A stretch of DNA of 64,000 bases from Phycisphaerales bacterium (lineage in GTDB: Bacteria > Planctomycetota > Phycisphaerae > Phycisphaerales > UBA1924), in the NCBI GenBank assembly GCA_040221175.1, contig JAVJVK010000007.1, positions 124,001 to 188,000 on the forward strand, given 5' to 3'. Below the pieces are notes generated by a model. That model had not been told where the DNA came from and searched no databases. It saw only the letters and a list, made by a program, of their open reading frames with translations. Positions 1 to 64,000 of the stretch are shown here, in pieces. The stretch's first letter is position 1, and each line of letters opens with the position of its first letter. Position numbers and translations under genes: made by a program.

Positions 1-591
1 TTCGTGCGCGATCGAATGCTCGAACGCGTGGCGATCGACGTTCAGGATCAGCGTCGACGGATTGATTGACGAATCGCCAAGATAGATGCCGCCGGATGAG
101 GCAACGTGCCCATCATCCTGGCGGTACGCGTCAACAAGGTCGTAGTACGCATCCATCGTGGGCGCGGCGATGATGGTGATGTGGGCGATGGGGTGCTCGT
201 TGGGATCACCAAGGATGGGAGTGAGCGCTCGTCCGATCGTGGCGAGCGACGACGCCGCTGCGCGCTCGAGGCGCATCCGATCGGCCTTGGGGGCAAGGCC
301 CTCGACACCGATGCTGCGCCATCGCTCGAGCGGCGTTCTGTACTTCGATTGGAGGGTCTGCGCGAGAAAGTCGACCCAGCCGGCAATCATTGCGTGGGCC
401 AACTCGTCGGCGTCGGAGTCTGTCTGTGTTGTCGAGTCAATGTGATCCAGGGCCTCGTCCCAGTTCAGGTGAGGCAGGCCGAGATGGCTGCGCAGGAAGG
501 GCGAAATCGCGTCGATGGCCAGCGGCTCGGGCAGGCCGGCGGGCTGGGGCGTGGCGTCCGGGCGCCCGCGCGAGGATCGACGAAAGAACAC
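1..591 (-). CDS. Putative zinc metalloprotease-like protein, C-terminus cut by window edge
   Basis: Reading the minus strand from a GTG at 591 gives 197 codons with no stop up to the left edge, so the C-terminal part is missing. The visible part is a soluble, mixed-charge protein without a signal peptide or membrane helix. The last residues are HAFEHSIAHE; a His-Glu in that setting is what the start of a HExxH zinc site looks like, but the second His lies outside the window. It follows the small membrane protein gene by 8 nt, so the two probably share an operon. The family is not recognised; the metalloprotease idea is inference from the truncated motif. The GTG start is the only in-frame candidate close to the upstream stop. 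Confidence 0.55.
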   Translation of the reverse strand, partial: MFFRRSSRGRPDATPQPAGLPEPLAIDAISPFLRSHLGLPHLNWDEALDHIDSTTQTDSDADELAHAMIAGWVDFLAQTLQSKYRTPLERWRSIGVEGLAPKADRMRLERAAASSLATIGRALTPILGDPNEHPIAHITIIAAPTMDAYYDLVDAYRQDDGHVASSGGIYLGDSSINPSTLILNVDRHAFEHSIAHE

Positions 592-599
592 GGCGGCCC

Positions 600-941
600 T
601 CAGTGCCTGAACAACCGGTACACCATCAGGATGCCGCCGCTCAGGATCGCGCCGCCGATGAGGCCGAGGATGCCGTCCATGGCGGCGCCCCAGCCGGGGC
701 CCACCTCTTCTGGTGCGACGAACGCGCCGACGCCGGCGGCGATGGCGATGCTGGCCAGGATGAAGACGGCCTGGAAGGCGTTGTCCTTGACGCGAAGGTT
801 CGGGCCGACGGCCACGTCGGTGACGATGTCGTAGGTGCTCGGCTCCTTGCGCTTCCTGGCGCCTCGCTTCGGCAGGGGCGGCGGGCCGGGCCGCCGGGGC
901 GTGTCGGGCGTGGGCGAAGGGCCGTCGGGGTGCTGTGCCAT
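600..941 (-). CDS. Small membrane protein with proline-rich N-terminus
   Basis: A 113-residue protein. Residues 1-35 are rich in Pro, Arg and Lys (cytoplasmic-looking tail), followed by two hydrophobic stretches, roughly residues 53-76 (NAFQAVFILASIAIAAGVGA) and 85-110, which look like a helical hairpin. The start is the ATG at 941; longer versions of the frame run into the 21-bp array and are not credible. It sits 8 nt upstream of the putative metalloprotease gene on the same strand, and the gap on its other side is the first 21-bp array. No family was recognised; a role in the membrane is the only supported statement. Confidence 0.65.
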   Translation of the reverse strand: MAQHPDGPSPTPDTPRRPGPPPLPKRGARKRKEPSTYDIVTDVAVGPNLRVKDNAFQAVFILASIAIAAGVGAFVAPEEVGPGWGAAMDGILGLIGGAILSGGILMVYRLFRH

Positions 942-994
942 GGTGGGCGATGGTATCGGCGGGCGGGCCGGGGGTGTTTCGGGGGTGCGGGGAT

Positions 995-1183
995 GGTTCC
1001 GGGCGCGCCCTGGGAGGCTTGGGCCGCGCCCCGAAAGGTTCCGGGCGCGCCCTGAGAGGCTTGGGCCGCGCCCCGAAAGGTTCCGGGCGCGCCCTGAGAG
1101 GCTTGGGCCGCGCCCCGAAGGGTTCCGGGCGCGCCCTGGGAGGCTTGGGCTGCGCCCTGAGCGGTTCAGGCCGTGGCCCGCGG
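995..1183. repeat. Array 1: about nine abutting 21-bp units (42-bp dimer period)
   Basis: Two unit types alternate: type A begins GGTTCCGGGCGCGCCC and type B begins GGCTTGGGCCGCGCCC. Starts fall at 995, 1016, 1037, 1058, 1079, 1100, 1121, 1142 and 1163, an exact 21-bp spacing. Each unit carries a GC palindrome (GGGCGCGCCC or GGGC-CGC-GCCC). The array fills most of the 334-bp gap between two divergent genes. No spacers separate the units and no cas gene is nearby. Confidence 0.9.
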
Positions 1184-1219
1184 GGTGTGCGCGGCGGCGC
1201 ACGCGGGCTTCCCGGGGGC

Positions 1220-1240
1220 GATGCGCAGTTCCTGCGCATC
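1220..1240. repeat. Boundary hairpin next to array 1
   Basis: A 21-nt perfect inverted repeat with arms GATGCGCAG and CTGCGCATC and loop TTC. Its centre (TGCGCA-N5-TGCGCA) matches the CGCGCA-N5-TGCGCG hairpins at the edges of the arrays near 7.4, 7.6 and 20.3 kb. It lies 35 bp before the lipoprotein start codon and has no T-run, so a plain terminator is unlikely. Confidence 0.7.
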
Positions 1241-1275
1241 CGGTGGGGGCGGGGCGGGGGCGGCTAGCATGGGGC

Positions 1276-1932
1276 ATGAAGCCGAGCAACCCCTGCCCGC
1301 GTGCCCTTCTGGTGCTGCCCCTGCTGGCGTTGCTGGCTCTGCTGGCACTGCCCCTGGCCGCCTGCGAGGAGGCGGCGATCGAAGAACAGTCCGTGCCCGA
1401 GGGGGCCGAGACCATCGCCGAGCCGCCCCACACCCAGAGCCAGATCCAGACCGAGCCCGACGCGGCGGCCGAGGCGGCAGATGGGGAGCCGGCCTTCGCC
1501 GACGACGCCGAGGCGTGGCCCTGGGCGGCGCCCGCGGGCTGGCGCCGCGTCGACCAGGAGCGGCCGATGCGTCTGGCAACGTACGTGATCGAATCGGGCG
1601 ACGCCGGGGATACGGTGGAGGTCGCCATCAGCCGGTTCCCCGGGGACGTGGGCGGCATGCTGGCCAACGTGAACCGCTGGCGCGGGCAGGTGGGGCTGGC
1701 GCCGGTCGGCCAGGGCGAGCTGGACGGCATGATGGAACGCTTCGAGAACCCCGGCTTCGTGGGGCACACGATGCGGCTGGATGGGCCCCAGGGGCACATG
1801 CTGGTGGCCAGCATCCATGAGAGCGGCGAAGACCGGACGTGGTTCGTGCGGGTGACCACCGACGCCCAGACGGCCGACGCGGTCCAGGACGAGGTGTTCG
1901 CCTTCGCGCGCACGTTCGGGGCGGGGGGCTGA
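1276..1932 (+). CDS. Putative lipoprotein
   Basis: A 218-residue protein. Residues 1-29 form a Leu/Ala-rich signal peptide ending in LPLAAC, so Cys30 is a likely lipidation site (lipobox LAAC). An acidic, Glu/Ala-rich linker of about 50 residues follows, then a compact domain of roughly 130 residues containing AAPAGWRR and RFPGDVGGMLANVNRWRGQ, which resembles the small ligand-free domains found in many planctomycete lipoproteins. The gene ends 12 nt before the ResB reading frame on the same strand, so it could be part of the cytochrome c maturation operon. A role in cytochrome assembly is only suggested by position. Confidence 0.7.
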   Translation: MKPSNPCPRALLVLPLLALLALLALPLAACEEAAIEEQSVPEGAETIAEPPHTQSQIQTEPDAAAEAADGEPAFADDAEAWPWAAPAGWRRVDQERPMRLATYVIESGDAGDTVEVAISRFPGDVGGMLANVNRWRGQVGLAPVGQGELDGMMERFENPGFVGHTMRLDGPQGHMLVASIHESGEDRTWFVRVTTDAQTADAVQDEVFAFARTFGAGG

Positions 1933-1944
1933 TAGCCTGCGGGC

Positions 1945-3072
1945 ATGCTCCTCCGCCGGGCCATCGAGCCGCTGGCGTCGCTCCGCCTGACCGTCGTTCT
2001 GCTAGCGCTGTCGATGGCCCTGATCTTCGTGGGCACCCTGGCCCAGGTCCGCATGGGCGTGTGGGAGGCGGTCGACTCGTACTTCCGCAGCTTCGTGGCG
2101 TGGGTCGACCTGTCGCTGTTCATTCCTGAGGCCGCGGGCGTAATCCCCATTCCCGGCGGGGCGACGCTGGGGCTGCTGCTGCTGCTCAATCTGGTGGCGG
2201 CCCACGCGGTGCGGTTCAAGCTCTCGTGGCGGCGCGTGGGCATGATCCTCATCCATGGCGGGCTCATCGTGCTGCTGGTGGGCGAGTTCGCCACGGCGTG
2301 GCTGGCGGGCGAGGGGCTGATGGCCATCGACGAGGGGGCGACCAGCCAGTACTACGAGGACGTGCGCTCGGTCGAACTGGCGGTGGTCGATCCGTCGCCG
2401 GAGGGTGAGGACCGGGTGGTGACCGTGCCCGCGGCGATGCTTCGCTCGGCAGTGGACGGAGCGGCGATTGCGCATGCGTCGCTGCCGTTCGAGGTCGAGG
2501 TGCTGCGGTGGATGCCCAACGCGCGGCTCATGCGCGGCGATGGGCCGACGGTGGCGGATCGCGGCGTGGGGCTCGAAGCGGTGGCGCAGCAGCGGCCGCC
2601 GGTGCGGGGGGTCGATGGTGCGCAGAGCGATGCGCCCGCGGCGTACGTGCGGCTGACGCGCGATGGTGAAGACCTGGGGACGTGGCTGGTGTGGGCCGGG
2701 CTTGTGGGCTCGCAGCGCGTGGAGGTCGATGGCCAGCACTACGGCCTGGCCCTCCGCTACGCGCGGACGTACCTGCCCTACAGCCTGACGCTGCGCGACT
2801 TCCGCCACGACACGTTCACGGGCACGGACATCGCCCGGAACTTCTCCAGCGACGTGCGGCTGGTGGATGAGGGGCGGGGGGTTGATCGGGACGTCCGCAT
2901 CTGGATGAACAACCCGCTGCGCTACCGCGGGGCGACGTTCTACCAGGCGTCGTACAAGCCCGACGGCAGCGGGACGGTCTTGCAGGTGGTGCGCAACCCC
3001 GGGGCGGCCCTGCCGTACGTCGCGTGCGCGCTGGTGGCGGCGGGCCGCTGCTGCACTTTGGGTTGGCGATGA
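1945..3072 (+). pseudogene. resB: ResB half of a fused ResB-CcsA cytochrome c maturation protein (frameshifted at its end)
   Basis: The frame starts MLLRRAIEPLASLRLTVVLL, typical of ResB/Ccs1, with membrane helices near residues 13-32, 65-85 and 92-110. A large periplasmic domain runs to the motif NNPLRYRGATFYQASY, the conserved ResB C-terminal signature. The last helix is lost: around 3035-3050 the frame shifts, and the expected continuation (GPLLHFGLAM) is in another frame. ResB and CcsA together hold apocytochrome thiols reduced and attach haem in system II maturation. The gene leads directly into CcsA segments and then nrfH-nrfA, whose products need covalent haem. With three lesions across the fusion (see the next three entries) it is either a pseudogene or a region of assembly error. 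Confidence 0.8.
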
Positions 3073-3452
3073 CCACCTACCTGCGCCGGCGGAGCAAGCG
3101 GCTGGCGAAGGCGGGGGCGCCAGCGGCGGGGCGCTCGGCGTGGGGGTCGGCGTGGGGGTCGATCTGGCCGTGGGCGGTGGGCGTGCTGGGGGTGGGGCTC
3201 GCCCTGGCGGCGCTGGCGCGGCCGGCGGGCTATGGAGACTTCGACCTGGACACGTTCGCGCGCCTGCCCGTGTCGGCCGGAGGTCGCATCAAGCCCATGG
3301 ACACCGCCGCGCGGCATGCGCTGATGGTCGCCGGCGGGCGGCAGTCGGTCGATGGCGAAGCAGGCATGCCCGCGATCGAGTACCTGGCGGGTCTGATGGC
3401 CCAGCCGGAGGGCGTGGCGGGCCTGCCCGTGGTGCGCGTGGACCACCCCTAG
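3069..3452 (+). pseudogene. ccsA: Linker segment between ResB and CcsA, ended by an in-frame TAG
   Basis: This segment continues the ResB-CcsA fusion after the frameshift: MTTYLRRRSKRL, a hydrophobic helix (WAVGVLGVGLALAALA), then the linker signature VSAGGRIKPMDTAARHAL seen in fused CcsBA proteins. It stops at TAG (3450-3452) in the context VRVDHP-stop-VLALLEL. In related proteins this position usually holds Glu or Gln, so a single change from GAG or CAG would explain the stop. The downstream frame is the same, confirming that this lesion is a substitution and not an indel. No start with a ribosome-binding site is visible inside the segment, which argues that it is part of one gene. Confidence 0.7.
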
Positions 3453-4484
3453 GTGCTGGCGCTGCTGGAGTTGACGCCCGACCAGGGCGGGCGGCTGGGT
3501 CTGAGCGCGATCGAGCCGCACTGGGGCGAGGTCGCCCGTCAGGCCCAGCGCGCGATGGACATCGACGCCAAGCGGCGCGACCCGTACCAGCGTGCCGTGC
3601 TGCGGCTGTACACGGCGGTCGACACGCTGCTGGCCCATGCGCAGCTCCGCGAGCCGTTCATCGTGCCGCCGCTGGGCCCCGATGGTCGGTGGCGCAGCTT
3701 CCATGAGGTGATGGTCCACGACGATCCGCTCGGCAGGGGCGCTTCGCCCGAGGACGTGCATCCGACGGTGGCGTACACCGTCGCGATGATGACGGCGTAT
3801 AGCGAGGGCGACCCCGAGGGGTTCAACGCCGCGGTGGCGGACTACGAAACGCTGCTGCGCGACTCGATGTCCGGGGTGATGCGGAAGATGGACCTGGAGG
3901 TCCTCTTCAACCGGGCCCGGCCGTTCGTGGGGGCGGCGTCGGTGTACGTGCTGGCTTTCGTGCTGCTTTGCGGGTCGCTGCTGATGCGGGCGCGCGCGGG
4001 AGAGAAGGGCGAGCCGTTGCGGCGCTCGGCGGTGGCGCTCTTGTGGGGCGGGCTGCTGGTGCATACGGCGGCCATCGCGGTCAGGATCTACCTGCAGGAC
4101 CGCCCGCCGGTGACGAACCTGTACTCGTCGGCCATCTTCGTGGGCTGGGCGTCGGTGTTGTTCGCGCTGGTGCTCGAGAAGCTGCAGCCGCTGGGCGTAG
4201 CGGCACTGGGGGCGGCCAGCGTGGGCTTCGCGACGCTGGTCGTCGCGCACAACCTGGGCGACGACGGCGACACCATGCAGATGATGCAGGCCGTGCTGGA
4301 CAGCAACTTCTGGCTGGCCACGCACGTGGTGACCATCACGCTTGGCTACGCCGCGACGTTCCTGGCCGGGGCGCTGGCGGCGCTGTACCTGGTGCTGGGC
4401 GTGTTCACGAGGCTGCTGACGCGCGAGCGGGCCCAGGCGCTGGGCGGATGGTTTACGGCGTGGTGTGCTTCGCGCTGCTGCTGA
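3453..4484 (+). pseudogene. ccsA: CcsA middle segment (haem-handling membrane protein), frameshifted at its end
   Basis: The segment continues in the same frame after the TAG. It carries a soluble alpha-helical stretch of about 150 residues and then successive membrane helices: VGAASVYVLAFVLLCGSLLM, SAVALLWGGLLVHTAAIAVR, the motif PPVTNLYSSAIFVGW, and others up to about residue 330. That motif is the usual CcsA sequence before the haem-binding helices. At about 4445 the frame ends in an unrelated tail (WFTAWCASRCC), while the conserved continuation is in the next frame. CcsA exports haem and ligates it to the CxxCH Cys pairs of c-type cytochromes. As read, the protein would lack its WWD domain and be inactive. 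Confidence 0.75.
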
Positions 4485-4885
4485 GCTTCGTGGGCACGGT
4501 GCTGGGGGGCATCTGGGCCGATCAGAGCTGGGGCCGGTTCTGGGGGTGGGACCCCAAAGAGAACGGCGCGGCGCTGGTCGTGCTGCTCAACGCCATCATC
4601 CTGCACGCGCGCTGGGGCGGCTTGGTGCGCACGCGGGGCATCATGGTGCTGGCGGTGGCGGGCAACATCGTGACGGCGTGGAGCTGGTTCGGCACCAACA
4701 TGCTGGGCGTGGGGCTGCACTCGTACGGCTTTATGGACTCGGCGGCGATGCTGCTCATCGGCTTTGTGATAAGTCAGTTTTTATTCATGTCGCTGGGGCT
4801 GCTGCCGGTGCGTGCGTGGCGCAGCTCGATTGACACGGCGTCTCAACACCCCAGTGGTGTAGACAGCGCGGATGGGTCGATCTAG
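4448..4885 (+). pseudogene. ccsA: CcsA C-terminal segment with the tryptophan-rich haem motif
   Basis: The open frame begins MVYGVVCFALLLSFVGTVLG and contains the CcsA/CcmC family signature WADQSWGRFWGWDPKENGA, the external haem-binding WWD loop, followed by LNAIILHARWGG and WSWFGTNMLGVGLHSYGF. These are the expected last helices of CcsA, displaced by one base relative to the preceding segment. An indel of a single base near 4445 would restore one reading frame. The frame ends 49 nt before nrfH. High conservation of the segment despite the lesions favours recent decay or a sequence error over long-standing loss. Confidence 0.75.
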
Positions 4886-4934
4886 TCTCCTTTCGTCAGG
4901 CGTGCGACGCGAGCGCGATCGAGAAGGGGAGGCC

Positions 4935-5468
4935 ATGGCCAAACCGCCCGGCAACCGGCCCGCACAGGACGCGCCCGCGCGTGGACGCACGCTGTGGCGG
5001 CGGGGCTTGCTGGCACAGCTCGGCCTGCTGCCCATCGCCGTGGCGGTGGTGGTGGGCATGCTGGCCGGCGTGGGGGCGTTCACCTTCGGCTATGGCGAGG
5101 GGTGGGCGTACCTGAGCAACGATCCGCAGGCGTGCGCCAACTGCCACGTGATGCAGGGGCACTACGACGCGTGGCAGAACTCCAGCCACCACGCCGTGGC
5201 GACGTGCAACGACTGCCACCTGCCCCACGACTTTACCGGCAAGTGGGTCACCAAGGCCGACAACGGGTTCTTTCACTCGCTGGCGTTCACCACCGGCGAC
5301 TTCCACGAGCCCATCCAGATCAAGCCGCGCAACGCCCGGGTGACGCAGAACGCCTGCCTGCACTGCCACGCGGATTTCGTGCACAGCATGCTGCCGGCGC
5401 AAGACGGGGGCGGCATGCTCTCGTGCGTGCACTGCCACCAGGACGTTGGCCACGACGAGCGACAGTGA
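4935..5468 (+). CDS. nrfH: Cytochrome c nitrite reductase small subunit NrfH (tetrahaem quinol dehydrogenase)
   Basis: A 177-residue NapC/NirT-family protein. One N-terminal membrane anchor spans residues 27-50. There are four haem motifs: CANCH (67-71), CNDCH (91-95), CLHCH (141-145) and CVHCH (164-168). Met73 directly after the first motif (CxxCHxM) matches the Met ligand of haem 1 in NrfH. NrfH oxidises menaquinol at the membrane and passes electrons to NrfA. The start at 4935 has a good ribosome-binding site (GAGAAGGGGAG) and a typical anchor. nrfA begins 12 nt downstream, so the two form an operon, probably with the cytochrome maturation gene upstream. Confidence 0.93.
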   Translation: MAKPPGNRPAQDAPARGRTLWRRGLLAQLGLLPIAVAVVVGMLAGVGAFTFGYGEGWAYLSNDPQACANCHVMQGHYDAWQNSSHHAVATCNDCHLPHDFTGKWVTKADNGFFHSLAFTTGDFHEPIQIKPRNARVTQNACLHCHADFVHSMLPAQDGGGMLSCVHCHQDVGHDERQ

Positions 5469-5480
5469 CGGAGAGCTTCC

Positions 5481-7214
5481 ATGAGCGACACGCATCCTGC
5501 TGATACCAGGCCAGCGCGGCCCACCCCCGCCGAAGATGCCCGCCGCACGCGCTCCCGGCGTGTGTTCGCCCTGGGCGCGGTGCTGGCCGTCGCGGCCGTC
5601 GCCACGGTCGTGGTGACCTTCGTGCTGGTGACGATGTTCGAGCACAAGCAGGACGCGCGCACGCCCTTCGTGCGCGTGGCCGAGGTGAGCGAGGTCAGCA
5701 CCGACCCCAGGCCATGGGGCCTCAACTGGCCCCACCAGTTCGACGCCTACATGCGAACGGCCGAGGGCGTGCAGTACGGCGGCTCGAGCGCCCTGACGGC
5801 CAGCAAGCTCGAGGAGAGCCCGTGGCTCAAGCGGCTGTACGCGGGCTATGCCTTCAGCCTGGACTACCGCGAGGCCCGGGGGCACGCGTACATGCTCTAC
5901 GACCAGACGGTGACCGAGCGGGTGACCAAACGCCAGCAGAGCGGGGCCTGTCTGCACTGCCACGCGTCGAACACGGTGGCGTACCGGCGCGTGGGGCTCG
6001 AGGCGATGGGCCATGACGCCAGCGACGCCGCGCTGGCCGAGGGCTTCAACATGCCGGCGGTCATCCGCGGGTTCGAGGAGGTCAGCCGCAAGCCCTACCA
6101 CGAGGTGCTGGCGATCGTGGCCAGCGTGCCCGATGGCACGCCGGACAACGATACCGCCTTGCACCCCGAGATGCGCGAGCAGTCGAGAATCGAGACGCCC
6201 GCGGGCCACATCGACCTGGGCAACGCCCACCCGGTGAGTTGCGTGGATTGCCACGACCCGGAGACCATGGCCATCCGCATCACGCGGCCGGGCTTCGTGC
6301 AGGGCATCGCCGAGCTGGCCGCCAGCGACGAGCCGGTGCCGCACATGCCCAGCATCGACCGCTGGCGCGAGGGCGGTCGGGCCGAGCCGTACGACCCCAA
6401 CGCCCTTGCCACGCGTCAGGAGATGCGCTCGTTCGTGTGCGGCCAGTGCCACGTGGAGTACTACTGCGCCAACAAGATGACGCTGACCTTCCCCTGGGGC
6501 AAGGGGCTGAAGGTCGAGCAGATCGAGGCGTACTGGAACGAGACAACGTTTCCCGCTGATGGCCAAGGGGGTCAGGAGGGGGGCGGTGAGTCGTTCTACG
6601 ACTACGCCCACGGCGAGACGGGGGCCAAGCTGCTGAAGGCCCAGCACCCCGAGTTCGAGCTGTGGAGCCAGGGCATCCACGCGGCCAATGGCGTGAGCTG
6701 CGTGGATTGCCACATGCCCTACGAGCGCGTGGGCGCGATGAAGGTGAGCGACCACCACGTGCAGAGCCCGCTGCTCAACGTCAACAACGCTTGCCAGCAC
6801 TGCCACAACCTCCCCGAGCGCGAGATCATCGCCAACGTCAAGGCCATCCAGGTCCGCACGGTGGCGCTCATGGAGCGTGCGGCGGGGGCCATGACCGACA
6901 TGCTCGACGCGGTGATGGAAGCCAAGGCGGCCGGCGCAACCGACGAGCAGCTCGCCGAGGTCTACGCGCTGCAAAGCAAGGCGATGTGGCGGCTGGACTA
7001 CATCTCCAGCGAGAACAGCAAGGGCTTCCACGCCAGCCAGGAGGCCGCCCGCATCCTGGGCGAATCGATCGACTACAGCCGCCGGGCCCAGGCGATGGCC
7101 CTGCGGTTGCGGGCCCCCGAGGCCCCCAGCACCGAGGGGCTGTCCACCGAGGGCGTCCAGGGCGTGACGCCCGCTGGGGAGGCGCCGCGGGAGGGGCCGG
7201 TGGAGCCGGGGTGA
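5481..7214 (+). CDS. nrfA: Ammonia-forming cytochrome c nitrite reductase NrfA (pentahaem), CxxCH type
   Basis: A 577-residue periplasmic enzyme anchored by an uncleaved-looking helix (residues 28-51). It reduces nitrite to ammonium with six electrons delivered by NrfH. Five haem motifs are visible: CLHCH (157-161), CVDCH (254-258), CGQCH (320-324, followed by VEYYC, the family's conserved Tyr region), CVDCH (407-411, preceded by the conserved GIHAANG) and CQHCH (438-442). In the best-studied NrfA proteins the first, catalytic haem is held by CxxCK; here it is CxxCH, as in a minority group that includes Campylobacter. About 80 residues after the last haem form the usual helical dimer region. 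The C-terminal 30 residues are Pro/Glu-rich and look dispensable. Confidence 0.93.
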
Positions 7215-7219
7215 GTCTG

Positions 7220-7446
7220 GGGATGGCCGGGACGTTCCGGGGCGCGCCCTGAGAGGCTGCGGCGACGGCCGGAACGTTCCAGGGCGCGCCCGGGAAGGCT
7301 TCGGGGACGGCGGGGACGTTTCAGGGCGCGCCTTGGGAGGCTTCGGGGACGGCCGGAACGCTCTGGGGCGCGCCCCGGGAGGCTCGGGGGATGGCCTGGA
7401 AGGTTCCGGCTGTCCCCGGAAGGACCTTTCGCGCAGGTCTTGCGCG
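7220..7446. repeat. Array 2a: ten abutting 21-bp units with boundary hairpin
   Basis: Ten 21-bp units run from 7220 to 7429, alternating a type containing GACGGCCGGAACGTTCC with a type containing GGGCGCGCCC...GGGAGGCTTCG. Shifted by a few bases, the 42-bp dimer lines up with that of array 1 (GTTCC, GGGCGCGCCC, AGGCTT). The sub-array ends in the hairpin CGCGCA-GGTCT-TGCGCG at 7430-7446. It lies between nrfA and the next co-directional gene. Confidence 0.88.
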
Positions 7447-7468
7447 TTGGGGCGGGGGCTGGGGGGCC

Positions 7469-7607
7469 TTCGGGTGCGCGCACCCGGGGGCTTGCGCAAC
7501 TGCGGGAAAGTTCCGGTGCGCGCACCGGAGGGCTTACGCGGCTGCGGAAACTTTCCGGTGCGCGCACCGGAAGGCTTCTGCGGGGCATGGCGCGCAGTTT
7601 CTGCGCG
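7469..7607. repeat. Array 2b: six 21-bp units with boundary hairpin
   Basis: Units start at 7469, 7490, 7511, 7532, 7553 and 7574. Every second unit holds a palindrome; at 7553 it is the perfect 20-mer TTCCGGTGCGCGCACCGGAA. The alternate units begin GCTT. The sub-array ends in CGCGCA-GTTTC-TGCGCG (7591-7607), with the same stem as at 7430-7446. The remaining DNA up to 7724 shows nothing recognisable apart from the next gene's ribosome-binding site. Confidence 0.88.
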
Positions 7608-7724
7608 TTCAGCCCATGCCAAGGTCTTCGATCAACCTTGAGTCGCGAGTGATCAGGTGATGAGCGCAGGGCCTAGGGTCTTCCAGCAGGCGGTTCAATC
7701 CGACCGCACGCAGGGAGAGCACAC

Positions 7725-8498
7725 ATGGCGACGCCCGACGAGAGCTGGGCCGTGTACTGGGCCAATGTCGAGGGCAAGGCCGCCACGATCGTGGTCGACC
7801 TGTCCTGGCGTGATCGGGCGCCTGACCCGGCTCGGCCAGTGCTCGTGGAGGTCTCGGTCCCTTTCCACGCCTCGCGGGAGGACGGGTTTCCCAATCCGGA
7901 TGAGCTTACCGCGCTCGACCCGATCGACGATGGCCTCGACGCCGCCATGAAACACGGGGTTGATGCCGTGCCGGTGGGCTGCATGTCAAATGACGGGCGG
8001 CGACGGTGGTACTTTTATGCGAGAAGCGGCGAGTGTGAGGCCGCGGTGCGTCGGGCCTTCGATGGGAGCGGATACGAGCCGACATGGGGCGCCAAGCCAG
8101 ACCCGGATTGGAGTGGGTACAACGACACGCTCTATCCCAAGCCGGAAGAATTGCGATGGATCTGGGACGTGCCCGTACTTACTGCGCTCCAGCAGAATGG
8201 TGACCAGGCCGAGCGGGAACGCCCGATCGACCACTTCGCCTACTTCAAAGATCGCGGCGATGCGGAGCGGTTTGCGAAGTGGTGCACGGAAGAGGGCTTC
8301 ACCCTGAACGGCGAGCCGGACACGAACGCCGATGATGAGCGATTCGGCGTGGAATTTTCGCATTTCGGGCCCGCCACGATCGACTCGATCCATGGCCGGA
8401 CGATTGCCGCCGATCGCGAGGCGACGCGGCTAGGCGGCACGTACGACGGTTGGGCGACGATCGTGAAAAGGCGACCGTGGTGGCGATTCTGGGGTTGA
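7725..8498 (+). CDS. DUF695 / RraB-like two-domain protein
   Basis: A 257-residue soluble protein with two parts. Residues 1-145 (ESWAVYWANVEGKAATIVVD and onwards) resemble DUF695. Residues 165-245 (PIDHFAYFKDRGDAERFAKW...GFTL) resemble the RraB fold, known in Escherichia coli as a protein regulator of RNase E. The pairing of these two domains is common in bacteria of unclear function. The start is the ATG at 7725 with GGGAGAG upstream. It stands alone between array 2 and the convergent nuoF. Regulation of RNA decay is only an inference from the fold; no catalytic residues are apparent. Confidence 0.72.
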   Translation: MATPDESWAVYWANVEGKAATIVVDLSWRDRAPDPARPVLVEVSVPFHASREDGFPNPDELTALDPIDDGLDAAMKHGVDAVPVGCMSNDGRRRWYFYARSGECEAAVRRAFDGSGYEPTWGAKPDPDWSGYNDTLYPKPEELRWIWDVPVLTALQQNGDQAERERPIDHFAYFKDRGDAERFAKWCTEEGFTLNGEPDTNADDERFGVEFSHFGPATIDSIHGRTIAADREATRLGGTYDGWATIVKRRPWWRFWG

Positions 8499-8522
8499 TC
8501 GCTTTCTGCTTCGGATCGTCGC

Positions 8523-9932
8523 CTAGGAATGCGCCGCCGCGCCGATGGTCATCTTGACGGCGACGTGGCTCGGCTTCACGCGGCTCTCGAACTCATCCCT
8601 GAACTTGTTCATGATGGTGCGCAGGGCCCAGTTGTTGCCGTCGGCCAAACCACAGATCGTCGTGCCGGGCATGGAGCCCATGCTGGTGGCGATCTCCAGG
8701 GCCATGTCCAGGTCCTTGGTCTTGGCGTGGCCGTCCTCGATGCGGCTGACGAGCTGGTAGAGCCAGCCGCTGCCCTCGCGGCAGGGCGTGCACTGGCCGC
8801 AGCTCTCGTGCTTGTAGAAGCGGGCGATGTTGCGCGCGACGGCGACCATGTCGGTGTCCTCGTCGAACACGGTCGGCCCGGCGGTGCCCAGGCCCAGCAC
8901 GTTGTACTTGCGGCCGATGTCGAAGTCCAGCTCGGCCTCGTACTGGTCGGTTCCGAGCACGCCCATGCTCACGCCACCGGGGATGGCGGCCTTGTACTTC
9001 TTGCCATTTCGCATGCCGCCGCAGTATTCCTCGACCAGGACCTTCAAGGGAATGCCGAGCTCGAGCTCGTAGACGCCGGGCCTATTGACGTGGCCGCTGA
9101 CGCCCATGAGCTTCGTGCCGTAGCTGGGCGGGCCGCCGACGCTGGATTCGACGCCCTGCTTGGTGAACCACTCGGCCCCGTTCTCGACGATGCTGGGCAC
9201 GTGGGCGAGGGTCTCGACGTTGTTGATGATGGTCGGCCGGCCGAAGAGGCCCTCGACCGCGGGGAAGGGCGGCTTGATGCGGGGCCAGCCGCGCTTGCCC
9301 TCCAGACCTTCCAGCAGCGCAGTCTCTTCGCCGCAGATGTAGGCGCCCGCGCCGCGGTGGACGTAGCAGTCGACCTGGAACTTCGTGCCGCCGGTGTTGG
9401 CGTCGGTGTTCGTCAGGCCCCTGGGGCCGAAGATGCCCTTGTCGTAGGCCTCCTGGATGGCCTTCTCGAGGACCCTGGCCTGGTGGTGGTACTCGCCGCG
9501 GATGTAGATGAAGGCCTTGTCCAGGCGGCAGGCGTAGCAGGCGATGGCGATCCCTTCGAGGACCAAATGAGGGTCGAAGTCCATCAGCAGGCGGTCCTTG
9601 AAGGTGCCCGGCTCGGACTCGTCGGCGTTGATGGCCAGGTAGCGGGGGCCGCGGTCTTCCAGGGCCTCCTTGCCGTCCTCGATCTTGGGCAGGAAGGTCC
9701 ACTTGAGACCGGTGGGGAAGCCCGCGCCGCCGCGGCCGCGGAGCATGGAGGTCTTGACGGCCTCGACGACGTCGCCGGGGGCCATGGCGAGGGCCTTGCG
9801 GAGGCCCTCGTAGCCGCCGGTCTTCACGTAGTCGTCGTAGGAGACGACGCGGCGGTCCTTGGGGTCGCCGTAGGGCCAGGTGGGGATGCGCTTGCACAGG
9901 ACGTGCTCTTCGATCTTGGGGGACCAGGCCAT
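8523..9932 (-). CDS. nuoF: NADH-quinone oxidoreductase subunit F (NuoF)
   Basis: A 469-residue flavoprotein subunit of complex I that binds NADH, FMN and the N3 iron-sulfur cluster and takes in electrons from NADH. Visible motifs are the NADH/FMN region SMLRGRGGAGFPTGLKW (near residue 63), NADESEPGTFKDR, GAGAYICGEETALL and the N3 cluster ligands ESCGQCTPCREG (C-x2-C-x2-C). A fourth Cys lies near the end (GTTICGLADG). Length is normal for the family. The start at 9932 has GGAG upstream. No nuoE, nuoG or other complex I gene is in the window, which is unusual for a gene that normally sits between them. Confidence 0.95.
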   Translation of the reverse strand: MAWSPKIEEHVLCKRIPTWPYGDPKDRRVVSYDDYVKTGGYEGLRKALAMAPGDVVEAVKTSMLRGRGGAGFPTGLKWTFLPKIEDGKEALEDRGPRYLAINADESEPGTFKDRLLMDFDPHLVLEGIAIACYACRLDKAFIYIRGEYHHQARVLEKAIQEAYDKGIFGPRGLTNTDANTGGTKFQVDCYVHRGAGAYICGEETALLEGLEGKRGWPRIKPPFPAVEGLFGRPTIINNVETLAHVPSIVENGAEWFTKQGVESSVGGPPSYGTKLMGVSGHVNRPGVYELELGIPLKVLVEEYCGGMRNGKKYKAAIPGGVSMGVLGTDQYEAELDFDIGRKYNVLGLGTAGPTVFDEDTDMVAVARNIARFYKHESCGQCTPCREGSGWLYQLVSRIEDGHAKTKDLDMALEIATSMGSMPGTTICGLADGNNWALRTIMNKFRDEFESRVKPSHVAVKMTIGAAAHS

Positions 9933-10102
9933 GGCGACTCCGGGGGGGCGTGGGGCTGCTGTCGGAAAGCGAGGGAACTGAGCGGGCATTCTAGCGGATG
10001 GGGTGGGCGGGCCGACCCCGGGCGCGCGGGGGGTTAGGATTGGTCCCAGCCCGCCGCAGGACCATGGCGGGGTAGCCGGGCAAGCGACCTTTGGAGCGAG
10101 CG

Positions 10103-10921
10103 ATGCGGAACCTGATGGTGATGGCGGCGGCACTGGCGTGCTCGGCGGGCGTGCTGGCGGAAGGCGGCAGGCTGGGCTTCGTGCACGAGCCCTACGTGCC
10201 CGCGGCGGCGCCCAGCGCGGGCGCGGAGGGCGCCTTCGGCGGCACGTCGGAGGCCTTCGGCGTGGCGGTGGCCCGCTCGGCCGCCCAGGACGACGTGGAC
10301 TGGACCCGGCGGCAGCGGGAGATCGCCCTGCAGGAGATGTGGCTGTACTACCGCATCGGCGTGGGGGCGACCGACCGGGGCAGCGCCCGGTTCGAGAACT
10401 TCAACGGCAGCGACTTCGACGCCGACTTCGACAGCCCCGGGCTGCTGGTGAGCTTCGCCATCGGCGGGCGGTATCGCCTGTGGGCCGACGGCCCGTGGTC
10501 GCGCGTTGGGATGCGGTTCGAGGTCGAGGGCCTGTTCGGCTACAGCGAGTACGACCGCAACGGGCTGGGCGCCGGCCCGCGCGCCGGCGACGGCGACCTG
10601 TTCGAGTACGGGCTGAGTGCCAACATCATGCCGGACATCAAGCTGGGGCGGTTCAACCTGTTCGCCGGCGGTGGCATCGGCGGGTCGCTCTTTACCATCA
10701 GCGACAGCAGCCCGAGCGACTACGACGACTCGCGCGGGGCGCTGAGCTTGCAGGCGATGGCCGGGGCGAGCTTCGAGCTGACCGAGCCGGTGTCGCTGTA
10801 CGCCATGGTGCGGTACCGCACGTACAGCAACATCCACTTCTACGACGACACGGACATCCGCATGCGGCTGCTGGACCTGGATTCGGCGTCGCTGGAGGTG
10901 GGGCTGGAGTTTCGGTTCTGA
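10103..10921 (+). CDS. Outer-membrane beta-barrel protein
   Basis: A 272-residue protein with a signal peptide (MRNLMVMAAALACSAGVLA, cleavage after Ala). The mature part shows alternating aromatic and polar beta-strand patterns, for example FEVEGLFGYSEY, RFNLFAGGGIGGSLF and SLYAMVRYRTYS, and ends in VGLEFRF with a C-terminal Phe. These are hallmarks of small OmpA/OmpW-like barrels. The first 60 mature residues are low-complexity Ala/Gly. The start at 10103 is preceded by GGAG; an in-frame TTG at 10091 is less likely because it would put charge in front of the signal peptide. Function unknown; probably structural or a small porin. Confidence 0.75.
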   Translation: MRNLMVMAAALACSAGVLAEGGRLGFVHEPYVPAAAPSAGAEGAFGGTSEAFGVAVARSAAQDDVDWTRRQREIALQEMWLYYRIGVGATDRGSARFENFNGSDFDADFDSPGLLVSFAIGGRYRLWADGPWSRVGMRFEVEGLFGYSEYDRNGLGAGPRAGDGDLFEYGLSANIMPDIKLGRFNLFAGGGIGGSLFTISDSSPSDYDDSRGALSLQAMAGASFELTEPVSLYAMVRYRTYSNIHFYDDTDIRMRLLDLDSASLEVGLEFRF

Positions 10922-10927
10922 ATCTTT

Positions 10928-10956
10928 CCCCTCCCCCGCTCCCAGCGGGGGAGGGG
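10928..10956. terminator. Perfect GC hairpin between convergent genes
   Basis: Arms CCCCTCCCCCGCT and AGCGGGGGAGGGG (13 bp, no mismatch) with a CCC loop sit between the barrel gene and the convergent ribB. There is no long T-run on either side, so it may be a bidirectional terminator or a widespread extragenic palindrome. It is unlike the 21-bp arrays. Confidence 0.6.
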
Positions 10957-10957
10957 G

Positions 10958-12154
10958 TTAGAGACTCACCCGTTCGCTGATACTCAACCCGAAGGCATCG
11001 AGTTGGGGGTATTCGGCGTCGCTGTTGGTCAGCAGCTTCATCTGTGAGATGCCCAGGGCACGGACGATCTGGCTGCCGGTGCCGTATTCGAGGGCGCCGG
11101 CGGCCTGGCTTCTCGTTGGGCTGTCGTCGCTGTCGAGGTTGAACGGCTGGGTGAGGCGGTTGTTGAGGTTGGCGTGGGCGCTGTGGGTGTCGAGCCCGCC
11201 GCTTGGTCTCAGATACACGAGCGCCCCCCTGCCCTCGCGTTGGATCTTCTGCATCGCGCTGTCGAGGATGGTGCGCGCGTTGCGGTCGCCGTGGCGCGCC
11301 GCGAAGATGTCGCCAAGGAGGTCTCGGCGGTGCACGCGGACCAGCGTGGGTTCGGCCTGCTCGACGACGTTGCCCGCGTCGTCGAGATCGCCCACGCCGC
11401 CGAGGGTCAGGGCAAGATGCGGCAGAGGATCGGTGATGCTGCGGAAGGCGATGAGGTTGAAGGGGCCGTGGGCGGTGTCGATGGGCGTGCCCTCGGCCGG
11501 CTCCAGCCGCTCGACGAAGCGCTCGGCGCGCAGGCGGTGCTCGATGAGCTGCTTGATGGAGCACATCTTCAGGCCGTGCTTCTGGTTGAACTCGACCAGG
11601 TCGGGCACGCGGGCCATGGCGCCGTCGTCGCGGAGGATTTCGATGATGACCGCCGCGGGAGTCAGGCCGGCCAGGCGGCACAGGTCGACCGAGCCCTCGG
11701 TCTGGCCGATGCGCACGAGCACGCCGCCATCGCGGGCGCGCAGCGGGTTGATGTGGCCGGGGCGGACGAAGTCGCCGGGGGTGCTGCCCGGCTCGATGGC
11801 CAGGCGGATGGTCTTGGCCCGCTCGGCCGCGCTGACGCCGGTGGTCAGGCCGTGCTTGGGATGGCCATCGATGGCGACGGTGAAGGGCGTGCCGCGGACG
11901 GAGGTGTTCACGTCGGCCTGGGGCTTGAGGTCCAGCCGGCGGCAGTCGGCCTCGGTGAGGCTGAGGCACAGGTAGCCGCGGGCCTCCTTGAGCATGAAGC
12001 CGATGCTGGCGGCATCGGCGAACTGGGCGGGCAGGACCAGGTCGCCCTCGTTCTCGCGCGTCTCGTCGTCGGTGAGCACGACCATGCGGCCGGCGCGCAG
12101 CTCGTCGAGGATCTCGGGGATGGGGCTGAAGCCGTCGGGGAGTTGGGCGGTCAC
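10958..12154 (-). CDS. ribB: 3,4-dihydroxy-2-butanone-4-phosphate synthase with degenerate RibA domain (RibBX type)
   Basis: A 398-residue riboflavin-pathway protein. The N-terminal half is RibB, which makes the four-carbon unit from ribulose 5-phosphate. It shows DDETRENEGDLV (near residue 29), the acidic metal loop, and HTGVSAAER-like residues further on (GLTTGVSAAERAKT). The C-terminal half (from about 220) has the fold of GTP cyclohydrolase II. The zinc-Cys motif, which normally reads like HSECLTGD...CDCG, is here VHRRDLLGDIF...HGDRN, with no cysteines. It is therefore unlikely to open GTP, as described for RibBX proteins, and a separate RibA is predicted elsewhere. It starts with GTG and is divergent from the methyltransferase by 30 bp; no FMN riboswitch fits in that space. 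Confidence 0.88.
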   Translation of the reverse strand: MTAQLPDGFSPIPEILDELRAGRMVVLTDDETRENEGDLVLPAQFADAASIGFMLKEARGYLCLSLTEADCRRLDLKPQADVNTSVRGTPFTVAIDGHPKHGLTTGVSAAERAKTIRLAIEPGSTPGDFVRPGHINPLRARDGGVLVRIGQTEGSVDLCRLAGLTPAAVIIEILRDDGAMARVPDLVEFNQKHGLKMCSIKQLIEHRLRAERFVERLEPAEGTPIDTAHGPFNLIAFRSITDPLPHLALTLGGVGDLDDAGNVVEQAEPTLVRVHRRDLLGDIFAARHGDRNARTILDSAMQKIQREGRGALVYLRPSGGLDTHSAHANLNNRLTQPFNLDSDDSPTRSQAAGALEYGTGSQIVRALGISQMKLLTNSDAEYPQLDAFGLSISERVSL

Positions 12155-12184
12155 GGGCGAGGGTAGGAAGGGCTAGGGTGACCC

Positions 12185-12853
12185 ATGGCCATCGACATGA
12201 CCCCCAACCGCTGGCAACACACGAGCGAGTACCTGGACACGGTGTTCGGCCGGCAGGACGCGCACCTGGCCGGGCTCATGCCGCGGGCGATCGAGGCGGG
12301 CATCCCCGATATCGCGGTGTCGGCGTCGGTGGGGCGGATGCTTTTGACCCTGGCCAGGCTGGTGGACGCGCGGCTCATCGTGGAAGTCGGCACGCTCGCG
12401 GGGTACTCGGGCATCTGGCTGGCGCGCGGGCTCGCCGATGGCGGAAAGCTCGTGACCATCGAGCCCAATGAGATGCACGCAGGCTTCGCCGAGACCATGT
12501 TCGCCGAGGCCGGCGTGGCGGAGCGTGTCGAGGTCGTGCGCGGCTATGGCACGCCGGTGCTCGAGAAGATGGCCGGCGAGCGGGCGGGGGCGGTGGACCT
12601 GGTGTTCCTGGACGCCATCAAGACCGAGTACCCCGATTACCTGCCGCACGCCAAGACGCTCCTGCGGCCCGGCGGGCTGCTGGTGGCCGACAACATGCTG
12701 GGCTCGGGCGACTGGTGGATCGACACGCCGGCAGGCGAGAATGAGAATCGCGACGCGGCCGACCGGGTGAACCGGCTGGTGGCGGGCGACGAAGACTTCG
12801 AGGCGTTCTGCGTGCCGTTGCGCGAGGGCGTGATGGTGGCGCAGAAGAAGTAA
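12185..12853 (+). CDS. Class I SAM-dependent O-methyltransferase (family 3, CCoAOMT-like)
   Basis: A 222-residue cytosolic enzyme. The SAM-binding glycine loop is VEVGTLAGYSGIWLARGL (near residue 67), followed by VTIEPNEMHAGFAE. The metal/active-site region reads DLVFLDAIKTEYPDYL and GGLLVADNMLGSGDW. These are the standard motifs of the O-methyltransferase_3 family (YrrM and caffeoyl-CoA methyltransferase relatives), which act on catechol-like hydroxyls with a divalent metal. The substrate cannot be told. It is followed by two very small membrane-protein frames with short gaps, so it may head a short operon. Confidence 0.88.
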   Translation: MAIDMTPNRWQHTSEYLDTVFGRQDAHLAGLMPRAIEAGIPDIAVSASVGRMLLTLARLVDARLIVEVGTLAGYSGIWLARGLADGGKLVTIEPNEMHAGFAETMFAEAGVAERVEVVRGYGTPVLEKMAGERAGAVDLVFLDAIKTEYPDYLPHAKTLLRPGGLLVADNMLGSGDWWIDTPAGENENRDAADRVNRLVAGDEDFEAFCVPLREGVMVAQKK

Positions 12854-12874
12854 GCAGCGCAAAGGGAGCTTGGC

Positions 12875-13054
12875 ATGACCTGGCTGACGTGGGTGTTCGT
12901 GATCGCGCTGGGCGTCTTCGCGCTGCGGAACATCTGGACGATCTACGAGGCGCTGGCGCACGAGCCCAAGCAGACGGGGCGCGTGGGCGTGGGCCTGCTG
13001 TTCCTGGTCATCGACGTGCTGCTCATCCTCTGGCTGCTGGGCGTCATCCCGTGA
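12875..13054 (+). CDS. Small two-helix membrane protein (59 aa)
   Basis: The frame starts MTWLTWVFVIALGVFALRNI and ends LFLVIDVLLILWLLGVIP, with a short polar loop (EALAHEPKQTG) between two hydrophobic helices. A clear ribosome-binding site (AAAGGGAG) lies 7 nt before the ATG. It follows the methyltransferase by 21 nt. No family is recognised. Such hairpin proteins are often missed; expression from the same transcript as the methyltransferase is likely. Confidence 0.7.
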   Translation: MTWLTWVFVIALGVFALRNIWTIYEALAHEPKQTGRVGVGLLFLVIDVLLILWLLGVIP

Positions 13055-13113
13055 GGCGCTCATGAAGCACCTTCCGGGAAGCTACACCGTCGGCCGCGCG
13101 GTCGAGCAGATGC

Positions 13114-13248
13114 GTGGGGCCCGACTGGCTGGGCGACGGGCCAGACCTGGACGACCACGACGCGGCGAACGTCGGCCAGATCGTGATCGTGCTGGCCGTC
13201 ATTGCCGCGCTGGTGGCGCTCGGGCTGTGGCTCGGGGGCGTGTTCTAG
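13114..13248 (+). CDS. Tiny single-helix membrane protein, possibly frameshifted at its N-terminus
   Basis: This frame encodes an acidic stretch (GPDWLGDGPDLDDHDAANVG) and a C-terminal membrane helix (IVIVLAVIAALVALGLWLGG). The only in-frame start is a GTG at 13114 with no good ribosome-binding site. An ATG at 13062, just after the previous gene's stop and with AGG upstream, opens MKHLPGSYTVGRAVEQMR in a different frame. A one-base change near 13115 would join the two into a 62-residue protein. The stop codon TAG overlaps the stop of the convergent TolB-like gene, both inside one CTAG. Confidence 0.45.
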   Translation: MGPDWLGDGPDLDDHDAANVGQIVIVLAVIAALVALGLWLGGVF

Positions 13249-14513
13249 CGGGAGGTCGTTGTGGCCTGGCCGTCGTTGGCGCTGCGCAGCTTGTCGCGGA
13301 TGGCGTCGCTGTCGACCTCGGCGATCCAGAGCTGGCTGCTGGGGCGCTGCTCGCCCTCGGCCAACTCGCCGCGCTGGGCGGTCCACATCAGGTACCGGCC
13401 ATCGGGGCTGAAGACCGGCAGCACGTCGGCGCCGTCGGCCTGGGTGATGCGCACGGGCGTCGTGCCCCTTGCCGGGTCGGCCCAGATGGCGAAGACCTCG
13501 TAGTTGCGGTGGCTGACTTCGCTGGAGGCGTAGACCAGGAACTCGCCGCTGGGGTGCCAGTACGGCGCCCAGTTGACGTGGCGATTGTCGGTGAGCTGGG
13601 TTTCGTTCGTGATGCCCACGGGCACGCCGTCGCTGTTGAGTTCGAGGTCGGCCACGAAGAGCTGGAGCAGGTTGTTGCCCTGGCGATCGGAGCGGTAGCA
13701 GATCTTCGTGCCGTCGGGGCTGAAGAAGGGGCCGCCGTCGTAGCCGCTGGCCTCGACGATGGGGAAGTGGGCTCCCGTCTCGGTGTCGTAGGCCCAGAGG
13801 TCGGCGTCGGGGCGACCGGCCGCGTCGCTCTTGGCCTCGTCGACCTGGGCATAGAGAATGGTGCGCCCGTCGGGGCTCCAGGACGCCTCGGCCGTGTAGC
13901 CGGGCTTCTCGAAGACGGGATCGGTAATGGCCGGGCGCAGGCCGTGGAAGTCGGTGTCCCCTTCGGCGGGGATGATGGTGGAGCTGATGCTGCCGCTGAC
14001 GATCTGCATCTCGGTGGGGAAGCTCCACGCGTATCGGCCCGTGCCGCGCTGGTAGCCGGGCACGTTGTCGGCCGAGGGCGGCTCAACGGTGCTGCCGAAG
14101 AGGACGATGTTGGCCTGCGTTGGGTGGAACCAGCCGCAGGTGTTGGCGCTGCCGCCGGTGGAGACGCGGATGGGCGTGCGGATGCCCTCGATGCGGCCGC
14201 TGGTGCTCATGTCGAAAGGGGCGACGAACATCTCATAGTGCGGACTGGGGGCGGCGCCCTCCTCGGGCACGGGCGTGGCCTGGAAGATGACCATGCTGCT
14301 GGAGGGGTTGAAGTAGGCCTCGCCCGCGCGGGTGAACATGTCGCGGCTGGTGAGCGGACGATGGTTGGTGAGGATCGGGGCCTCGGCCTGCCGCCAGTCA
14401 CCGCTGGCCCCGTGGCCGTTCTGCTCGGGGTTGCCTTCGCCGTTCTGGGCCGCAGTCAGCGAGCAGGCCAGGCCGACGCACGCGAGCACACCAATCCGAA
14501 TCCCGATCATCAT
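13245..14513 (-). CDS. Secreted TolB-like beta-propeller protein (PD40 repeats)
   Basis: A 422-residue protein with a signal peptide (MMIGIRIGVLACVGLACSLT, cleaved near AAQ). It shows repeated propeller blades with the PD40 signature: ASWSPDGRTILYAQV, GPFFSPDGTKICYRSD, APYWHPSGEFLVYASS and LPVFSPDGRYLMWTAQ. Similar propellers occur in TolB and in the N-terminal half of prolyl oligopeptidases; no peptidase domain follows here. It probably binds a partner or ligand in the periplasm. The chosen start has GGAAGGACGG upstream. It is transcribed away from the pseudouridine synthase gene. Confidence 0.85.
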   Translation of the reverse strand: MMIGIRIGVLACVGLACSLTAAQNGEGNPEQNGHGASGDWRQAEAPILTNHRPLTSRDMFTRAGEAYFNPSSSMVIFQATPVPEEGAAPSPHYEMFVAPFDMSTSGRIEGIRTPIRVSTGGSANTCGWFHPTQANIVLFGSTVEPPSADNVPGYQRGTGRYAWSFPTEMQIVSGSISSTIIPAEGDTDFHGLRPAITDPVFEKPGYTAEASWSPDGRTILYAQVDEAKSDAAGRPDADLWAYDTETGAHFPIVEASGYDGGPFFSPDGTKICYRSDRQGNNLLQLFVADLELNSDGVPVGITNETQLTDNRHVNWAPYWHPSGEFLVYASSEVSHRNYEVFAIWADPARGTTPVRITQADGADVLPVFSPDGRYLMWTAQRGELAEGEQRPSSQLWIAEVDSDAIRDKLRSANDGQATTTSR

Positions 14514-14605
14514 CCGTCCTTCCCGAGCGATCGCCCGGCTGCAAGCCAATCCATCCTCGTGACTGAGACTCTGTCGCAACGAATGGGAGTATATCGTCCG
14601 ACCTG

Positions 14606-15256
14606 ATGCCGGACGCCCCTGCCGACAGCCTCCTGAGGATCATCCTGGATACCGGGCGGTACGTGGTGGTCGACAAGCCCAGCGGCCTGCTGAGCGTGCC
14701 CGGCAAGGGGCCCGAGAAGGCCGACTGCGTGCGGAGCCGCGTTGCGGCGATGTACCCCGACGCGACCGGCCCGATGACGGTGCACCGGCTGGACCAGGAC
14801 ACTTCGGGGCTCATCGTGGTGGGCCTGGACCCCGACGGTCAGCGTGCCATGAGCCAGGTGTTCGAGCATCGCCGGGTAACCAAGCGCTACATCGCCGTGG
14901 TTCAGGGCGAACTCAAGGAGCACGCCGGGCTGATCGACCTGCCGCTGCGCATCGACTGGCCCAACAGGCCGAAGCACATCGTGGCCGAGGACGGGCGCGC
15001 GAGCCAGACGCGGTACCGGGTGCTTGGCGTCGAGAACGGCAACACGCGGGTGGAATTCACGCCCATCACCGGGCGCGGCCATCAGCTCCGCGTGCATGCG
15101 GCGGACGAACGCGGGCTGGGCGCGCCGATCCTCGGTGATCCGCTGTACGGCGACACGAGCAAGGCCCCACGCCTGCTGCTGCACGCGTGGAGCCTGGAAT
15201 ACACCGATCCGTTTACCGGTGAGCTGATTCGGGTGGTGAGCGAGCCGGGGTTCTGA
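14606..15256 (+). CDS. RluA-family RNA pseudouridine synthase
   Basis: A 216-residue enzyme that isomerises specific uridines in rRNA or tRNA to pseudouridine. The catalytic motif HRLDQDTSG places the nucleophile at Asp63. Other family signatures are YVVVDKPSGLLSVPG, RYIAVVQGEL and GRGHQLRVHAA. No S4 RNA-binding domain precedes the catalytic domain, so it resembles RluA or the small TruC-like members more than RluC or RluD. The target site cannot be told from sequence. The start is the ATG at 14606 without a strong ribosome-binding site. Confidence 0.9.
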   Translation: MPDAPADSLLRIILDTGRYVVVDKPSGLLSVPGKGPEKADCVRSRVAAMYPDATGPMTVHRLDQDTSGLIVVGLDPDGQRAMSQVFEHRRVTKRYIAVVQGELKEHAGLIDLPLRIDWPNRPKHIVAEDGRASQTRYRVLGVENGNTRVEFTPITGRGHQLRVHAADERGLGAPILGDPLYGDTSKAPRLLLHAWSLEYTDPFTGELIRVVSEPGF

Positions 15257-15480
15257 GTTGGATTGACCAGGGTCGCGTGGAATCCCGACACCCCCTGAAT
15301 TCCCGGTATCTCCCCCGCTATCTGGCGCACGGACGAGCTCGACCTGCGACGACGGCCCGATTTCTTCAATTTCACAGCGAGTTCACGGCGGGTTCAATGC
15401 CGGGCGTGATTGTTCGAGTGTGGGCCGGGTGGCCGGTCCACACGAAATTGATTCATCGAACACGGAAGGAGCTCTCCACC

Positions 15481-16782
15481 ATGTTCAACAAGAAGCTGAA
15501 CAACAGGACCAACACCGGCGAACGATTGACCCGCGGCCTTGTTCCCGCCCTCGTCGCCGCGGCTGGCCTGGCCATCGCCGCACCGGCAACCGCCCAGGAC
15601 TGGGAGGAACACTACGAATGGGAGCCGGGCACGGGGTACCACGAGGAAGAGTGGTATGACCCGACCGACTGGTTTGACGACGACTTCTATAACACTGGCA
15701 TCGACTACGAAGAGACCGGCTACGACTGGTGGCGTGACGGCGACGAGGCATGGTCGCCCGGATACGACAACGACTACTACGCCGACTACGACGGTGACCG
15801 CTCGTATTGGGAGAACCGCGACGGCGAGCCCAACGCCAGGTACGACTACACGTGGTCTGGATGGGACGACGCAAGCGGCCAGCGCAGGTCGCAGACCACC
15901 GACTCGGACTTCTACACCGACGAGGACGACCCGGTCGACTACGACTACTGGGACAGCCGCCGCGATTACGACTACACCAGCCAGGCGAACCAACAGGACC
16001 GGCAGCGGATGATCCAGAATGCGGAGCTTCGCGGCCGGCTCGATGGCTGGCAGCGCAGGAACCTCCAGGGCCAGAAGGACGCGCACACGCTCGTCCGCAT
16101 CCGCATGGAAAACGGTCGCAGCGCGATCGTGAACCTTGGGCCCAACGTGGAGTTGTCCCGCCTGGACCTGCAGGACGGCGACCGCATCGCCGTGGCTGGC
16201 AAGCATGGCACGATCGATGGCAAGGACGTGTTGATGGCCCAGAAGGTGCGAACGGGCGACAAGATCGTTCGCATGAACAACTGGGAGCCGCAGCAGCAGA
16301 GCAATCGCGATCGCATGCAGCGCGAGTACGACCGCCAGCGCCGGATGCAGGCCGAGCGTCAGCGTCAGATGCAGTACGAGCGCCAGATGCGTGCCGAGCA
16401 CCAGCAGCGCATGCAGGATCAGCGGCGCAGCGGTTCGCAGGTTCGCGGCAAGCTGGAGAACTGGCAGCGCGTGGACCTGGAAGGCCAGAAGGACGCCCAT
16501 ACCCTGGTGCGTCTGCGCATGGACGACGGTCGCTCGGCGATCGTCAACTTCGGCCCCAACGTCGAACTCTCGCGGCTTGACCTCGAGCAAGGCGACCACG
16601 TCGCCGTGCGGGGCATGCCCGGCAGCATCAACGACAAGGACGTGCTGATGGCCCAGTACGTGCAGGTGATCGACAGCACGACCATCCGCATGGACAACTG
16701 GGACCCGACGGGCAAGGACGGCTCCGGCAGCACGCAGTCCAAGGCCAAGCAGAAGAGCGGGCAGAGCGAGCAGTCCGAGTAA
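15481..16782 (+). CDS. Secreted protein with two copies of a small beta-rich domain
   Basis: A 433-residue protein with a signal peptide ending in APATAQ (near residue 38). Residues 39-170 are extremely rich in Asp, Glu, Tyr and Trp (EWYDPTDWFDDDFYN and similar). Two homologous segments of about 75 residues follow, near 182-265 and 325-410. Both read GRL-x-WQR...GQKDAHTLVR-x-RM and SAIVNLGPNVELSRLDL...DVLMAQ, and they are separated by a Gln/Arg/Met-rich coiled region (QREYDRQRRMQAERQRQ). The duplicated module resembles the small OB-like or PRC-like periplasmic domains. A strong ribosome-binding site (GGAAGGAG) and a terminator frame a single-gene unit. Ligand and role are unknown; the acidic aromatic region may bind cations or surfaces. 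Confidence 0.8.
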   Translation: MFNKKLNNRTNTGERLTRGLVPALVAAAGLAIAAPATAQDWEEHYEWEPGTGYHEEEWYDPTDWFDDDFYNTGIDYEETGYDWWRDGDEAWSPGYDNDYYADYDGDRSYWENRDGEPNARYDYTWSGWDDASGQRRSQTTDSDFYTDEDDPVDYDYWDSRRDYDYTSQANQQDRQRMIQNAELRGRLDGWQRRNLQGQKDAHTLVRIRMENGRSAIVNLGPNVELSRLDLQDGDRIAVAGKHGTIDGKDVLMAQKVRTGDKIVRMNNWEPQQQSNRDRMQREYDRQRRMQAERQRQMQYERQMRAEHQQRMQDQRRSGSQVRGKLENWQRVDLEGQKDAHTLVRLRMDDGRSAIVNFGPNVELSRLDLEQGDHVAVRGMPGSINDKDVLMAQYVQVIDSTTIRMDNWDPTGKDGSGSTQSKAKQKSGQSEQSE

Positions 16783-16812
16783 ACCTCGCCTGACCTGATG
16801 GCATAACGAACG

Positions 16813-16848
16813 ACCGCCCGCACTCGCAAGAGGACGGGCGGTTTTCTC
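16813..16848 (+). terminator. Rho-independent terminator
   Basis: Stem ACCGCCCG (16813-16820) pairs with CGGGCGGT (16835-16842), followed by TTTTCTCTT. It ends the transcript of the duplicated-domain secreted protein. Confidence 0.85.
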
Positions 16849-16871
16849 TTGCGCAGATGGTTGACCCGGTC

Positions 16872-17522
16872 TTAGCGGCGGCGGCGCATCGCCAGGGCGC
16901 CCAGGCCCAGGACGGCCAGCGAGGCGGGCGCGGGGATGATGACGTCTTCGACGTAGTGGATCGCCGCGTCGTGCACGCCCTCGTCCTCGCCGTTGTTGAA
17001 GACGAGATAGGTGGTCAGCGCGCTGCCGATGCCCGCTTCGCTGCTCGAGAGATCGAGCGCCAGCAGATAGACGCCCGTCTCGGCGTCGTTCAGGTAGAAG
17101 TCGTAGTGCTCATCGAAGCCGGCCGGGCCGACGCCGATGCCAAAGCCCGGTGCGCTGCCGGCCAGGGGGCTGGTGGCGCTCAGCGGGCCGAACTCGAGGG
17201 TGAAGGTCTGCGTCGCGCTCTCGAAGCCCGCGCCGTTCCATCGCTGCACGGGGCTGGCGAAGTCGAAGACCAGGTCGCTATCGGGGAACTCGCCCGCCGC
17301 GGCGAACAGGCCGGGCTCGTCGGCGTAGATCCGCCCACCGAACTCGAACATCTCGGCGGCAAAGACGCGCTCGCCGGGTACGACGAACTCGCCGCCGGGG
17401 CCGTCCTCGACGATGCCCGTGACGATGCGGCCGTCGACGATCTTCAGGCCGATGTCGCCCTCATGAGCGAGCGTGGCGCTGGTCAATGTCAGGGCGGCGA
17501 TGCTGGTGATGGCTGCGCGCAT
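16872..17522 (-). CDS. PEP-CTERM sorting-domain secreted protein
   Basis: A 216-residue protein with a signal peptide (MRAAITSIAALTLTSATLA) and a C-terminal PEP-CTERM tail: PAPASLAVLGLGALAMRRRR, that is the Pro-x-Pro motif, a hydrophobic helix and an Arg cluster. PEP-CTERM tails are recognised by exosortase during export. The ectodomain (HEGDIGLKIVDGRIVTG, SPLAGSAPGFGIG, GVYLLALDL) is clearly homologous to that of the next gene upstream, which instead ends in a GC-type dockerin. It is the last gene of a three-gene minus-strand set (pseudopilin, dockerin protein, this gene). Function unknown. Confidence 0.88.
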   Translation of the reverse strand: MRAAITSIAALTLTSATLAHEGDIGLKIVDGRIVTGIVEDGPGGEFVVPGERVFAAEMFEFGGRIYADEPGLFAAAGEFPDSDLVFDFASPVQRWNGAGFESATQTFTLEFGPLSATSPLAGSAPGFGIGVGPAGFDEHYDFYLNDAETGVYLLALDLSSSEAGIGSALTTYLVFNNGEDEGVHDAAIHYVEDVIIPAPASLAVLGLGALAMRRRR

Positions 17523-17559
17523 GGCGGAACTCCTCTCAACTCTCTCGCGACCGGGCCCT

Positions 17560-18324
17560 TCAGCAGCCCGCGTCGAACTCGTTCTGGAAACTCAGGAAGT
17601 CAAAGATGGTCAGCTCGCCGTCGCCGTCGAAATCGGCGGCAAGGTCGCCCGCGTCGAACAGGTTCTGGAAGGCCAGGAAGTCGAAGATCGTCAGCGAGCC
17701 ATCGCCGTCCATATCGGCCCGGCACGGCGAGCCAATGAGCGTCGCCTCGACCCACGCCACGGCGTCGGCCAGATCGTCGGGGCTGGCGTTCTGGCCGAAC
17801 ACGAGATAGAAGGGGTCGCTGTCGGCGATGATCGCGGCGTCGTCCCACAGCACCATCTCCAGCAGGTAGACGCCATCGCTGGCGGGCGCAAGCAGTTCAT
17901 ACGCGAGGTGGTGGTGGAACTTGCCGGTGGTGCTTGCCTGGCCGAACACGAAGCCAGGCTGTGCACCAGCGAGGGGCGTCTCGATCGAGACCGGGCCCTT
18001 GCTGATCAGGATGCGCGAATCGGCGACGTCGGTGAAGGCGGCGCCATCCCACGCGAGCACGGGGCCGAGCACGTCGAAGCCCAGCGAGGCGCGCGGGGCG
18101 AACGCATCGACGGGCGAATCGAAGCCCGGGTCGTTGGTCCAGTTGGGAAGCTTGCCGAACGCCGTATCGAACACGCGGCGGCCGTAAACCGGCGTGCCGG
18201 CGTCGCTGTATCCGGTCTCGATGACGCCGCGCTCGCCGGTGATGACGATGTCGCCCTGGTGCGTCTGCGCCATTGCGGCGGCGCAGAGCGTCAGGAGCGT
18301 GATCGTTGAGGTCGTGATGCGCAT
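17560..18324 (-). CDS. GC-type dockerin domain-anchored secreted protein
   Basis: A 254-residue protein with a signal peptide ending in AAAMAQ. Its ectodomain (HQGDIVITGERGVIETG, TPLAGAQPGFVFG, GVYLLEMVLWDD) aligns along its length with the PEP-CTERM protein just downstream. The C-terminal 55 residues are a double EF-hand-like dockerin: CRADMDGDGSLTIFDFLAFQ, then ADFDGDGELTIFDFLSFQ, closing with FDAGC. In Phycisphaerae this tail is a known surface-anchoring type. The start has GGAAGGAGG upstream. It lies 26 nt after the pseudopilin gene and 37 nt before the PEP-CTERM gene, consistent with one operon. Confidence 0.9.
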   Translation of the reverse strand: MRITTSTITLLTLCAAAMAQTHQGDIVITGERGVIETGYSDAGTPVYGRRVFDTAFGKLPNWTNDPGFDSPVDAFAPRASLGFDVLGPVLAWDGAAFTDVADSRILISKGPVSIETPLAGAQPGFVFGQASTTGKFHHHLAYELLAPASDGVYLLEMVLWDDAAIIADSDPFYLVFGQNASPDDLADAVAWVEATLIGSPCRADMDGDGSLTIFDFLAFQNLFDAGDLAADFDGDGELTIFDFLSFQNEFDAGC

Positions 18325-18350
18325 GGGGCCTCCTTCCAATCGGGCATGCT

Positions 18351-19139
18351 TTACTGCGCGACGCGCGGGTCGAAGCGGTTCTTCTCGTAGCTCTCGTACA
18401 CCTTCTCGAACTTTTCGATGGCGGCGTGGCCGTCGAGGTAGCCGTAGGTGGCGCGGGCCGACCAATCGCCGGGGTTGCCACCGTGGGCGTTGACCTGGCT
18501 CTCGAGCGAAGCGCGCAGCGGGATGCGCCCGCCGGGCGCGGCGCCCCAGTCCTCGGCGTGCACGTGGTCGGTGCGCGCGAAGTCGGCGCTCGCGTCGGTC
18601 TCACCGAAGGTCATCATCAGCCATTGCACCGTGGCGTAGGGGCGCTCGACCAGGCGGTCGGCGTCGTAGGTCTGATCGGGCGAGGGCGCGACGCTGCGGG
18701 TGGTGTAATTGTTCAGGCCATAGCTGGTCCACCGAGCGAGCTCGCCCAAGCCACTGGTTTCTCCTGCGCGCACGCGGCGGAGCGCTTCGGCGAAGCTCAA
18801 CCCCTCGAACTGCCCGCCCTCCTCGACCGACCAGAACGGGCTGCGATCCACCGGCGAGCGGATGGCCAGGCCGTCTTCGGTGTAGTCGGCCAGCAGCACG
18901 GGCCAGGCGTTGGGCAGGTCGGCGATGCCGCCGTGGGCGAGCCCGGCGTCGACGTAGTGGCCCTTGTGGTCGTCGGCGTAGAGCCGCTGGGCGAGCCCGA
19001 GCGAGCGGACCTGGCTGAGACACACCGCGCCGCGGGCCGTCGCGCGGGCCTGGCCGAGCGCCGGCAGCAGGATGCCGATGAGCACCGCGATGATCGCGAT
19101 GACCACGAGCAACTCGATGAGGGTGAAGGCGTGCCGCAC
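18351..19139 (-). CDS. Type II secretion pseudopilin-like protein
   Basis: A 262-residue protein starting [20 protein letters not shown], a textbook prepilin N-terminus: a short leader, Phe at +1, Glu at +5 of the mature protein and a hydrophobic helix cleaved and methylated by prepilin peptidase. The remainder is a periplasmic domain with few cysteines, of the kind expanded in planctomycetes (DUF1559-like architecture, although the full DUF signature is not obvious). It heads the minus-strand set with the dockerin and PEP-CTERM proteins, which suggests a shared export or surface role. The start at 19139 fits the leader length. Confidence 0.85.
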
Positions 19140-19241
19140 GGCTGGCTCCCCGGCCCAGGTAATGAGACTGCGCTTTCAATACTACACATAGTGAGAAGGC
19201 GTTACCAGGAATCCGCCAGCGATTTGCCGGTACGATTCGGC

Positions 19242-20315
19242 GTGACCGCCGTCGCCACGAGCCCCATCCATGCCCAGAACCCGGCCATCGGCCGGCCGTT
19301 AACCATTGGCGGCGTTGAACTTGCGACGAACCTGCTGCTGGCCCCCATCGCCAACTACTGCGACCTGGCCTTCCGCCTCACCTGCCGGGATCAGGGCGGC
19401 GTGGGGCTCGCCTGCACCGACCTCTTGAGCCCCCAGGGCCTGCTCCGCGGCTCGGCCGCCAGCCTCGACCTCGCCCGCACCAGCGACGAGGACAAGCCGG
19501 TGGGCATGCAGCTCTACGGGGCCGACCCCGCCATCATGGCCGAGGGGGCCAGGTGGGCCGCCGACCACGGGGCGACGATCGTCGACATCAACATGGGCTG
19601 CCCGGTGGACAAGGTTTGTAAGAAGGACGGCGGCAGCAAGCTGATGTGCGACGTGCCCAACGCCATCGCCATCGCCGCGGCCGTGCGTGCGGCGCTGCCC
19701 GACTCGGTGCCGCTGACGGCGAAGATGCGCCTGGGCTGGAGCGAGGAAGATTGCCAGAACGGTGTCGCTGGCCAGCTCGCGCTGGGGCTGGTCGAAGTCG
19801 GCGTGAGCGCCATCACCGTGCACGGGCGCACGACCGCCATGAAATTCAGCGGCGAGTGCCGGCGCGCCGATATCGCCCGCGTCGTGCGCGCCGTGAAGGA
19901 CACGCACCCGCACATCCCCGTCATCGGCAACGGCGACGTGCGCACCGCCCAGGACGCCATCAACATGATGGAGGCCACCGGCTGCGACGGCGTCATGATC
20001 GGCCGCGGGGCCCTGAGCACGCCCTGGCTCTTCCGCGACGCCTGGGCCCTCCAGACCACCGGCGAGGTTCCCCCAGAGCCGAGCGAGCACGAGAAGCTCG
20101 ACATCGTCCGCGCCTTCTTCGACCGCATGCTCGCCTTCCGCGACGAGCACTACGCCATGACGCACATCCGCCGGCGGATTTCGTGGTTCGCCAAGCGGAT
20201 TAATGGCGGGCACTGTCGACCGCTCAAGGAAGCCATCCGCACGGCAGAGGGCCCGGCGGACGTGGACGCCGCGCTCGACGGCTGGGCCTCTGGCGATCTG
20301 GCCGCCCCGGCTTGA
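19242..20315 (+). CDS. tRNA-dihydrouridine synthase family protein
   Basis: A 357-residue flavoenzyme that reduces uridines in tRNA D-loops using NADPH and FMN. It has the TIM-barrel signatures LLLAPIANYCDLAFRLTCR, VDINMGCPVDKVCKKDGG (catalytic Cys in MGCP), LTAKMRLGW, ITVHGRTTAMKFSG and VIGNGDVRT, then GCDGVMIGRGALSTPWLF (FMN phosphate loop). Member type (DusA, DusB or DusC) cannot be fixed, but the order fits DusB-like proteins. The start is a GTG at 19242 chosen by similarity onset; the longer frame overlaps the divergent pseudopilin gene and is not credible. It is followed by array 3. Confidence 0.9.
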   Translation: MTAVATSPIHAQNPAIGRPLTIGGVELATNLLLAPIANYCDLAFRLTCRDQGGVGLACTDLLSPQGLLRGSAASLDLARTSDEDKPVGMQLYGADPAIMAEGARWAADHGATIVDINMGCPVDKVCKKDGGSKLMCDVPNAIAIAAAVRAALPDSVPLTAKMRLGWSEEDCQNGVAGQLALGLVEVGVSAITVHGRTTAMKFSGECRRADIARVVRAVKDTHPHIPVIGNGDVRTAQDAINMMEATGCDGVMIGRGALSTPWLFRDAWALQTTGEVPPEPSEHEKLDIVRAFFDRMLAFRDEHYAMTHIRRRISWFAKRINGGHCRPLKEAIRTAEGPADVDAALDGWASGDLAAPA

Positions 20316-20340
20316 ACGAAAGCTTCGAATCGCTCGCCCC

Positions 20341-20357
20341 CGCGCACGCGCTGCGCG
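20341..20357. repeat. Boundary hairpin next to array 3
   Basis: CGCGCA-CGCGC-TGCGCG is a perfect 6-bp stem with a 5-nt loop, identical in its arms to the hairpins at 7430-7446 and 7591-7607. It lies 26 bp after the dus stop codon, on the left side of the array. Confidence 0.7.
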
Positions 20358-20387
20358 TTTTGCGTCCGAGAAGCACCGCAACGTCCG

Positions 20388-20639
20388 CGTAACCGAGTTC
20401 CAGAATGATTCTGTGACTGCACAGAATGGTTCTGGCACGCCACGGAAGGATTCTGGAACGCTCCAGAAGCGTGCCGTGACGCCACGAGTTCGTTCTGCAA
20501 CGCCACGGACCGGCCCTGGAACGCTCCAGATTCGTTCCGCGACGCCGCGGCACGGTCCCACGCCGCTCCAGAAGCGTTCCGTGAAGCCCCGGATTGGGCC
20601 AGCACCGCTCCAAAATCGTCTTGTGGCGACTCGGCCTTC
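20388..20639. repeat. Array 3: twelve abutting 21-bp hairpin units
   Basis: Twelve units of exactly 21 bp (starts 20388, 20409, 20430 and so on to 20619). The consensus hairpin is TTCTGGAACGCTCCAGAA, a 7-bp stem with an ACGC loop; many units keep pairing by compensatory change (CTGGCACGCCACGG, CCGTGACGCCACG, CCGCGACGCCGCGG). It lies between dus and the first FG-GAP gene, ending 31 bp before that start codon. Confidence 0.9.
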
Positions 20640-20670
20640 GTGGTATGCTGGTGGCAGAAGGAGCCCCGCC

Positions 20671-22446
20671 ATGCCCAAGAGCCGAGTTGCCGTCCGCCCG
20701 TATGCCCTCTTCGCCGCCTGCGGGCTGGCCCTGACGGCCGCGAGTGCGGCGCTGGGTCAGGGCGATCCGTTGAGCGAGCCGTTTCCGGCAGTGCTGGAGT
20801 TGGCTGATCTTGATGGGGTGATCGGGTTTCGGATCGACGGCGAAGTTCGTGATGGCTTCACCGGCGTGAACGTCGCATCCGCAGGTGACGTCAATGGTGA
20901 CGGCATCGATGATATGCTCATTGGCTCCCAAGTCGCTCCCGGAGAGAGCTACGTTGTGTTCGGTCGCGATGCCATAGCTGGTCCCGGCTTTCCGTCCGTG
21001 CTCCAGCTTGGCGACTTAGACGGAGTCACTGGGTTCCGAATTGGCGGCGTGGAGCGCCAGAGCGCAGGTTACTCGGTGGCCTCAGCGGGCGATTTCAATG
21101 GCGATGGCATCGACGATCTCGTCATAGGCGCGCACGGCGCTAGCCCGGGTGGCCGCTATCGCGCTGGCACGAGCTACGTCGTGTTTGGAAGCGACAGCGG
21201 CTTCCCAGCCACGTTTCGACTCGCTGACCTGAATGGCACCAACGGTTTCCGGCTTGACGGTGACGAGGAAGAAACCCATAGCGGCTACCGGGTGGCCCGT
21301 GCGGGCGACATCAATGGCGACGGCATCGGCGATGTGATCATTGGGGCACGGCGGTCCTATCCCTTCGGCAACGATCTACCTGGTCTGGCTTACGTCGTTT
21401 TCGGTCGCGACCCCAGCTCGGCCTTTCCTGCCGTACTCCAACTGGGCGATCTTGATGGCGAAACGGGCTTTCGCCTCAATGGCACCGATGCGGGTGATTA
21501 CTTTGGCGTGAACATCGCGTCGACCGGCGACATGAACAACGATGGCGTTGACGACCTGATCATTGGGGCGACAGGAACCGACCCCGGTGGCCGCGAGAAT
21601 GCTGGCACTAGCTTTGTTGTTTTTGGCCGCGACACCGCTTCGACCGGTGGATTTCCCCCGGTGTTTGAAATGTCTTCGCTAGTCGGCTCAGAGGGATTCC
21701 GTATTGAAGGAGCGGCCGCGTTCGATACCAGCGGCAGACCAGTTGCTCATGCGGGGGACGTGAATGGTGACGGCATCGACGATGTTGTAGTGTCGGCGCG
21801 CGGAGCAGATCCCGGCGGGCGCAGGTCGGCTGGCTCAAGCTACGTCGTGTTCGGCCGCGATACAACCGACCCATTCCCCGCTGCCCTGCAGCTCGTTGAT
21901 CTTGATGGTGTCAGAGGCGTGCGTATCGAAGGTGTTGATTCTGGAGACTTTGCTGGCGAACCGGTCGCATCAGCCGGCGACGTCAACGGTGACGGCTTGG
22001 ACGACCTGATCATCGGGACAACCTACTACACCGCTACGTCCTACGTTGTCTACGGACGCGACACCAGCGGCGGCGGCTTCCCGGCTGTGATCCCTCTAGC
22101 TGACATCGATGGTGAAATTGGCTTCCGTCTGGATGGCATTGCCCGCGCCGTGGCCCCGGCGGGCGACATCAACAACGACGGTGTCGACGACTTCATGGTC
22201 GCTTCACCCTCCTCCGATCCCGGCGGTCGCGAAGACGCCGGCTCGACCTACATCATCTATGGTCGTAAACTGACCTTCTGCCCCCCCGACCTCGACGGCG
22301 ATGGCGAGCTCACCATCTTCGACTTCCTCACCTTCCAGAACCTCTTCGACCTCATGGACCCGCGCGCCGACTTCGACGGCGATGGCGACTTGACCATCTT
22401 CGACTTCCTCGCCTTCCAGAACGCCTTCGACGCCGGCTGCCCCTGA
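20671..22446 (+). CDS. FG-GAP repeat protein with GC-type dockerin
   Basis: A 591-residue secreted protein. The signal peptide (VRPYALFAACGLALTAASAA) is followed by about eight FG-GAP units of the integrin-like propeller type. Each has a calcium loop such as DVNGDGIDDMLIGS, DFNGDGIDDLVIGA or DINNDGVDDFMVAS, then a SYVVFGRD strand. The C-terminal 60 residues are a GC-type dockerin (CPPDLDGDGELTIFDFLTFQ, then ADFDGDGDLTIFDFLAFQ, FDAGCP). The start at 20671 has AGAAGGAG upstream. It is a tandem paralogue of the next gene. Probably a calcium-dependent surface adhesion or binding protein; the partner is unknown. Lower GC at wobble positions in the propeller part is noticeable compared with its paralogue. 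Confidence 0.9.
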   Translation: MPKSRVAVRPYALFAACGLALTAASAALGQGDPLSEPFPAVLELADLDGVIGFRIDGEVRDGFTGVNVASAGDVNGDGIDDMLIGSQVAPGESYVVFGRDAIAGPGFPSVLQLGDLDGVTGFRIGGVERQSAGYSVASAGDFNGDGIDDLVIGAHGASPGGRYRAGTSYVVFGSDSGFPATFRLADLNGTNGFRLDGDEEETHSGYRVARAGDINGDGIGDVIIGARRSYPFGNDLPGLAYVVFGRDPSSAFPAVLQLGDLDGETGFRLNGTDAGDYFGVNIASTGDMNNDGVDDLIIGATGTDPGGRENAGTSFVVFGRDTASTGGFPPVFEMSSLVGSEGFRIEGAAAFDTSGRPVAHAGDVNGDGIDDVVVSARGADPGGRRSAGSSYVVFGRDTTDPFPAALQLVDLDGVRGVRIEGVDSGDFAGEPVASAGDVNGDGLDDLIIGTTYYTATSYVVYGRDTSGGGFPAVIPLADIDGEIGFRLDGIARAVAPAGDINNDGVDDFMVASPSSDPGGREDAGSTYIIYGRKLTFCPPDLDGDGELTIFDFLTFQNLFDLMDPRADFDGDGDLTIFDFLAFQNAFDAGCP

Positions 22447-22534
22447 TAGCGACCAAACGACGGGGCCATTGTTTTGCCTGCGCTGCAACCGCATGGGCTG
22501 CTTGCGGTATCGTGCTCGTGGAAGGAGAACCCGC

Positions 22535-24259
22535 ATGAGAGAGAACCGCATGTCGACGTTGCTGGCCGTTGGCGGCCTGGCGACCACCGCGATGGCGCAG
22601 GGCCCGCTGAGCGAGCCGTTCCCCGCCACCATCAATCTGGCAGACCTCGACGGAGCGCTGGGCTTCGTCATGCACGGCGTTGCCGCGAGCGATCAGGCCG
22701 GGTACGCCGTGGGGAGGGCCGGCGACATCAACGGAGACGGACTCCCGGATATCGCGGTCGGCGCGTGGCTGGCCGACCCGAACGGCTCGCTCCAGGCCGG
22801 TGAGACCTACGTCGTGTTCGGGCGGCGTGACCCGAGCCCGCACTTTCCTGCCCGATTGGAACTTGCAAGCCTCGACGGGGCCATCGGCTTCCGCCTGCCA
22901 GGATTCATCGGAGGCGGCCGCAGCGGCTTTGCCGTGCGGTCGGCCGGCGACATCAACAACGACCGGATCGACGACCTGGCAATCGGCGCGCCCACGCTCG
23001 AGGCCAGCGGTCAGGTCTACGTGGTCTACGGGACCCGAGCAGGATTCGCAGCGCAGGTGCCGCTCGACTCGCTCAACGGCGCCAACGGCTTCCGGCTGGA
23101 CGGCGATGACGCGTCGGGCCGGCTGGGCGCCGCGATCGGCCGCAGCGGCGACGTCGACGGCGACGGGCTGGACGACCTGCTGGTCGGCGCGCCGGGCGAT
23201 CGGGACCGGGGCGAGGCGTTCGTGGTGTACGGGCGGCGCGAGGCGTTCCCTGCCGTCGTTGACCTGGACGACGTCCAGGGCACGCTGGCCAGTTCGATCG
23301 TCGGCGACGCGATCGCCAGCGACAACGTCGGCGCGGGCATGGCATCGATCGACTTCGACGGCGACGGACTGGACGACCTGGTCGTGGGCGCCCCCACCGC
23401 CGAGACGGGCTTCCGCAACGGCGGCGCGACGTACGTGCTCTATGGCAAGCTCGACCGCTTCCCCGCTCGCGAGAGCCTGTCGAGGATCCTGCCGCGGACG
23501 CGATTCCGCGGGGCCGAGACGGCCGACCGCGTGGGCACGGCCATCGACAACGCGGGCGACGTCAACAACGACGGCATCGACGACCTGATCATCGGCGCGC
23601 CGTTCTCTGCCGGGGTACAGGGCCGCGGGCGTGCGTACGTGGTGTTCGGCACGGCCGACGGGCTCGAACCGTTCGGCTGGAACGACCTGTTCGACGACAC
23701 CGGCGAATTCGGCTTCCGCATCGAGGGCGTTGACACCGGCGATGGTTGCGGTACGTCGGTGAGCGCCGCGGGCGACGTGAACGGCGACGGCGTCGACGAC
23801 CTGATCGTGGGCGCGCCCTCGATCGGCGATGTGGGCAAGGCGTATGTCGTATTCGGGCGCGAGGACGGTACATTCCCGCCCGTGCTGCGATTGCGGGAAC
23901 TGGATGGCCAGAACGGATTCAGGCTCCTGGGCATTGGCAACAACGATCAGACGGGCATCTCGGTCGCGGGGATTGGCGACATCAACGGCGACGGCGCGGA
24001 CGACATCGCGATCGGCTCGCCACTGACCGACCCCGACGGCCGCACGCGCGCGGGCATGGTGTCGATCGTGTACGGGCGTGCGTTGTTCCCCACCTGCCCG
24101 GCCGACCTGGACCGCGACGGCGAGGCGACGCTATTCGACTACCTGGCGTTCCTCACCGCGTTCGAGTCCGGCGACCTGATCGCCGACTTCACCGGCGACG
24201 GCACGCTGACGCTGGCGGACTTCCTGGCATTCCAGAACGCGTTCGACATGGGCTGCTGA
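22535..24259 (+). CDS. FG-GAP repeat protein with GC-type dockerin (paralogue)
   Basis: A 574-residue secreted protein whose N-terminus (signal ending AMAQ, then GPLSEPFPATINLADLDG) matches the upstream gene's mature start (GDPLSEPFPAVLELADLDG). Seven to eight FG-GAP units with calcium loops (DINGDGLPDIAVGA, DVDGDGLDDLLVGA, DVNNDGIDDLIIGA) form a beta-propeller. The dockerin tail is more divergent: CPADLDRDGEATLFDYLAFL, then ADFTGDGTLTLADFLAFQ, ending FDMGC. The start at 22535 is preceded by GAAGGAGAA. The gap to the upstream paralogue is 88 bp and a terminator follows, so the two may be co-transcribed. Confidence 0.9.
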   Translation: MRENRMSTLLAVGGLATTAMAQGPLSEPFPATINLADLDGALGFVMHGVAASDQAGYAVGRAGDINGDGLPDIAVGAWLADPNGSLQAGETYVVFGRRDPSPHFPARLELASLDGAIGFRLPGFIGGGRSGFAVRSAGDINNDRIDDLAIGAPTLEASGQVYVVYGTRAGFAAQVPLDSLNGANGFRLDGDDASGRLGAAIGRSGDVDGDGLDDLLVGAPGDRDRGEAFVVYGRREAFPAVVDLDDVQGTLASSIVGDAIASDNVGAGMASIDFDGDGLDDLVVGAPTAETGFRNGGATYVLYGKLDRFPARESLSRILPRTRFRGAETADRVGTAIDNAGDVNNDGIDDLIIGAPFSAGVQGRGRAYVVFGTADGLEPFGWNDLFDDTGEFGFRIEGVDTGDGCGTSVSAAGDVNGDGVDDLIVGAPSIGDVGKAYVVFGREDGTFPPVLRLRELDGQNGFRLLGIGNNDQTGISVAGIGDINGDGADDIAIGSPLTDPDGRTRAGMVSIVYGRALFPTCPADLDRDGEATLFDYLAFLTAFESGDLIADFTGDGTLTLADFLAFQNAFDMGC

Positions 24260-24282
24260 ACGAGGCCACAACCGCCAATGAC

Positions 24283-24309
24283 AAACCCACGCCTTGGCGT
24301 GGGTTTTTA
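24283..24309 (+). terminator. Rho-independent terminator
   Basis: Stem AAACCCACGCC (24283-24293) pairs with GGCGTGGGTTT (24296-24306) around a TT loop, running into a T-run. It ends the FG-GAP pair; the convergent ATPase gene ends 20 bp further on. Confidence 0.9.
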
Positions 24310-24328
24310 TGTTGGTCGGAGATGGAAC

Positions 24329-26356
24329 TCAGGCCGTCGCCAGCCCGCGCATCGACGCCTCGCGGCGCTTGGGGCCGCCCTCGGCCTCGCCCTCGATGGC
24401 GGCGAAGCTTTCACCAAACCGGAACAACCGGAAGCTGTTGAACATCACGAAGAGCACCGGCAGGATCTGGTAAAGGCCCGCGACAGTCAAGTTGATGAAG
24501 CCCGTCGAGGCGATGACAAGGCCCACGATCACGAACAGGATCGAGGCGATGATGTTCTGCAGGATGATCGCCTTGGTCTTGCGCGCCAGCTCGATGAAGA
24601 AGGGGATGCGGCTGAGGTCGTCGTTCATGAGCGCTACGCCCGCGCTGTTGGCCGCGATGTCCGAGCCGCTCAGGCCCATCGCCACGCCCACGTCGGCCTC
24701 GGCCAGCGAGGGACCGTCGTTGATGCCGTCGCCGACCATCATGACGCGGTAACCGCGGTCGACCAGGTCTCGCACGAGCTGGTACTTCTCTTCGGGCAGG
24801 CACTCGGCCTCGATGGCGTCGACCCCCACGGCCACGCCCACGCGCTTGGCCACGCTCAGGCGGTCGCCGGTGAAGATCGCGATGTGCCGGGCGCCGAGTT
24901 CACGCAAGCGTTGCAGCACGTTCTTGGTGTTCTTGCGGACGCGGTCCTCCAGGCCCACCACGCCCATGTACCGCCCGTCGCGCATGACGTGCACGCCGCT
25001 GATGCCCTCGATCTTGGCCTCGACGGCCTCGATGGCCGCCGCCTGGCCGGGCTTGAGCTCCTTGAGCCAGCTCGAACGGCCGACGTGCAGCTCGCCGCCC
25101 TGGGTGACGGCGCGGACGCCCTTGCCGTGCAGCTCCTGGAAGTCGCTGGGCGTCTCGACGGGCACGCGGGCCTTGTCGGCCGTGCGCGCGATGGACTGCG
25201 CCAGCGGGTGGTTGCTGTTGCGCTCGGCCGTCGCAGCGGCCTTGAGAAGATCCGCCCCCTCGACGCCCTCGGCCGGCACCAGCCTTGTCACTTCGAAGGT
25301 GCCGGTCGTGATGGTGCCGGTCTTGTCCATGATGATCGTGTTGACGCTGGCGGCGGCCTCGAGGAAGCCCGTGCTCTTGACCAGGATACCAAGCCGGGCC
25401 GCGGCGCCGAAGGCGGCGACCATGGCCGTCGGGCTGGCCAGCAAGAGCGCCGCGGGCACGGCCACGACGAGCACCGCGAGCGCCGAGGCGAATGCGTCCT
25501 GCTGGGTCTGCGCGTTGTTGGCGCTGAGCATGAAGACGATGAACGCCACGCCGATGGCGATGGGCACGAAGAAGCGCGCGACCTGCTCGATGATCTGCTG
25601 GCGCTGGGTCTTGGTGCTCTCGGCCTCGCGGATGAGCTGGGTGACCTTGCCGATGGTGGTGTCCTCGCCCACCTGGGTGACCTCGAGCTCGATGATGCCC
25701 GAGAGGTTGGTCGTGCCGGCGTAGACCTCGCTGCCGGCCTGCACCGAGACGGGGATGGCCTCACCGGTCAGCGACGCCTGGTTGATCTCGCTCTGGCCCT
25801 TGACGATGCGGCCGTCGACGGGCAGGTTCTCGCCCGGGCGGACGCGGACGATCTGGCCCAGCTTGACGTCGGTGATCTGCTCCTCGCGCTCGTTGCCGTC
25901 CTCGTCGACCACGCGGGCGGTGTCGGGCGTCAGGCCGACCAGGGCCTCGATGGCGCGGCGGGCGCCGCTGGCGGTGCGCTCGACGATCTCGTTGGAGATG
26001 TTCAGGATGAAGGCCAGCAGGCCGGCCTCGAAGTAGCGCTCCAGCGCCAGCGCGCCGCCCACGGCCACGACCACCAGGCAGCGCGAGCCGAACTCGCCCC
26101 GCTTGATCTCGCGCCAGGCCGGCGGCAGCAGGTAGGCCCCCAGCAGCAGGGCGGCGATGCCCGCGGGCACGGCGGCCACCGGCTCGCTGGCCATGCCCGT
26201 CCAGCGTGCGATGACCGAGCAGGCCAGCACGATGGCGGCGATCAGGAAGACGATGATCCGCAGCTCGATCTTGGTTTCCTGCTCGCTCTGGGAGCTCAGG
26301 TCCGGGTTCTCGAGCTGGTCCAACTCGTCGCGGCTGGGGCTGGCGAGCGTCGACAT
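24329..26356 (-). CDS. P1B-type (heavy-metal-like) ATPase without the CPC motif
   Basis: A 675-residue membrane pump. Core P-type motifs are intact: SLTGEAIPV (195-203), the phosphorylation site DKTGTIT with Asp344, NHPLAQ, and the hinge GDGINDGPSLAEADVGVAMG. The overall layout (helices before the actuator domain, no long C-terminal helical domain, HP motif in the N-domain) is that of P1B metal pumps. The sixth-helix metal motif, normally CPC, SPC or TPC, reads Val-Pro-Ala at 300-302 (AVPAALLLASPT), with no Cys. There is no N-terminal metal-binding domain. The substrate is therefore unclear, and it may not be a soft metal. It converges with the FG-GAP terminator and is divergent from gpsA. 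Confidence 0.85.
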   Translation of the reverse strand: MSTLASPSRDELDQLENPDLSSQSEQETKIELRIIVFLIAAIVLACSVIARWTGMASEPVAAVPAGIAALLLGAYLLPPAWREIKRGEFGSRCLVVVAVGGALALERYFEAGLLAFILNISNEIVERTASGARRAIEALVGLTPDTARVVDEDGNEREEQITDVKLGQIVRVRPGENLPVDGRIVKGQSEINQASLTGEAIPVSVQAGSEVYAGTTNLSGIIELEVTQVGEDTTIGKVTQLIREAESTKTQRQQIIEQVARFFVPIAIGVAFIVFMLSANNAQTQQDAFASALAVLVVAVPAALLLASPTAMVAAFGAAARLGILVKSTGFLEAAASVNTIIMDKTGTITTGTFEVTRLVPAEGVEGADLLKAAATAERNSNHPLAQSIARTADKARVPVETPSDFQELHGKGVRAVTQGGELHVGRSSWLKELKPGQAAAIEAVEAKIEGISGVHVMRDGRYMGVVGLEDRVRKNTKNVLQRLRELGARHIAIFTGDRLSVAKRVGVAVGVDAIEAECLPEEKYQLVRDLVDRGYRVMMVGDGINDGPSLAEADVGVAMGLSGSDIAANSAGVALMNDDLSRIPFFIELARKTKAIILQNIIASILFVIVGLVIASTGFINLTVAGLYQILPVLFVMFNSFRLFRFGESFAAIEGEAEGGPKRREASMRGLATA

Positions 26357-26518
26357 GGGCGGGCGTCTCCTGCCGGGGGCGGATGCGAGCGGTGCGAAGG
26401 GGCCACTTTAGGCCCCGGGGCGGCCTTTTCGGGCGGCGCACGCCAGCACGCCCGGGGGTCCGGGTGAAGGCGTGCTTACGCCGGCTCCGGCGGGGTGGTT
26501 CGCGGCGTATGGTGGACC

Positions 26519-27571
26519 ATGCGACACGCCGTGGTGCTCGGAGCGGGACAGATGGGGCTGGTGTGCACGGCGATCCTCGCCTCGGCCTCGCCCCGGGAGT
26601 CCCAGCCGCACGAAGACGGCTCGGGCGAGGGCGACGAGATCGGCCGCATCGCTCTGTGGGGCCACGAGCCCGACGCCCAGCACAAGCTGGCCCAGGTCCG
26701 CCACAGCCCCCTGCTGGAGGGCTTCACCCTGCCCGAGCGCGTGGGGGTGGCCCTGAGCGACGAATCGGCCCTCAAGGGCGCCGGGCTGATCGTCTGCGCC
26801 ATCCCCGCCCAGCACGTCCGCGAGGCGTTCGAGCGCCTCAAGGGCCACATTCCCGCCGGAGCGGGCGTGGTCAGCACGGCCAAGGGCCTGGAGCAGGGCA
26901 CGCTCTTGCGGCCCACCGAGGTCATCGCCCAGGTGATCGGCGAAGACAGGCCCATCGCCGCCCTCAGCGGGCCCACCATCGCCGCCGAGCTGGCCCGGGG
27001 GCTGCCGGCCACCATGATCGCCGCCAGCCGCGACGAACGCTTCGCGCGCGACGTCCAGCGGTGGTTCGCCGCCAGCTACCTGCGGATCTACACCAGCACC
27101 GACATCGTGGGCACCGAGCTGGCCGGGGCCACCAAGAACGTCATCGCCATCGCCGCGGGCATCCTCGACGGCCTGCAGGCCGGCTACAACGCCAAGAGCG
27201 CCCTCTTGGCCCGCGGCCTGGCCGAGATCGTGCGCCTGGGCGTCGCCATGGGGGCCGAGCCGGAGACCTTCTTCGGCGTGGCGGGCGTGGGCGACCTGGC
27301 GACCACCTGCTTCAGTCCGCAAGGCCGCAACCGCGCGTGCGGCGAGGCCCTGGGCAAGGGCCGCACCCTCGAGCAGCACATGCGGGCCACCATGCACGTG
27401 GTCGAGGGCGTGGCGACCACCAGGGCCGTCATGGCGCTGGCCGAGCGGCACGGCGTCGAGATGCCCATCTGCGAGGCGGTGCACGCGGTGCTCTTCGACG
27501 GGCTCGACCCGGTGGACGCCATCGGCCTCTTGATGAGCCGGCCGCAGAAGGAAGAGCGGCTGGCGGAGTAG
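26519..27571 (+). CDS. gpsA: NAD(P)H-dependent glycerol-3-phosphate dehydrogenase
   Basis: A 350-residue cytosolic enzyme that makes sn-glycerol 3-phosphate from dihydroxyacetone phosphate for phospholipid synthesis. The dinucleotide loop VLGAGQMG is at residues 5-12. The catalytic Lys is in ELAGATKNVIAIAAG, and the substrate region is NAKSALLARGLAEI with AGVGDLATTCFSP. A charged insertion of about 20 residues follows the first beta-alpha unit (SPRESQPHEDGSGEGDE). The ATG at 26519 is chosen because the glycine loop then falls at the usual place. It converges with the dockerin gene with a 1-bp gap between stop codons. Confidence 0.93.
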   Translation: MRHAVVLGAGQMGLVCTAILASASPRESQPHEDGSGEGDEIGRIALWGHEPDAQHKLAQVRHSPLLEGFTLPERVGVALSDESALKGAGLIVCAIPAQHVREAFERLKGHIPAGAGVVSTAKGLEQGTLLRPTEVIAQVIGEDRPIAALSGPTIAAELARGLPATMIAASRDERFARDVQRWFAASYLRIYTSTDIVGTELAGATKNVIAIAAGILDGLQAGYNAKSALLARGLAEIVRLGVAMGAEPETFFGVAGVGDLATTCFSPQGRNRACGEALGKGRTLEQHMRATMHVVEGVATTRAVMALAERHGVEMPICEAVHAVLFDGLDPVDAIGLLMSRPQKEERLAE

Positions 27572-27572
27572 G

Positions 27573-28403
27573 TCAGCAGCCGGCGTTTAACTGGTTCAAG
27601 AACTCCAGGAAGTCGAAAATCGTAAACTCGCCATCGCCATCAACGTCGGCGGACGGATCCTCGACCGCGAACAGGTTCTGGAACACAAGAAAGTCACCCA
27701 GGGTCAGCACGCCGTCCAGGTCGAGGTCCGCCGGGCACCGCAGGAGCCAGCGGATCTGCGCCGCGGCCACGGCATCGGCCGGAACCCAGTTGTCCCACTG
27801 CTGCCCGTTGACCAGAACTCGACCGCCAGCCGAGAGCACCGTGCTCAGGCCGGCGTCTTCGTAGCGGATGATCCCGCGGGACCCGATGGCGGGGAGGAGT
27901 TCGTCGCCGTAGTCCGGCGGGAACAGCTCGTCCCACAGCGGCAGGCCGCCGAACGGCATCGACGGGTGCCGCGGCGGCTCGATCGTGTCCAGCCGGCGCA
28001 ACGGCAACCGAAGATCCACCGCCCCCTCCAGCCCCAACAGGTCGTACCAGGCGTCGGGCACGAGCTCCAGGTCGGCCATCTGGAAGTGCAGCGGGCGACC
28101 CGCATCGACGTGGTCGCGCAGCAGCGCCAGGATCTCGGCCTCGTACAGCGCCTCGAAGCGGATCGTCCGACGCACGATCACCAGGTCCCACGGCCCGTCG
28201 AGCAAGTCGTCGCGCGTCGCGCGCGAGGTAAACGCCACCTCGGCGTCGATGCCCAGGTCACGCAGCGCCGACGCGATGGGCGTGAACACGAACAAACCGA
28301 ACTCCGTGCTGTACAGCACCCGAGGGTCGTCCTGCGCGTGGCAGGGTTGGCACGCCACGCATGCGAGCAACAGGCCGACAAGGCTTCCAATCATCGCTCT
28401 CAT
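27573..28403 (-). CDS. Secreted protein with divergent GC-type dockerin
   Basis: A 276-residue protein with a signal peptide (MIGSLVGLLLACVACQPCHA, cleaved before QDD). The ectodomain (VLYSTEFGLFVFTPIASALR...DLVIVRRTIRF) looks like a flavodoxin-like or glutamine-amidotransferase-like fold that monitors a 'status' domain, but no catalytic residues stand out. The dockerin tail is CPADLDLDGVLTLGDFLVFQ, then ADVDGDGEFTIFDFLEFLNQ, ending LNAGC, with a weaker first calcium loop. The start at 28403 follows GGGAGGGATCGAG. Array 4 lies upstream. Function unknown. Confidence 0.82.
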   Translation of the reverse strand: MRAMIGSLVGLLLACVACQPCHAQDDPRVLYSTEFGLFVFTPIASALRDLGIDAEVAFTSRATRDDLLDGPWDLVIVRRTIRFEALYEAEILALLRDHVDAGRPLHFQMADLELVPDAWYDLLGLEGAVDLRLPLRRLDTIEPPRHPSMPFGGLPLWDELFPPDYGDELLPAIGSRGIIRYEDAGLSTVLSAGGRVLVNGQQWDNWVPADAVAAAQIRWLLRCPADLDLDGVLTLGDFLVFQNLFAVEDPSADVDGDGEFTIFDFLEFLNQLNAGC

Positions 28404-28637
28404 CTCGATCCCTCCCATGTTGTCCCTCAGGCGAAGCGATACACGAACCCCGCCTGGGTCGCCGCATCGCCGCCGCCGCCCTCGGTCCATCACCCCGCCC
28501 TGATTCACGATAACAGAAGATCGCCAGATCCGTTGCGGGTTTTGCCCAGATCCTCGCTGCTGTGACGGGCCGCTGCACCCCCCTCACCCCCTGAATCGGG
28601 AGGCATAACGGGCGGGACATATCGGACGCCGCGTTCG
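28404..28637. other. Intergenic stretch before array 4
   Basis: This 234-bp part of the 595-bp gap holds the upstream region of the minus-strand dockerin gene. I see AT-richer DNA around 28500-28530 (CACGATAACAGAAGATCGCC) that could carry a promoter, but no motif I can defend. No RNA gene or ORF with a plausible start was found. Confidence 0.4.
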
Positions 28638-28681
28638 AGATCGGTCCCTCCGGCGGCTTCGTGCCTCGCGTTGCGGCCGAG

Positions 28682-28912
28682 ATGCGGTCCATCGCACGCG
28701 TGATGCGTTCCATCGGAGGCCTCGCGCCGTCCCTCGCACGCCACTTTTGGACCATCGAACGCGCCACACGGTCCATCGCACGTCACTCTTGCTCCATCGG
28801 ACGCGTCATTTACTCCATCGGTGACGACTTTTGGACCATCGAACGCGTCCTATGGCCCATCGGAGGCCTCATGCGCTCCATCGCAGGCCTCGCGCGGTCC
28901 ATCGGAGGCCTC
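28682..28912. repeat. Array 4: eleven abutting 21-bp units
   Basis: The core GGTCCATCGNACGC recurs with the TCCATCG block starting at 28688, 28709, 28730 and so on to 28898, exactly every 21 bp. Two further degenerate units precede it from about 28640. Inverted arms are weaker than in the other arrays, but GGCCTC/GAGGCC, GGAC/GTCC and CTCC-ATC-GGAG pairings recur. It lies between two minus-strand genes, downstream of the lipase. No CGCGCA-type boundary hairpin was found here. Confidence 0.88.
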
Positions 28913-28998
28913 GTACGGAACGATCCCAAGGGCACAACCGCCCTGGGTGGGCATGGGCGGGCGCACGCGGATGCTGGGAGGGAACCGGCCCGCCCGGC

Positions 28999-29913
28999 TC
29001 AGTCCCTCGGCGGGGTCGAGGGCTCGGCCAGCGGGGTTTCCCCCCGCAAGCGGCGGCCCAGGTCGGCCAGGATGCGGTCGTCCAGCGAGATCAGGTGGTG
29101 GCTCAGGACGATGCGGCCGGGCACCCAGATGGGCTCCTGCCCGTTGGGGGCCGCGTTGGTGGCGCCCACCCAGGTGTCGCGGAGGGTGGCGTAGGGGACG
29201 ATCCTGAGGTCATGCCCATCGCCCAGCGTCGCCGCGTCCAGGTCGGCCAGGAAATCGCTGCCGGGCTTCATCTGGCGGGCCGATTCATCGAGGCGGATCC
29301 AGTTGGCCAGCTTGGCCCCCTTGTGGGGGCTGCCCAGGGTGTAGAGGGTCTGGATGTTCAATCGCACGCCCAGGTTCCGCTTGACGTCGGTGGGCTCGGC
29401 CCACGCCGTGCGGGCAACCAAGCCGCCCATCGAGATGGCGACCACGTCGACCTCGGCCGTCCAGCGCTCGCCGGTGAGCGGGTCGGTGTTCGTGCCGTAC
29501 TCGTCGGCGACCTTCTGGGCGACCGCGTCGGCGATGTCGCGGATGTCCTCCTGCCAGAGGTAGGAGATGGCCATCACCCGGCCCTCTTCGGCCCCGGTGA
29601 CTTGGCGGATGCGCCCGGCCAGGCCCTTGCCGGTGAGGCTCGGGCTGCGCCAGCCGCTCAGGACGATCACGGGGCGGTCCAGGCCCACGGGGGTGGCTTC
29701 CATCTTCTCGATGGCGGCGTCGACCTGGTCGTTGGTGGCCGGGTAGGCGGGGTTGGGATGGTCCAGGTGGATGCACGAGGCCAGGGCGAACAGGGCGGCG
29801 CCGGCCACGACGCCGATGGCCCCGCGGCCGAGGCGCTTGCGCCACTTTCTCGGCCGCTTCGCGGGCGCGGCGTCGGTGCTGGGGGTGTCCTGGGTGGGGT
29901 CTGGTGCGGTCAT
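28999..29913 (-). CDS. Lipase-like alpha/beta hydrolase, membrane or lipoprotein anchored
   Basis: A 304-residue protein. A basic N-terminus (residues 18-30) precedes one hydrophobic segment (GAIGVVAGAALFALASC) ending in Cys48, which could be a lipobox (LASC) or an uncleaved anchor. The body shows the esterase layout: VIVLSGWRSPSLTGKGLA (oxyanion region), VVAISMGGLVART with the nucleophile Ser in A-x-S-x-G-G, and LGSPHKGAKLANW, typical of PGAP1/triacylglycerol-lipase-like hydrolases. A late His (LSHHLISLDDR) may complete the triad. It follows the GNAT gene by 75 nt in the pdh cluster. The substrate is unknown. Confidence 0.75.
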   Translation of the reverse strand: MTAPDPTQDTPSTDAAPAKRPRKWRKRLGRGAIGVVAGAALFALASCIHLDHPNPAYPATNDQVDAAIEKMEATPVGLDRPVIVLSGWRSPSLTGKGLAGRIRQVTGAEEGRVMAISYLWQEDIRDIADAVAQKVADEYGTNTDPLTGERWTAEVDVVAISMGGLVARTAWAEPTDVKRNLGVRLNIQTLYTLGSPHKGAKLANWIRLDESARQMKPGSDFLADLDAATLGDGHDLRIVPYATLRDTWVGATNAAPNGQEPIWVPGRIVLSHHLISLDDRILADLGRRLRGETPLAEPSTPPRD

Positions 29914-29988
29914 GGGGCCTCCCGGGGCGGCGTGCCCGGGGAGTGTAGTGGGAAAAGCTAGCGGCTGCTTACAAATGCGGCGATCCGC

Positions 29989-30501
29989 TCAGCCCGGGGC
30001 GTCGAACGCCTGAGCGTATCGGACCAGCCCGCCGCCGTCCGGCACGCCCCCGCCGGGCAGGGAAAGGACCATGAACGCCTCGCCGGCGTCGTAGGGGCCG
30101 GTCAGGCCGTGCCCGGAGGCGGGGCGGAAGCCGAAGCGGCGGTAGTAGGCCGGCTCGCCGAGCACCACGCAGAACGCGGCGTTCCAGCACGCCGCCAGGG
30201 CGGCGGCGACGAGCGTGGCGCCGATGCCGCGCCTCTGGCGGCCCGGCAGCACCGCGACGGGCGCGAGGCCCACGCCCTCGCTGGGATTTCCGTTGATGGT
30301 CACCGGGCTGATCGCGACGCAGCCGACGATTGCGCCCTCGAGCTCTGCGACGAGCGAGACGCGCAGGTCGCCATCGGCGCGCAGCTTCTTGACCAATTCG
30401 GCTTCGTCGGCGGTCGGGAAGGCGGCGCGCAGGACCCGGTCGATGGCGTCCACGTCCTCGGCTCGCTCGGCGCGGATGGTGACCGCCGGCGCGTCGTGCA
30501 C
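29989..30501 (-). CDS. GNAT family N-acetyltransferase
   Basis: A 170-residue protein with the GNAT acetyl-CoA loop GRQRRGIGATLV (motif A, near residue 86) and the downstream strand FCVVLGEPAYYRRFGF. The latter is a signature of the YhbS-like subgroup (putative N-acetyltransferases of small molecules or peptides). It starts with GTG at 30501, 9 nt after the pdhC stop, so it is almost certainly co-transcribed with pdhB-pdhC. The substrate is unknown; acting on a metabolite near acetyl-CoA production is a positional guess only. Confidence 0.85.
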   Translation of the reverse strand: MHDAPAVTIRAERAEDVDAIDRVLRAAFPTADEAELVKKLRADGDLRVSLVAELEGAIVGCVAISPVTINGNPSEGVGLAPVAVLPGRQRRGIGATLVAAALAACWNAAFCVVLGEPAYYRRFGFRPASGHGLTGPYDAGEAFMVLSLPGGGVPDGGGLVRYAQAFDAPG

Positions 30502-30510
30502 GCGGGCCGC

Positions 30511-31875
30511 TCAGACCAGCAGCGTCGCGGGCGCCTCGAGCATGCCCTTGACGGTGTTGAGGTACTGGGCGGCCATCGCGCCGTCGACGATGCGGTGGTC
30601 GCTGGACATGGTCATGCTCATGACGCTGCCGATCATGAGCTGGCCGTCGCGGACGACGGGGATCTCGCGCGCGGCGCCGACGGCCAGGATGCAGGCGTTG
30701 GGCGGGTTGATGATGGCGGTGAAGTGCGACACGCCGAACATGCCCAGGTTGCTGATGGTGAAGGTGCTGCCTTCCATGTCCTCGACGCTCAGGCCCTTCT
30801 CGCGGGCCTTCTTGGCCAGGCGCCGCGTCTCGCTCGAGATCGTCCGCAGCCCCATGCGATCGGTGCCCTGGAGGACGGGGACGACCAGGCCCCCGCCGCG
30901 CTCTTCGGGCAGGGCGACGGCCACGCCGATGTTGACGCTGCCGTGCTGGCGGATGGCGGCCTGCTTGCCGCTGTCGTCCCACGAGCTGTTGACGAAGGGG
31001 TGCTGGTGCATCGCCAGGGCGCAGGCGCGGACGAGGAAGTCGTTTACGGTAAGCTTGACGCCCTGGGCCTGGAGCTGCTCGTTGAGCTGCTCGCGCAGGT
31101 CGAGCAGGGCGTCCATGTCGACCTCGACGGTGACCTGGTAGTGCGGGATCGACTGCTTGCTCTGCACCAGGCGCTTGGCGATGGTGCCGCGCATGTTGCT
31201 GAGCGTGACGGTGTGGTCTTCGAGGGCCGCGCCGATGGGCGGCAGCTCGGGTTGGGCGGGGGCGGAGCGCGAGGGCTGCGAACGAGCGCCGCCGGATTCG
31301 AGGGCCTGCTCGACGTCCTTCTTGACGATGCGGCCGCTGGGGCCGGTGCCGTCGATGCCCGCCAGGTCGACGTTGTGCTCGCCGGCGATCTTCTTGGCCA
31401 GCGGGCTGGCGAAGATGCGGCCGCCGTCGCCGCCCGAGGCCGCACCGTTGGCGCTGCCATTGGAAGCCGGGGCGGTTGCGGTGGCGGTCGACGCGGACGC
31501 CTTGCTGGAATCGCCCCCATCGGCCTGCTTGCTCTTGTCCTTCGAGTCGCCTTCGGACTTGGACTCGGACTTGCTCTCGCTCTTGGCTTCCGCCTTCGCC
31601 TCACCACCGCCCTTGGCGGCCTCGGCAACGTCTTCGCCCTCTTCGGCCAGGATCACGATCGGGTCGCCCACGTTCACCGCGTCGCCCTGCTTGGCGGCCA
31701 GCTTGGCCACGGTGCCCTCGTCGAAGGCCTCGAGCTCCATGGTGGCCTTGTCGGTCTCGATGTCGGCCAGCACGTCGCCGGGGGAGACGGAGTCGCCTTC
31801 TTTCACGTGCCATTGCACGACCGTGCCGACTTCCATGGTGTCCGAGAGGCGGGGCATGGTGACGGTGATGGGCAT
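30511..31875 (-). CDS. pdhC: Dihydrolipoamide acetyltransferase (pyruvate dehydrogenase E2)
   Basis: A 454-residue E2. A single N-terminal lipoyl domain carries Lys43 in ETDKATM. A flexible Ala/Lys/Ser/Glu linker spans about 85-150. The peripheral subunit-binding domain reads [19 protein letters not shown] and [13 protein letters not shown]. The catalytic acetyltransferase domain ends with [16 protein letters not shown], with the active-site His and Asp in DHRIVDG. E2 transfers the acetyl group from lipoate to CoA and forms the core of the complex. It lies 91 nt downstream of the E1-beta gene. No E1-alpha or E3 gene is in the window. A branched-chain 2-oxoacid role is possible but less likely. 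Confidence 0.92.
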
Positions 31876-31966
31876 TTGCGATGGCTCCGGAAGTCTGCAA
31901 CTGGTCGCAGCGAGTCGGGTACGTCAGTTCGAGGCGGGCAAGGCGGAGAGATCGGGACGACGAGGG

Positions 31967-33034
31967 CTACTGCACGACGCCCTTGACGGCTTCCACGATC
32001 CTGTTCGCGTTCGGCAAGTACGCCGCCTCCAGGTTCTTCGCGTACGGCGTGGGCACGTCGGCCGTGTTCACGCGGACCGGCTGGTGGTCGAGCCAGTCGA
32101 AGGCGTGCTCGATGATCTGGGTGATGACCTCGCTGGAGACGCCGGCGAAGGGCCAGCTCTGGTCGACAACCACCACCCGGTTGGTCTTCTTCACGCTCTC
32201 GATGATCGCGTCGATATCCAGCGGGCGGATGGTCCGCATGTCCAGGACGTCGACCTCGATGCCCTCCTCGGCCAGCTTGTCGGCGGCCTCCAGGCAGAAG
32301 TTGACCGGGCGGCCAAAGCTGACGATCGTGCAGGCGTCGCCCTCGCGAGCCAGCCGGGCCTTGCCGAAGGGGATGAAGTAGTCTTCCTCGGGCACGTGGC
32401 CGGTGTCGCCCAGCATGCGCTCGCTCTCGAGGAAGAAGACCGGGTCGGGGTCGGCAATGCTCGTGCGCAGCAGGCCCTTGGCGTCGATGGCGTTGGAGGG
32501 GATCACGATCTTGACGCCCGGCACGTTGCTGTAGAGGCCCTCGACGCACCAGCTATGGGTGCTGCCGAGCTGGCCGCCCGCGCCGTCGTTGCCGCGGAAG
32601 ACGATGGGGCAGCCCCATTGCCCGCCGGACATGTACAGCATCTTGGGCGCGTTGTTGAGGATCTGGTCGGCCGCGACAAGGCTGAACGACCAGCTCATGA
32701 ACTCGACGATCGGTCGCAGGCCGCTCATCGCCGCGGCGATGGCCATGCCGGCGAAGCCGTTCTCGCTGATGGGGGTGTCGATGATGCGCTTGGGCCCGAA
32801 CTCGTCGAGCATGCCCTGGCTGACCTTGTACGCGCCGTTGTACTCGGCGACTTCCTCGCCCAGCAGGAAGACGCGATCGTCTTCACGCATGGCAAAGGAC
32901 ATGGCCTCGCGGAGGGCTTCGCGGAAGGGAATCTCGCGGTTGCCTTCGCGCGTGGGCTCCTGCCAATCCGAGAAGTCGGGAAATGGCTGGGGCTTGAGCA
33001 GGGCGGGATGCTCGATCTCGATCGTGGCGGGCAT
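31967..33034 (-). CDS. pdhB: Pyruvate dehydrogenase E1 component beta subunit
   Basis: A 355-residue subunit of the thiamine-diphosphate E1 heterotetramer. Signatures are REALREAMSFAMREDDRVFL, LLGEEVAEYNGAYKVSQG (with the conserved Glu that activates thiamine), TPISENGFAGMAIAAAMSGL, FRGNDGAGGQLGSTHSW and the C-terminal DVPTPYAKNLEAAYLPN. A non-conserved N-terminal extension of about 35 residues precedes the domain. The start at 33034 was chosen from the family onset; a strong ribosome-binding site is not obvious. E1-alpha, normally the gene directly upstream, is absent; the divergent M1 peptidase gene stands there instead. Confidence 0.92.
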   Translation of the reverse strand: MPATIEIEHPALLKPQPFPDFSDWQEPTREGNREIPFREALREAMSFAMREDDRVFLLGEEVAEYNGAYKVSQGMLDEFGPKRIIDTPISENGFAGMAIAAAMSGLRPIVEFMSWSFSLVAADQILNNAPKMLYMSGGQWGCPIVFRGNDGAGGQLGSTHSWCVEGLYSNVPGVKIVIPSNAIDAKGLLRTSIADPDPVFFLESERMLGDTGHVPEEDYFIPFGKARLAREGDACTIVSFGRPVNFCLEAADKLAEEGIEVDVLDMRTIRPLDIDAIIESVKKTNRVVVVDQSWPFAGVSSEVITQIIEHAFDWLDHQPVRVNTADVPTPYAKNLEAAYLPNANRIVEAVKGVVQ

Positions 33035-33169
33035 GGGCGGGATCCTCGCGTTTCGGTCCGGGGCGAAGGGGATGGTATCCGTGGGCTGCCGCCCGCGGGC
33101 GCAGGCCCGGCCCGGCGTCCGGGTATCATGCGGCAACCTGCGGCCCAACGACCCCCTCGGGAGACTTCC

Positions 33170-35206
33170 ATGCGGACCATGCTCGCCTGCCTGCTGGCCC
33201 TGACCATGCCCCTTGTCGCCACCGCGGCGGCCCAGACGGGCGAAGAGCGTCCATTCGACGCCTTCGCACCGCTCGACCTGCCCACGCCCAACGCCTTCCG
33301 CCTGGGCTCGGGCGCCCCCGGTCCGCAGTACTGGCAGCAGCGGGTGGATTACAAGATCGACGCCACGCTGGACGCCGAAAGCCAGCGGCTGAGCGCCACG
33401 CTGGAGGCGACCTATTACAACAACTCGCCCGACGAGCTGACCTTCATGTGGATCCAGCTCGAGCAGAACCTGTTCCGGCAGGACAGCATCGGCACGCGCA
33501 GCCGCACCGGCGGCGGGCCGATGCGGCAGATGGACGAGGCGTTCAACGGCGGCTACGACATTCCCTACGTCCGCTCGGGCGGCAAGGAGCTGGAGTTCAC
33601 GGTCTACGACACGCTCATGCGTGTCGAGCTGCCCCGGCCCATCCAGCCGGGCGGGCGCTTCGGCTTCGAGCTTGCGTTCGCCTTCGACATGCCGCCCTAC
33701 CTGCGCCGCATGGGCGCCGAGGACGTCGAGCAGGGGCGCATCTTCGAGTATGCCCAGTGGTTCCCCCACGTGTGCAACTACGACGACGTGCACGGCTGGA
33801 ACACGCTGCCCTACGCGGGCAGTGGTGAATTCTACACGAACTTCGGCAACTACGAGGTCAACATCACCGTCCCGCGCACCTACCTGGTCGCCGGTTCGGG
33901 CGTGCTGCTCAACCCCGCGCAGGTGCTCACGGCCACGCAGCGGCGCCGGCTCGAAGAAGCGAAGAACAGCCGCGAGACGGTGATGATCCGCACGGCCGAG
34001 GAGGTCGGGGATCCAACGTCGCGGCCCGAGGGCGAGGGCCCGCTGACGTGGAGGTTCCGCGGCGAGAACATCCGCACGTTTGCCTGGGCGGCCAGCGACG
34101 CGTTCATCTGGGACGCCTGCGGCGTGGTGATCGAAGACCTGGAGGGCAACGAGAAGACCGTGCTGTGCCAGTCGCTGTATCCCAACGAGGCCGACGCGTG
34201 GAAGCCCGAGGCCGAGCAGGGCGGCAGCACGCAATACGTGGCCCACAGCGTGGAGTTTTACAGCGACTTCCTCTATCCGTACCCCTACCCGATCATGACG
34301 AACGTGAACGGGCCCGAGGGCGGGATGGAGTACCCGATGATCATCTTCTGCGGCGGGCGAACGGGCCGCGGGCCGCTGGGCGTGACCGACCACGAGGTGG
34401 GCCACACCTGGTTCCCGATGATCGTGAACACCGACGAGCGGCGGCACGCGTGGATGGACGAGGGCTTCAACACCTTCATAAACATGCACTCGCTGGCCGC
34501 CTTCCGAGGCCAGGACATCGACCCGGGCCGGGCGCGTCGGCAGACCATGCAGCTTGCCCGCGGGCGCAGCCAGCCCATCGACGTGTTCCCCGATCGCAAC
34601 CTGCCGGGCCTGCTCGGGCGCTTGCAATACCGCAAGACGGCCATGGGCATGCACCTGCTCCGCGAGGTCGTGCTCGGGCCGGAACGCTTCGATTATGCCT
34701 TCCGCGAATACGTCCGCCGATGGGCGTTCAAGAGCCCTCGGCCGGCGGACTTTTACCGCACGATGGAAGACGCGGCGGGCGCCGACCTGGCGTGGTTCTT
34801 CCGCCAGTGGTTCATCGAGGATGGCTCGCTCGACCAGGCGATCGAGGTCGCCTTCAGCGAAGAGCCCGAGGCCACCGAGACCGAGGGCGAGGGTGAGCAG
34901 GCCGAGGAGCCCTACGTGCCCACCGCCACCATCACCGTGCGCTCGCTTGGCGAGATGGTGATGCCCGCGGAAGTCATCGTGCAGTTCGATGACGGGTCGT
35001 ACGACCGCCGGTTCTATCCGGTGGAGACCTGGGCCACCACGCGCGAACGCAGCTTCGAAGTGACGCTCGATGGGCGCCTCCTGCGCCGGGCCATCGTCGA
35101 TCCGCAGGGCCTGCTACCCGACGTCGAGCCGGACAACAACCGCTGGCTGGCCGATGGCGAGGCCGAGGAAGACGCCGAATCCGAGGACGAGAACGACGAG
35201 GGCTGA
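33170..35206 (+). CDS. M1 family metallopeptidase, secreted
   Basis: A 678-residue protein with a signal peptide ending in TAAAQ. The gluzincin site is complete: HEVGH with zinc ligands His408 and His412, and the third ligand Glu431 in WMDEGFNTF, exactly 18 residues after the second His. The exopeptidase motif reads GPEGGMEYPMIIF (a GxMEN-like loop) near residue 382. The N-terminal half is the usual beta-saddle domain. The C-terminal 60 residues are acidic (GEAEEDAESEDENDE). It probably trims peptides in the periplasm. The start at 33170 follows GGGAG and is divergent from pdhB. Confidence 0.9.
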   Translation: MRTMLACLLALTMPLVATAAAQTGEERPFDAFAPLDLPTPNAFRLGSGAPGPQYWQQRVDYKIDATLDAESQRLSATLEATYYNNSPDELTFMWIQLEQNLFRQDSIGTRSRTGGGPMRQMDEAFNGGYDIPYVRSGGKELEFTVYDTLMRVELPRPIQPGGRFGFELAFAFDMPPYLRRMGAEDVEQGRIFEYAQWFPHVCNYDDVHGWNTLPYAGSGEFYTNFGNYEVNITVPRTYLVAGSGVLLNPAQVLTATQRRRLEEAKNSRETVMIRTAEEVGDPTSRPEGEGPLTWRFRGENIRTFAWAASDAFIWDACGVVIEDLEGNEKTVLCQSLYPNEADAWKPEAEQGGSTQYVAHSVEFYSDFLYPYPYPIMTNVNGPEGGMEYPMIIFCGGRTGRGPLGVTDHEVGHTWFPMIVNTDERRHAWMDEGFNTFINMHSLAAFRGQDIDPGRARRQTMQLARGRSQPIDVFPDRNLPGLLGRLQYRKTAMGMHLLREVVLGPERFDYAFREYVRRWAFKSPRPADFYRTMEDAAGADLAWFFRQWFIEDGSLDQAIEVAFSEEPEATETEGEGEQAEEPYVPTATITVRSLGEMVMPAEVIVQFDDGSYDRRFYPVETWATTRERSFEVTLDGRLLRRAIVDPQGLLPDVEPDNNRWLADGEAEEDAESEDENDEG

Positions 35207-35343
35207 GCCGCCGGCCGACCCATCGCCCGATCTCCAATCGCGGATTACCGGCCTGCCGGTCGCCGTGCTCGACACGGGCAACGCGGTGGTCTTCGAGCGC
35301 TAGCCTTCCTCAGCCACGCTCGGCCGAGCGAACGGAGCAGCCC

Positions 35344-35958
35344 ATGGCGCCGGTGATCGAGGCCATCCTGGACGACATCACGACGCTGCGCGTCGACGCG
35401 ATCGTTAACGCCGCAAACGAGATGCTGGCCCCCGGGGGCGGGGTGTGCGGGGCCATTCACCGGGCGGCAGGCCCCCGGCTCGAGGACGCCTGCCTGGACC
35501 TGCCCGAGGTCCGCCCCGGCGTGCGGTGCGAGCCCGGGCACGCCGTGGTGACGCGATCGTTCGAGCTTCCCGCCCGCTGCGTCGTCCACACGGTGGGCCC
35601 GGTCTGGGTCAACGGCCGCAGCGGCGAGGACGACACGCTGGCGGCGTGCTATCGGTCGTGCCTGGAGCTGTGCCGAAAGGGCAAGATCGCCTCGATCGCC
35701 TTCCCGGCCATCTCGACGGGCGTCTACGGCTTCCCGCCCGAGTACGCGGCGATCATCGCCGTCCGGACGATCGCCCGAGCCATCGCCCCGACCGAGGACC
35801 GCCCGGACCCCTTCCCGCACCTGGAGACGATCATCCTGTGTGCCTTCGACGAACGGACCCTGGAGCTGTATCGCCGGCAGTTGGCGGCGGCCGGATTGGC
35901 TCAAGAGGGCACGCGGGGCGATCCGAATGGGAAGCATGACGCGGCCCCGGCTGGCTGA
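35344..35958 (+). CDS. Macrodomain protein (ADP-ribose/O-acetyl-ADP-ribose deacetylase type)
   Basis: A 204-residue protein with the macrodomain signatures IVNAANEMLAPGGGVCGAIH (residues 20-40), HTVGPVW and IAFPAISTGVYGFPPEYAA, as in the YmdB/MacroD class that hydrolyses O-acetyl-ADP-ribose or ADP-ribosyl esters. The Asn and Gly-rich loops needed for ADP-ribose binding are present. The last 25 residues are low-complexity. It stands alone upstream of the tRNA gene. Signal transduction or NAD turnover are plausible roles, but nothing nearby specifies one. Confidence 0.88.
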   Translation: MAPVIEAILDDITTLRVDAIVNAANEMLAPGGGVCGAIHRAAGPRLEDACLDLPEVRPGVRCEPGHAVVTRSFELPARCVVHTVGPVWVNGRSGEDDTLAACYRSCLELCRKGKIASIAFPAISTGVYGFPPEYAAIIAVRTIARAIAPTEDRPDPFPHLETIILCAFDERTLELYRRQLAAAGLAQEGTRGDPNGKHDAAPAG

Positions 35959-35998
35959 TACCATGCGGTCCCGTCGGGACGTCGAGTCCCGGCCACAC

Positions 35999-36088
35999 GG
36001 AGTGGTGCCCGAGAGGCTGAAGGGGCCGGATTGCTAATCCGGTGTACTGGTTTTACCGGTACCGAGGGTTCGAATCCCTCCCGCTCCG
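35999..36088 (+). tRNA. tRNA-Ser (anticodon GCU)
   Basis: The 7-bp acceptor stem pairs GGAGTGG (35999-36005) with CCGCTCC (36081-36087); the discriminator is G, as expected for serine. The anticodon loop TTGCTAA gives GCU, reading AGC/AGU. A long variable arm (ACTGGTTTTACCGGT) and a T-arm GAGGG-TTCGAAT-CCCTC are present. CCA is not encoded. Confidence 0.97.
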
Positions 36089-36094
36089 CTTGAG

Positions 36095-36120
36095 ACGCCC
36101 GCTGAGAAGCGGGCGTTTTT
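36095..36120 (+). terminator. Rho-independent terminator after tRNA-Ser
   Basis: Stem ACGCCCGCT (36095-36103) with loop GAGA and AGCGGGCGT (36108-36116), then TTTTT. Its T-run touches the stop codon of the convergent zinc-ribbon gene. Confidence 0.92.
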
Positions 36121-37145
36121 CATTGGGCGGAACGGGCGACGGCCAGGGCCCGAGCGCGGATGCGGATGAGCAGCCAGAGGGCGAGCACGAACAAGACCAG
36201 CGGCGGGATCAGGGAGATGACCACGGCGATGATGACCGCCGGGTCTGCCATGGCGCCAAGGCCCGCCGATTGGGTGCCAGTGCCGCCGCCCTGAGGCGTG
36301 AGCCCGTCGCCGTTGCCAGACAGCGCCATGTGGAAGGAAGGAACGCCCTGGGCCGTGGGCCCCTCGCCCGCCAACGTATTCGCGATCAGGATTGCGTCGT
36401 CCAGTTCGCCCTGCGAGTTGGACCAGTAGGCGTCGAGCCCGCCCCGGCGATACAGCTCGCGCACGGCACTCTCCACGTCCGTGCCGGAGGCTTCGGGCAC
36501 GCCACCACGAGCCGGGATCGACCATGCGTCCTTGCCCACGTCGTAGGTGAGCGAAACCGGATTGGCATCCGGCCCTCGCAGCCCCAGTTGCAGCGTGCCG
36601 GTTCGTGGCTCGACGGTCGGTTCCACCGGCGTTCCAGATACGAACCGATCGGGGCCGGTGAGGTCGGCGTTGACGTAGAACTCGTAGTCTGGCGCATTGG
36701 ACCCAGGAAACCATGGGCCGAACGACTGGTTGCTGGTGTACTGGTAGATCGACGTGCTGCCCACCGCGATCTGGTTGCCGATGGCCGTCCCGATCGAGAC
36801 GGAGATGCCGCCCACGACCAGGCACACGGCCATGATCATGACCACCGCCAGCAGCATCGGTGCGCCCAGGCGGACGGTGGTGGCCACCGTCACGATGCCG
36901 CCGCGCAGGTAGGGCGTGCCGCACTCGCCGCACCGTTCGCCGGTGATGGTCTCGCCCACGGCATGGCCGCACACGCCGCAGACGGCCGGGCTTGCGTCGT
37001 GTCGCGCGCGCCTGGCCGCGCGGCGGACCTGATCGAACCCGATGCCCGCGCATGACAGCAGCGCCCACAGCCCCACGATCGGCAGGGCCAGCAGCACGAG
37101 CAGGAAGAGGATCTGGATCAGGCCCAGCAGCCACATGCCGCCCAT
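36120..37145 (-). CDS. Membrane protein with zinc-ribbon motif
   Basis: A 341-residue protein. An N-terminal membrane helix (WLLGLIQILFLLVLLALPIV) leads to a cytoplasmic segment with two CxxC pairs (VCGVCGHAV...ERCGECGTPY, near residues 55-80), a four-Cys zinc ribbon. A second helix (APMLLAVVMIMAVCLVVGGI) is followed by about 180 residues of soluble domain, and a third helix lies at the C-terminus (DPAVIIAVVISLIPPLVLFV). No known family assigned. It starts 3 nt after the elbB stop, so the two genes are coupled. The zinc ribbon suggests a sensor or a nucleic-acid- or protein-binding tail. Confidence 0.7.
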   Translation of the reverse strand: MGGMWLLGLIQILFLLVLLALPIVGLWALLSCAGIGFDQVRRAARRARHDASPAVCGVCGHAVGETITGERCGECGTPYLRGGIVTVATTVRLGAPMLLAVVMIMAVCLVVGGISVSIGTAIGNQIAVGSTSIYQYTSNQSFGPWFPGSNAPDYEFYVNADLTGPDRFVSGTPVEPTVEPRTGTLQLGLRGPDANPVSLTYDVGKDAWSIPARGGVPEASGTDVESAVRELYRRGGLDAYWSNSQGELDDAILIANTLAGEGPTAQGVPSFHMALSGNGDGLTPQGGGTGTQSAGLGAMADPAVIIAVVISLIPPLVLFVLALWLLIRIRARALAVARSAQ

Positions 37146-37148
37146 GCC

Positions 37149-37820
37149 CTACACCGCCGCCGGCTGCTCGACCATCTCCATCACCTTGTCCACCATCGCG
37201 CCGATGCCCGTGAAGACCGCCCCGATGGGCTGGTCGCACATGTAGGCGGGGGTCGAGACGATGCGGTGGCGGTTGTCCACGACGATGCCGTCGCCCTCGC
37301 AGTCCTGGTGGGTCGCGCCCATGGCCTCCAGCCCGTCGGCCGTGCCCTTGTCGCGGCCGATGGTCAGGTTGGGTCCCAGGTCCTTGCCGAAGACGCGGGC
37401 TGCGACGGCCGGGCTGATGCACGCAAAGCCCAGCGGCCGGCCGGCCTGCTGGGCTTCCTTGAGCACGCGGGCGACCTGCTCGTTGGCGGTGCAGTCGGGC
37501 CCCTTGCTGGCAAAGTCGCACAGGTTCTTGGCCGCCCCGAACCCCCCGGGCAGGACGATGGCGTCGAAGTCGCTTCCCTTGACCTTGGCCAGGGGCGTGA
37601 CGTCGCCGCGGGCGATGCGGGCGGCCTCCATAAGCACGCTGCGCTTCTTGCCGGTGGGCTGCTGGTTGAGGTGGTTGATCTCCTCGAGTTCCATCTCCGG
37701 AGCCAGGCACACCGCCTGGGCGCCGTGGCGGTCCAGCGCGTGCAGCACGGCCACCGCCTCGTGGATCTCCGACCCGTCGTACACGCCGCACCCGCTGAGG
37801 ATTACTCCGACCTTCGGCAT
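37149..37820 (-). CDS. elbB: ElbB/ES1-like DJ-1/PfpI-family glyoxalase
   Basis: A 223-residue protein of the isoprenoid-biosynthesis-associated ElbB family. It shows VGVILSGCGVYDGSEIHEAV at the N-terminus, FDAIVLPGGFGAAKNL (near residue 84) and the nucleophile elbow PLGFACISPAV, with Cys where DJ-1 family proteins keep the reactive Cys. The family has reported glyoxalase activity on small aldehydes. Two ATG codons lie in tandem; the second (37820) has better spacing from GGAGG. It leads a two-gene unit with the zinc-ribbon membrane protein. Confidence 0.9.
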   Translation of the reverse strand: MPKVGVILSGCGVYDGSEIHEAVAVLHALDRHGAQAVCLAPEMELEEINHLNQQPTGKKRSVLMEAARIARGDVTPLAKVKGSDFDAIVLPGGFGAAKNLCDFASKGPDCTANEQVARVLKEAQQAGRPLGFACISPAVAARVFGKDLGPNLTIGRDKGTADGLEAMGATHQDCEGDGIVVDNRHRIVSTPAYMCDQPIGAVFTGIGAMVDKVMEMVEQPAAV

Positions 37821-37890
37821 CATCGCCTCCTTCGTTTGCTCCTTGCTCCGCAGGCGTATACCGCGATGGCCGTGGCGGCGTTGCACCCCG

Positions 37891-38739
37891 CTACCTGGAT
37901 ATAACGTCGGGCAGTTGCTCGAGCCCGGCCGTCAGGTTCCTGGGGCCGTCCTCGGTAATCAGGACGTCGGCCTCGTAGTGCACGCTCTGGCTTCCATCGG
38001 CGATATCCAGCGGCCAGGCGTTGCCGTGCTGGGTGATCCGGCCGGTGCCCACGGCGATCATGGGCTCGACGGCCAGCAGCATGCCGGGGGTGAACTTCTG
38101 GTGGGCCTCGCGCCACTCGAGCGCGGCCACGGCGGGGACGGTGTTGGCGATGAACGGCGGGGCGTGCAGCGTGCGACCATAGCCGTGGCCGCCCAAGCCC
38201 CGCACCATGTGGAACTTACATTCTTTCTCGACGTGGTGCTGGATGGCCCGGGCCCACTCGACAAGCTCGGCCCCGGGCTGCATGGCCTCGATGCCCAGGC
38301 GCAGGGCCTCCTTGCCGCAGTCCATGAGCTTCCGCGTCGTCGCGTCGGGCTGGCCGAAGCTGTAGGTATACGCCGCGTCGCCGATCCAGCCCTGCTTGCT
38401 CACGCCGATGTCGACCTTCAGGACGTCGCCCTCCTTCAGGGGCTCCTGGTGGCTGCCGGGGTGGCCGTGGACGACCGTCTTGTTGACGCTCAGGCAGGCA
38501 TGGGCGGGGAAGGGCGGGTGCCGGCCGGCGCGGTAGCCCTTGAAGCAGCTCTTGGCGCCCATGCCGGCCAGCGTCTCGCCCACGAAGCGGTCGATCTCGG
38601 CGAGGGTCTGGCCGTGCTTCAGGAAGCCGACGATGGCCTCGTGGGTCTCGACCACGCACCGGGCGGCCTGGGCGGCCAGCTCGATCTGGGCGTCGGAGAT
38701 GGGCGGTTGGGCGCTGCGGCGCCGCGTGGTTGGTGCCAT
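37891..38739 (-). CDS. map: Methionine aminopeptidase, type I
   Basis: A 282-residue enzyme that removes the initiator Met. The five metal ligands are visible: KVDIGV (Asp), WIGDAAYTY (Asp), GHGYGRTLHAPP (His), AVEPMIAVG (Glu) and HYEADVLIT (Glu). The substrate His lies in SVNKTVVHGHP. An Arg/Pro-rich N-terminal extension of about 15 residues is present. The start was placed at the ATG at 38739. It is divergent from pyrC with a 57-bp gap. Only one map gene is in the window. Confidence 0.94.
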   Translation of the reverse strand: MAPTTRRRSAQPPISDAQIELAAQAARCVVETHEAIVGFLKHGQTLAEIDRFVGETLAGMGAKSCFKGYRAGRHPPFPAHACLSVNKTVVHGHPGSHQEPLKEGDVLKVDIGVSKQGWIGDAAYTYSFGQPDATTRKLMDCGKEALRLGIEAMQPGAELVEWARAIQHHVEKECKFHMVRGLGGHGYGRTLHAPPFIANTVPAVAALEWREAHQKFTPGMLLAVEPMIAVGTGRITQHGNAWPLDIADGSQSVHYEADVLITEDGPRNLTAGLEQLPDVISR

Positions 38740-38796
38740 GGATGCGTTCCTCGCGTCTAGCCTAGGTCGATCTCGCGCACGTACCAAGGACCACGC

Positions 38797-40122
38797 ATGA
38801 CCCGCACCCGCATCGACAACGCCACCTGCGTCCTGCCCGACGGCACGCGCCCCGCCTCGGTCCTGCTGGGCGGCGGGAAGATCCTGGATATCGACCCGGC
38901 CCCATCCGCCCACGCCGACGAGGTCATCGACGCCGGCGGCCTGCACCTGATCCCCGGCGTCATCGACAGCCACGTGCACTTCCGCGAGCCGGGCCTGACG
39001 CACAAGGAGAACCTGCACACCGCGACGCTCGCGTGCGCCGCGGGCGGCGTGACGACCTTCATCGAGATGCCCAATACGGCGCCGCCGGCGACGACGCAAG
39101 CGGCCATCGACCACAAGCTGAAGCTCGCCGCCGATCGCTGCATCGTCAACTACGGCTTCTACATCGCCGCCAGCACCGACAACCTCGAAGAGCTCAAGAA
39201 CGCCCGGCGCGTCGCGGGCATCAAGATCTTCATCGGCTCGAGCACGGGCAACCTGTACGTGCACGACCAGGACGCGCTCGAGGCCATCTTCGCCACCACC
39301 ACCCTGCCCATCTGCGCCCACTGCGAGGATGAGCCCACGGTCCAGGCCAACGCGGCCAAGCTCGATGGCGGCAGGACCGTGCACGATCACAGCAGGATCC
39401 GCGACCACGCCGCCGCGCGGATCTGCACCGCGCGCGCGATCGATCTTGCGCTGCGTCACGCGCACCGCTTCCACGTGCTGCACGTTTCTACTGCGGATGA
39501 AGTCCCGCTGATCGCCCAGGCGCGCAAGACCCACCCCGGCATCGTGACCGGAGAGGCCTGCCCGCACCACCTCTGGTTTACCGTCGACGACTACGACCGC
39601 CTGGGCACGCGCATCCAGATGAACCCGGCCGTCAAGACGAAGGCCGACATCGAGGCGCTGTGGCAGGCGCTCCACGACGGCGTGCTCGGGATGGTCGTCA
39701 CCGACCACGCGCCGCACACGCTCGAGGAGAAGAAGCAGCCCTACCCCAAGAGCCCCAGCGGCATGCCCGCTGTCGAGAACTCGCTGGCCGTCATGCTCAC
39801 CGCGATGCACGCCGGCCGCTGCACGCTCGAGCAGGTCGTCGACTGGATGTGCGCCGCGCCCGCCAAGACCTGGCGCATCGTGGGCAAGGGCTCGATCATC
39901 CCCGGCTACGACGCCGACCTGGCGCTGGTCGACCTCGACAAGGCCCACACCGTCAGGGACGACGAGCAGCTGACCAAGTGCCGCTGGAGCCCCTGGCACG
40001 GCCAGACGCTGAAGGGAAGGGTCGTCCGCACGATCGTCGGGGGGCGGACGGTGTTCGAGGCCGGCCGCTTCGACCCGATGCACCGGGGGGCCCCGGCGCG
40101 GTACGCATACGAGTTGGGCTGA
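38797..40122 (+). CDS. pyrC: Dihydroorotase (class I type)
   Basis: A 441-residue amidohydrolase that cyclises carbamoyl-aspartate in pyrimidine synthesis. The metal site shows [15 protein letters not shown] (HxH near residue 62), the bridging region [29 protein letters not shown] and the catalytic Asp in [11 protein letters not shown]. The layout matches the class I family, which includes allantoinase-like members; the context does not suggest purine breakdown. ATG start with a weak ribosome-binding site. The gene ends 74 bp before the first unit of array 5. Confidence 0.92.
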
Positions 40123-40195
40123 GTCGACCGGCTCCTGTTCGGATCCGGGCACGCCTGAGCGGGATCGGAGCGGGCCAAGGTCACGCTCGCGCGGA

Positions 40196-40363
40196 GCCAG
40201 ACGGGAGCAGTCTTGCTCAAGACGGGAGCAATCTAGAGCAAGACGGGAGCAGTCTTGTCCAAGACGGGAGAAATCTAGAGCAAGACGAGAGCAGTCTTGC
40301 CCAAGACGGGAGCAATCTGGCTCCAGTCGGGAGTAATCTTGAACCGGGCGGGAGCCGATAAGA
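40196..40363. repeat. Array 5: eight abutting 21-bp units (42-bp alternation)
   Basis: The element ACGGGAGCA recurs at 40201, 40222, 40243, 40264, 40285, 40306, 40327 and 40348, exactly every 21 bp. Between copies the sequence alternates GTCTTG and ATCTAGA types, giving a 42-bp period and hairpins such as GTCTTG-CT-CAAGAC. It lies between convergent pyrC and the aldo-keto reductase gene. An imperfect hairpin (GAGGCG-CAAACA-CGCCCTC, from 40362) follows on the right. Confidence 0.9.
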
Positions 40364-40418
40364 GGCGCAAACACGCCCTCGCGGGCGGCCCTGTCCCCGC
40401 CGCGCTGCGGCGGATGCC

Positions 40419-41510
40419 CTACCAGCGTTCGTCGTCGGATTGGGGGGCCATCTTGGGCGCCTCGCTCTTGACGCCGTTGACGGTCGTCCCGCCCTGGATG
40501 GCGTTGTCGATGTTCGCCAGGAACGAATGCGGGAAGACGGGCTCGGGGGCGCTCAGCTCGTCGAGCCGCTTGGTCTCGTCCTCGGTCAATTCGAGGTCCA
40601 GGGCCTTGAGGTTGTCCTTGAGCTGGTCGAGCTTCCGCGCGCCGATGATGCAGCTCGTCACGCCGGGACGGTCCTGCACCCACTTGAAGGCGACCTGCGC
40701 GGCGCTCGTGTTGTGCGCGTTGCCGATCTCGATGAGCGCGTCGATGATCTTGAACGTCCGTTCGCTCAGGTGCTTGCTGTCCTTGTCGTAGCGGCCCTCG
40801 CCCTCCTCGGGCGTGTTCTCCCTCGTGTACTTGCCGCTCAGGATGCCGCCCTTGATCGGGCTCCAGGGCGTGACGCCCAGGCCCATCTCCCGCGCCATCG
40901 GCAGCAGGTCGTGCTCGACCGTGCGCTCCAGCAGCGAGTACTCGATCTGCAGGGCGATCAGCGGCGACCAGCTGCGGAAGATGGCCTCGTACTGGGCCTG
41001 CACGACCTTCCACGCGGGCGTGTCGCTGAAGCCGATGTAGCGGACCTTGCCGGCGCGCACGAGGTCATCGAGCGCGCGCATCGTCTCGTCGATGGGCGTG
41101 TGCTTGTCGTGGAAGTGCATCCAGTAGAGGTCGATGTAGTCGGTCTTCAAACGCCTGAGGCTCTGCTCGCAGCTCTCGTAGATGGTCTTGCGGCTCGCGC
41201 CGCCGCCGTTGGGGTCGCCCATGTACATGTTGCTCAGGAACTTGGTGGCGATGACCACGCGGTCGCGCCTGCCCTTGCCCGGTCCGCTCTGGAAGTAGTC
41301 GCCGATGACCGCCTCGCTGTGGCCCTTGGTGTACATGTTGGCGGTGTCGAGGAAGTTCCCGCCCGCGTCCAGGTACGTCGTGATGACCTGGTTGGAGGTC
41401 TCGACGTCGCTGCCCCAGCCCCATTCCTTTCCGAAGGTCATGGTGCCAAGGCAGAAGGGGCTCACGCGCAGGCCGCTGCGGCCCAGGGTGACGTAGTGGT
41501 TCAGGGGCAT
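40419..41510 (-). CDS. Aldo/keto reductase
   Basis: A 363-residue NADPH-dependent reductase of the AKR superfamily. The (alpha/beta)8 signatures are GRSGLRVSPFCLGTMTFG, FLDTANMYTKGHSE (catalytic Asp and Tyr), VVIATKF (catalytic Lys), IDLYWMHFHD (catalytic His), and the NADPH site near CIIGARKLDQLKDN. It resembles the YajO/Tas-like subgroup acting on a wide range of aldehydes. The start at 41510 follows AGGAATC. The upstream 111 bp hold short repeats (see the next entry). The physiological substrate is unknown. Confidence 0.92.
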   Translation of the reverse strand: MPLNHYVTLGRSGLRVSPFCLGTMTFGKEWGWGSDVETSNQVITTYLDAGGNFLDTANMYTKGHSEAVIGDYFQSGPGKGRRDRVVIATKFLSNMYMGDPNGGGASRKTIYESCEQSLRRLKTDYIDLYWMHFHDKHTPIDETMRALDDLVRAGKVRYIGFSDTPAWKVVQAQYEAIFRSWSPLIALQIEYSLLERTVEHDLLPMAREMGLGVTPWSPIKGGILSGKYTRENTPEEGEGRYDKDSKHLSERTFKIIDALIEIGNAHNTSAAQVAFKWVQDRPGVTSCIIGARKLDQLKDNLKALDLELTEDETKRLDELSAPEPVFPHSFLANIDNAIQGGTTVNGVKSEAPKMAPQSDDERW

Positions 41511-41621
41511 GATTCCTCCAAATTGGCAAAGCGATAAATAGGCAAATGAAGAGGATGCTGGACGGACCTCAATCCGATTTGCCCATCTGCCCATTTGCTG
41601 TTCTGCCCATTTACTCTGTCC
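41511..41621. other. AT-richer intergenic region with TGCCCATTT repeats
   Basis: Between bamA and the aldo-keto reductase gene, TTTGCCCAT, CTGCCCATTT and CTGCCCATTT occur in direct repeat (41578-41613), plus GGCAAA blocks near 41525 and 41553. The region is visibly lower in GC than its surroundings and probably carries the reductase promoter on the minus strand, maybe with operator-like repeats. Confidence 0.45.
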
Positions 41622-44129
41622 TCAGAACGGCACTTCAACCGTAAACGTGAAGATCCGCGTGTCGTCGGTGGGCTCCTTGAGCACGGGGAAACCAAAATCG
41701 AACGCCAGGGGAACGGGCGTCAGCGCGGGCACGGTCATGCGCAGGCCCGTGCCCACGCTCATGCGCCAGTGGTCGAAGCCCGGGCGGGTGGTGATGGTGC
41801 CCATGTCGGTGAAGAAGACCAGGCGGAAGTTGTCGTTGAAGATGGGCTGCTGGATCTCGGCGCCCACGAACAGCTCCCACGTGCCGCCGATCTGGTCGTC
41901 GCCCAGCATGCCCGTGTCGTTGCGGATGCCTACCGGGCCGATGCCGCGCACGCCGAAGCCGCGGAAGTTCGACCCGCCCGAGTTGAGCCGCTCGAACACC
42001 GGCACGTCGCTGGGGGCGTCGGGGATGTAGCCCACCCGGCCGGTGAAGTTGGCCACCGTGGCGCGGCCGAGGAAGTCTTCCTGGATGGGCACGTACACCA
42101 CCCCGCTGCCGCGCAGGCGGGTGAAGTCCCAGTCGTCGGTGAGCAGGCCGGCCTGCTCGATGCTCAGGCGCACGGCCGAGCCGCGCGTGGGCAGGAAGGG
42201 GCGATCGAAGCTGGAGCGCGACAGCGTGAGGCCCAGCACGTCGAGCATGCTCTCGCCCTCGCTCTCGAAGAGGTCCACCGGGCGGTCCGGCTCGATGTCG
42301 CGCACGCGCACCTGCTCGAGCCGCGTGGACAGCCCGGCCCGCCACTGGCTGCCAAAGGCCCGGCCCAGCGCCAGCGTGCCGCCCACGCGCGACTCGTCGT
42401 AATCGGTGTACTCGAACGAGCGGTAGAACGCCGAGGTGTCCAGGCTGTAATCGCCCTCGAACAGCTGCGGCTCGCCGAAGGAGACCTGGTAGCGCTCGCT
42501 GATGTTGCCCGGCTCGACGCTGATCGAGGCGCGCTGGCCGCCGCCGCGGAAGGACCGCCGCCCGATGAACTCGTCCCAGCTCTCGGGCCAGTCGGTGATG
42601 TCGAAGTTGCTCTCGCTGATGATGAGCTGGCCGATGACGCCCGAGTCGCTGCTGAGGGCGGCGCCGATGGCGAAGTTGGCCGTGCGCGCTTCCTCGAGGC
42701 TGATCAGGATGTCGCGGTGGTTGGTGTCGCCCACCGGATCCTGCAGCACCACGCGCACGTCGGGCCGGCCCAGGGGGCCGAAGAACCGCGTCTGCTCGAG
42801 CTGCTCCTGCGTGCGCTGGCCGGCCGAGTCTTCAACCAGCACGCGCTCGTGGATGTCCGCGGGCGTGTCGGGCTGGAGCTCGACGTACCGCATGACCACG
42901 CGCAGCTGCGTGATCGTGTTGCCGATGACGTTCACCAGGCCCACCCGGCTGGCGGGCCCCTGCCCGATGCGGACGCGCAGGTCGACCAGGTTTTCCTCGG
43001 CGTCGGTCAGGTCCTCGGTCTGCACCGTGCAGGTGGTGTAGCCCATGCGTGTCAGGGCGGCGTAGATGTCCTCGACGCTGCGGCGGATGAGCGAGGCGTT
43101 GTACACGTCGCCGGTCTTGATCGACATGAGCCCGCGCACCTGCTCGGGACTGAGCCTGGGCACGAAGCCGTCCTGGAACTGCTCGTCGGCGTATTCGACG
43201 ATCACGTCGCGCACGGTGTACCGCTCGCCTTCGGCCACGTGGTAGACCACGATGACCTCGCGGTTGTTGGGCGCGTCGATGCGCTGCCAGCCGGCGCGCA
43301 CGTCGATGTACCCGCGGTCGCGATAGAACTGGATCAGCGACTGCACGTCGGCCTCGGCTTCGGTCTCGTCGAAGCGGCCCTTCTCGAGCACGGGCTTGTA
43401 CGTCTTCAGCTCGACCTGGGAGCGCAGCTGGCGATCGCTGAAGACCTCGTTGCCCTCGAAGCGCACGCCCGTCACGCGCAGGCGGCTGCCCTCGCGCACG
43501 CGCAGGAACAACTGGCCGGTCTCGTCGACCTCCGACAGGTCGGGCGTGACCTGGGCCTCGGTGTAGCCCTCCAGCGCGTACGCGCGCTCGATGTCGCGGG
43601 CCACGTTCTGGATGAGCACCGGGTCGACCGGGTTGAGCACCAGCACCTCGGTGAGCACCGAGATCTTCTGGTCGCTCAGGGCGCGGTTGCCCACCGGCTG
43701 GACGACGTAGATGAGCGGCTGGGGGTCGAGCGTGAACACCACCACGACCGACCCATCGTCCTGGGGCACCGCCTCGACCACGATCCGCCGGAACCGGCCC
43801 AGCCGGTCGAGCGTCCGCCGGTCTCGCAGCAGCATCTGGGGGTCAAGGGCCGACCCCGCCGCCGTGCGGATCTGCTGGCGGGCCATGGTCTCCAGCGTGG
43901 GCTCGAGGGGGGCAAACGCCCCGCTGTCGGTCGGGCGACGCAGCACGATGGCGCCGACCTTGCGGTCGGCGAATTCGGCCAGCGGCCCGGTGACCTGCTC
44001 GAGTGGTTCCTGGTCGGCGGTGGGCGCCTGGGCCTGCGCCGCGCCGGCCACCGCCAGCACGGCTGCGGCCGCGATGACGCGAGCCCAAGGCCCGCGGTGG
44101 AATCCCCGACTCGTGTGCGCCGTTCCCAA
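41622..44129 (-). CDS. bamA: Outer-membrane assembly protein BamA (Omp85)
   Basis: An 835-residue protein with a signal peptide (RVIAAAAVLAVAGAAQAQ), five POTRA-like repeats over about residues 60-480 (for example RLRVTGVRFEGNEVFSDRQL and YTVRDVIVEYADEQFQ) and an Omp85 barrel. The conserved lid-loop motif is FRGFGVRGIGPVG near residue 735, and the C-terminal strand ends TVEVPF. BamA inserts beta-barrels into the outer membrane; its presence supports a Gram-negative cell plan. The start is uncertain: a TTG at 44129 gives a usual signal peptide, while no ATG lies between the upstream gene's stop and the signal. It follows the CPBP gene by about 50 nt. Confidence 0.88.
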   Translation of the reverse strand: MGTAHTSRGFHRGPWARVIAAAAVLAVAGAAQAQAPTADQEPLEQVTGPLAEFADRKVGAIVLRRPTDSGAFAPLEPTLETMARQQIRTAAGSALDPQMLLRDRRTLDRLGRFRRIVVEAVPQDDGSVVVVFTLDPQPLIYVVQPVGNRALSDQKISVLTEVLVLNPVDPVLIQNVARDIERAYALEGYTEAQVTPDLSEVDETGQLFLRVREGSRLRVTGVRFEGNEVFSDRQLRSQVELKTYKPVLEKGRFDETEAEADVQSLIQFYRDRGYIDVRAGWQRIDAPNNREVIVVYHVAEGERYTVRDVIVEYADEQFQDGFVPRLSPEQVRGLMSIKTGDVYNASLIRRSVEDIYAALTRMGYTTCTVQTEDLTDAEENLVDLRVRIGQGPASRVGLVNVIGNTITQLRVVMRYVELQPDTPADIHERVLVEDSAGQRTQEQLEQTRFFGPLGRPDVRVVLQDPVGDTNHRDILISLEEARTANFAIGAALSSDSGVIGQLIISESNFDITDWPESWDEFIGRRSFRGGGQRASISVEPGNISERYQVSFGEPQLFEGDYSLDTSAFYRSFEYTDYDESRVGGTLALGRAFGSQWRAGLSTRLEQVRVRDIEPDRPVDLFESEGESMLDVLGLTLSRSSFDRPFLPTRGSAVRLSIEQAGLLTDDWDFTRLRGSGVVYVPIQEDFLGRATVANFTGRVGYIPDAPSDVPVFERLNSGGSNFRGFGVRGIGPVGIRNDTGMLGDDQIGGTWELFVGAEIQQPIFNDNFRLVFFTDMGTITTRPGFDHWRMSVGTGLRMTVPALTPVPLAFDFGFPVLKEPTDDTRIFTFTVEVPF

Positions 44130-44178
44130 AGCCCCGGACAGTACAGCAGTTGGCCGCCGCAAACAAATCGGGCAGGGC

Positions 44179-45336
44179 TTAAGGCTGGTCCTCGGGCGTT
44201 TGGGCCGGCGGGCTGGCGGGCGCGGGCTGGCCCTCTTCGGGCTGGGCGATGGGCAAGCCCTGCTGGTCATACTGGGGCGGTGGCGTGGGCGTGGGGTTGG
44301 CCAGCCACAGCACCAGGGCGATGTTGATGGCGTTGAACCCCGCGTGCATGGCGATGGGCACGCCCAGGCCCTTGAATCGCTCGTAGGCCACGCCGATGGC
44401 CAGCCCGAGCACGAACAATGCCGGCACGGCGTGCCAGGGCACCTGATCGCCCGAGAGGTGGACCAGGGCGAACACGGCGCTGGCGATGATGACCGCCAGC
44501 CACGTTGAGCCCAGCATCCGCAGCAGGGCGGTCTGCACGAAGGCCCGGAAGATCAGTTCCTCGATGATCGCCGCGCCGAGGATGGCGCACGCGATGATCA
44601 CCCACGTCCACGGATCGTCGGAGTTCTGCCGGATCATCTCCAGCGTCTTGTGGGCGATGGCGCTCTGCTCCTCGCCCGTGGCGTAGGTGAATGCCAGCCT
44701 TGAGACCTCACCGGTCGCCGCGACGACCGGGAAGGCAATGAGCACGGCCAGCAGGCCCAGGGGAACGTCGCCCGCCCCGAAGCGCATGCCCTCGTCGTGC
44801 TCCCGCTTGTTCAGCAGGTAGACCATGACCCCGCCGGCGAAGGCGCCGAAGATGACCGCGCCGAGCTGGGCCAGGGCCTCGTCGCGCGTCTCGCTCTGGC
44901 CCAGTGGTTGCACGGGCCCGCCCTGAGCGGCCAGCCACTCCCACACGACGGTGATCTGGCCGAACGCCTGGGCCCCGAAGATCTGGGCCGAGACGACGAC
45001 GAAGGCGCCGAACAGCCAGACGGGCCACTGGAAGGCCACGACGTCTCGCTTGCCCGCCCGCTGGAACGAGCCGGGTCGGATGAAGTCGGCCAGGAACAGA
45101 ATGACCAGCACCAGCGGCGCGGCCACCCGGATGATGATGGCCAGCCAGTCGCTGGTGGTCAGGGCCTTCACGCCCTCGCCCATCGGCGGGGCGCTCTGCA
45201 CCTGCGCGAGCGTGTAGCCCCCACCAAAGCACGCGTCTGAAGCCAGCAGGCATGCCACACCGCATGCCGCCAGCCCCAGCCGGGGCGAAATCGCCCACGA
45301 TCCTGTTTGGTTCAGAGCCACGTCGCTCAAGGCCAC
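44179..45336 (-). CDS. CPBP family intramembrane glutamic protease
   Basis: A 385-residue polytopic protein. The Abi/CPBP motifs are EELIFRAF (motif 1, EExxxR, near residue 273), ALVHLSGD (motif 2) and MHAGFNAINIAL (motif 3, His-x3-Asn). These proteases (Rce1-like) cleave within membranes. About eight helices are visible, and the C-terminal 45 residues are Pro/Gln-rich. The GTG at 45336, preceded by CGGAGGG, is preferred to the longer TTG frame. It stands directly upstream of bamA on the same strand, suggesting an envelope-related job. Confidence 0.85.
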   Translation of the reverse strand: MALSDVALNQTGSWAISPRLGLAACGVACLLASDACFGGGYTLAQVQSAPPMGEGVKALTTSDWLAIIIRVAAPLVLVILFLADFIRPGSFQRAGKRDVVAFQWPVWLFGAFVVVSAQIFGAQAFGQITVVWEWLAAQGGPVQPLGQSETRDEALAQLGAVIFGAFAGGVMVYLLNKREHDEGMRFGAGDVPLGLLAVLIAFPVVAATGEVSRLAFTYATGEEQSAIAHKTLEMIRQNSDDPWTWVIIACAILGAAIIEELIFRAFVQTALLRMLGSTWLAVIIASAVFALVHLSGDQVPWHAVPALFVLGLAIGVAYERFKGLGVPIAMHAGFNAINIALVLWLANPTPTPPPQYDQQGLPIAQPEEGQPAPASPPAQTPEDQP

Positions 45337-45468
45337 CGGCCCTCCGCCGCGCGCGGCCTTCGCGCACTCGTCAGCCCATCGGACGATCGTGCCCCGACGC
45401 GGAAAAAGATTGTTGGCAACTGGCAAAATCGATGCGTCGGCGGCGGGTTTCGCCCAGCCGACGCGGGG

Positions 45469-45804
45469 TCAGGCGGCGACGGCGGCCATCGCGCCCTCGT
45501 GCGCGAACGCCAGGCCGACGCGCTGCGAACCGTCCTCGGCAACCTTCACGTGGGCGATGCGCGCCTCGATCACGTCGTCGGCGTCTACCACCGCCCGGCT
45601 GCCATCGCCGATGATCACGTCCAGGGGCTCGCCCACCATCAGCGGGCGGTCGCTCTTGACCTCCAGCAACAGGCCACCCAGCGAGACGTCCAGCGCCTGC
45701 ACCGGCAGGTATCGCAGAGCCCGGCGGACGAACACCTTGCCGGCCCGGTTCACGCTGGTCCGGCGGAAGCGGCGTCGATCGAGGTTGTCGGTGTGCGTAT
45801 CCAT
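45469..45804 (-). CDS. PilZ domain protein
   Basis: A 111-residue protein that is essentially one PilZ domain. The c-di-GMP motifs are present: DRRRFRRTSV (RxxxR, near residue 8) and LDVSLGGLLLE (DxSxxG, near residue 39). Such single-domain PilZ proteins bind cyclic di-GMP and signal through partners. The start at 45804 gives the basic motif at the usual place. No diguanylate cyclase is in the window. Neighbours on either side are an envelope protease and a glycosyltransferase, so control of envelope glycans is possible but unproven. Confidence 0.88.
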   Translation of the reverse strand: MDTHTDNLDRRRFRRTSVNRAGKVFVRRALRYLPVQALDVSLGGLLLEVKSDRPLMVGEPLDVIIGDGSRAVVDADDVIEARIAHVKVAEDGSQRVGLAFAHEGAMAAVAA

Positions 45805-45942
45805 GCGAAGCGTCCCCAATCTGCGGGGCCATCCGTGCCCTCGCAACCCTCAATATCGACACAAGCGACCGGATCCGACATTTTCCGAGCGCATCCGACA
45901 GCTTTGTTGGCCAAAGCGCAATTCCTGCCGACCGATAACGCC

Positions 45943-47322
45943 TCAGGCAGCCGGAGCCCGCTTGGCCTCGCGCCGCAGCCCCTCCACCGCCCGGCCGATC
46001 GCGGCTAGGTATGCGTCGGGATCTGCCTCCACGCGCCCGAGGGACTCGCGGATGGCCCGTGCCCAGGCAGCGCCGGTGTCCTCGGGATCGAGCCCCGCCA
46101 GGCCGTCGCCAGCGAGGATGAGGGCCGAGCTGACCGCCGATCCGTCTCGATCGGCGATCTCGAGGGCGGCCACCTGCGCCTCGGCCATGGCCTTGGCCAC
46201 CACGGGGCTGGAATGATCGGCGTAGGCCTTCTCGCGGCCAGCGGCACCGAGCGCGTCGCGCCACGGCGCATCCATCAGCAAGCCGCCCACGCCACGGGCG
46301 ATCGCCTCGGCCTCGGCCGGCATGCGCAGGCCCGAGACGCCGTGGACCACCTGCAAGGCGCACAGCGGATCGACGGCCAACACCACGGCGGTGCCCACCG
46401 AGAGCGCTTCGAACACCGCTGGCGGGTTGGTCTCGCTCGTGGCCGCATAGACCATGAGCGCGCACGTTCGCTGCGCCTGGGCCGCCTGCTCGGCCGTGGG
46501 GCTGGCGATGATCTCCAGGGGCACGCCCAGCCGCTCGGCCTGCTCGACGAGCGCGGGCGCTTCGGGCCCGTCCATCAGCACCTTGAGGCTCGCGTCGGGC
46601 CAGTCGGTCTTGCGCAAGAACGCGATGGCGTCGATCACCAGGCTCAGGCGGGCGCGCTTGGTGGCGGGCCCGAATGCCAGGATCGTGCTCTTGTCGCGCT
46701 GTTCGGCCCGCACGCAGCAGGTGTCTCCCAGCACGGGCATGGGCACCGTCCGGACGCGTTCGGCCGAGAGGTTGAACCTCCAGATCAGGTCATCGGCGAC
46801 CGGCGCGCAGCCGGCCAGGACCACGTGGGCCGACGTGCACGCCAGTTGCTCTCGATAGGCCGCTTCGAGTGCCGCCCGAGAGGTCGAGCCGAATTCGCAG
46901 ATCGACTGGCGGCTCCAGAGGTCGGCGCCCTCGGCCAGCAGAGCGGTCTTGACGCCCGCAGTCTGCAGGGCCGCGGTGATGGCAAGGGCCGTCGGGGCGG
47001 CCATGAGCCCCACGGACTGCACCACCACCGACGTGCTGCCCTTCAGTTGTGCGGCCACGGTGCTCGCGGCGCGGTCCTGGTGCTCGTGGGCGAGCGTTCC
47101 GCGGTCGTCGCACACGCACGTTGCGCCCAGGCTCCTGGCGAGTTCGGCGGCCTTCTGGGCCTCGTCGCCGCGATCATGGGTCACGAGGATCAGCTTGCCG
47201 TGCCGACGGGCCACGTCGGTCCACAGGGCGCGGTGACGCTCCAGGGCGCCGCTGCGGTCCAGTTGCACGAGCGTTGAGCTCTCGTCGAATACCAGTACCA
47301 GCGCGTCCGAGATCTGCTCCAT
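45943..47322 (-). CDS. GT-B fold glycosyltransferase-like protein
   Basis: A 459-residue protein. The C-terminal half carries the GT4-like donor-site pattern: STILAFGPATKRARLSLVID, VLMDGPEAPALVEQAERLGV, then YAATSETNPPAVFEALSVGT, in which the Glu-x7-Glu-like arrangement contains TNPPAVFEAL. The N-terminal half lacks the usual GxGG loop, so activity is uncertain. Start at 47322 with AGGAG upstream. It is divergent from the HldE-like gene, which is followed by a GT2 gene: together a small glycan cluster. No lipid-carrier ligase or flippase lies nearby. Confidence 0.75.
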   Translation of the reverse strand: MEQISDALVLVFDESSTLVQLDRSGALERHRALWTDVARRHGKLILVTHDRGDEAQKAAELARSLGATCVCDDRGTLAHEHQDRAASTVAAQLKGSTSVVVQSVGLMAAPTALAITAALQTAGVKTALLAEGADLWSRQSICEFGSTSRAALEAAYREQLACTSAHVVLAGCAPVADDLIWRFNLSAERVRTVPMPVLGDTCCVRAEQRDKSTILAFGPATKRARLSLVIDAIAFLRKTDWPDASLKVLMDGPEAPALVEQAERLGVPLEIIASPTAEQAAQAQRTCALMVYAATSETNPPAVFEALSVGTAVVLAVDPLCALQVVHGVSGLRMPAEAEAIARGVGGLLMDAPWRDALGAAGREKAYADHSSPVVAKAMAEAQVAALEIADRDGSAVSSALILAGDGLAGLDPEDTGAAWARAIRESLGRVEADPDAYLAAIGRAVEGLRREAKRAPAA

Positions 47323-47474
47323 TTGGATAGGGCTCCTGCGGTTTGGGGGTCGTGTCTGTGGAGCTTCCCACGGCGGCGGGGGTCGTCCCTCGAGGCGTTG
47401 TCTACGCAAACTTCGGCCGAAACAACCGGCATCTTCACTTCACTCGGCCAGATTGCGATGCCGATAAGCGGTTC

Positions 47475-49121
47475 GTGAGCACAACGACCCATCATCCGGC
47501 TATCAGACCCCTGGAGAAGCTCTTGGAATGGCGCCGGGGCCTGCGTGAACGCGGGCAGCGGCTGGTCCAATGCCACGGCTGCTTCGACATCGTCCATCCC
47601 GGGCACATCCGCCACCTGCGCTGGGCCCGGGCCCAGGGCGATGCCCTGCTGGTCACCATCACGGCCGATCAGGGGGTGAACAAGGGCGTGGGCCGACCGC
47701 TGATCCCCCACGATCTTCGGGCCGAGAACCTCGCCAGCCTGGACATGGTCGACGCCGTCCACGTGGTCGAGGCCCCCACCGCCGAGGGCATCCTGCGAGC
47801 CGTGCAGCCGGACGTGTACGTCAAGGGTCGCGAGTACCAGTCCAACGAAGATCCACGATTCGCCGCCGAGCGGGAGGCCGTCGAGGCCCATGGCGGCCGT
47901 GTGGTCTTCTCCTCGGGCGACATCGTGTTCAGCAGTTCGGCCCTGATCGCCGCGATCGAGGGCGGGCGAGACACGGGCGTGGACGCATCTACCGGAACGC
48001 TGGCGCAGCTGCTGCGCCAACCCGGCCTGCGAGATGAAGGCATCGCCCGGGCGCTCGAAGCCGCACGAGGTCGACGGGTGCTCGTCCTGGGCGAGTCGGT
48101 CGAAGAGGTCTACCGCGTGTGCCAGGCGCCGCAGATGGCCTCGCGCGAGCCGGTGATGACGCTTCGGCCCGCCGGAGAGCGTCGATTCGATGGCGGCGCG
48201 GCGGGCGTGGCCATCCAGTTGGCAGCCATGGGCCTGCGGCCGCTGCTGGTGACCGCGCCGCCCGCGGGCAAGCCGGGAGAACTGCTGGCCGAGCGGCTGC
48301 GCGGCTCGCGGGTGGCCCTCTCGCCCCTGCCGCCGATCGCCGAGCCCATGGTGATCGAGCACTTCGTGGCCGGCGTGCAGAAGCTGATGACGGTCGACCA
48401 CGCCCGCTCCATGGCAACCGACCGGGCGCTGCCCGAGGCCGTGGCCTCGGTGGTGGCCGACCGTGCGAGCGGGGCCGACGCCGTCTGCGTGGCCGATCAG
48501 GGCCTGGGACTGCTGGCCGGCCCGGTGGCCCGGAAGCTGAGCGAACTGTTGAAGGAGCGACGCTGCGTCCTGACCACGAGCGCCCAGGCCCGCAGCGCCA
48601 ACCCGTTGTCGATCCGCCACGCAGACCTGCTGTACGCCGCCGAGGCAGACCTTCACCGGGCGGTGGGAAACCCGTCGGGCAGCCTGACGGCATCGGCCTG
48701 GTCGGCCATGGATGCCGCCCAAGCCGGCGCGGCCCTGGTCGGGCTCGGGGCCGAGGGCCTGCTGGCCTTTGATCGACTGGACGAAGCGATCGATTCGGGC
48801 GACGGCTGGCCGACGCGCGTGCGTGCTCAGCCGGTGCCCAGCCTGGCGCCGCTATCGCTCGACTCGTGCGGCGCCAACGCCGCGGCGCTGGCCGCTGCGA
48901 CGGCCGGTCTCGTCGGCGCCCGTGCCGCCGGGCTCGAGCCGGACGTACACGTGTGCGTGGCGGCGGTGCTGGCAGCCGTGGCAGAAGCCGACGCGATCTC
49001 GCGCCCGGGCATGGCGCTGGTGACGCATGGCTCGATGCGAACCGCCGTCGATCGGCTCTCACGCGCCCACCTCGTGTTTCGTCCGGATGCCTCGCAAGCG
49101 CCAGCTCGGGTGGCCTCGTGA
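47475..49121 (+). CDS. HldE-like protein in reversed order: adenylyltransferase then degenerate PfkB kinase
   Basis: A 548-residue two-domain protein. The N-terminal part is a cytidylyltransferase-like domain with HPGHIRHLRWARAQGD (HxGH) and VYVKGREYQSNE, closest to heptose-1-phosphate adenylyltransferase. The C-terminal part resembles the HldE/RfaE sugar kinase (VLVLGESVEEVY; RFDGGAAGVAIQLAAMGL), but the GAGD motif with the catalytic Asp reads DSCGANAAAL and the DYGKG-like loop reads ADQGLGLL. The kinase is thus probably inactive. In canonical HldE the kinase comes first. A GTG at 47475 is the likely start; an upstream TTG at 47343 cannot be excluded. The stop overlaps the GT2 start (GTGA). 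Confidence 0.8.
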   Translation: MSTTTHHPAIRPLEKLLEWRRGLRERGQRLVQCHGCFDIVHPGHIRHLRWARAQGDALLVTITADQGVNKGVGRPLIPHDLRAENLASLDMVDAVHVVEAPTAEGILRAVQPDVYVKGREYQSNEDPRFAAEREAVEAHGGRVVFSSGDIVFSSSALIAAIEGGRDTGVDASTGTLAQLLRQPGLRDEGIARALEAARGRRVLVLGESVEEVYRVCQAPQMASREPVMTLRPAGERRFDGGAAGVAIQLAAMGLRPLLVTAPPAGKPGELLAERLRGSRVALSPLPPIAEPMVIEHFVAGVQKLMTVDHARSMATDRALPEAVASVVADRASGADAVCVADQGLGLLAGPVARKLSELLKERRCVLTTSAQARSANPLSIRHADLLYAAEADLHRAVGNPSGSLTASAWSAMDAAQAGAALVGLGAEGLLAFDRLDEAIDSGDGWPTRVRAQPVPSLAPLSLDSCGANAAALAAATAGLVGARAAGLEPDVHVCVAAVLAAVAEADAISRPGMALVTHGSMRTAVDRLSRAHLVFRPDASQAPARVAS

Positions 49122-50305
49122 CGCCGGTCTCCTACGTCATCTGCACGCGCAATCGTCCGGCCGAACTGGCCGCGACGCTGCATGCGCTCGACGCCCTGCA
49201 CGCCAGCGACCCCTCGCAGGCCGAGGTCGTCATCGCCGACAACGCCTCGGATGTGCCGGTGCGGCAAACGCTTCCCGACGTCACCATTCCCGTCCGCGTC
49301 GTCACGCTCGACCGCAACGTCGCCGCATCGGCGCGCAACCACGCCGCGGCCGAGGCCCGGCACGACTGGCTGGTTATGCTCGACGACGACAGCGCCCCCA
49401 GGGACCTGGGCCACCTGCACGTACTGAGCCGAATGGCCGACGACGTCGCCGTGGTGATGGCCGACATCACGCTGCCCGACGGCTCGCGCGAGCGCGGCGG
49501 GCTGCCCGAGGTGCTCGTGGGCTGCGGGGCGGCGGTGCGTAAGCAGGCTTATCTCGACGCGGGCGGATACGACGAGAGCTTCTTCTTCGCGGCCGAGGAG
49601 CCCGACCTGTGCGCCCGGCTGATCGACGCGGGCTGGCGGGTGGAATTCAGCCCGTGGTTCCGCGTCTTGCACCACAAGACCTCAACCAATCGCGACCTGA
49701 ACCGCATGCTCCGGCTGCTGACGCGAAACCAGGGCGTCATCATCGAACGCACCACGCCTGCCCACGACCGCTCGTTCCTTCGCAAGGACCACGTCCGTCG
49801 GTGCGCGTGGATCGCAGAGAAAGAGAACGCCGTCGAGGGCTTCCGCAAAGGCCTTGCCGAGCTGCGCCGGATCCGACACTCGCTCGACCGCCGGCCGCTG
49901 AGCGAGCACCACTTCGAGCGATTCGTCGGGCTTTACCATGCGCGCGAGGCGGTCGAGCGGGCATTGTCGGCCGAACGATTCGACACCGCCAGGCTCGTGC
50001 ACGAGGGCAAGCACGCCTGGGCCGTCCGACGGGCCCTCAGCGAGGCGGGCATCGAGATCGTCGACGACACGCGCGAGGCCGATCGCTTGGTCATCGGCAC
50101 GCTCTCGCCCGGCCCGATGCTCGATGCCCTGGCCCTGATGCACGCCCGGGGCCAGGGAGCAAGCGTGCTTGTGCCCTGGGTCGAAGCGCCGCGCATCCTG
50201 GGCGTCGAGGCCGACGCATTCCCGCTCATGCCCAGCCTGCGACCGGCGGCGCTCACGCGTCGGGACGCAGCCGCAACGCCCGCTCGAGCTCGCATCCGCG
50301 CCTAG
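49118..50305 (+). CDS. Family 2 glycosyltransferase
   Basis: A 395-residue GT-A enzyme. The N-terminal domain shows VSYVICTRNRP, EVVIADNASD and the metal-binding DDD in WLVMLDDDSAP. The acceptor loop is VLVGCGAAVRKQAYLDAGGY, with EEPDLCARL downstream. After residue 270 comes a C-terminal domain of 125 residues with VHEGKHAWAVRRAL and DRLVIGTLSPGPMLDALALM, which looks Rossmann-like and may bind a second ligand. It is translationally coupled to the HldE-like gene (GTGA overlap). The 3' end overlaps the convergent nudix gene by 53 bp. Confidence 0.88.
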   Translation: MTPVSYVICTRNRPAELAATLHALDALHASDPSQAEVVIADNASDVPVRQTLPDVTIPVRVVTLDRNVAASARNHAAAEARHDWLVMLDDDSAPRDLGHLHVLSRMADDVAVVMADITLPDGSRERGGLPEVLVGCGAAVRKQAYLDAGGYDESFFFAAEEPDLCARLIDAGWRVEFSPWFRVLHHKTSTNRDLNRMLRLLTRNQGVIIERTTPAHDRSFLRKDHVRRCAWIAEKENAVEGFRKGLAELRRIRHSLDRRPLSEHHFERFVGLYHAREAVERALSAERFDTARLVHEGKHAWAVRRALSEAGIEIVDDTREADRLVIGTLSPGPMLDALALMHARGQGASVLVPWVEAPRILGVEADAFPLMPSLRPAALTRRDAAATPARARIRA

Positions 50306-50741
50306 CGATCAAGCTGGCAGCTTCCGCACACGCACGCCACTGGCCGGGCCAGAGGAACGTCGCTTCTGCGTCACACGCGGGCACCCAGCGGTGGGCGTCG
50401 TGCGCATGGTCTGTCGAAATGTCCGGTTGCCACGCCGCGTGAACCAACACCGCAAAGCGGGGCGAGAGCACGACTGCATCGAGCGCCGCTACGAAGTAGG
50501 GGTGCACTTCCTCGAGCTGCCAGAAGCCCAGCCATGCGTCGTCGCCCGGCACGAGCCCGACCTCTTCGCCCAGTTCCCGGACAGCCGCTTGCATGGCGTC
50601 CTCGCCCTGCTCGATGTGGCCCATCACGGGCTGCCACGTGCCCGACAAGGGCTCGGCGGTCCGGCGGAGCTGGAGAAACTCGAGGTCGCCGGCCTGACGC
50701 ATCACGTATACGTCGACCAGATCGGCCAGCACGCGGGTCAC
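50253..50741 (-). CDS. Nudix hydrolase
   Basis: A 162-residue protein with a complete Nudix box: GHIEQGEDAMQAAVRELGEE followed by VGL (G-x5-E-x7-R-E-x2-E-E-x-G). It hydrolyses a nucleoside diphosphate linked to another moiety. In folate pathways a Nudix enzyme removes pyrophosphate from dihydroneopterin triphosphate. Its GTG start overlaps the pabB stop (GTGA), so it could serve that step, since pabB supplies the p-aminobenzoate half; this link is inference from coupling. The C-terminal 17 codons overlap the convergent GT2 gene. Confidence 0.88.
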   Translation of the reverse strand: MTRVLADLVDVYVMRQAGDLEFLQLRRTAEPLSGTWQPVMGHIEQGEDAMQAAVRELGEEVGLVPGDDAWLGFWQLEEVHPYFVAALDAVVLSPRFAVLVHAAWQPDISTDHAHDAHRWVPACDAEATFLWPGQWRACAEAASLIARRGCELERALRLRPDA

Positions 50742-51958
50742 GATGCGTCGTCCTCGATCGTGGCGCCGATGGCGCGCAGCGGGCCGGCCTTGGCCAGCGT
50801 TTCGGCCCATTCGGCATGTGGCTCGCTCTGCGCGACGATGCCCGCGCCCACCGAGTAGCGAAGCTCGTCACCCACGACCACGGCCGTGCGGATGCCCACG
50901 GCCAGTTCGGCGTTACCATGCTCGTCGATCGTGCCGATGGCGCCGCAGTACGGCCCGCGCGGCGAGGGCTCCATTTCATGGATCACCTGCATCGCGCGGA
51001 CCTTGGGGGCGCCGGTGATCGAGCCGGCGGGCAGTACGGCACGCAATGCGTCGTCGAGCGACAGTTCGTCCCGCAATCGGCCGCTGACGCGTGCGCTTGC
51101 CTGCCACACGCCGCCGTGCGTCGGTCCGTGCCGCTCGATCATGCGTGGCTCGTCGACGCGCACGCTGCCGATGGTGCTGACGCGGCCCAGGTCATTACGC
51201 ATCAGGTCGACGATCATGGCAAGCTCGGCCTGGTCCTTCTGGGCATCGCGGAGATCGGCAAGCCCGGGGTCGGTCGCCGGCCGCGTGCCCTTCATGGGCT
51301 CGGTCGTCAGCGTGCGCGTGGCGGCGTCGTAGCGCAGGAGCAATTCCGGGCTGAGGCTCAGCACCGCCCGGCGATGCCCATCGCACAAGGGAGGTAATTC
51401 GAGGTAACAGCCAAAGGCCGGCATGGATGTGCGAGCCAGGTCGACGAACAACGCGCGGGGGCTGCCCTCGAATCGGCCCACCAGCGCATGCGTCAGGTTT
51501 ACCTGATACATGTCGCCCGCATGGATGAGCTCGACCGCGCGCTCCACCGCGCGCTCGTATCCACGACGACCCCACGCGCTTCGCATCGGGCCCAGGCGAT
51601 ATGAGCCGGTCGCCTGCGTCGTTGTGGGCGTGCCGTCCGTGATCGGCAGCCATCCGCCATAACTCCACGCAGCCTCGGGATGCGCCCCGCGACCAGGCAT
51701 GCCGGGCCCGGGCGCCGTGCTGGTGGGCTCGAGTTCGTGCGCGATCTCGTAGGAAACGAAGCCCGCGAACGATCCCGGTCCGATGGGGCAAAGCGCGTCG
51801 TGCGAAACGGGTTGCCACGGTCCGGCCCGGTGCACGAAGGCCTTGTCGGCGCGGACAACGATGGCTATCGGACCTGCATGACCAAGGCCCGGCGTTTCTA
51901 TGGCACGGCACGCCGAGGCGGCCGAGGTGGAGACGGATTCGGATGGTGCGCTCGTCAA
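50738..51958 (-). CDS. pabB: Aminodeoxychorismate synthase component I
   Basis: A 406-residue chorismate-utilising enzyme that aminates chorismate for p-aminobenzoate and folate. The signatures are EPMKGTRPATD, with the Lys that separates PabB from anthranilate synthase (which has Ala); KDQAELAMIVDLMRNDLGRV; and VLPAGSITGAPKVRAM. No glutaminase domain is fused, so a PabA or TrpG is needed from elsewhere. The start is a TTG at 51958 and is doubtful; the first 25 residues look non-conserved. It is translationally coupled to the nudix gene. Confidence 0.9.
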   Translation of the reverse strand: MTSAPSESVSTSAASACRAIETPGLGHAGPIAIVVRADKAFVHRAGPWQPVSHDALCPIGPGSFAGFVSYEIAHELEPTSTAPGPGMPGRGAHPEAAWSYGGWLPITDGTPTTTQATGSYRLGPMRSAWGRRGYERAVERAVELIHAGDMYQVNLTHALVGRFEGSPRALFVDLARTSMPAFGCYLELPPLCDGHRRAVLSLSPELLLRYDAATRTLTTEPMKGTRPATDPGLADLRDAQKDQAELAMIVDLMRNDLGRVSTIGSVRVDEPRMIERHGPTHGGVWQASARVSGRLRDELSLDDALRAVLPAGSITGAPKVRAMQVIHEMEPSPRGPYCGAIGTIDEHGNAELAVGIRTAVVVGDELRYSVGAGIVAQSEPHAEWAETLAKAGPLRAIGATIEDDAS

Positions 51959-52109
51959 AGGCGAAAAGGTCCTCTAAGATCTGACTCCAAGCGATCGAAA
52001 ACCTGCCGCCCGGCTTACCAGCGGCAAACCTTCACGCTAGGCAGGCCCGCATCGTGCGATGGGGCCTGGCGAGTATCCAACCAAAAGCCGAGTATAGGAC
52101 GCGTCGCCG

Positions 52110-54854
52110 ATGGCACCACCCGCAAAGACCTCCAAGCGTCACGCCGCCAAGACCACCAAGAAGGCCCCCACGGTCAAGAAGACCAGGCCCAACGTCGGCG
52201 GCAGGCCCCGCGATGCCAAGATGGTGTACTACTTCGGCAAGACCAAGGCCGAAGCCACCAGCGACATGAAGCAACTGGTGGGCGGCAAGGGCGCCAACCT
52301 CTCGGAGATGACCTCCATCGGCCTGCCCGTGCCCCCGGGCTTCACCATCACCACCGAGACCTGCGCCAAGTACTACGAGGGCGGCAAGCGCCTGCCCCAC
52401 GGCCTCATGAACGAGGTCCACCAGAACATGTCGCTGGTCTCCAAGGAGATGGGCCGCGAGTTCGGCAACAAGGACAACCCGCTGCTGGTCTCGGTGCGCT
52501 CGGGCGCGGCCGTCAGCATGCCGGGCATGATGGACACCATCCTCAACCTGGGCCTCAACGACGAAGCCGTCGAGGGCCTGGCCAACGTCACCGGCAACCG
52601 GCGCTTTGCGTACGACGCGTATCGCCGCCTGATCAACATGTTCGGCGACGTGGTCATGGGCGTGGGCCACGAGGTCTTCGAGAAGGCCTTCGACAAGATC
52701 AAGATCAAGTACGAAGCGCGCACCGACAACGACGTGCCCGAGAAGGGCATCGTCGAACTGGCCGAGGCGTACAAGACCGTGTACCGCAAGGCCGTCGGCG
52801 ACGAGTTCCCTCAGAACCCGAGCAAGCAGCTCGAGCTGGCCATCGAGGCCGTCTTCAAGAGCTGGAACGCCGACCGCGCCATCAGCTATCGCCGCCTGAG
52901 CGGCATCACGGGCCTGACCGGCACGGCCGTCAACATCCAGGCCATGGTGTACGGCAACATGGGCGACGACTCGGGCACGGGCGTGGCCTTCACGCGCAAC
53001 CCCAGCACGGGCGAGAACAAGTTCTACGGCGAGTTCCTCATCAACGCCCAGGGCGAGGACGTGGTCGCGGGCATCCGCACGCCCCAGCCCGTCGAGGAAA
53101 TGCCCAAGTGGAATGGCAAGGTCTACGACCAGCTCATCAAGATCAAGGGCACGCTCGAAGAGCACTACAAGGACATGCAGGACATCGAGTTCACCATCGA
53201 GGGTGGCAAGCTGTTCATGCTCCAGACGCGCACCGGCAAGCGCACCGGCGCCGCGGCCGTCCGCATCGCCTGCGACATGGTGCGCGAGCGCCTGATCACC
53301 GAAGAAGAGGCCATCCTTCGCATCCCCGCGGCCGACCTGATCCAACTCCTGCTGCCCAGCTTCGACGAGGGCGCCAAGCCCAAGGGCTCGGTGCTGACCC
53401 GCGGCCTGCCTGCCTCGCCCGGCGCGGCGGTCGGTAAGCCAGCGTTCACCGCCGAGGAAGCCGTCGAGCGCACCCACGCGGGCGAAGCGGTCATCCTCGT
53501 CCGCAAGGAGACCAGCCCCGAGGACGTCGACGGCATGCACTCGGCCGTGGGCATCCTCACCAGCACCGGCGGCATGACCAGCCACGCGGCGGTGGTCGCC
53601 CGTGGCTGGGGCAAGTGCTGCGTGGCGGGCGCGGGCGAAGTCATGATCGACGCCAAGAAGGGTGCCTTCACCGTCGGCGACAAGACCTTCAAGCGCACCG
53701 ACACGATCTCCATCGACGGCACGACCGGCGAGATCATGCGCGGCGCCATCCCCACCGTCGAGCCCAAGCTGAGCGGCGACTTCGCCAAGATCATGCGATG
53801 GGCCGACAAGTACCGCACCCTCCAGGTGCGCACCAATGCCGACACGCCCGAGGATTCCCGTCGCGCCCGCGACTTCGGCGCCCAGGGCATCGGCCTGTGC
53901 CGCACCGAACACATGTTCTTCGAGGGCGAGCGCATCATGGCGATGCGCGAGATGATCCTCGCCGAGCACAAGGAAGACCGCGAGCGCGCCCTGGCCAAGC
54001 TGCTGCCCTACCAGCGCGACGACTTCATCGGCATCTTCACCGCCATGAAGGGCCTGCCGGTCACCATCCGCCTGCTGGATCCGCCGCTGCACGAGTTCCT
54101 GCCCCACGAGCCGGGCACGATCAAGGAAGTCGCCAAGGCCCTGGGCGTGCCGGCCAAGAAGGTCGAGCAACGCGTCTCGCAGCTGCACGAGAGCAACCCG
54201 ATGCTGGGCCACCGCGGCTGCCGCCTTGCGGTCACGTATCCCGAAATCCTGGTCATGCAGGTGCGGGCCATCGTCGAGGCCATGATCAACTGCCAGCACA
54301 ACAAGATCAAGGCCATGCCCGAGATCATGATCCCGCTGGTGGGCGTCGCCAAGGAACTGGGCGTGCTGCGCAAGCTCGTCGAGCAGACCATCCACGACGT
54401 ACGGGCCGAGAACGACATCAAGAGCGCCCTCAACATCAAGATCGGCACCATGATCGAGGTGCCCCGCGCCGCCATCACCGCCGACAAGATCGCCGAGTTC
54501 GCCGACTTCTTCAGCTTCGGCACCAACGACCTCACCCAGATGACCTTTGGCTACAGCCGCGACGATTCGGCCACCTTCCTGCCCGAGTACGTGGGCCAGG
54601 AGATCCTGCCGGCCGATCCGTTCCAGCAGCTCGATCCTGACGGCGTGGGCGAACTGGTCAAGATGGCCATCGAGAAGGGTCGCGACGCCAACGATCAGAT
54701 CAAGATCGGCGTCTGCGGCGAGCACGGCGGCGACCCTACTAGCGTGCACTTCTGCCACGCCGCCGGCCTTGACTACGTGAGTTGCTCGCCCTTCCGTGTG
54801 CCCATCGCTCGCTTGGCCGCCGCCCAGGCCGCGCTGATGCATGGCACCAAGTAA
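52110..54854 (+). CDS. ppdK: Pyruvate, phosphate dikinase
   Basis: A 914-residue enzyme that interconverts pyruvate, ATP and phosphate with phosphoenolpyruvate, AMP and pyrophosphate. The ATP-grasp region shows LVGGKGANLSEM and PLLVSVRSGAAVSMPGMMDT. The phosphohistidine is His492 in GGMTSHAAVVARGWGK. The PEP-binding domain ends with the catalytic Cys in GVCGEHGGDP. A Lys/Thr/Pro-rich N-terminal extension of about 30 residues precedes the conserved start (VYYFGKTKAEA). A terminator follows the gene. In anaerobic or versatile bacteria it often serves pyruvate or PEP balance. Confidence 0.95.
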   Translation: MAPPAKTSKRHAAKTTKKAPTVKKTRPNVGGRPRDAKMVYYFGKTKAEATSDMKQLVGGKGANLSEMTSIGLPVPPGFTITTETCAKYYEGGKRLPHGLMNEVHQNMSLVSKEMGREFGNKDNPLLVSVRSGAAVSMPGMMDTILNLGLNDEAVEGLANVTGNRRFAYDAYRRLINMFGDVVMGVGHEVFEKAFDKIKIKYEARTDNDVPEKGIVELAEAYKTVYRKAVGDEFPQNPSKQLELAIEAVFKSWNADRAISYRRLSGITGLTGTAVNIQAMVYGNMGDDSGTGVAFTRNPSTGENKFYGEFLINAQGEDVVAGIRTPQPVEEMPKWNGKVYDQLIKIKGTLEEHYKDMQDIEFTIEGGKLFMLQTRTGKRTGAAAVRIACDMVRERLITEEEAILRIPAADLIQLLLPSFDEGAKPKGSVLTRGLPASPGAAVGKPAFTAEEAVERTHAGEAVILVRKETSPEDVDGMHSAVGILTSTGGMTSHAAVVARGWGKCCVAGAGEVMIDAKKGAFTVGDKTFKRTDTISIDGTTGEIMRGAIPTVEPKLSGDFAKIMRWADKYRTLQVRTNADTPEDSRRARDFGAQGIGLCRTEHMFFEGERIMAMREMILAEHKEDRERALAKLLPYQRDDFIGIFTAMKGLPVTIRLLDPPLHEFLPHEPGTIKEVAKALGVPAKKVEQRVSQLHESNPMLGHRGCRLAVTYPEILVMQVRAIVEAMINCQHNKIKAMPEIMIPLVGVAKELGVLRKLVEQTIHDVRAENDIKSALNIKIGTMIEVPRAAITADKIAEFADFFSFGTNDLTQMTFGYSRDDSATFLPEYVGQEILPADPFQQLDPDGVGELVKMAIEKGRDANDQIKIGVCGEHGGDPTSVHFCHAAGLDYVSCSPFRVPIARLAAAQAALMHGTK

Positions 54855-54877
54855 GCAGCAATCCAACACCAATGAAC

Positions 54878-54910
54878 AACGCCCGCGACCGATCAGGCCG
54901 CGGGCGTTTT
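54878..54910 (+). terminator. Rho-independent terminator after ppdK
   Basis: Stem AACGCCCGCG (54878-54887) pairs with CGCGGGCGTT (54899-54908) and is followed by T residues. Confidence 0.88.
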
Positions 54911-54939
54911 CGTTTGTGAGTCAGGGGATGAAGGCGGAG

Positions 54940-56361
54940 TTACTTGGGCCTGTTGCCGCCGCCCTGGTTTCCACCCTGGTTGCCGCTGGGCTTATTGCCA
55001 CCTTGGTTGCCACTTTGGTTTCCACCCTGTTCGGTGGACTGGTTGCCACCGGACTGGTTGCCCTGCTGCATCGTCGTGGTGGTCGTCATGCCGCCCTCGA
55101 ACTCGCCGTCGAGCGCCTTCTGCACGGCCTCGGCGATGCTGCTCTTGAAGGTCTCTTCGTTGTACTCGGACATCGTGAAGACCAGCTTGCCGTCCTTGGT
55201 GACGACGAACACCGTCGGGAAGCTGCTGACCGCATAGTCGAGCGCGACCGCGTCGGCCTCGGTCACCAGCGGATACGTCGCATCGCTGGCCTTCCACGCG
55301 TCGATGCCCGCCTTCACGCGGCCGCGCTCGCGCCAGGTCATGCTCAGCACCTTCACCGGCTCGTCGGCGAACTGCTCGGCGATCTCCTGGATGGCGCCGC
55401 GCGAGTCCTTCGACGTGCTCGACCAGCCCGTCCAGAAGTCGAGCACCACCACGTTGCCCTCGAGATCCTGCAGGCTGACCTCCTCGCCCTTGCCCGGTCC
55501 CTCGGCAATGGTCACCGTGAAGGGCTTGGCCGAGGGATAGCTGGGCTTGGGCGCGCCCGAGGTCACGCCCTGCGTGCCGCGACGCACGGTCGTGTTGATC
55601 GCGTAGCCCTCGGGCCGCTCGATCGTGAAGATGTCTTCGGGCAGTTCCTGGTCGATCGCGATGTTCGTGATCGTGTAGGTCTGCATGTTGTCGGCGCCCA
55701 GCCGCGTGTGCTTGCGGCGCGGCAGGTCGGTCTCCTGGCTGATCGACCAGCGGACGACTTGCCGCTGATCGCCATAGGCCACTTCGACCACGTCGCACAC
55801 GTCGCCCTCGACGGTGTCTCCGCCGATGTCGAGCGTCAGCGTCACTTCGGGCAGGGTCAACTCGCGCTCGAAGGGCTTGGCGTCAGCAAACTCGCCGATC
55901 CAGCCGGTCTGCGCAACGGTGATGCTGCGGTGCCGAGCGGCACGGTGGTATCGCTCGTAGACGGTGCGCAGGTCGTGGGCGATGTAGGTGACGTTCGGGC
56001 CATCGCGGACCACGTCGAATTCGACCGTCTCGGTCTCGCCGGTGGCGGGATTGCGCACCTTGGTGGAGCCCTGACGGCGGTGGTTCCACTCGGCGGCCTC
56101 ACCCTCGCCGACCTTCTCCATCCAGACGATGCTATCCAGGGCTTCGATCATGCCCAGCAGCGGGCCCTCGCTCTCGACCGTGCCAACGTACTGCAGCGTC
56201 TTGAGCTTGCCGATGGCATCGCGCGATTCTTCCAGCCGCTGGCGGGCGACCTCGCCCTCCTGGGCCATCGCCGGCGAAACCATGCAGACCGTCGCCGCCA
56301 TCACGCCGGCGCCCAACACCCAGCGACTTGCCGGGACAAACTGACCTGTGCGACCGAGCAT
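54940..56361 (-). CDS. Secreted thioredoxin-fold protein lacking the CxxC cysteines, with LolA-like N-terminal domain
   Basis: A 473-residue protein with a signal peptide (WVLGAGVMAATVCMVSPAMA). Residues 35-250 resemble the LolA/LppX-like outer-membrane lipoprotein-sorting fold (KLKTLQYVGTVESEG; DLPRRKHTRLG; PEDIFTIERPEGY). Residues 280-425 are a TlpA/AhpC-like thioredoxin domain: NVVVLDFWTGWSSTSKDS, where the redox pair is replaced by Ser314 and Ser317, then SSFPTVFVVTKDGKLVF with the cis-Pro. It should bind but not reduce disulfides. The C-terminal 45 residues are Gly/Asn/Gln repeats (GNQSGNQGGNKPSGNQ). Start at 56361 with GAAGGAGG upstream. Confidence 0.85.
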   Translation of the reverse strand: MLGRTGQFVPASRWVLGAGVMAATVCMVSPAMAQEGEVARQRLEESRDAIGKLKTLQYVGTVESEGPLLGMIEALDSIVWMEKVGEGEAAEWNHRRQGSTKVRNPATGETETVEFDVVRDGPNVTYIAHDLRTVYERYHRAARHRSITVAQTGWIGEFADAKPFERELTLPEVTLTLDIGGDTVEGDVCDVVEVAYGDQRQVVRWSISQETDLPRRKHTRLGADNMQTYTITNIAIDQELPEDIFTIERPEGYAINTTVRRGTQGVTSGAPKPSYPSAKPFTVTIAEGPGKGEEVSLQDLEGNVVVLDFWTGWSSTSKDSRGAIQEIAEQFADEPVKVLSMTWRERGRVKAGIDAWKASDATYPLVTEADAVALDYAVSSFPTVFVVTKDGKLVFTMSEYNEETFKSSIAEAVQKALDGEFEGGMTTTTTMQQGNQSGGNQSTEQGGNQSGNQGGNKPSGNQGGNQGGGNRPK

Positions 56362-56659
56362 CCTCGTGCCTCCTTCGAATCGGTTCCCAGAATCCGGCCT
56401 CGCGCCCGGGGCCCTCCCCGTTTGGCGCCGCGTCGGGCGGGCCGGCCCACCGGCTCTCAGCGATGCGCCAGCCGGGCACATCCCGCCAACCCCTGTCGGT
56501 TGGCCACGATCCTATCTGCTGCCAGCCCGCACTACGACGATCCGGCCCGCGAGGGTCGCGCCGGCAAGTGTCATTATAGGACCCAAGCCGATCCTCGAAG
56601 CCCTCCCGCCGCGTCGTGTATCATCCATTGGAACACGAAACCAGAGCCGGAGGCACACC
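56362..56659. other. Divergent promoter region
   Basis: This 298-bp gap separates the thioredoxin-fold gene and phhA. It contains both ribosome-binding sites and an AT-richer patch (TGTCATTATAGGAC near 56570) that may belong to the phhA promoter. No palindromic operator or 21-bp repeat was found. Confidence 0.4.
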
Positions 56660-57508
56660 ATGCGAGGGGACATCGAGTACAGCACCGTGATCGACAGCGA
56701 CGAGGCCCGCCTCGCCCAGGCCGCCGCCGACAAGGCGCCCTTCCAGCCCTCCAGCGAGATCGACACCTCCAAGTTCTTCATCACCCAGAACATGGACCTG
56801 TACACCCAGGAGAACCATGAGGTCTGGCGAACCCTCTACCACGAGCGGATGAAGACCCTCGACGAGCAGGCCTCCACCGTCTTCCTCGAGGGCATGCGCG
56901 CCATCGGCCTGCCCGGCGACAGCGTGCCCGAGGTCGCCGCCATCAACGCCAACCTCGCCCAGCGCACCGGCTGGCAGAGCCGGCCCGTTCCCGGATACCT
57001 GCCCGCCAAGGCCTTCTTTGCCTGCCTGGCCAACCGCGAGTTCCCCACCACCATCACCATGCGGCCCAAGCGCCTCATGCACTACCTGCCCGAGCCGGAC
57101 ATCTTCCACGACATCTTCGGCCACGTGCCCCTGCACGCCGACGACGTCTTCGCCGAGTTCCTCCAGACCTACGGCAAGGCCGCCCTGCACTGCGAGGACC
57201 CCTACCACATCGAGCGGCTGGGCCGCCTGTTCTGGTTCACCGTCGAGTTCGGGCTCATCAAGGAAGACGGCCGCACCAAGCTTTACGGCAGCGGGCTGAT
57301 CAGCAGCCTGGGCGAGAGCGAGCACGCCCTGCACAGCAAGAACGTCGACCGCCGCCCCTTCGACATGGACCGCGTCTGCGAGACCCCCTTCGAGATCGAC
57401 CACTACCAGCCGATCCTCTACGTGCTGGACAGCTTCGAGCAACTCCGCGACGGGATGAACAAGTACGCCGAGCGGGTGATGAACGCGCGGAAGTCGAGTG
57501 CGGCGTAG
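56660..57508 (+). CDS. phhA: Phenylalanine-4-hydroxylase
   Basis: A 282-residue iron- and pterin-dependent monooxygenase that turns phenylalanine into tyrosine. The iron ligands are His150 and His155 in FHDIFGHVP and Glu196 in WFTVEFG. The pterin loop (EFPTTITMRP) is also present. It is the short bacterial form without a regulatory ACT domain. Start at 56660 with CCGGAGG upstream. The NERD gene start overlaps the last 11 nt, so the two may be coupled. No pterin-recycling dehydratase is in the window. Confidence 0.94.
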   Translation: MRGDIEYSTVIDSDEARLAQAAADKAPFQPSSEIDTSKFFITQNMDLYTQENHEVWRTLYHERMKTLDEQASTVFLEGMRAIGLPGDSVPEVAAINANLAQRTGWQSRPVPGYLPAKAFFACLANREFPTTITMRPKRLMHYLPEPDIFHDIFGHVPLHADDVFAEFLQTYGKAALHCEDPYHIERLGRLFWFTVEFGLIKEDGRTKLYGSGLISSLGESEHALHSKNVDRRPFDMDRVCETPFEIDHYQPILYVLDSFEQLRDGMNKYAERVMNARKSSAA

Positions 57509-58304
57509 AAAGGTAGCAAGCGAGCTACCGACGAGTCCCGATTTCCCTCGTGAACCCGGTGCATCACTCCGCGAAGCGATCCTGGATCACACGCTCTCGT
57601 GCGCAATCCTCTTGGGAGTCGCGATGGGCGTGCTCGCATGTACCGTGGGGTTTGCATCGTCTCGACTACTTAACGGCGGACAACACTTCTGGCTGACGGC
57701 CGGGATCAGTTTGGTCGCGGCTGTCGGCCTTGGGGTTGTGTCTCTCCGACGATTCACGCAGACAATCGAACCACTGCAGACCGGGCTCCACGGTGAACGT
57801 GCAGTGTCTCTTGTGCTCAGAGACCTGGAGCGGCAGGGCTACTCCGTTTTTCACGACGTTCCATCATTAAGGCGGCCGAACGAGGCCAACTTGGATCATG
57901 TGGTCATCGGCCCAACAGGCGTCTTTGCGATTGAAACGAAGACCATTCGTAAACGGGGGCGTCAATACACCCTCGAGTTCTGCAACGACCAGATCAGCAT
58001 CAACGACCATCCTCTTTGCTCCGATCCCATCGGACAAGCACGGGCCGTTGCCGACGATCTGGCCTACATTTTGGATCGCTTCGCAGGTCGCAAATGTGCA
58101 GTCCAGCCAGTAGTCGCGATACCAGGTTGGTTTGTCCGGGCTGACAAGACGCCTTGGCAGCAACCCGTTTGGGTGGTGAACCACAATGCACTGGTAACTT
58201 TGATCACCAGTCCGCACAGACCCAGACTTCCGAACGGCCTGGACCGACAACTCGCCGGTGCGCTTCAAACCCACATCAGGGCCGCTGCTGCTGCCGAGCA
58301 ATAG
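57498..58304 (+). CDS. NERD-domain membrane protein
   Basis: A 268-residue protein. Two membrane helices (CAILLGVAMGVLACTVGFAS and FWLTAGISLVAAVGLGVV) are followed by a nuclease-related (NERD) domain: HGERAVSLVLRDLERQGYSV, ANLDHVVIGPTGVFAIETKT with the acidic E-x-K core, and a helical C-terminus. NERD domains belong to the PD-(D/E)xK superfold and occur in membrane proteins of unclear role. The GTG start at 57498 overlaps the phhA stop by 11 nt. Codon use and base composition are less GC-rich than in the neighbours, which may mean recent arrival. Confidence 0.85.
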   Translation: MRRRKVASELPTSPDFPREPGASLREAILDHTLSCAILLGVAMGVLACTVGFASSRLLNGGQHFWLTAGISLVAAVGLGVVSLRRFTQTIEPLQTGLHGERAVSLVLRDLERQGYSVFHDVPSLRRPNEANLDHVVIGPTGVFAIETKTIRKRGRQYTLEFCNDQISINDHPLCSDPIGQARAVADDLAYILDRFAGRKCAVQPVVAIPGWFVRADKTPWQQPVWVVNHNALVTLITSPHRPRLPNGLDRQLAGALQTHIRAAAAAEQ

Positions 58305-58307
58305 GGT

Positions 58308-59198
58308 TCAACACCCCGCCGCAAACGCATTCTGAAACGCCAGGAAATCAAACAGCGTCAGCTCCCCGTCCCCATCGAAATCCGCCGCCGGGTCGCCCGC
58401 GTCGAACAGGTTCTGGAATTCAAGGAAATCGAAGATCGTCAGTTCGCCATCGCCGTCGATGTCCGCACGGCACACCGGGGCACAGTCGTCCTGGATCACC
58501 GCCAGCCCCTGCACGGCCTGCGCCGGACTGATCAGGCCCAGATCGGTCAACTCCAGCCGGCCCAGGTCCACGCGGTAGAAGTTCCCGCTGACTGACACGC
58601 TCAGGTACAGCGCCCGTTCGGCACGGTCGAACGCCAGCCCGCGCCAGTTGCGGCTCGGCAGCACCAGCGGCAACTCGGTCACCTCGGCCGTGTCGGGATC
58701 GATCGTCACGATGCGCGCCGTCAACGCGCTCACGCCATAGAGCGTGTTGGTGTCGCAATCGAAGGCCAGCCCCTCCACTTCGTTGGCACCCACCAGCACG
58801 CCGACGATGCTCGACGTGCCGCTCGTCGGATCGACGGTGTACAGACGGTTGTTGTTGTTGTCGCTCACGTAGATCACGTCGCGGCCGGGGTCATAGGCCA
58901 GCCCGTTGGCGTTGCTCGCGCCCGACACGGCGGCCAGGAACAACGTCGCGCCCGTATCGGGGTCGATCGTGTACACCGAATTGAAGCCAGCATCGACCGC
59001 GTACAGCGTGTTCCGTCCCGCGTCGTAGGCCAGCCCCTGCGGCTGCACGCCCACGGGCGCACGCGAGGTCGTCGCGCCGCTGGTCCGGCTCATCTCGACC
59101 AGTTCGTTCGGTCGGAGATTCCCACCGATAATCGTGCCGTCCTGCCCTTGCACGCCTGTGGCCGCCAGGGTCACCACGATCGCCACGCTCTTGAACAT
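58308..59198 (-). CDS. NHL/SMP-30-like propeller protein with GC-type dockerin
   Basis: A 296-residue protein with a signal peptide (SVAIVVTLAATGVQGQ). The body is a repeat propeller with blades such as PQGLAYDAGRNTLYAVDAGF, ANGLAYDPGRDVIYVSDNNN, VEGLAFDCDTNTLYGV and WRGLAFDRAERALYLSV, of the NHL/DUF4394-like type. The dockerin tail is very regular: CRADIDGDGELTIFDFLEFQ, then ADFDGDGELTLFDFLAFQ, ending FAAGC. Start at 59198 with GAGGAG upstream. It converges with the NERD gene (3-bp gap). Probably a surface-anchored binding protein. Confidence 0.9.
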   Translation of the reverse strand: MFKSVAIVVTLAATGVQGQDGTIIGGNLRPNELVEMSRTSGATTSRAPVGVQPQGLAYDAGRNTLYAVDAGFNSVYTIDPDTGATLFLAAVSGASNANGLAYDPGRDVIYVSDNNNNRLYTVDPTSGTSSIVGVLVGANEVEGLAFDCDTNTLYGVSALTARIVTIDPDTAEVTELPLVLPSRNWRGLAFDRAERALYLSVSVSGNFYRVDLGRLELTDLGLISPAQAVQGLAVIQDDCAPVCRADIDGDGELTIFDFLEFQNLFDAGDPAADFDGDGELTLFDFLAFQNAFAAGC

Positions 59199-59291
59199 GT
59201 CTCGCTCCTCTTCAAACGTACCGAAGTTGGCCCCCTTTCGATTAACTCCCGTCGCGCCGCTTGCGTTACCCCAATAGGTGAGTCGCCAGGC

Positions 59292-59331
59292 CAAACAAAA
59301 ACGACACCCCGCCCTCCCCAGGCGCGGGGTG
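59292..59331 (-). terminator. Minus-strand terminator
   Basis: Arms CACCCCGC (59305-59312) and GCGGGGTG (59324-59331) pair; on the minus strand the hairpin is followed by GTTTTTGTTT. It ends the transcript of the 153-residue secreted protein. Confidence 0.8.
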
Positions 59332-59378
59332 CCGCTCTCTCAGAGGTAAGGACTCCGAGGTTGTTGGTGCAGCCTTGC

Positions 59379-59840
59379 TCAGCCGATCGCGTCGGCCACG
59401 GCCTGGCGGATCGCCATCGAGCCTCGAGCCACGGCGTTGCGGATGTCCTCGCGGAAGCCCTCGGCCGCGCCGCGAACACGCATAATCAGGTCACGCTCGG
59501 CTTCCAGACGGATAAGCAGGTGCACGCAGTGACGCTCGATGTTCGCGATGCGCGCCGCCCCGAAGCGACCGATCAGCCGAACGCGGTTGATGCCGGCATC
59601 GCCCGCACGGATGATGACGCGGTCGGGCGCGCCGTCGGCATCGAGTTGGGCAATGCGGTCGACCGCGGCGCCGGTGGTGTCGGCAATGGCGCCGACGGTG
59701 CGGTCCCGGGCGTCCTCCATCGCCGCCACGCAACGGGCAGCGACGTCCGCCGGGTCGGGCGGGGTCATCTGGCCGAACACGCTGGTGGCCGTCACCAGAC
59801 AGGCCGCCAGCCACGACACGAGAGTCAGATTCCTGATCAT
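59379..59840 (-). CDS. Small secreted helical protein
   Basis: A 153-residue protein with a signal peptide (MIRNLTLVSWLAACLVTATS, cleaved near VFGQ). The mature part is helical and charged (DPADVAARCVAAMEDARDRT; RHCVHLLIRLEAERDLIMRV), with two Cys. No family was recognised. It is a single-gene unit with its own terminator, upstream of the dockerin propeller gene on the same strand. Function unknown. Confidence 0.7.
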   Translation of the reverse strand: MIRNLTLVSWLAACLVTATSVFGQMTPPDPADVAARCVAAMEDARDRTVGAIADTTGAAVDRIAQLDADGAPDRVIIRAGDAGINRVRLIGRFGAARIANIERHCVHLLIRLEAERDLIMRVRGAAEGFREDIRNAVARGSMAIRQAVADAIG

Positions 59841-59967
59841 CGTTCACGCTCCTCTGGGCTTGGATGTTCCGCTGGCCGCGCCTCCACGACGCGGCCCTCA
59901 CCGGGCCAACGCACGCCGTGCACCGCTATTGCCAACGCACGCCAGATCGAGCCAATACCCTCACCGC

Positions 59968-60864
59968 GTGCCGACCTACCGCCTCACCATCGCCTACGAC
60001 GGCACCGACTTCTGCGGCTGGCAGAAGCAGGAGCCACCGGCCCCCAGGCCCGATCAGCCCCCGGCCACGGGCGCGGCCATCCACCACGTCGATCCGTCGC
60101 TGCCCGCCCCGCCCGGCCGGGTCGCCCTGCGGACCGTCCAGGCCGTGGTCGAACAGGCCGTCCGGCAGGTCGTCCGCGAACCCATCATCCTCACCGGCGC
60201 CAGCCGCACCGATGCCGGCGTCCACGCCCGCGGCCAGGTTGCCTCGTTTACCTGTTCAGACGGAACCGACCCCGCCCGCCACGGCGGCGGCTGGCCCACC
60301 GAGCGCGGCGTCGAGCCCCTGGTGCGGGCCCTCAACGGTCGCCTGCCCGCGGACGTCCTCATAACGAAAGCCCAGCCCACGCACGAACGCTTCAACCCCA
60401 TCGGCGACGCCGAGCGCAAGGCCTACTCCTACACCTTCCACGACCACCATCAACGCCCGCTGTTTGACCGCAGCTTCGTCACCCACACCCACCACACGCT
60501 CGACGCCGCCCGCATGGCCCAGGCCGCCAGGCACCTGGTGGGCGAGCACGACTTCGCGGCCTTCACGCAACTCAACCACGATCGCCAGAGCACCGTGCGC
60601 ACTATTTACGACCTCACCGTCGAGCGCACCGCCGAGCACCGCGTCCGCTTCACGGTCACGGGCAGTGGCTTCCTCTACAACATGGTCCGCATCATCGCCG
60701 GCACGCTGCACGAGGTCGGCCGCGGGCGAATCGAAGCCGAAGACATCCCCCGGATCCTTAACAGCACCGACCGCCGCCAGGCCGGCCCTACCGCCGCGCC
60801 CGACGGGCTGTGCCTGGAGTGGATTCGCTACGCGGGCGATTCATCGCGCGAATCCCGTGAGTAG
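59968..60864 (+). CDS. truA: tRNA pseudouridine synthase A
   Basis: A 298-residue enzyme modifying U38-40 of the anticodon stem. The catalytic Asp82 lies in GASRTDAGVHARGQ. Other signatures are YRLTIAYDGTDFCGWQ, FNPIGDAERKAYSYTF and GSGFLYNMVRIIAGTL. An insertion of about 30 residues (Pro/Ala-rich, 22-52) splits the usual join between the first strand and the helix before the catalytic loop. The GTG at 59968 is the start that puts the first strand in place. It stands alone before the orphan region. Confidence 0.93.
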   Translation: MPTYRLTIAYDGTDFCGWQKQEPPAPRPDQPPATGAAIHHVDPSLPAPPGRVALRTVQAVVEQAVRQVVREPIILTGASRTDAGVHARGQVASFTCSDGTDPARHGGGWPTERGVEPLVRALNGRLPADVLITKAQPTHERFNPIGDAERKAYSYTFHDHHQRPLFDRSFVTHTHHTLDAARMAQAARHLVGEHDFAAFTQLNHDRQSTVRTIYDLTVERTAEHRVRFTVTGSGFLYNMVRIIAGTLHEVGRGRIEAEDIPRILNSTDRRQAGPTAAPDGLCLEWIRYAGDSSRESRE

Positions 60865-61130
60865 CCGCGACCGACGTCGCTCCCGAACTGTGGGGCACGC
60901 AAGACCCCGCACGAACGAAGCCGGGAAACGCAACAGTCAGAGAAGTCCCGAAATCGCTGCGTCGTCCACCCCCGCAATACGCATAGGAGGGGGAAAGGCC
61001 GCCGCAGAATAGTGGAACCGTGCTCACGGTTCGCCGAATAGCAGGGTGAGGGAAAAAGAGAGATCCCCTCAAGGCCGGTTCAGGCCGAACCCGATCGGGG
61101 CTCGAACGAGCCGACAACCACACCACACCA
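60865..61130 (+). other. Orphan intergenic region, possible small RNA
   Basis: About 266 bp between truA and the terminator at 61131 hold no ORF with a good start. Several local hairpins are readable: GAACCGTGCTCACGGTTC near 61016 and GGTTCAGGCCGAACC near 61078. A purine-rich tract (AGGGTGAGGGAAAAAGAGAG) also stands out. It does not match RNase P RNA, tmRNA, 6S RNA or SRP RNA by the motifs I know. A plus-strand RNA ending at the strong hairpin downstream is possible. Confidence 0.4.
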
Positions 61131-61176
61131 GGCGTGGCCAGCGTCCGGACTCATCCCCCGGACCCTGGCCACGCCT
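61131..61176 (+). terminator. Long hairpin, likely terminator
   Basis: GGCGTGGCCAG (61131-61141) pairs with CTGGCCACGCC, and an inner GTCCGG pairs with CCGGAC. TTCTTGTG follows. It lies between convergent truA and der and could end transcripts from the left, or from both sides. Confidence 0.7.
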
Positions 61177-61210
61177 TCTTGTGTCAAGATTTGAGTCCGA
61201 TCCATCGACG

Positions 61211-62899
61211 CTATCGGCGTGTGTCTTCTTCCTCGTCATCGCCGAACACGAACACCTCCGCGTCCTCGAAGACCTCGCCCTCGATGGCATCGTCGTCGAC
61301 GAACTGCCCACCCTGGTCATCTTCGCCGGGAATGCGGAACAGGCTCTCGATTTCCTCGGGCGTCAGTTCCAGGTCCTCGCCGCGATCGAACGCGCTGGTA
61401 TCGATCATGCCCTTCTTGTCGCGCTTCTCCTGCTCCTCGCGCCGCTTGTCGAATTGCTTGCGGCTGCGCACGAACACGCGAAAGGGAACCTCGTCGAACG
61501 GCGCCTGCTCGCGCAGCCGGTTCATCAGGTACCGCATGTAGTTGGGCGTGAACAGCTTTGGCTCGTTGACCACCATCGCGATCGTCGGCGGAGCCGTGCC
61601 CACCTGCGCCACGTAGAACACCCGCGCCAGCGTCCCGAGCTTGTTACTCGGCCCCCGCTTCTCGAGGATGCCGCGCACCAGCCGGTTCAGCGCCCCCGTC
61701 GACACACGCTCGTGGGCCTGCTTCTTCAGATCGAACGCCAGGTCGAGCACGCCGTCGACGTTCAGCCCCTCCTTGGCGCTCAAGAGCGCGATGGGCGCAA
61801 ACGGCAGCCCCTTGAACCCCTCGCGCACATACTTCTCGTACCGCTCGGGCGTCACGGGCCGGCCCTTGTCGTCGGTCTGCCCCTCGGCCAGGTCCCACTT
61901 GTTCACGCCGATGATCGTTGGCTTGAATGCGTTCTGGCAAAGCATGGCCAGTTGCTGATCCACCTGGCTGGTCGGCTCGGTCGCGTCGACCATGAGCAGT
62001 ACCACATCGGCCCGGTCCACCGCTCGCTGCACACGGTCATACGCGAACCACTCCACGCGGCCCTGGAAGCTCTTCTTCCGTCGCATGCCCGCCGTGTCGA
62101 TCACGATGATCCGCTTGCCGTCCTTCTCGACCAGCACGTCGATCGCATCGCGCGTCGTGCCGGCGATCTCCGAGACGATCACCCGCTCGGCCCCCGCCAG
62201 GGCGTTCACCAGCGTGCTCTTGCCCGCGTTGCGCTTGCCGATGACCGCGATGGACAGGTCCGCCGGAGGCGTGCTGGCCGTCTCGTCTTCGGCCGGCAGC
62301 AGCTCATAGAGCCGGTCGCTCAGGTCGCGCCGCATGTAGTTGTTCTTGGCGCTGCACATCAGAGGCTCGCCAAAGCCCAGGGCGCTCATCTCGTAGGCGT
62401 GGGTCTCCCACTTTGGCCCGTCCACCTTCGTGGCCACCACGTGCACCGGGGCCCGCTTTCCCAGGCTCGGGTCCAGCGTCGCCAGGTGGGCACGGTCCTT
62501 CCGCCCCAGCTTCTGCTCGCGCAGCAGGCGGGCGATCTCCTCGTCTCTGGGCGTCAGCCCCGCCTGCACGTCCACGCAGAACAGGATGAGGTCGGCATTA
62601 GCGACGGCCGCCTCGATCTGCCCCTCCACGTCGTCGGTCAGGGTCGAAAGATCGGCCCCCACCTCGTCGTACCGGCCGCCTTCGGCCACGTAGACCCCAT
62701 AACCGCCCGTGTCGGTCAGCTCCACGGCCCGGCTGGGCTTCCCCTCGCTGTGCTCCAGATCGATGATCTTCGTCACGCGGTCGCGCGTCACCCCCGGCAG
62801 ATCGTCGACGATCGACACCTTGGAGTGGGCCAGCATGTTCATCAGCGAGCTCTTGCCCACGTTGGGCCGGCCCACGATCGCGATCCGTGGTATAGGCAT
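61211..62899 (-). CDS. der: Ribosome-assembly GTPase Der (EngA)
   Basis: A 562-residue protein with two GTPase domains. The first P-loop is GRPNVGKSSLMN (residues 8-19); the second is GKRNAGKSTLVN near residue 225. Switch motifs DDLPGVTRDRV, DTGGYG, IAGTTRDAIDV and DTAGMRRKK are present, with NKWD-type specificity loops (TKVDGP and NKWDLAEG). A C-terminal KH-like domain (RVFYVAQVGTAPPTIAMVVN) and an acidic tail (about 60 residues) follow. Der acts in 50S subunit assembly. The second G1 motif carries Ala where Val is common (NAGKS), which is tolerated in the family. Confidence 0.94.
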   Translation of the reverse strand: MPIPRIAIVGRPNVGKSSLMNMLAHSKVSIVDDLPGVTRDRVTKIIDLEHSEGKPSRAVELTDTGGYGVYVAEGGRYDEVGADLSTLTDDVEGQIEAAVANADLILFCVDVQAGLTPRDEEIARLLREQKLGRKDRAHLATLDPSLGKRAPVHVVATKVDGPKWETHAYEMSALGFGEPLMCSAKNNYMRRDLSDRLYELLPAEDETASTPPADLSIAVIGKRNAGKSTLVNALAGAERVIVSEIAGTTRDAIDVLVEKDGKRIIVIDTAGMRRKKSFQGRVEWFAYDRVQRAVDRADVVLLMVDATEPTSQVDQQLAMLCQNAFKPTIIGVNKWDLAEGQTDDKGRPVTPERYEKYVREGFKGLPFAPIALLSAKEGLNVDGVLDLAFDLKKQAHERVSTGALNRLVRGILEKRGPSNKLGTLARVFYVAQVGTAPPTIAMVVNEPKLFTPNYMRYLMNRLREQAPFDEVPFRVFVRSRKQFDKRREEQEKRDKKGMIDTSAFDRGEDLELTPEEIESLFRIPGEDDQGGQFVDDDAIEGEVFEDAEVFVFGDDEEEDTRR

Positions 62900-62983
62900 A
62901 GGTCCAATCGTACGCCGGCCGACCACCGACCCCGGGCCGGAACAGCCATCCCGGCCGCCGATCACCCCCTACCATCGCCCGCT

Positions 62984-63250
62984 ATGGAGAACCTCACCCC
63001 CGGCGCCAAGGTGCGTATTACCCAGCAGTTCCCCCGCATGAGCGGCACGATGGTCTCCACCATCGAGGGCGTCGTCGTCCGCGTCGGACAGGAAAAGTCC
63101 GGCTCGTGGTTCGCCCACACCCGAGACAACAAGGTCTGGATCGACCGCGTCGAACTGCGAAAAAAGGACGGCGAACTCGTCGTCCTCAATCTTGACCGCT
63201 TCTCGGCCGTCGAAATCCTCGAAGAGCCCAAGGCCGAAACGACGGGCTGA
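62984..63250 (+). CDS. Small conserved hypothetical protein (88 aa)
   Basis: The protein reads MENLTPGAKVRITQQFPRMS, then GTMVSTIEGVVVRVGQEKSG and SWFAHTRDNKVWIDRVELRK. It is a compact beta-rich protein without signal peptide or helix that resembles small SH3-like or PRC-like barrels. ATG at 62984, divergent from der with an 84-bp gap and 23 nt before the CDF gene. Function unknown; it may be co-transcribed with the exporter. Confidence 0.65.
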   Translation: MENLTPGAKVRITQQFPRMSGTMVSTIEGVVVRVGQEKSGSWFAHTRDNKVWIDRVELRKKDGELVVLNLDRFSAVEILEEPKAETTG

Positions 63251-63273
63251 GCTCCCACCCACGGGCGGGCGCC

Positions 63274-64000
63274 ATGTCCCACGACCACCACCACGAAATC
63301 GAACAGATGGGCGACGGCCCCCTCATCTGGGCGGTCGTCATCAACGTGCTGCTCACCGTCGTCGAGATCATCGCCGGCGTCTTCTCGGGCAGCCTCGCCC
63401 TGATCGCCGACGGCCTTCATAACCTCGCCGACGCCGGCTCGCTGGTCGTCGCCCTGGTGGGCCGCCGCATCGCCAAGAAGCCCGCCGACGAGCGCAATAC
63501 CTTCGGCTACAAGCGAGCCGACATCGTCGGGGCCCAGGCAAACCTCATCCTGCTCGTCGTCACCGCGGGCTTCCTCATCCTCGAGGGCATCCAGCGGCTG
63601 CTCAACCCAGAGCCGGTCATCGGCCTGGTCATCATGATCGTCGCCGGCATCGCGCTGGTCATCGACCTGGTAAGTGCCTGGCTGACGGCCAAGCTCGCCG
63701 GCGAAAGCCTGGGCACGCGCGCCGCGATGATACATAAGCTGGCCGACGCCGCCAGCAGCGTGGGCGCCATCCTGGCCGGCGCGCTGGTCTACTTCTTCGA
63801 TTGGTTCTGGGTCGATCCCATGATCGCCTTCATGATCGCCGCCTACATGGTCGTGCAGGCCTTCAAGATGTCGGGCCACACCACGCGCATCCTCATGCAG
63901 GGCGTGCCGCACGAGCTCGACCTGCGGGCCGTCGCCGACGATCTGGCCACCATCGACTACGTGCAGGACATCCATCACCTCCACATCTGGGCGCTCGACC
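63274..64000 (+). CDS. Cation diffusion facilitator (zinc) transporter, truncated by window edge
   Basis: 242 codons are visible without a stop. The His-rich N-terminus (MSHDHHHEIEQM) is followed by the CDF signature SGSLALIADGLHNLADAGSL, with the metal site His49-x3-Asp53. The partner site is His154-x3-Asp158 in MIHKLADAASSVGAIL. Two HxxxD sites point to zinc. About six helices are present; the cytoplasmic C-terminal domain is cut. It exports Zn2+ in exchange for protons. The ATG at 63274 follows the small hypothetical gene by 23 nt. Confidence 0.9.
   Translation, partial: MSHDHHHEIEQMGDGPLIWAVVINVLLTVVEIIAGVFSGSLALIADGLHNLADAGSLVVALVGRRIAKKPADERNTFGYKRADIVGAQANLILLVVTAGFLILEGIQRLLNPEPVIGLVIMIVAGIALVIDLVSAWLTAKLAGESLGTRAAMIHKLADAASSVGAILAGALVYFFDWFWVDPMIAFMIAAYMVVQAFKMSGHTTRILMQGVPHELDLRAVADDLATIDYVQDIHHLHIWALD

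Follow-up and report, generated by a model that had tools for sequence, protein, structure and literature searches.

Paralogous ectodomain proteins with PEP-CTERM-like and dockerin tails share a recurring prepilin-associated locus in Phycisphaerales

Sorting of secreted proteins by a PEP-CTERM tail and an exosortase was described in 2006 (PMC1569441), and part of that paper reports that such tails are more alike within a species. It is already known, from a section of PMC3237569 (2011), that homologous proteins may end in different, non-homologous sorting tails, namely GlyGly-CTERM, LPXTG, or PEP-CTERM. For freshwater planctomycetes, a portion of PMC6461901 (2019) sets out the cohesin-dockerin 'Planctosome' model, which requires cohesins. 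Searches of open-licence PubMed Central full text returned no paper for 'GC-type dockerin' by name and none for PEP-CTERM and dockerin together, also when combined with Planctomycetes. Here we describe a locus in a stretch of 64,000 nucleotides from Phycisphaerales bacterium (GCA_040221175.1, contig JAVJVK010000007.1, positions 124,001 to 188,000; hereafter the window), in which two neighbouring genes encode one kind of ectodomain with two kinds of C-terminal tail.

The locus consists of three genes on the minus strand. Going downstream, a prepilin-type gene (18351–19139) is followed by the gene of a GC-dockerin paralogue (17560–18324, 254 aa) and then by that of a PEP-CTERM-like paralogue (16872–17522, 216 aa), with gaps of 26 bases between the prepilin and dockerin genes and 37 bases between the dockerin and PEP genes. 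The prepilin-type gene, which is the conserved neighbour of the pair, passed TIGR02532 with 27.6 bits (cut-off 16.3). Both paralogues are open reading frames, assigned by homology in the PEP copy and by NF041540 in the dockerin copy, and both begin with an N-terminus that looks signal-like by eye. The ectodomain, delimited by its HMM profile span, covers 17734–18297 in the dockerin paralogue, where the dockerin tail follows, and 16935–17498 in the PEP-type paralogue, which ends in PAP, a hydrophobic stretch, and RRRR. A promoter scan at the locus found none, and terminator-like sites numbered 1 against 1.5 expected. Convergent to the pair, by eye, a plus-strand gene (15277–16782) encodes a Tyr/Asp-rich protein with two similar copies of a segment that surrounds GQKDAHTLVR.

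The earlier note had proposed that these neighbours share their ectodomain, and this was borne out. Full-length BLASTP of the dockerin against the PEP paralogue gave 33% identity and 48% positives (E 7e-18, 222 columns), the alignment extending from the N-terminus up to the start of the tails. The motifs named in the earlier note (HxGDI, TP/SP-LAG-APGF, GVYLL) are present with small differences: HEGDI, SPLAGSAPGF, and GVYLL in the dockerin copy correspond to HQGDI, TPLAGAQPGF, and GVYLL in the PEP copy. The two ectodomains reached a Smith-Waterman score of 165, compared with a mean of 34 (sd 5.6, maximum 61) over 500 shuffles. When 28 further proteins of this genome with dockerin tails were compared after removal of their tails, none scored above 52 with the PEP ectodomain or above 57 with the dockerin ectodomain, so that the similarity of the pair is well above that between unrelated secreted proteins. 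By these sequence comparisons, the minus-strand genes at 17560–18324 and 16872–17522 are confirmed as true paralogues. Together with the tail matches given below, the homology supports the proposed common ancestry of two ectodomains that bear different tails.

A scan of the ectodomain against Pfam and NCBIfam placed it in no family; 49 members searched at E ≤ 0.1 gave only single-member matches to unrelated models, and PDB sequences gave no match at E ≤ 1. An AlphaFold2 prediction of the dockerin paralogue (40 rows) suggests a mainly beta ectodomain with one helix at its end (residues 21–190, block pLDDT 93–98), while the dockerin tail was poorly predicted (pLDDT 51–61). The best PDB matches of this ectodomain model in Foldseek were the lectin domains of FimH and FmlH (E 7e-5). 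Although these were the top matches, their scores are at background level (model-normalised TM-score ≤0.34, best VIA Z 7.7, in the range of chance likeness), and we claim no homology to them. A possible likeness of the H-x-G-D-I start, and of an H-x-H further on, to Zur-regulated or metal-scavenging surface proteins gained no support from the family-model scan. As to its biochemical role, our guess is that the ectodomain could bind glycans, metals, or other proteins.

Read directly, the tail of the PEP-type paralogue (IIPAPASLAVLGLGALAMRRRR) contains the Pro-x-Pro motif, the hydrophobic stretch, and the basic end. Across the 30 PEP-type members of the family, both prolines are invariant and RRR is nearly so. 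Curated models were less generous. The window PEP protein scored 17.5 bits with PF07589, below the cut-off of 20.7, and was unmatched by TIGR02595 at E ≤ 1, as was its tail alone at E ≤ 0.05. At E ≤ 0.05, TIGR02595 matched 16 of the 30 PEP-type members, the window's own not being among the matches listed. A genome-wide PF07589 scan at E ≤ 1, a threshold at which 6 of 14 control genomes also gave matches (none over the cut-off), returned 22 matches, 14 of them marked over the cut-off; the window PEP tail was absent from the 22. The PEP-CTERM assignment made in the earlier note thus stands by eye in its tripartite form, but it was not recovered by either model at its threshold. The enzyme expected for such a route is present: the window's genome has three exosortase genes, all over the PF09721 cut-off, and an exosortase occurs in 61/61 genomes of the order (the window's included). 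A candidate second mixed pair in this genome (a PEP gene ending near C13:57495 and a dockerin gene near C13:58405) was set aside, since the two look unrelated by eye.

The dockerin tail (17563–17724) spans 54 residues from first to last Cys and comprises two EF-hand-like halves, which appear in the DNA as a tandem repeat (17566–17718, period 81, 83% matches). NF041540 (dockerin_GC) matched residues 201–254 of the 254 with 45.4 bits (cut-off 29), and PF00404 (dockerin type I) scored 19.1 bits, below its cut-off of 22.9. At E ≤ 0.05, dockerin_GC matched 26 of the 29 dockerin-type members of the family. In the window's genome (3.44 Mb), GC-dockerin tails that exceed the cut-off number at least 150, a floor that reflects scoring of at most 150 candidates out of 224 in one scan and 227 in another. 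Two of these tails belong to adjacent plus-strand FG-GAP-repeat proteins in the window (20419–22446 and 22541–24259; NF041540 41.4 and 47.8 bits), which are like neighbours with the same kind of tail; an imperfect 21-base tandem repeat (20401–20468, 3.2 copies, 74% matches) lies at the start of the first of these frames. The cohesin-like partner that the earlier note had suggested seeking was not found: PF00963, which could miss distant cohesins, gave no match in the window's genome and matched in only 4 of the 61 genomes of the order, one of which (G060) belongs to the 39 whose family loci were fetched. These results lend no support to a classical cohesin as the anchor of the dockerin copy.

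The ectodomain profile identified 65 members at 40 loci in 39 genomes, the window included. The PEP query had given matches in 47 of the 61 genomes of the order and none in 14. Census rows comprise 39 loci fetched from 38 genomes (G026 counted twice) and the window; eight genomes whose matches were mainly C-terminal were omitted (G014, G022, G027, G029, G033, G038, G053, and G057), of which G053 holds two profile matches outside the counts, and an antisense open reading frame (L084, 8081–8428) was dropped as spurious. Among 294 genomes drawn from the phylum, the ectodomain occurred in 12 at E ≤ 1e-10; 10 belong to the same order, including G310 with two members located far apart, and 2 to one other family. 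A scan of contigs from named genomes gave 26 loci, 16 assigned to Phycisphaerales, Phycisphaeraceae, or Phycisphaerae, 9 to other planctomycetes, and 1 to Betaproteobacteria, and the mixed PEP/dockerin pair was found in 11 of these 26, which stem in part from the same genomes as the 40-locus census. The betaproteobacterial assembly carries two PEP-tailed members (L128:2487–6642), which could reflect transfer or contamination. Lone PEP-tailed members at L108:5122–5931 and L115:720–1418 lie beside a prepilin-type gene with a C-terminus unlike that of the usual neighbour. At L126:1140–7527, the prepilin-dockerin-PEP unit occurs as two tandem copies whose C-termini are identical, either through a real duplication or as an assembly artefact.

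Comparison of the 40 loci disclosed a recurring arrangement of homologous genes, mixed tails, and a prepilin-type neighbour. In 37/40 loci, the neighbour profile places a prepilin gene directly upstream, on the strand of the family members, directly upstream meaning open-frame ends from −700 to +400 bases. In the remaining three, the prepilin gene lies between the two genes (L085) or is missing (L098 and L099). Family members within one locus are on the same strand throughout. With tail classes assigned by eye, PEP and dockerin tails occur together in 23 of the 24 multi-member loci, a count that is phylogenetically non-independent. Seventeen of the 23 mixed loci are ordered dockerin-first, five PEP-first, and one dockerin-dockerin-PEP. 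The sole multi-member exception is L094, where a dockerin+PEP composite lies beside a PEP-tailed member; in this composite (L094:8064–9362), a dockerin-like repeat and then a PEP-CTERM tail are found in a single protein. The other 16 loci have single members, with a PEP tail in 6, a dockerin tail in 5, and an unrelated tail in 5, a few of them on short contigs. The two-tail state is therefore common and not universal, given these 16 of 40 loci and the 14 of 61 genomes with no match.

A tree of the 65 ectodomains, from which the tails were excluded, requires 10 changes of tail label overall and 8 for PEP versus dockerin alone; at least 3–4 changes are demanded by supported branches. A single clade of all PEP members was rejected by the AU test (p 5.7e-5), which was run on a quick tree with the PEP group named after the tree had been seen. 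At the same time, the labels cluster far above shuffled ones, with 9 changes for PEP and 8 for dockerin versus about 22. Tails do not follow the ectodomain tree and have changed repeatedly along its lineages. In one case a tail has clearly been transplanted in nature: at L066, a locus of the same genus as the window, the middle gene is a mosaic, a third copy with a PEP-type ectodomain and a dockerin tail. Its ectodomain blocks are 82–100% identical in nucleotides to the PEP neighbour, the switch falls at VEDTLLG, and its tail blocks are 87–100% identical to the dockerin neighbour. Local tail change is also seen at L095 and L094.

Among the genomes tested, tails go with the genome and not with the ectodomain, and each genome-wide dialect comprises about 70 to 150 or more copies. 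Searched at E ≤ 1e-8, the tail of L071 matched 120 times in its own genome, some of these matches being partial, and not at all in six other genera. The window tail gave at least 124 matches in G002 of the same genus and, among the matches listed, none in G018 and G043; in five other genera it had from at least 3 to 50 weaker matches, 44–61% identical among those listed. Within the window's genome, 37 distinct tails had a median amino acid identity of 83%, in a sample that leans towards likeness, having been drawn from the 30 loci most like the window's tail (pattern recovered in 29, L010 missed). The tail of the counterpart at L093, in another genus, is 37% identical. In G043, G047, and G039, which belong to another family of the order, the same ectodomain and prepilin occur with a region of about 100 residues that is not a dockerin. 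This region has 72 matches in G039, 71 in G047, and 68 in G043, at whatever position in the proteins, and none in the window's genome. At L069:8487–8786, the protein tested for this region had no NCBIfam match, and the region is possibly an undescribed sorting tail.

On balance, we favour the reading that the three-gene unit places one kind of domain at two surface addresses, with somewhat better than even confidence. The unit comprises a prepilin-like protein and, downstream of it, two secreted paralogues whose ectodomains belong to a single undescribed family, mainly beta in its predicted fold. The PEP-type copy would be processed by an exosortase, while the dockerin copy, bearing the tail that its genome uses in mass, would be held or exported by some partner. 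The tails would act as sorting signals for addresses that differ, and the prepilin-like protein may aid export or display of the pair. Selection would maintain the two-tail state, and presence of the domain at two locations would benefit the organism.

The strongest rivals of this reading are old divergence with interchangeable tails and a dockerin tail that serves secretion or folding. A more recent origin of the window's pair, through gene conversion or shuffling of tails, we consider very improbable. In its favour, a tail transplant is seen at L066, the sampled tails of the genome are alike, and identical codons at shared residues are found among the 37 tails at 0.694, above all 50 shuffles (0.678 after shuffling, maximum 0.684). 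This excess is real but tiny, so no strong recent conversion is visible, and conversion was rejected as the cause of tail uniformity; the small size of the excess speaks more for selection towards a shared reader than for continuing conversion. In addition, both members recur in the six other genomes of the genus, each with the tail that it has in the window, and the window pair is for this reason old. The earlier description of the tails as swapped consequently suits the family but not the window pair, and the earlier suggestion of a dockerin tail joined by recombination has an instance at L066, in a relative of the same genus. One of the two stronger rivals is an ordinary old duplication with tail drift. 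Under it, the two secreted paralogues have diverged in function, either tail could replace the other in bringing a protein to one and the same surface, and the mixed state was inherited from an early mixed pair, with neutral replacement of tails. At an identity of only 33%, the ectodomains may have diverged in function; tail labels cluster strongly on the tree, single-member loci occur (16/40), and in other families, as part of PMC3237569 relates, homologues are known to bear alternative sorting tails. Yet 23 of the 24 multi-member loci are mixed, and both tails are still seen where the tail changed on a young ectodomain lineage, at L066 (node 98/92) and at L095 with L097 (node 100/92). We regard this explanation as unlikely, though by no means negligible.

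The other strong rival takes the dockerin-like tail as a calcium-binding module for folding or secretion and not as an anchor, so that the PEP copy would be held and the dockerin copy released. It overlaps with the reading of two surface addresses, as both assume two destinations, one of them here outside the cell. In its favour are a genome with at least 150 dockerin tails and no cohesin, in an order where 57 of the 61 genomes searched likewise gave none, the constant prepilin-like neighbour, and the L094 protein, in which a dockerin-like repeat precedes a PEP-CTERM tail. Against it, PF00963 may overlook distant cohesins, and the genome-specific dialects suggest recognition by a partner. We hold it to be a credible alternative, though less likely than not.

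Extending the two-address reading, we tentatively propose, with less confidence than in the reading itself, that the locus could be a 'dual-address' operon kept by bacteria of the order. Besides the prepilin-like protein, it would encode one undescribed beta domain that is sent out along two routes, the exosortase and a further mass-sorting system that works without cohesin. The C-terminal tag of this further system would change dialect genome-wide while the cargo stays constant, and in one family it would have changed to the non-dockerin region. If this is true, the dockerin-like tags are the half that can be seen of a sorting system not yet described, whose receptor would be specific to the lineage. 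Paralogues that share an ectodomain and differ in their tail within one locus constitute a natural controlled experiment, which makes testable the role of the dockerin tail, the destinations of PEP-CTERM and dockerin proteins, and the reader of the lineage dialects. The constant prepilin-like neighbour is a first lead to the machinery of export or display.

Compared with the known systems, the locus resembles PEP-CTERM/exosortase sorting, as presented in part of PMC1569441, in its tripartite C-terminal tail and in the exosortases of the genome; it differs in that the window tail falls below curated cut-offs and is one of two tails on tandem paralogues. The dockerin tail agrees with the GC type of NF041540, passing the cut-off at a C-terminal position and with many copies per genome, but the lineages of the window's order use private dialects of it. 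With the 'Planctosome', as outlined in a portion of PMC6461901, the locus has in common planctomycete dockerin proteins outside cellulose degradation; that model needs cohesins, whereas PF00963 detects none here. Finally, in the families treated in a section of PMC3237569, alternative tails are found in different genomes, whereas at this locus one of the two tails is a dockerin-like domain, and both stand side by side in a single locus that recurs over the order.
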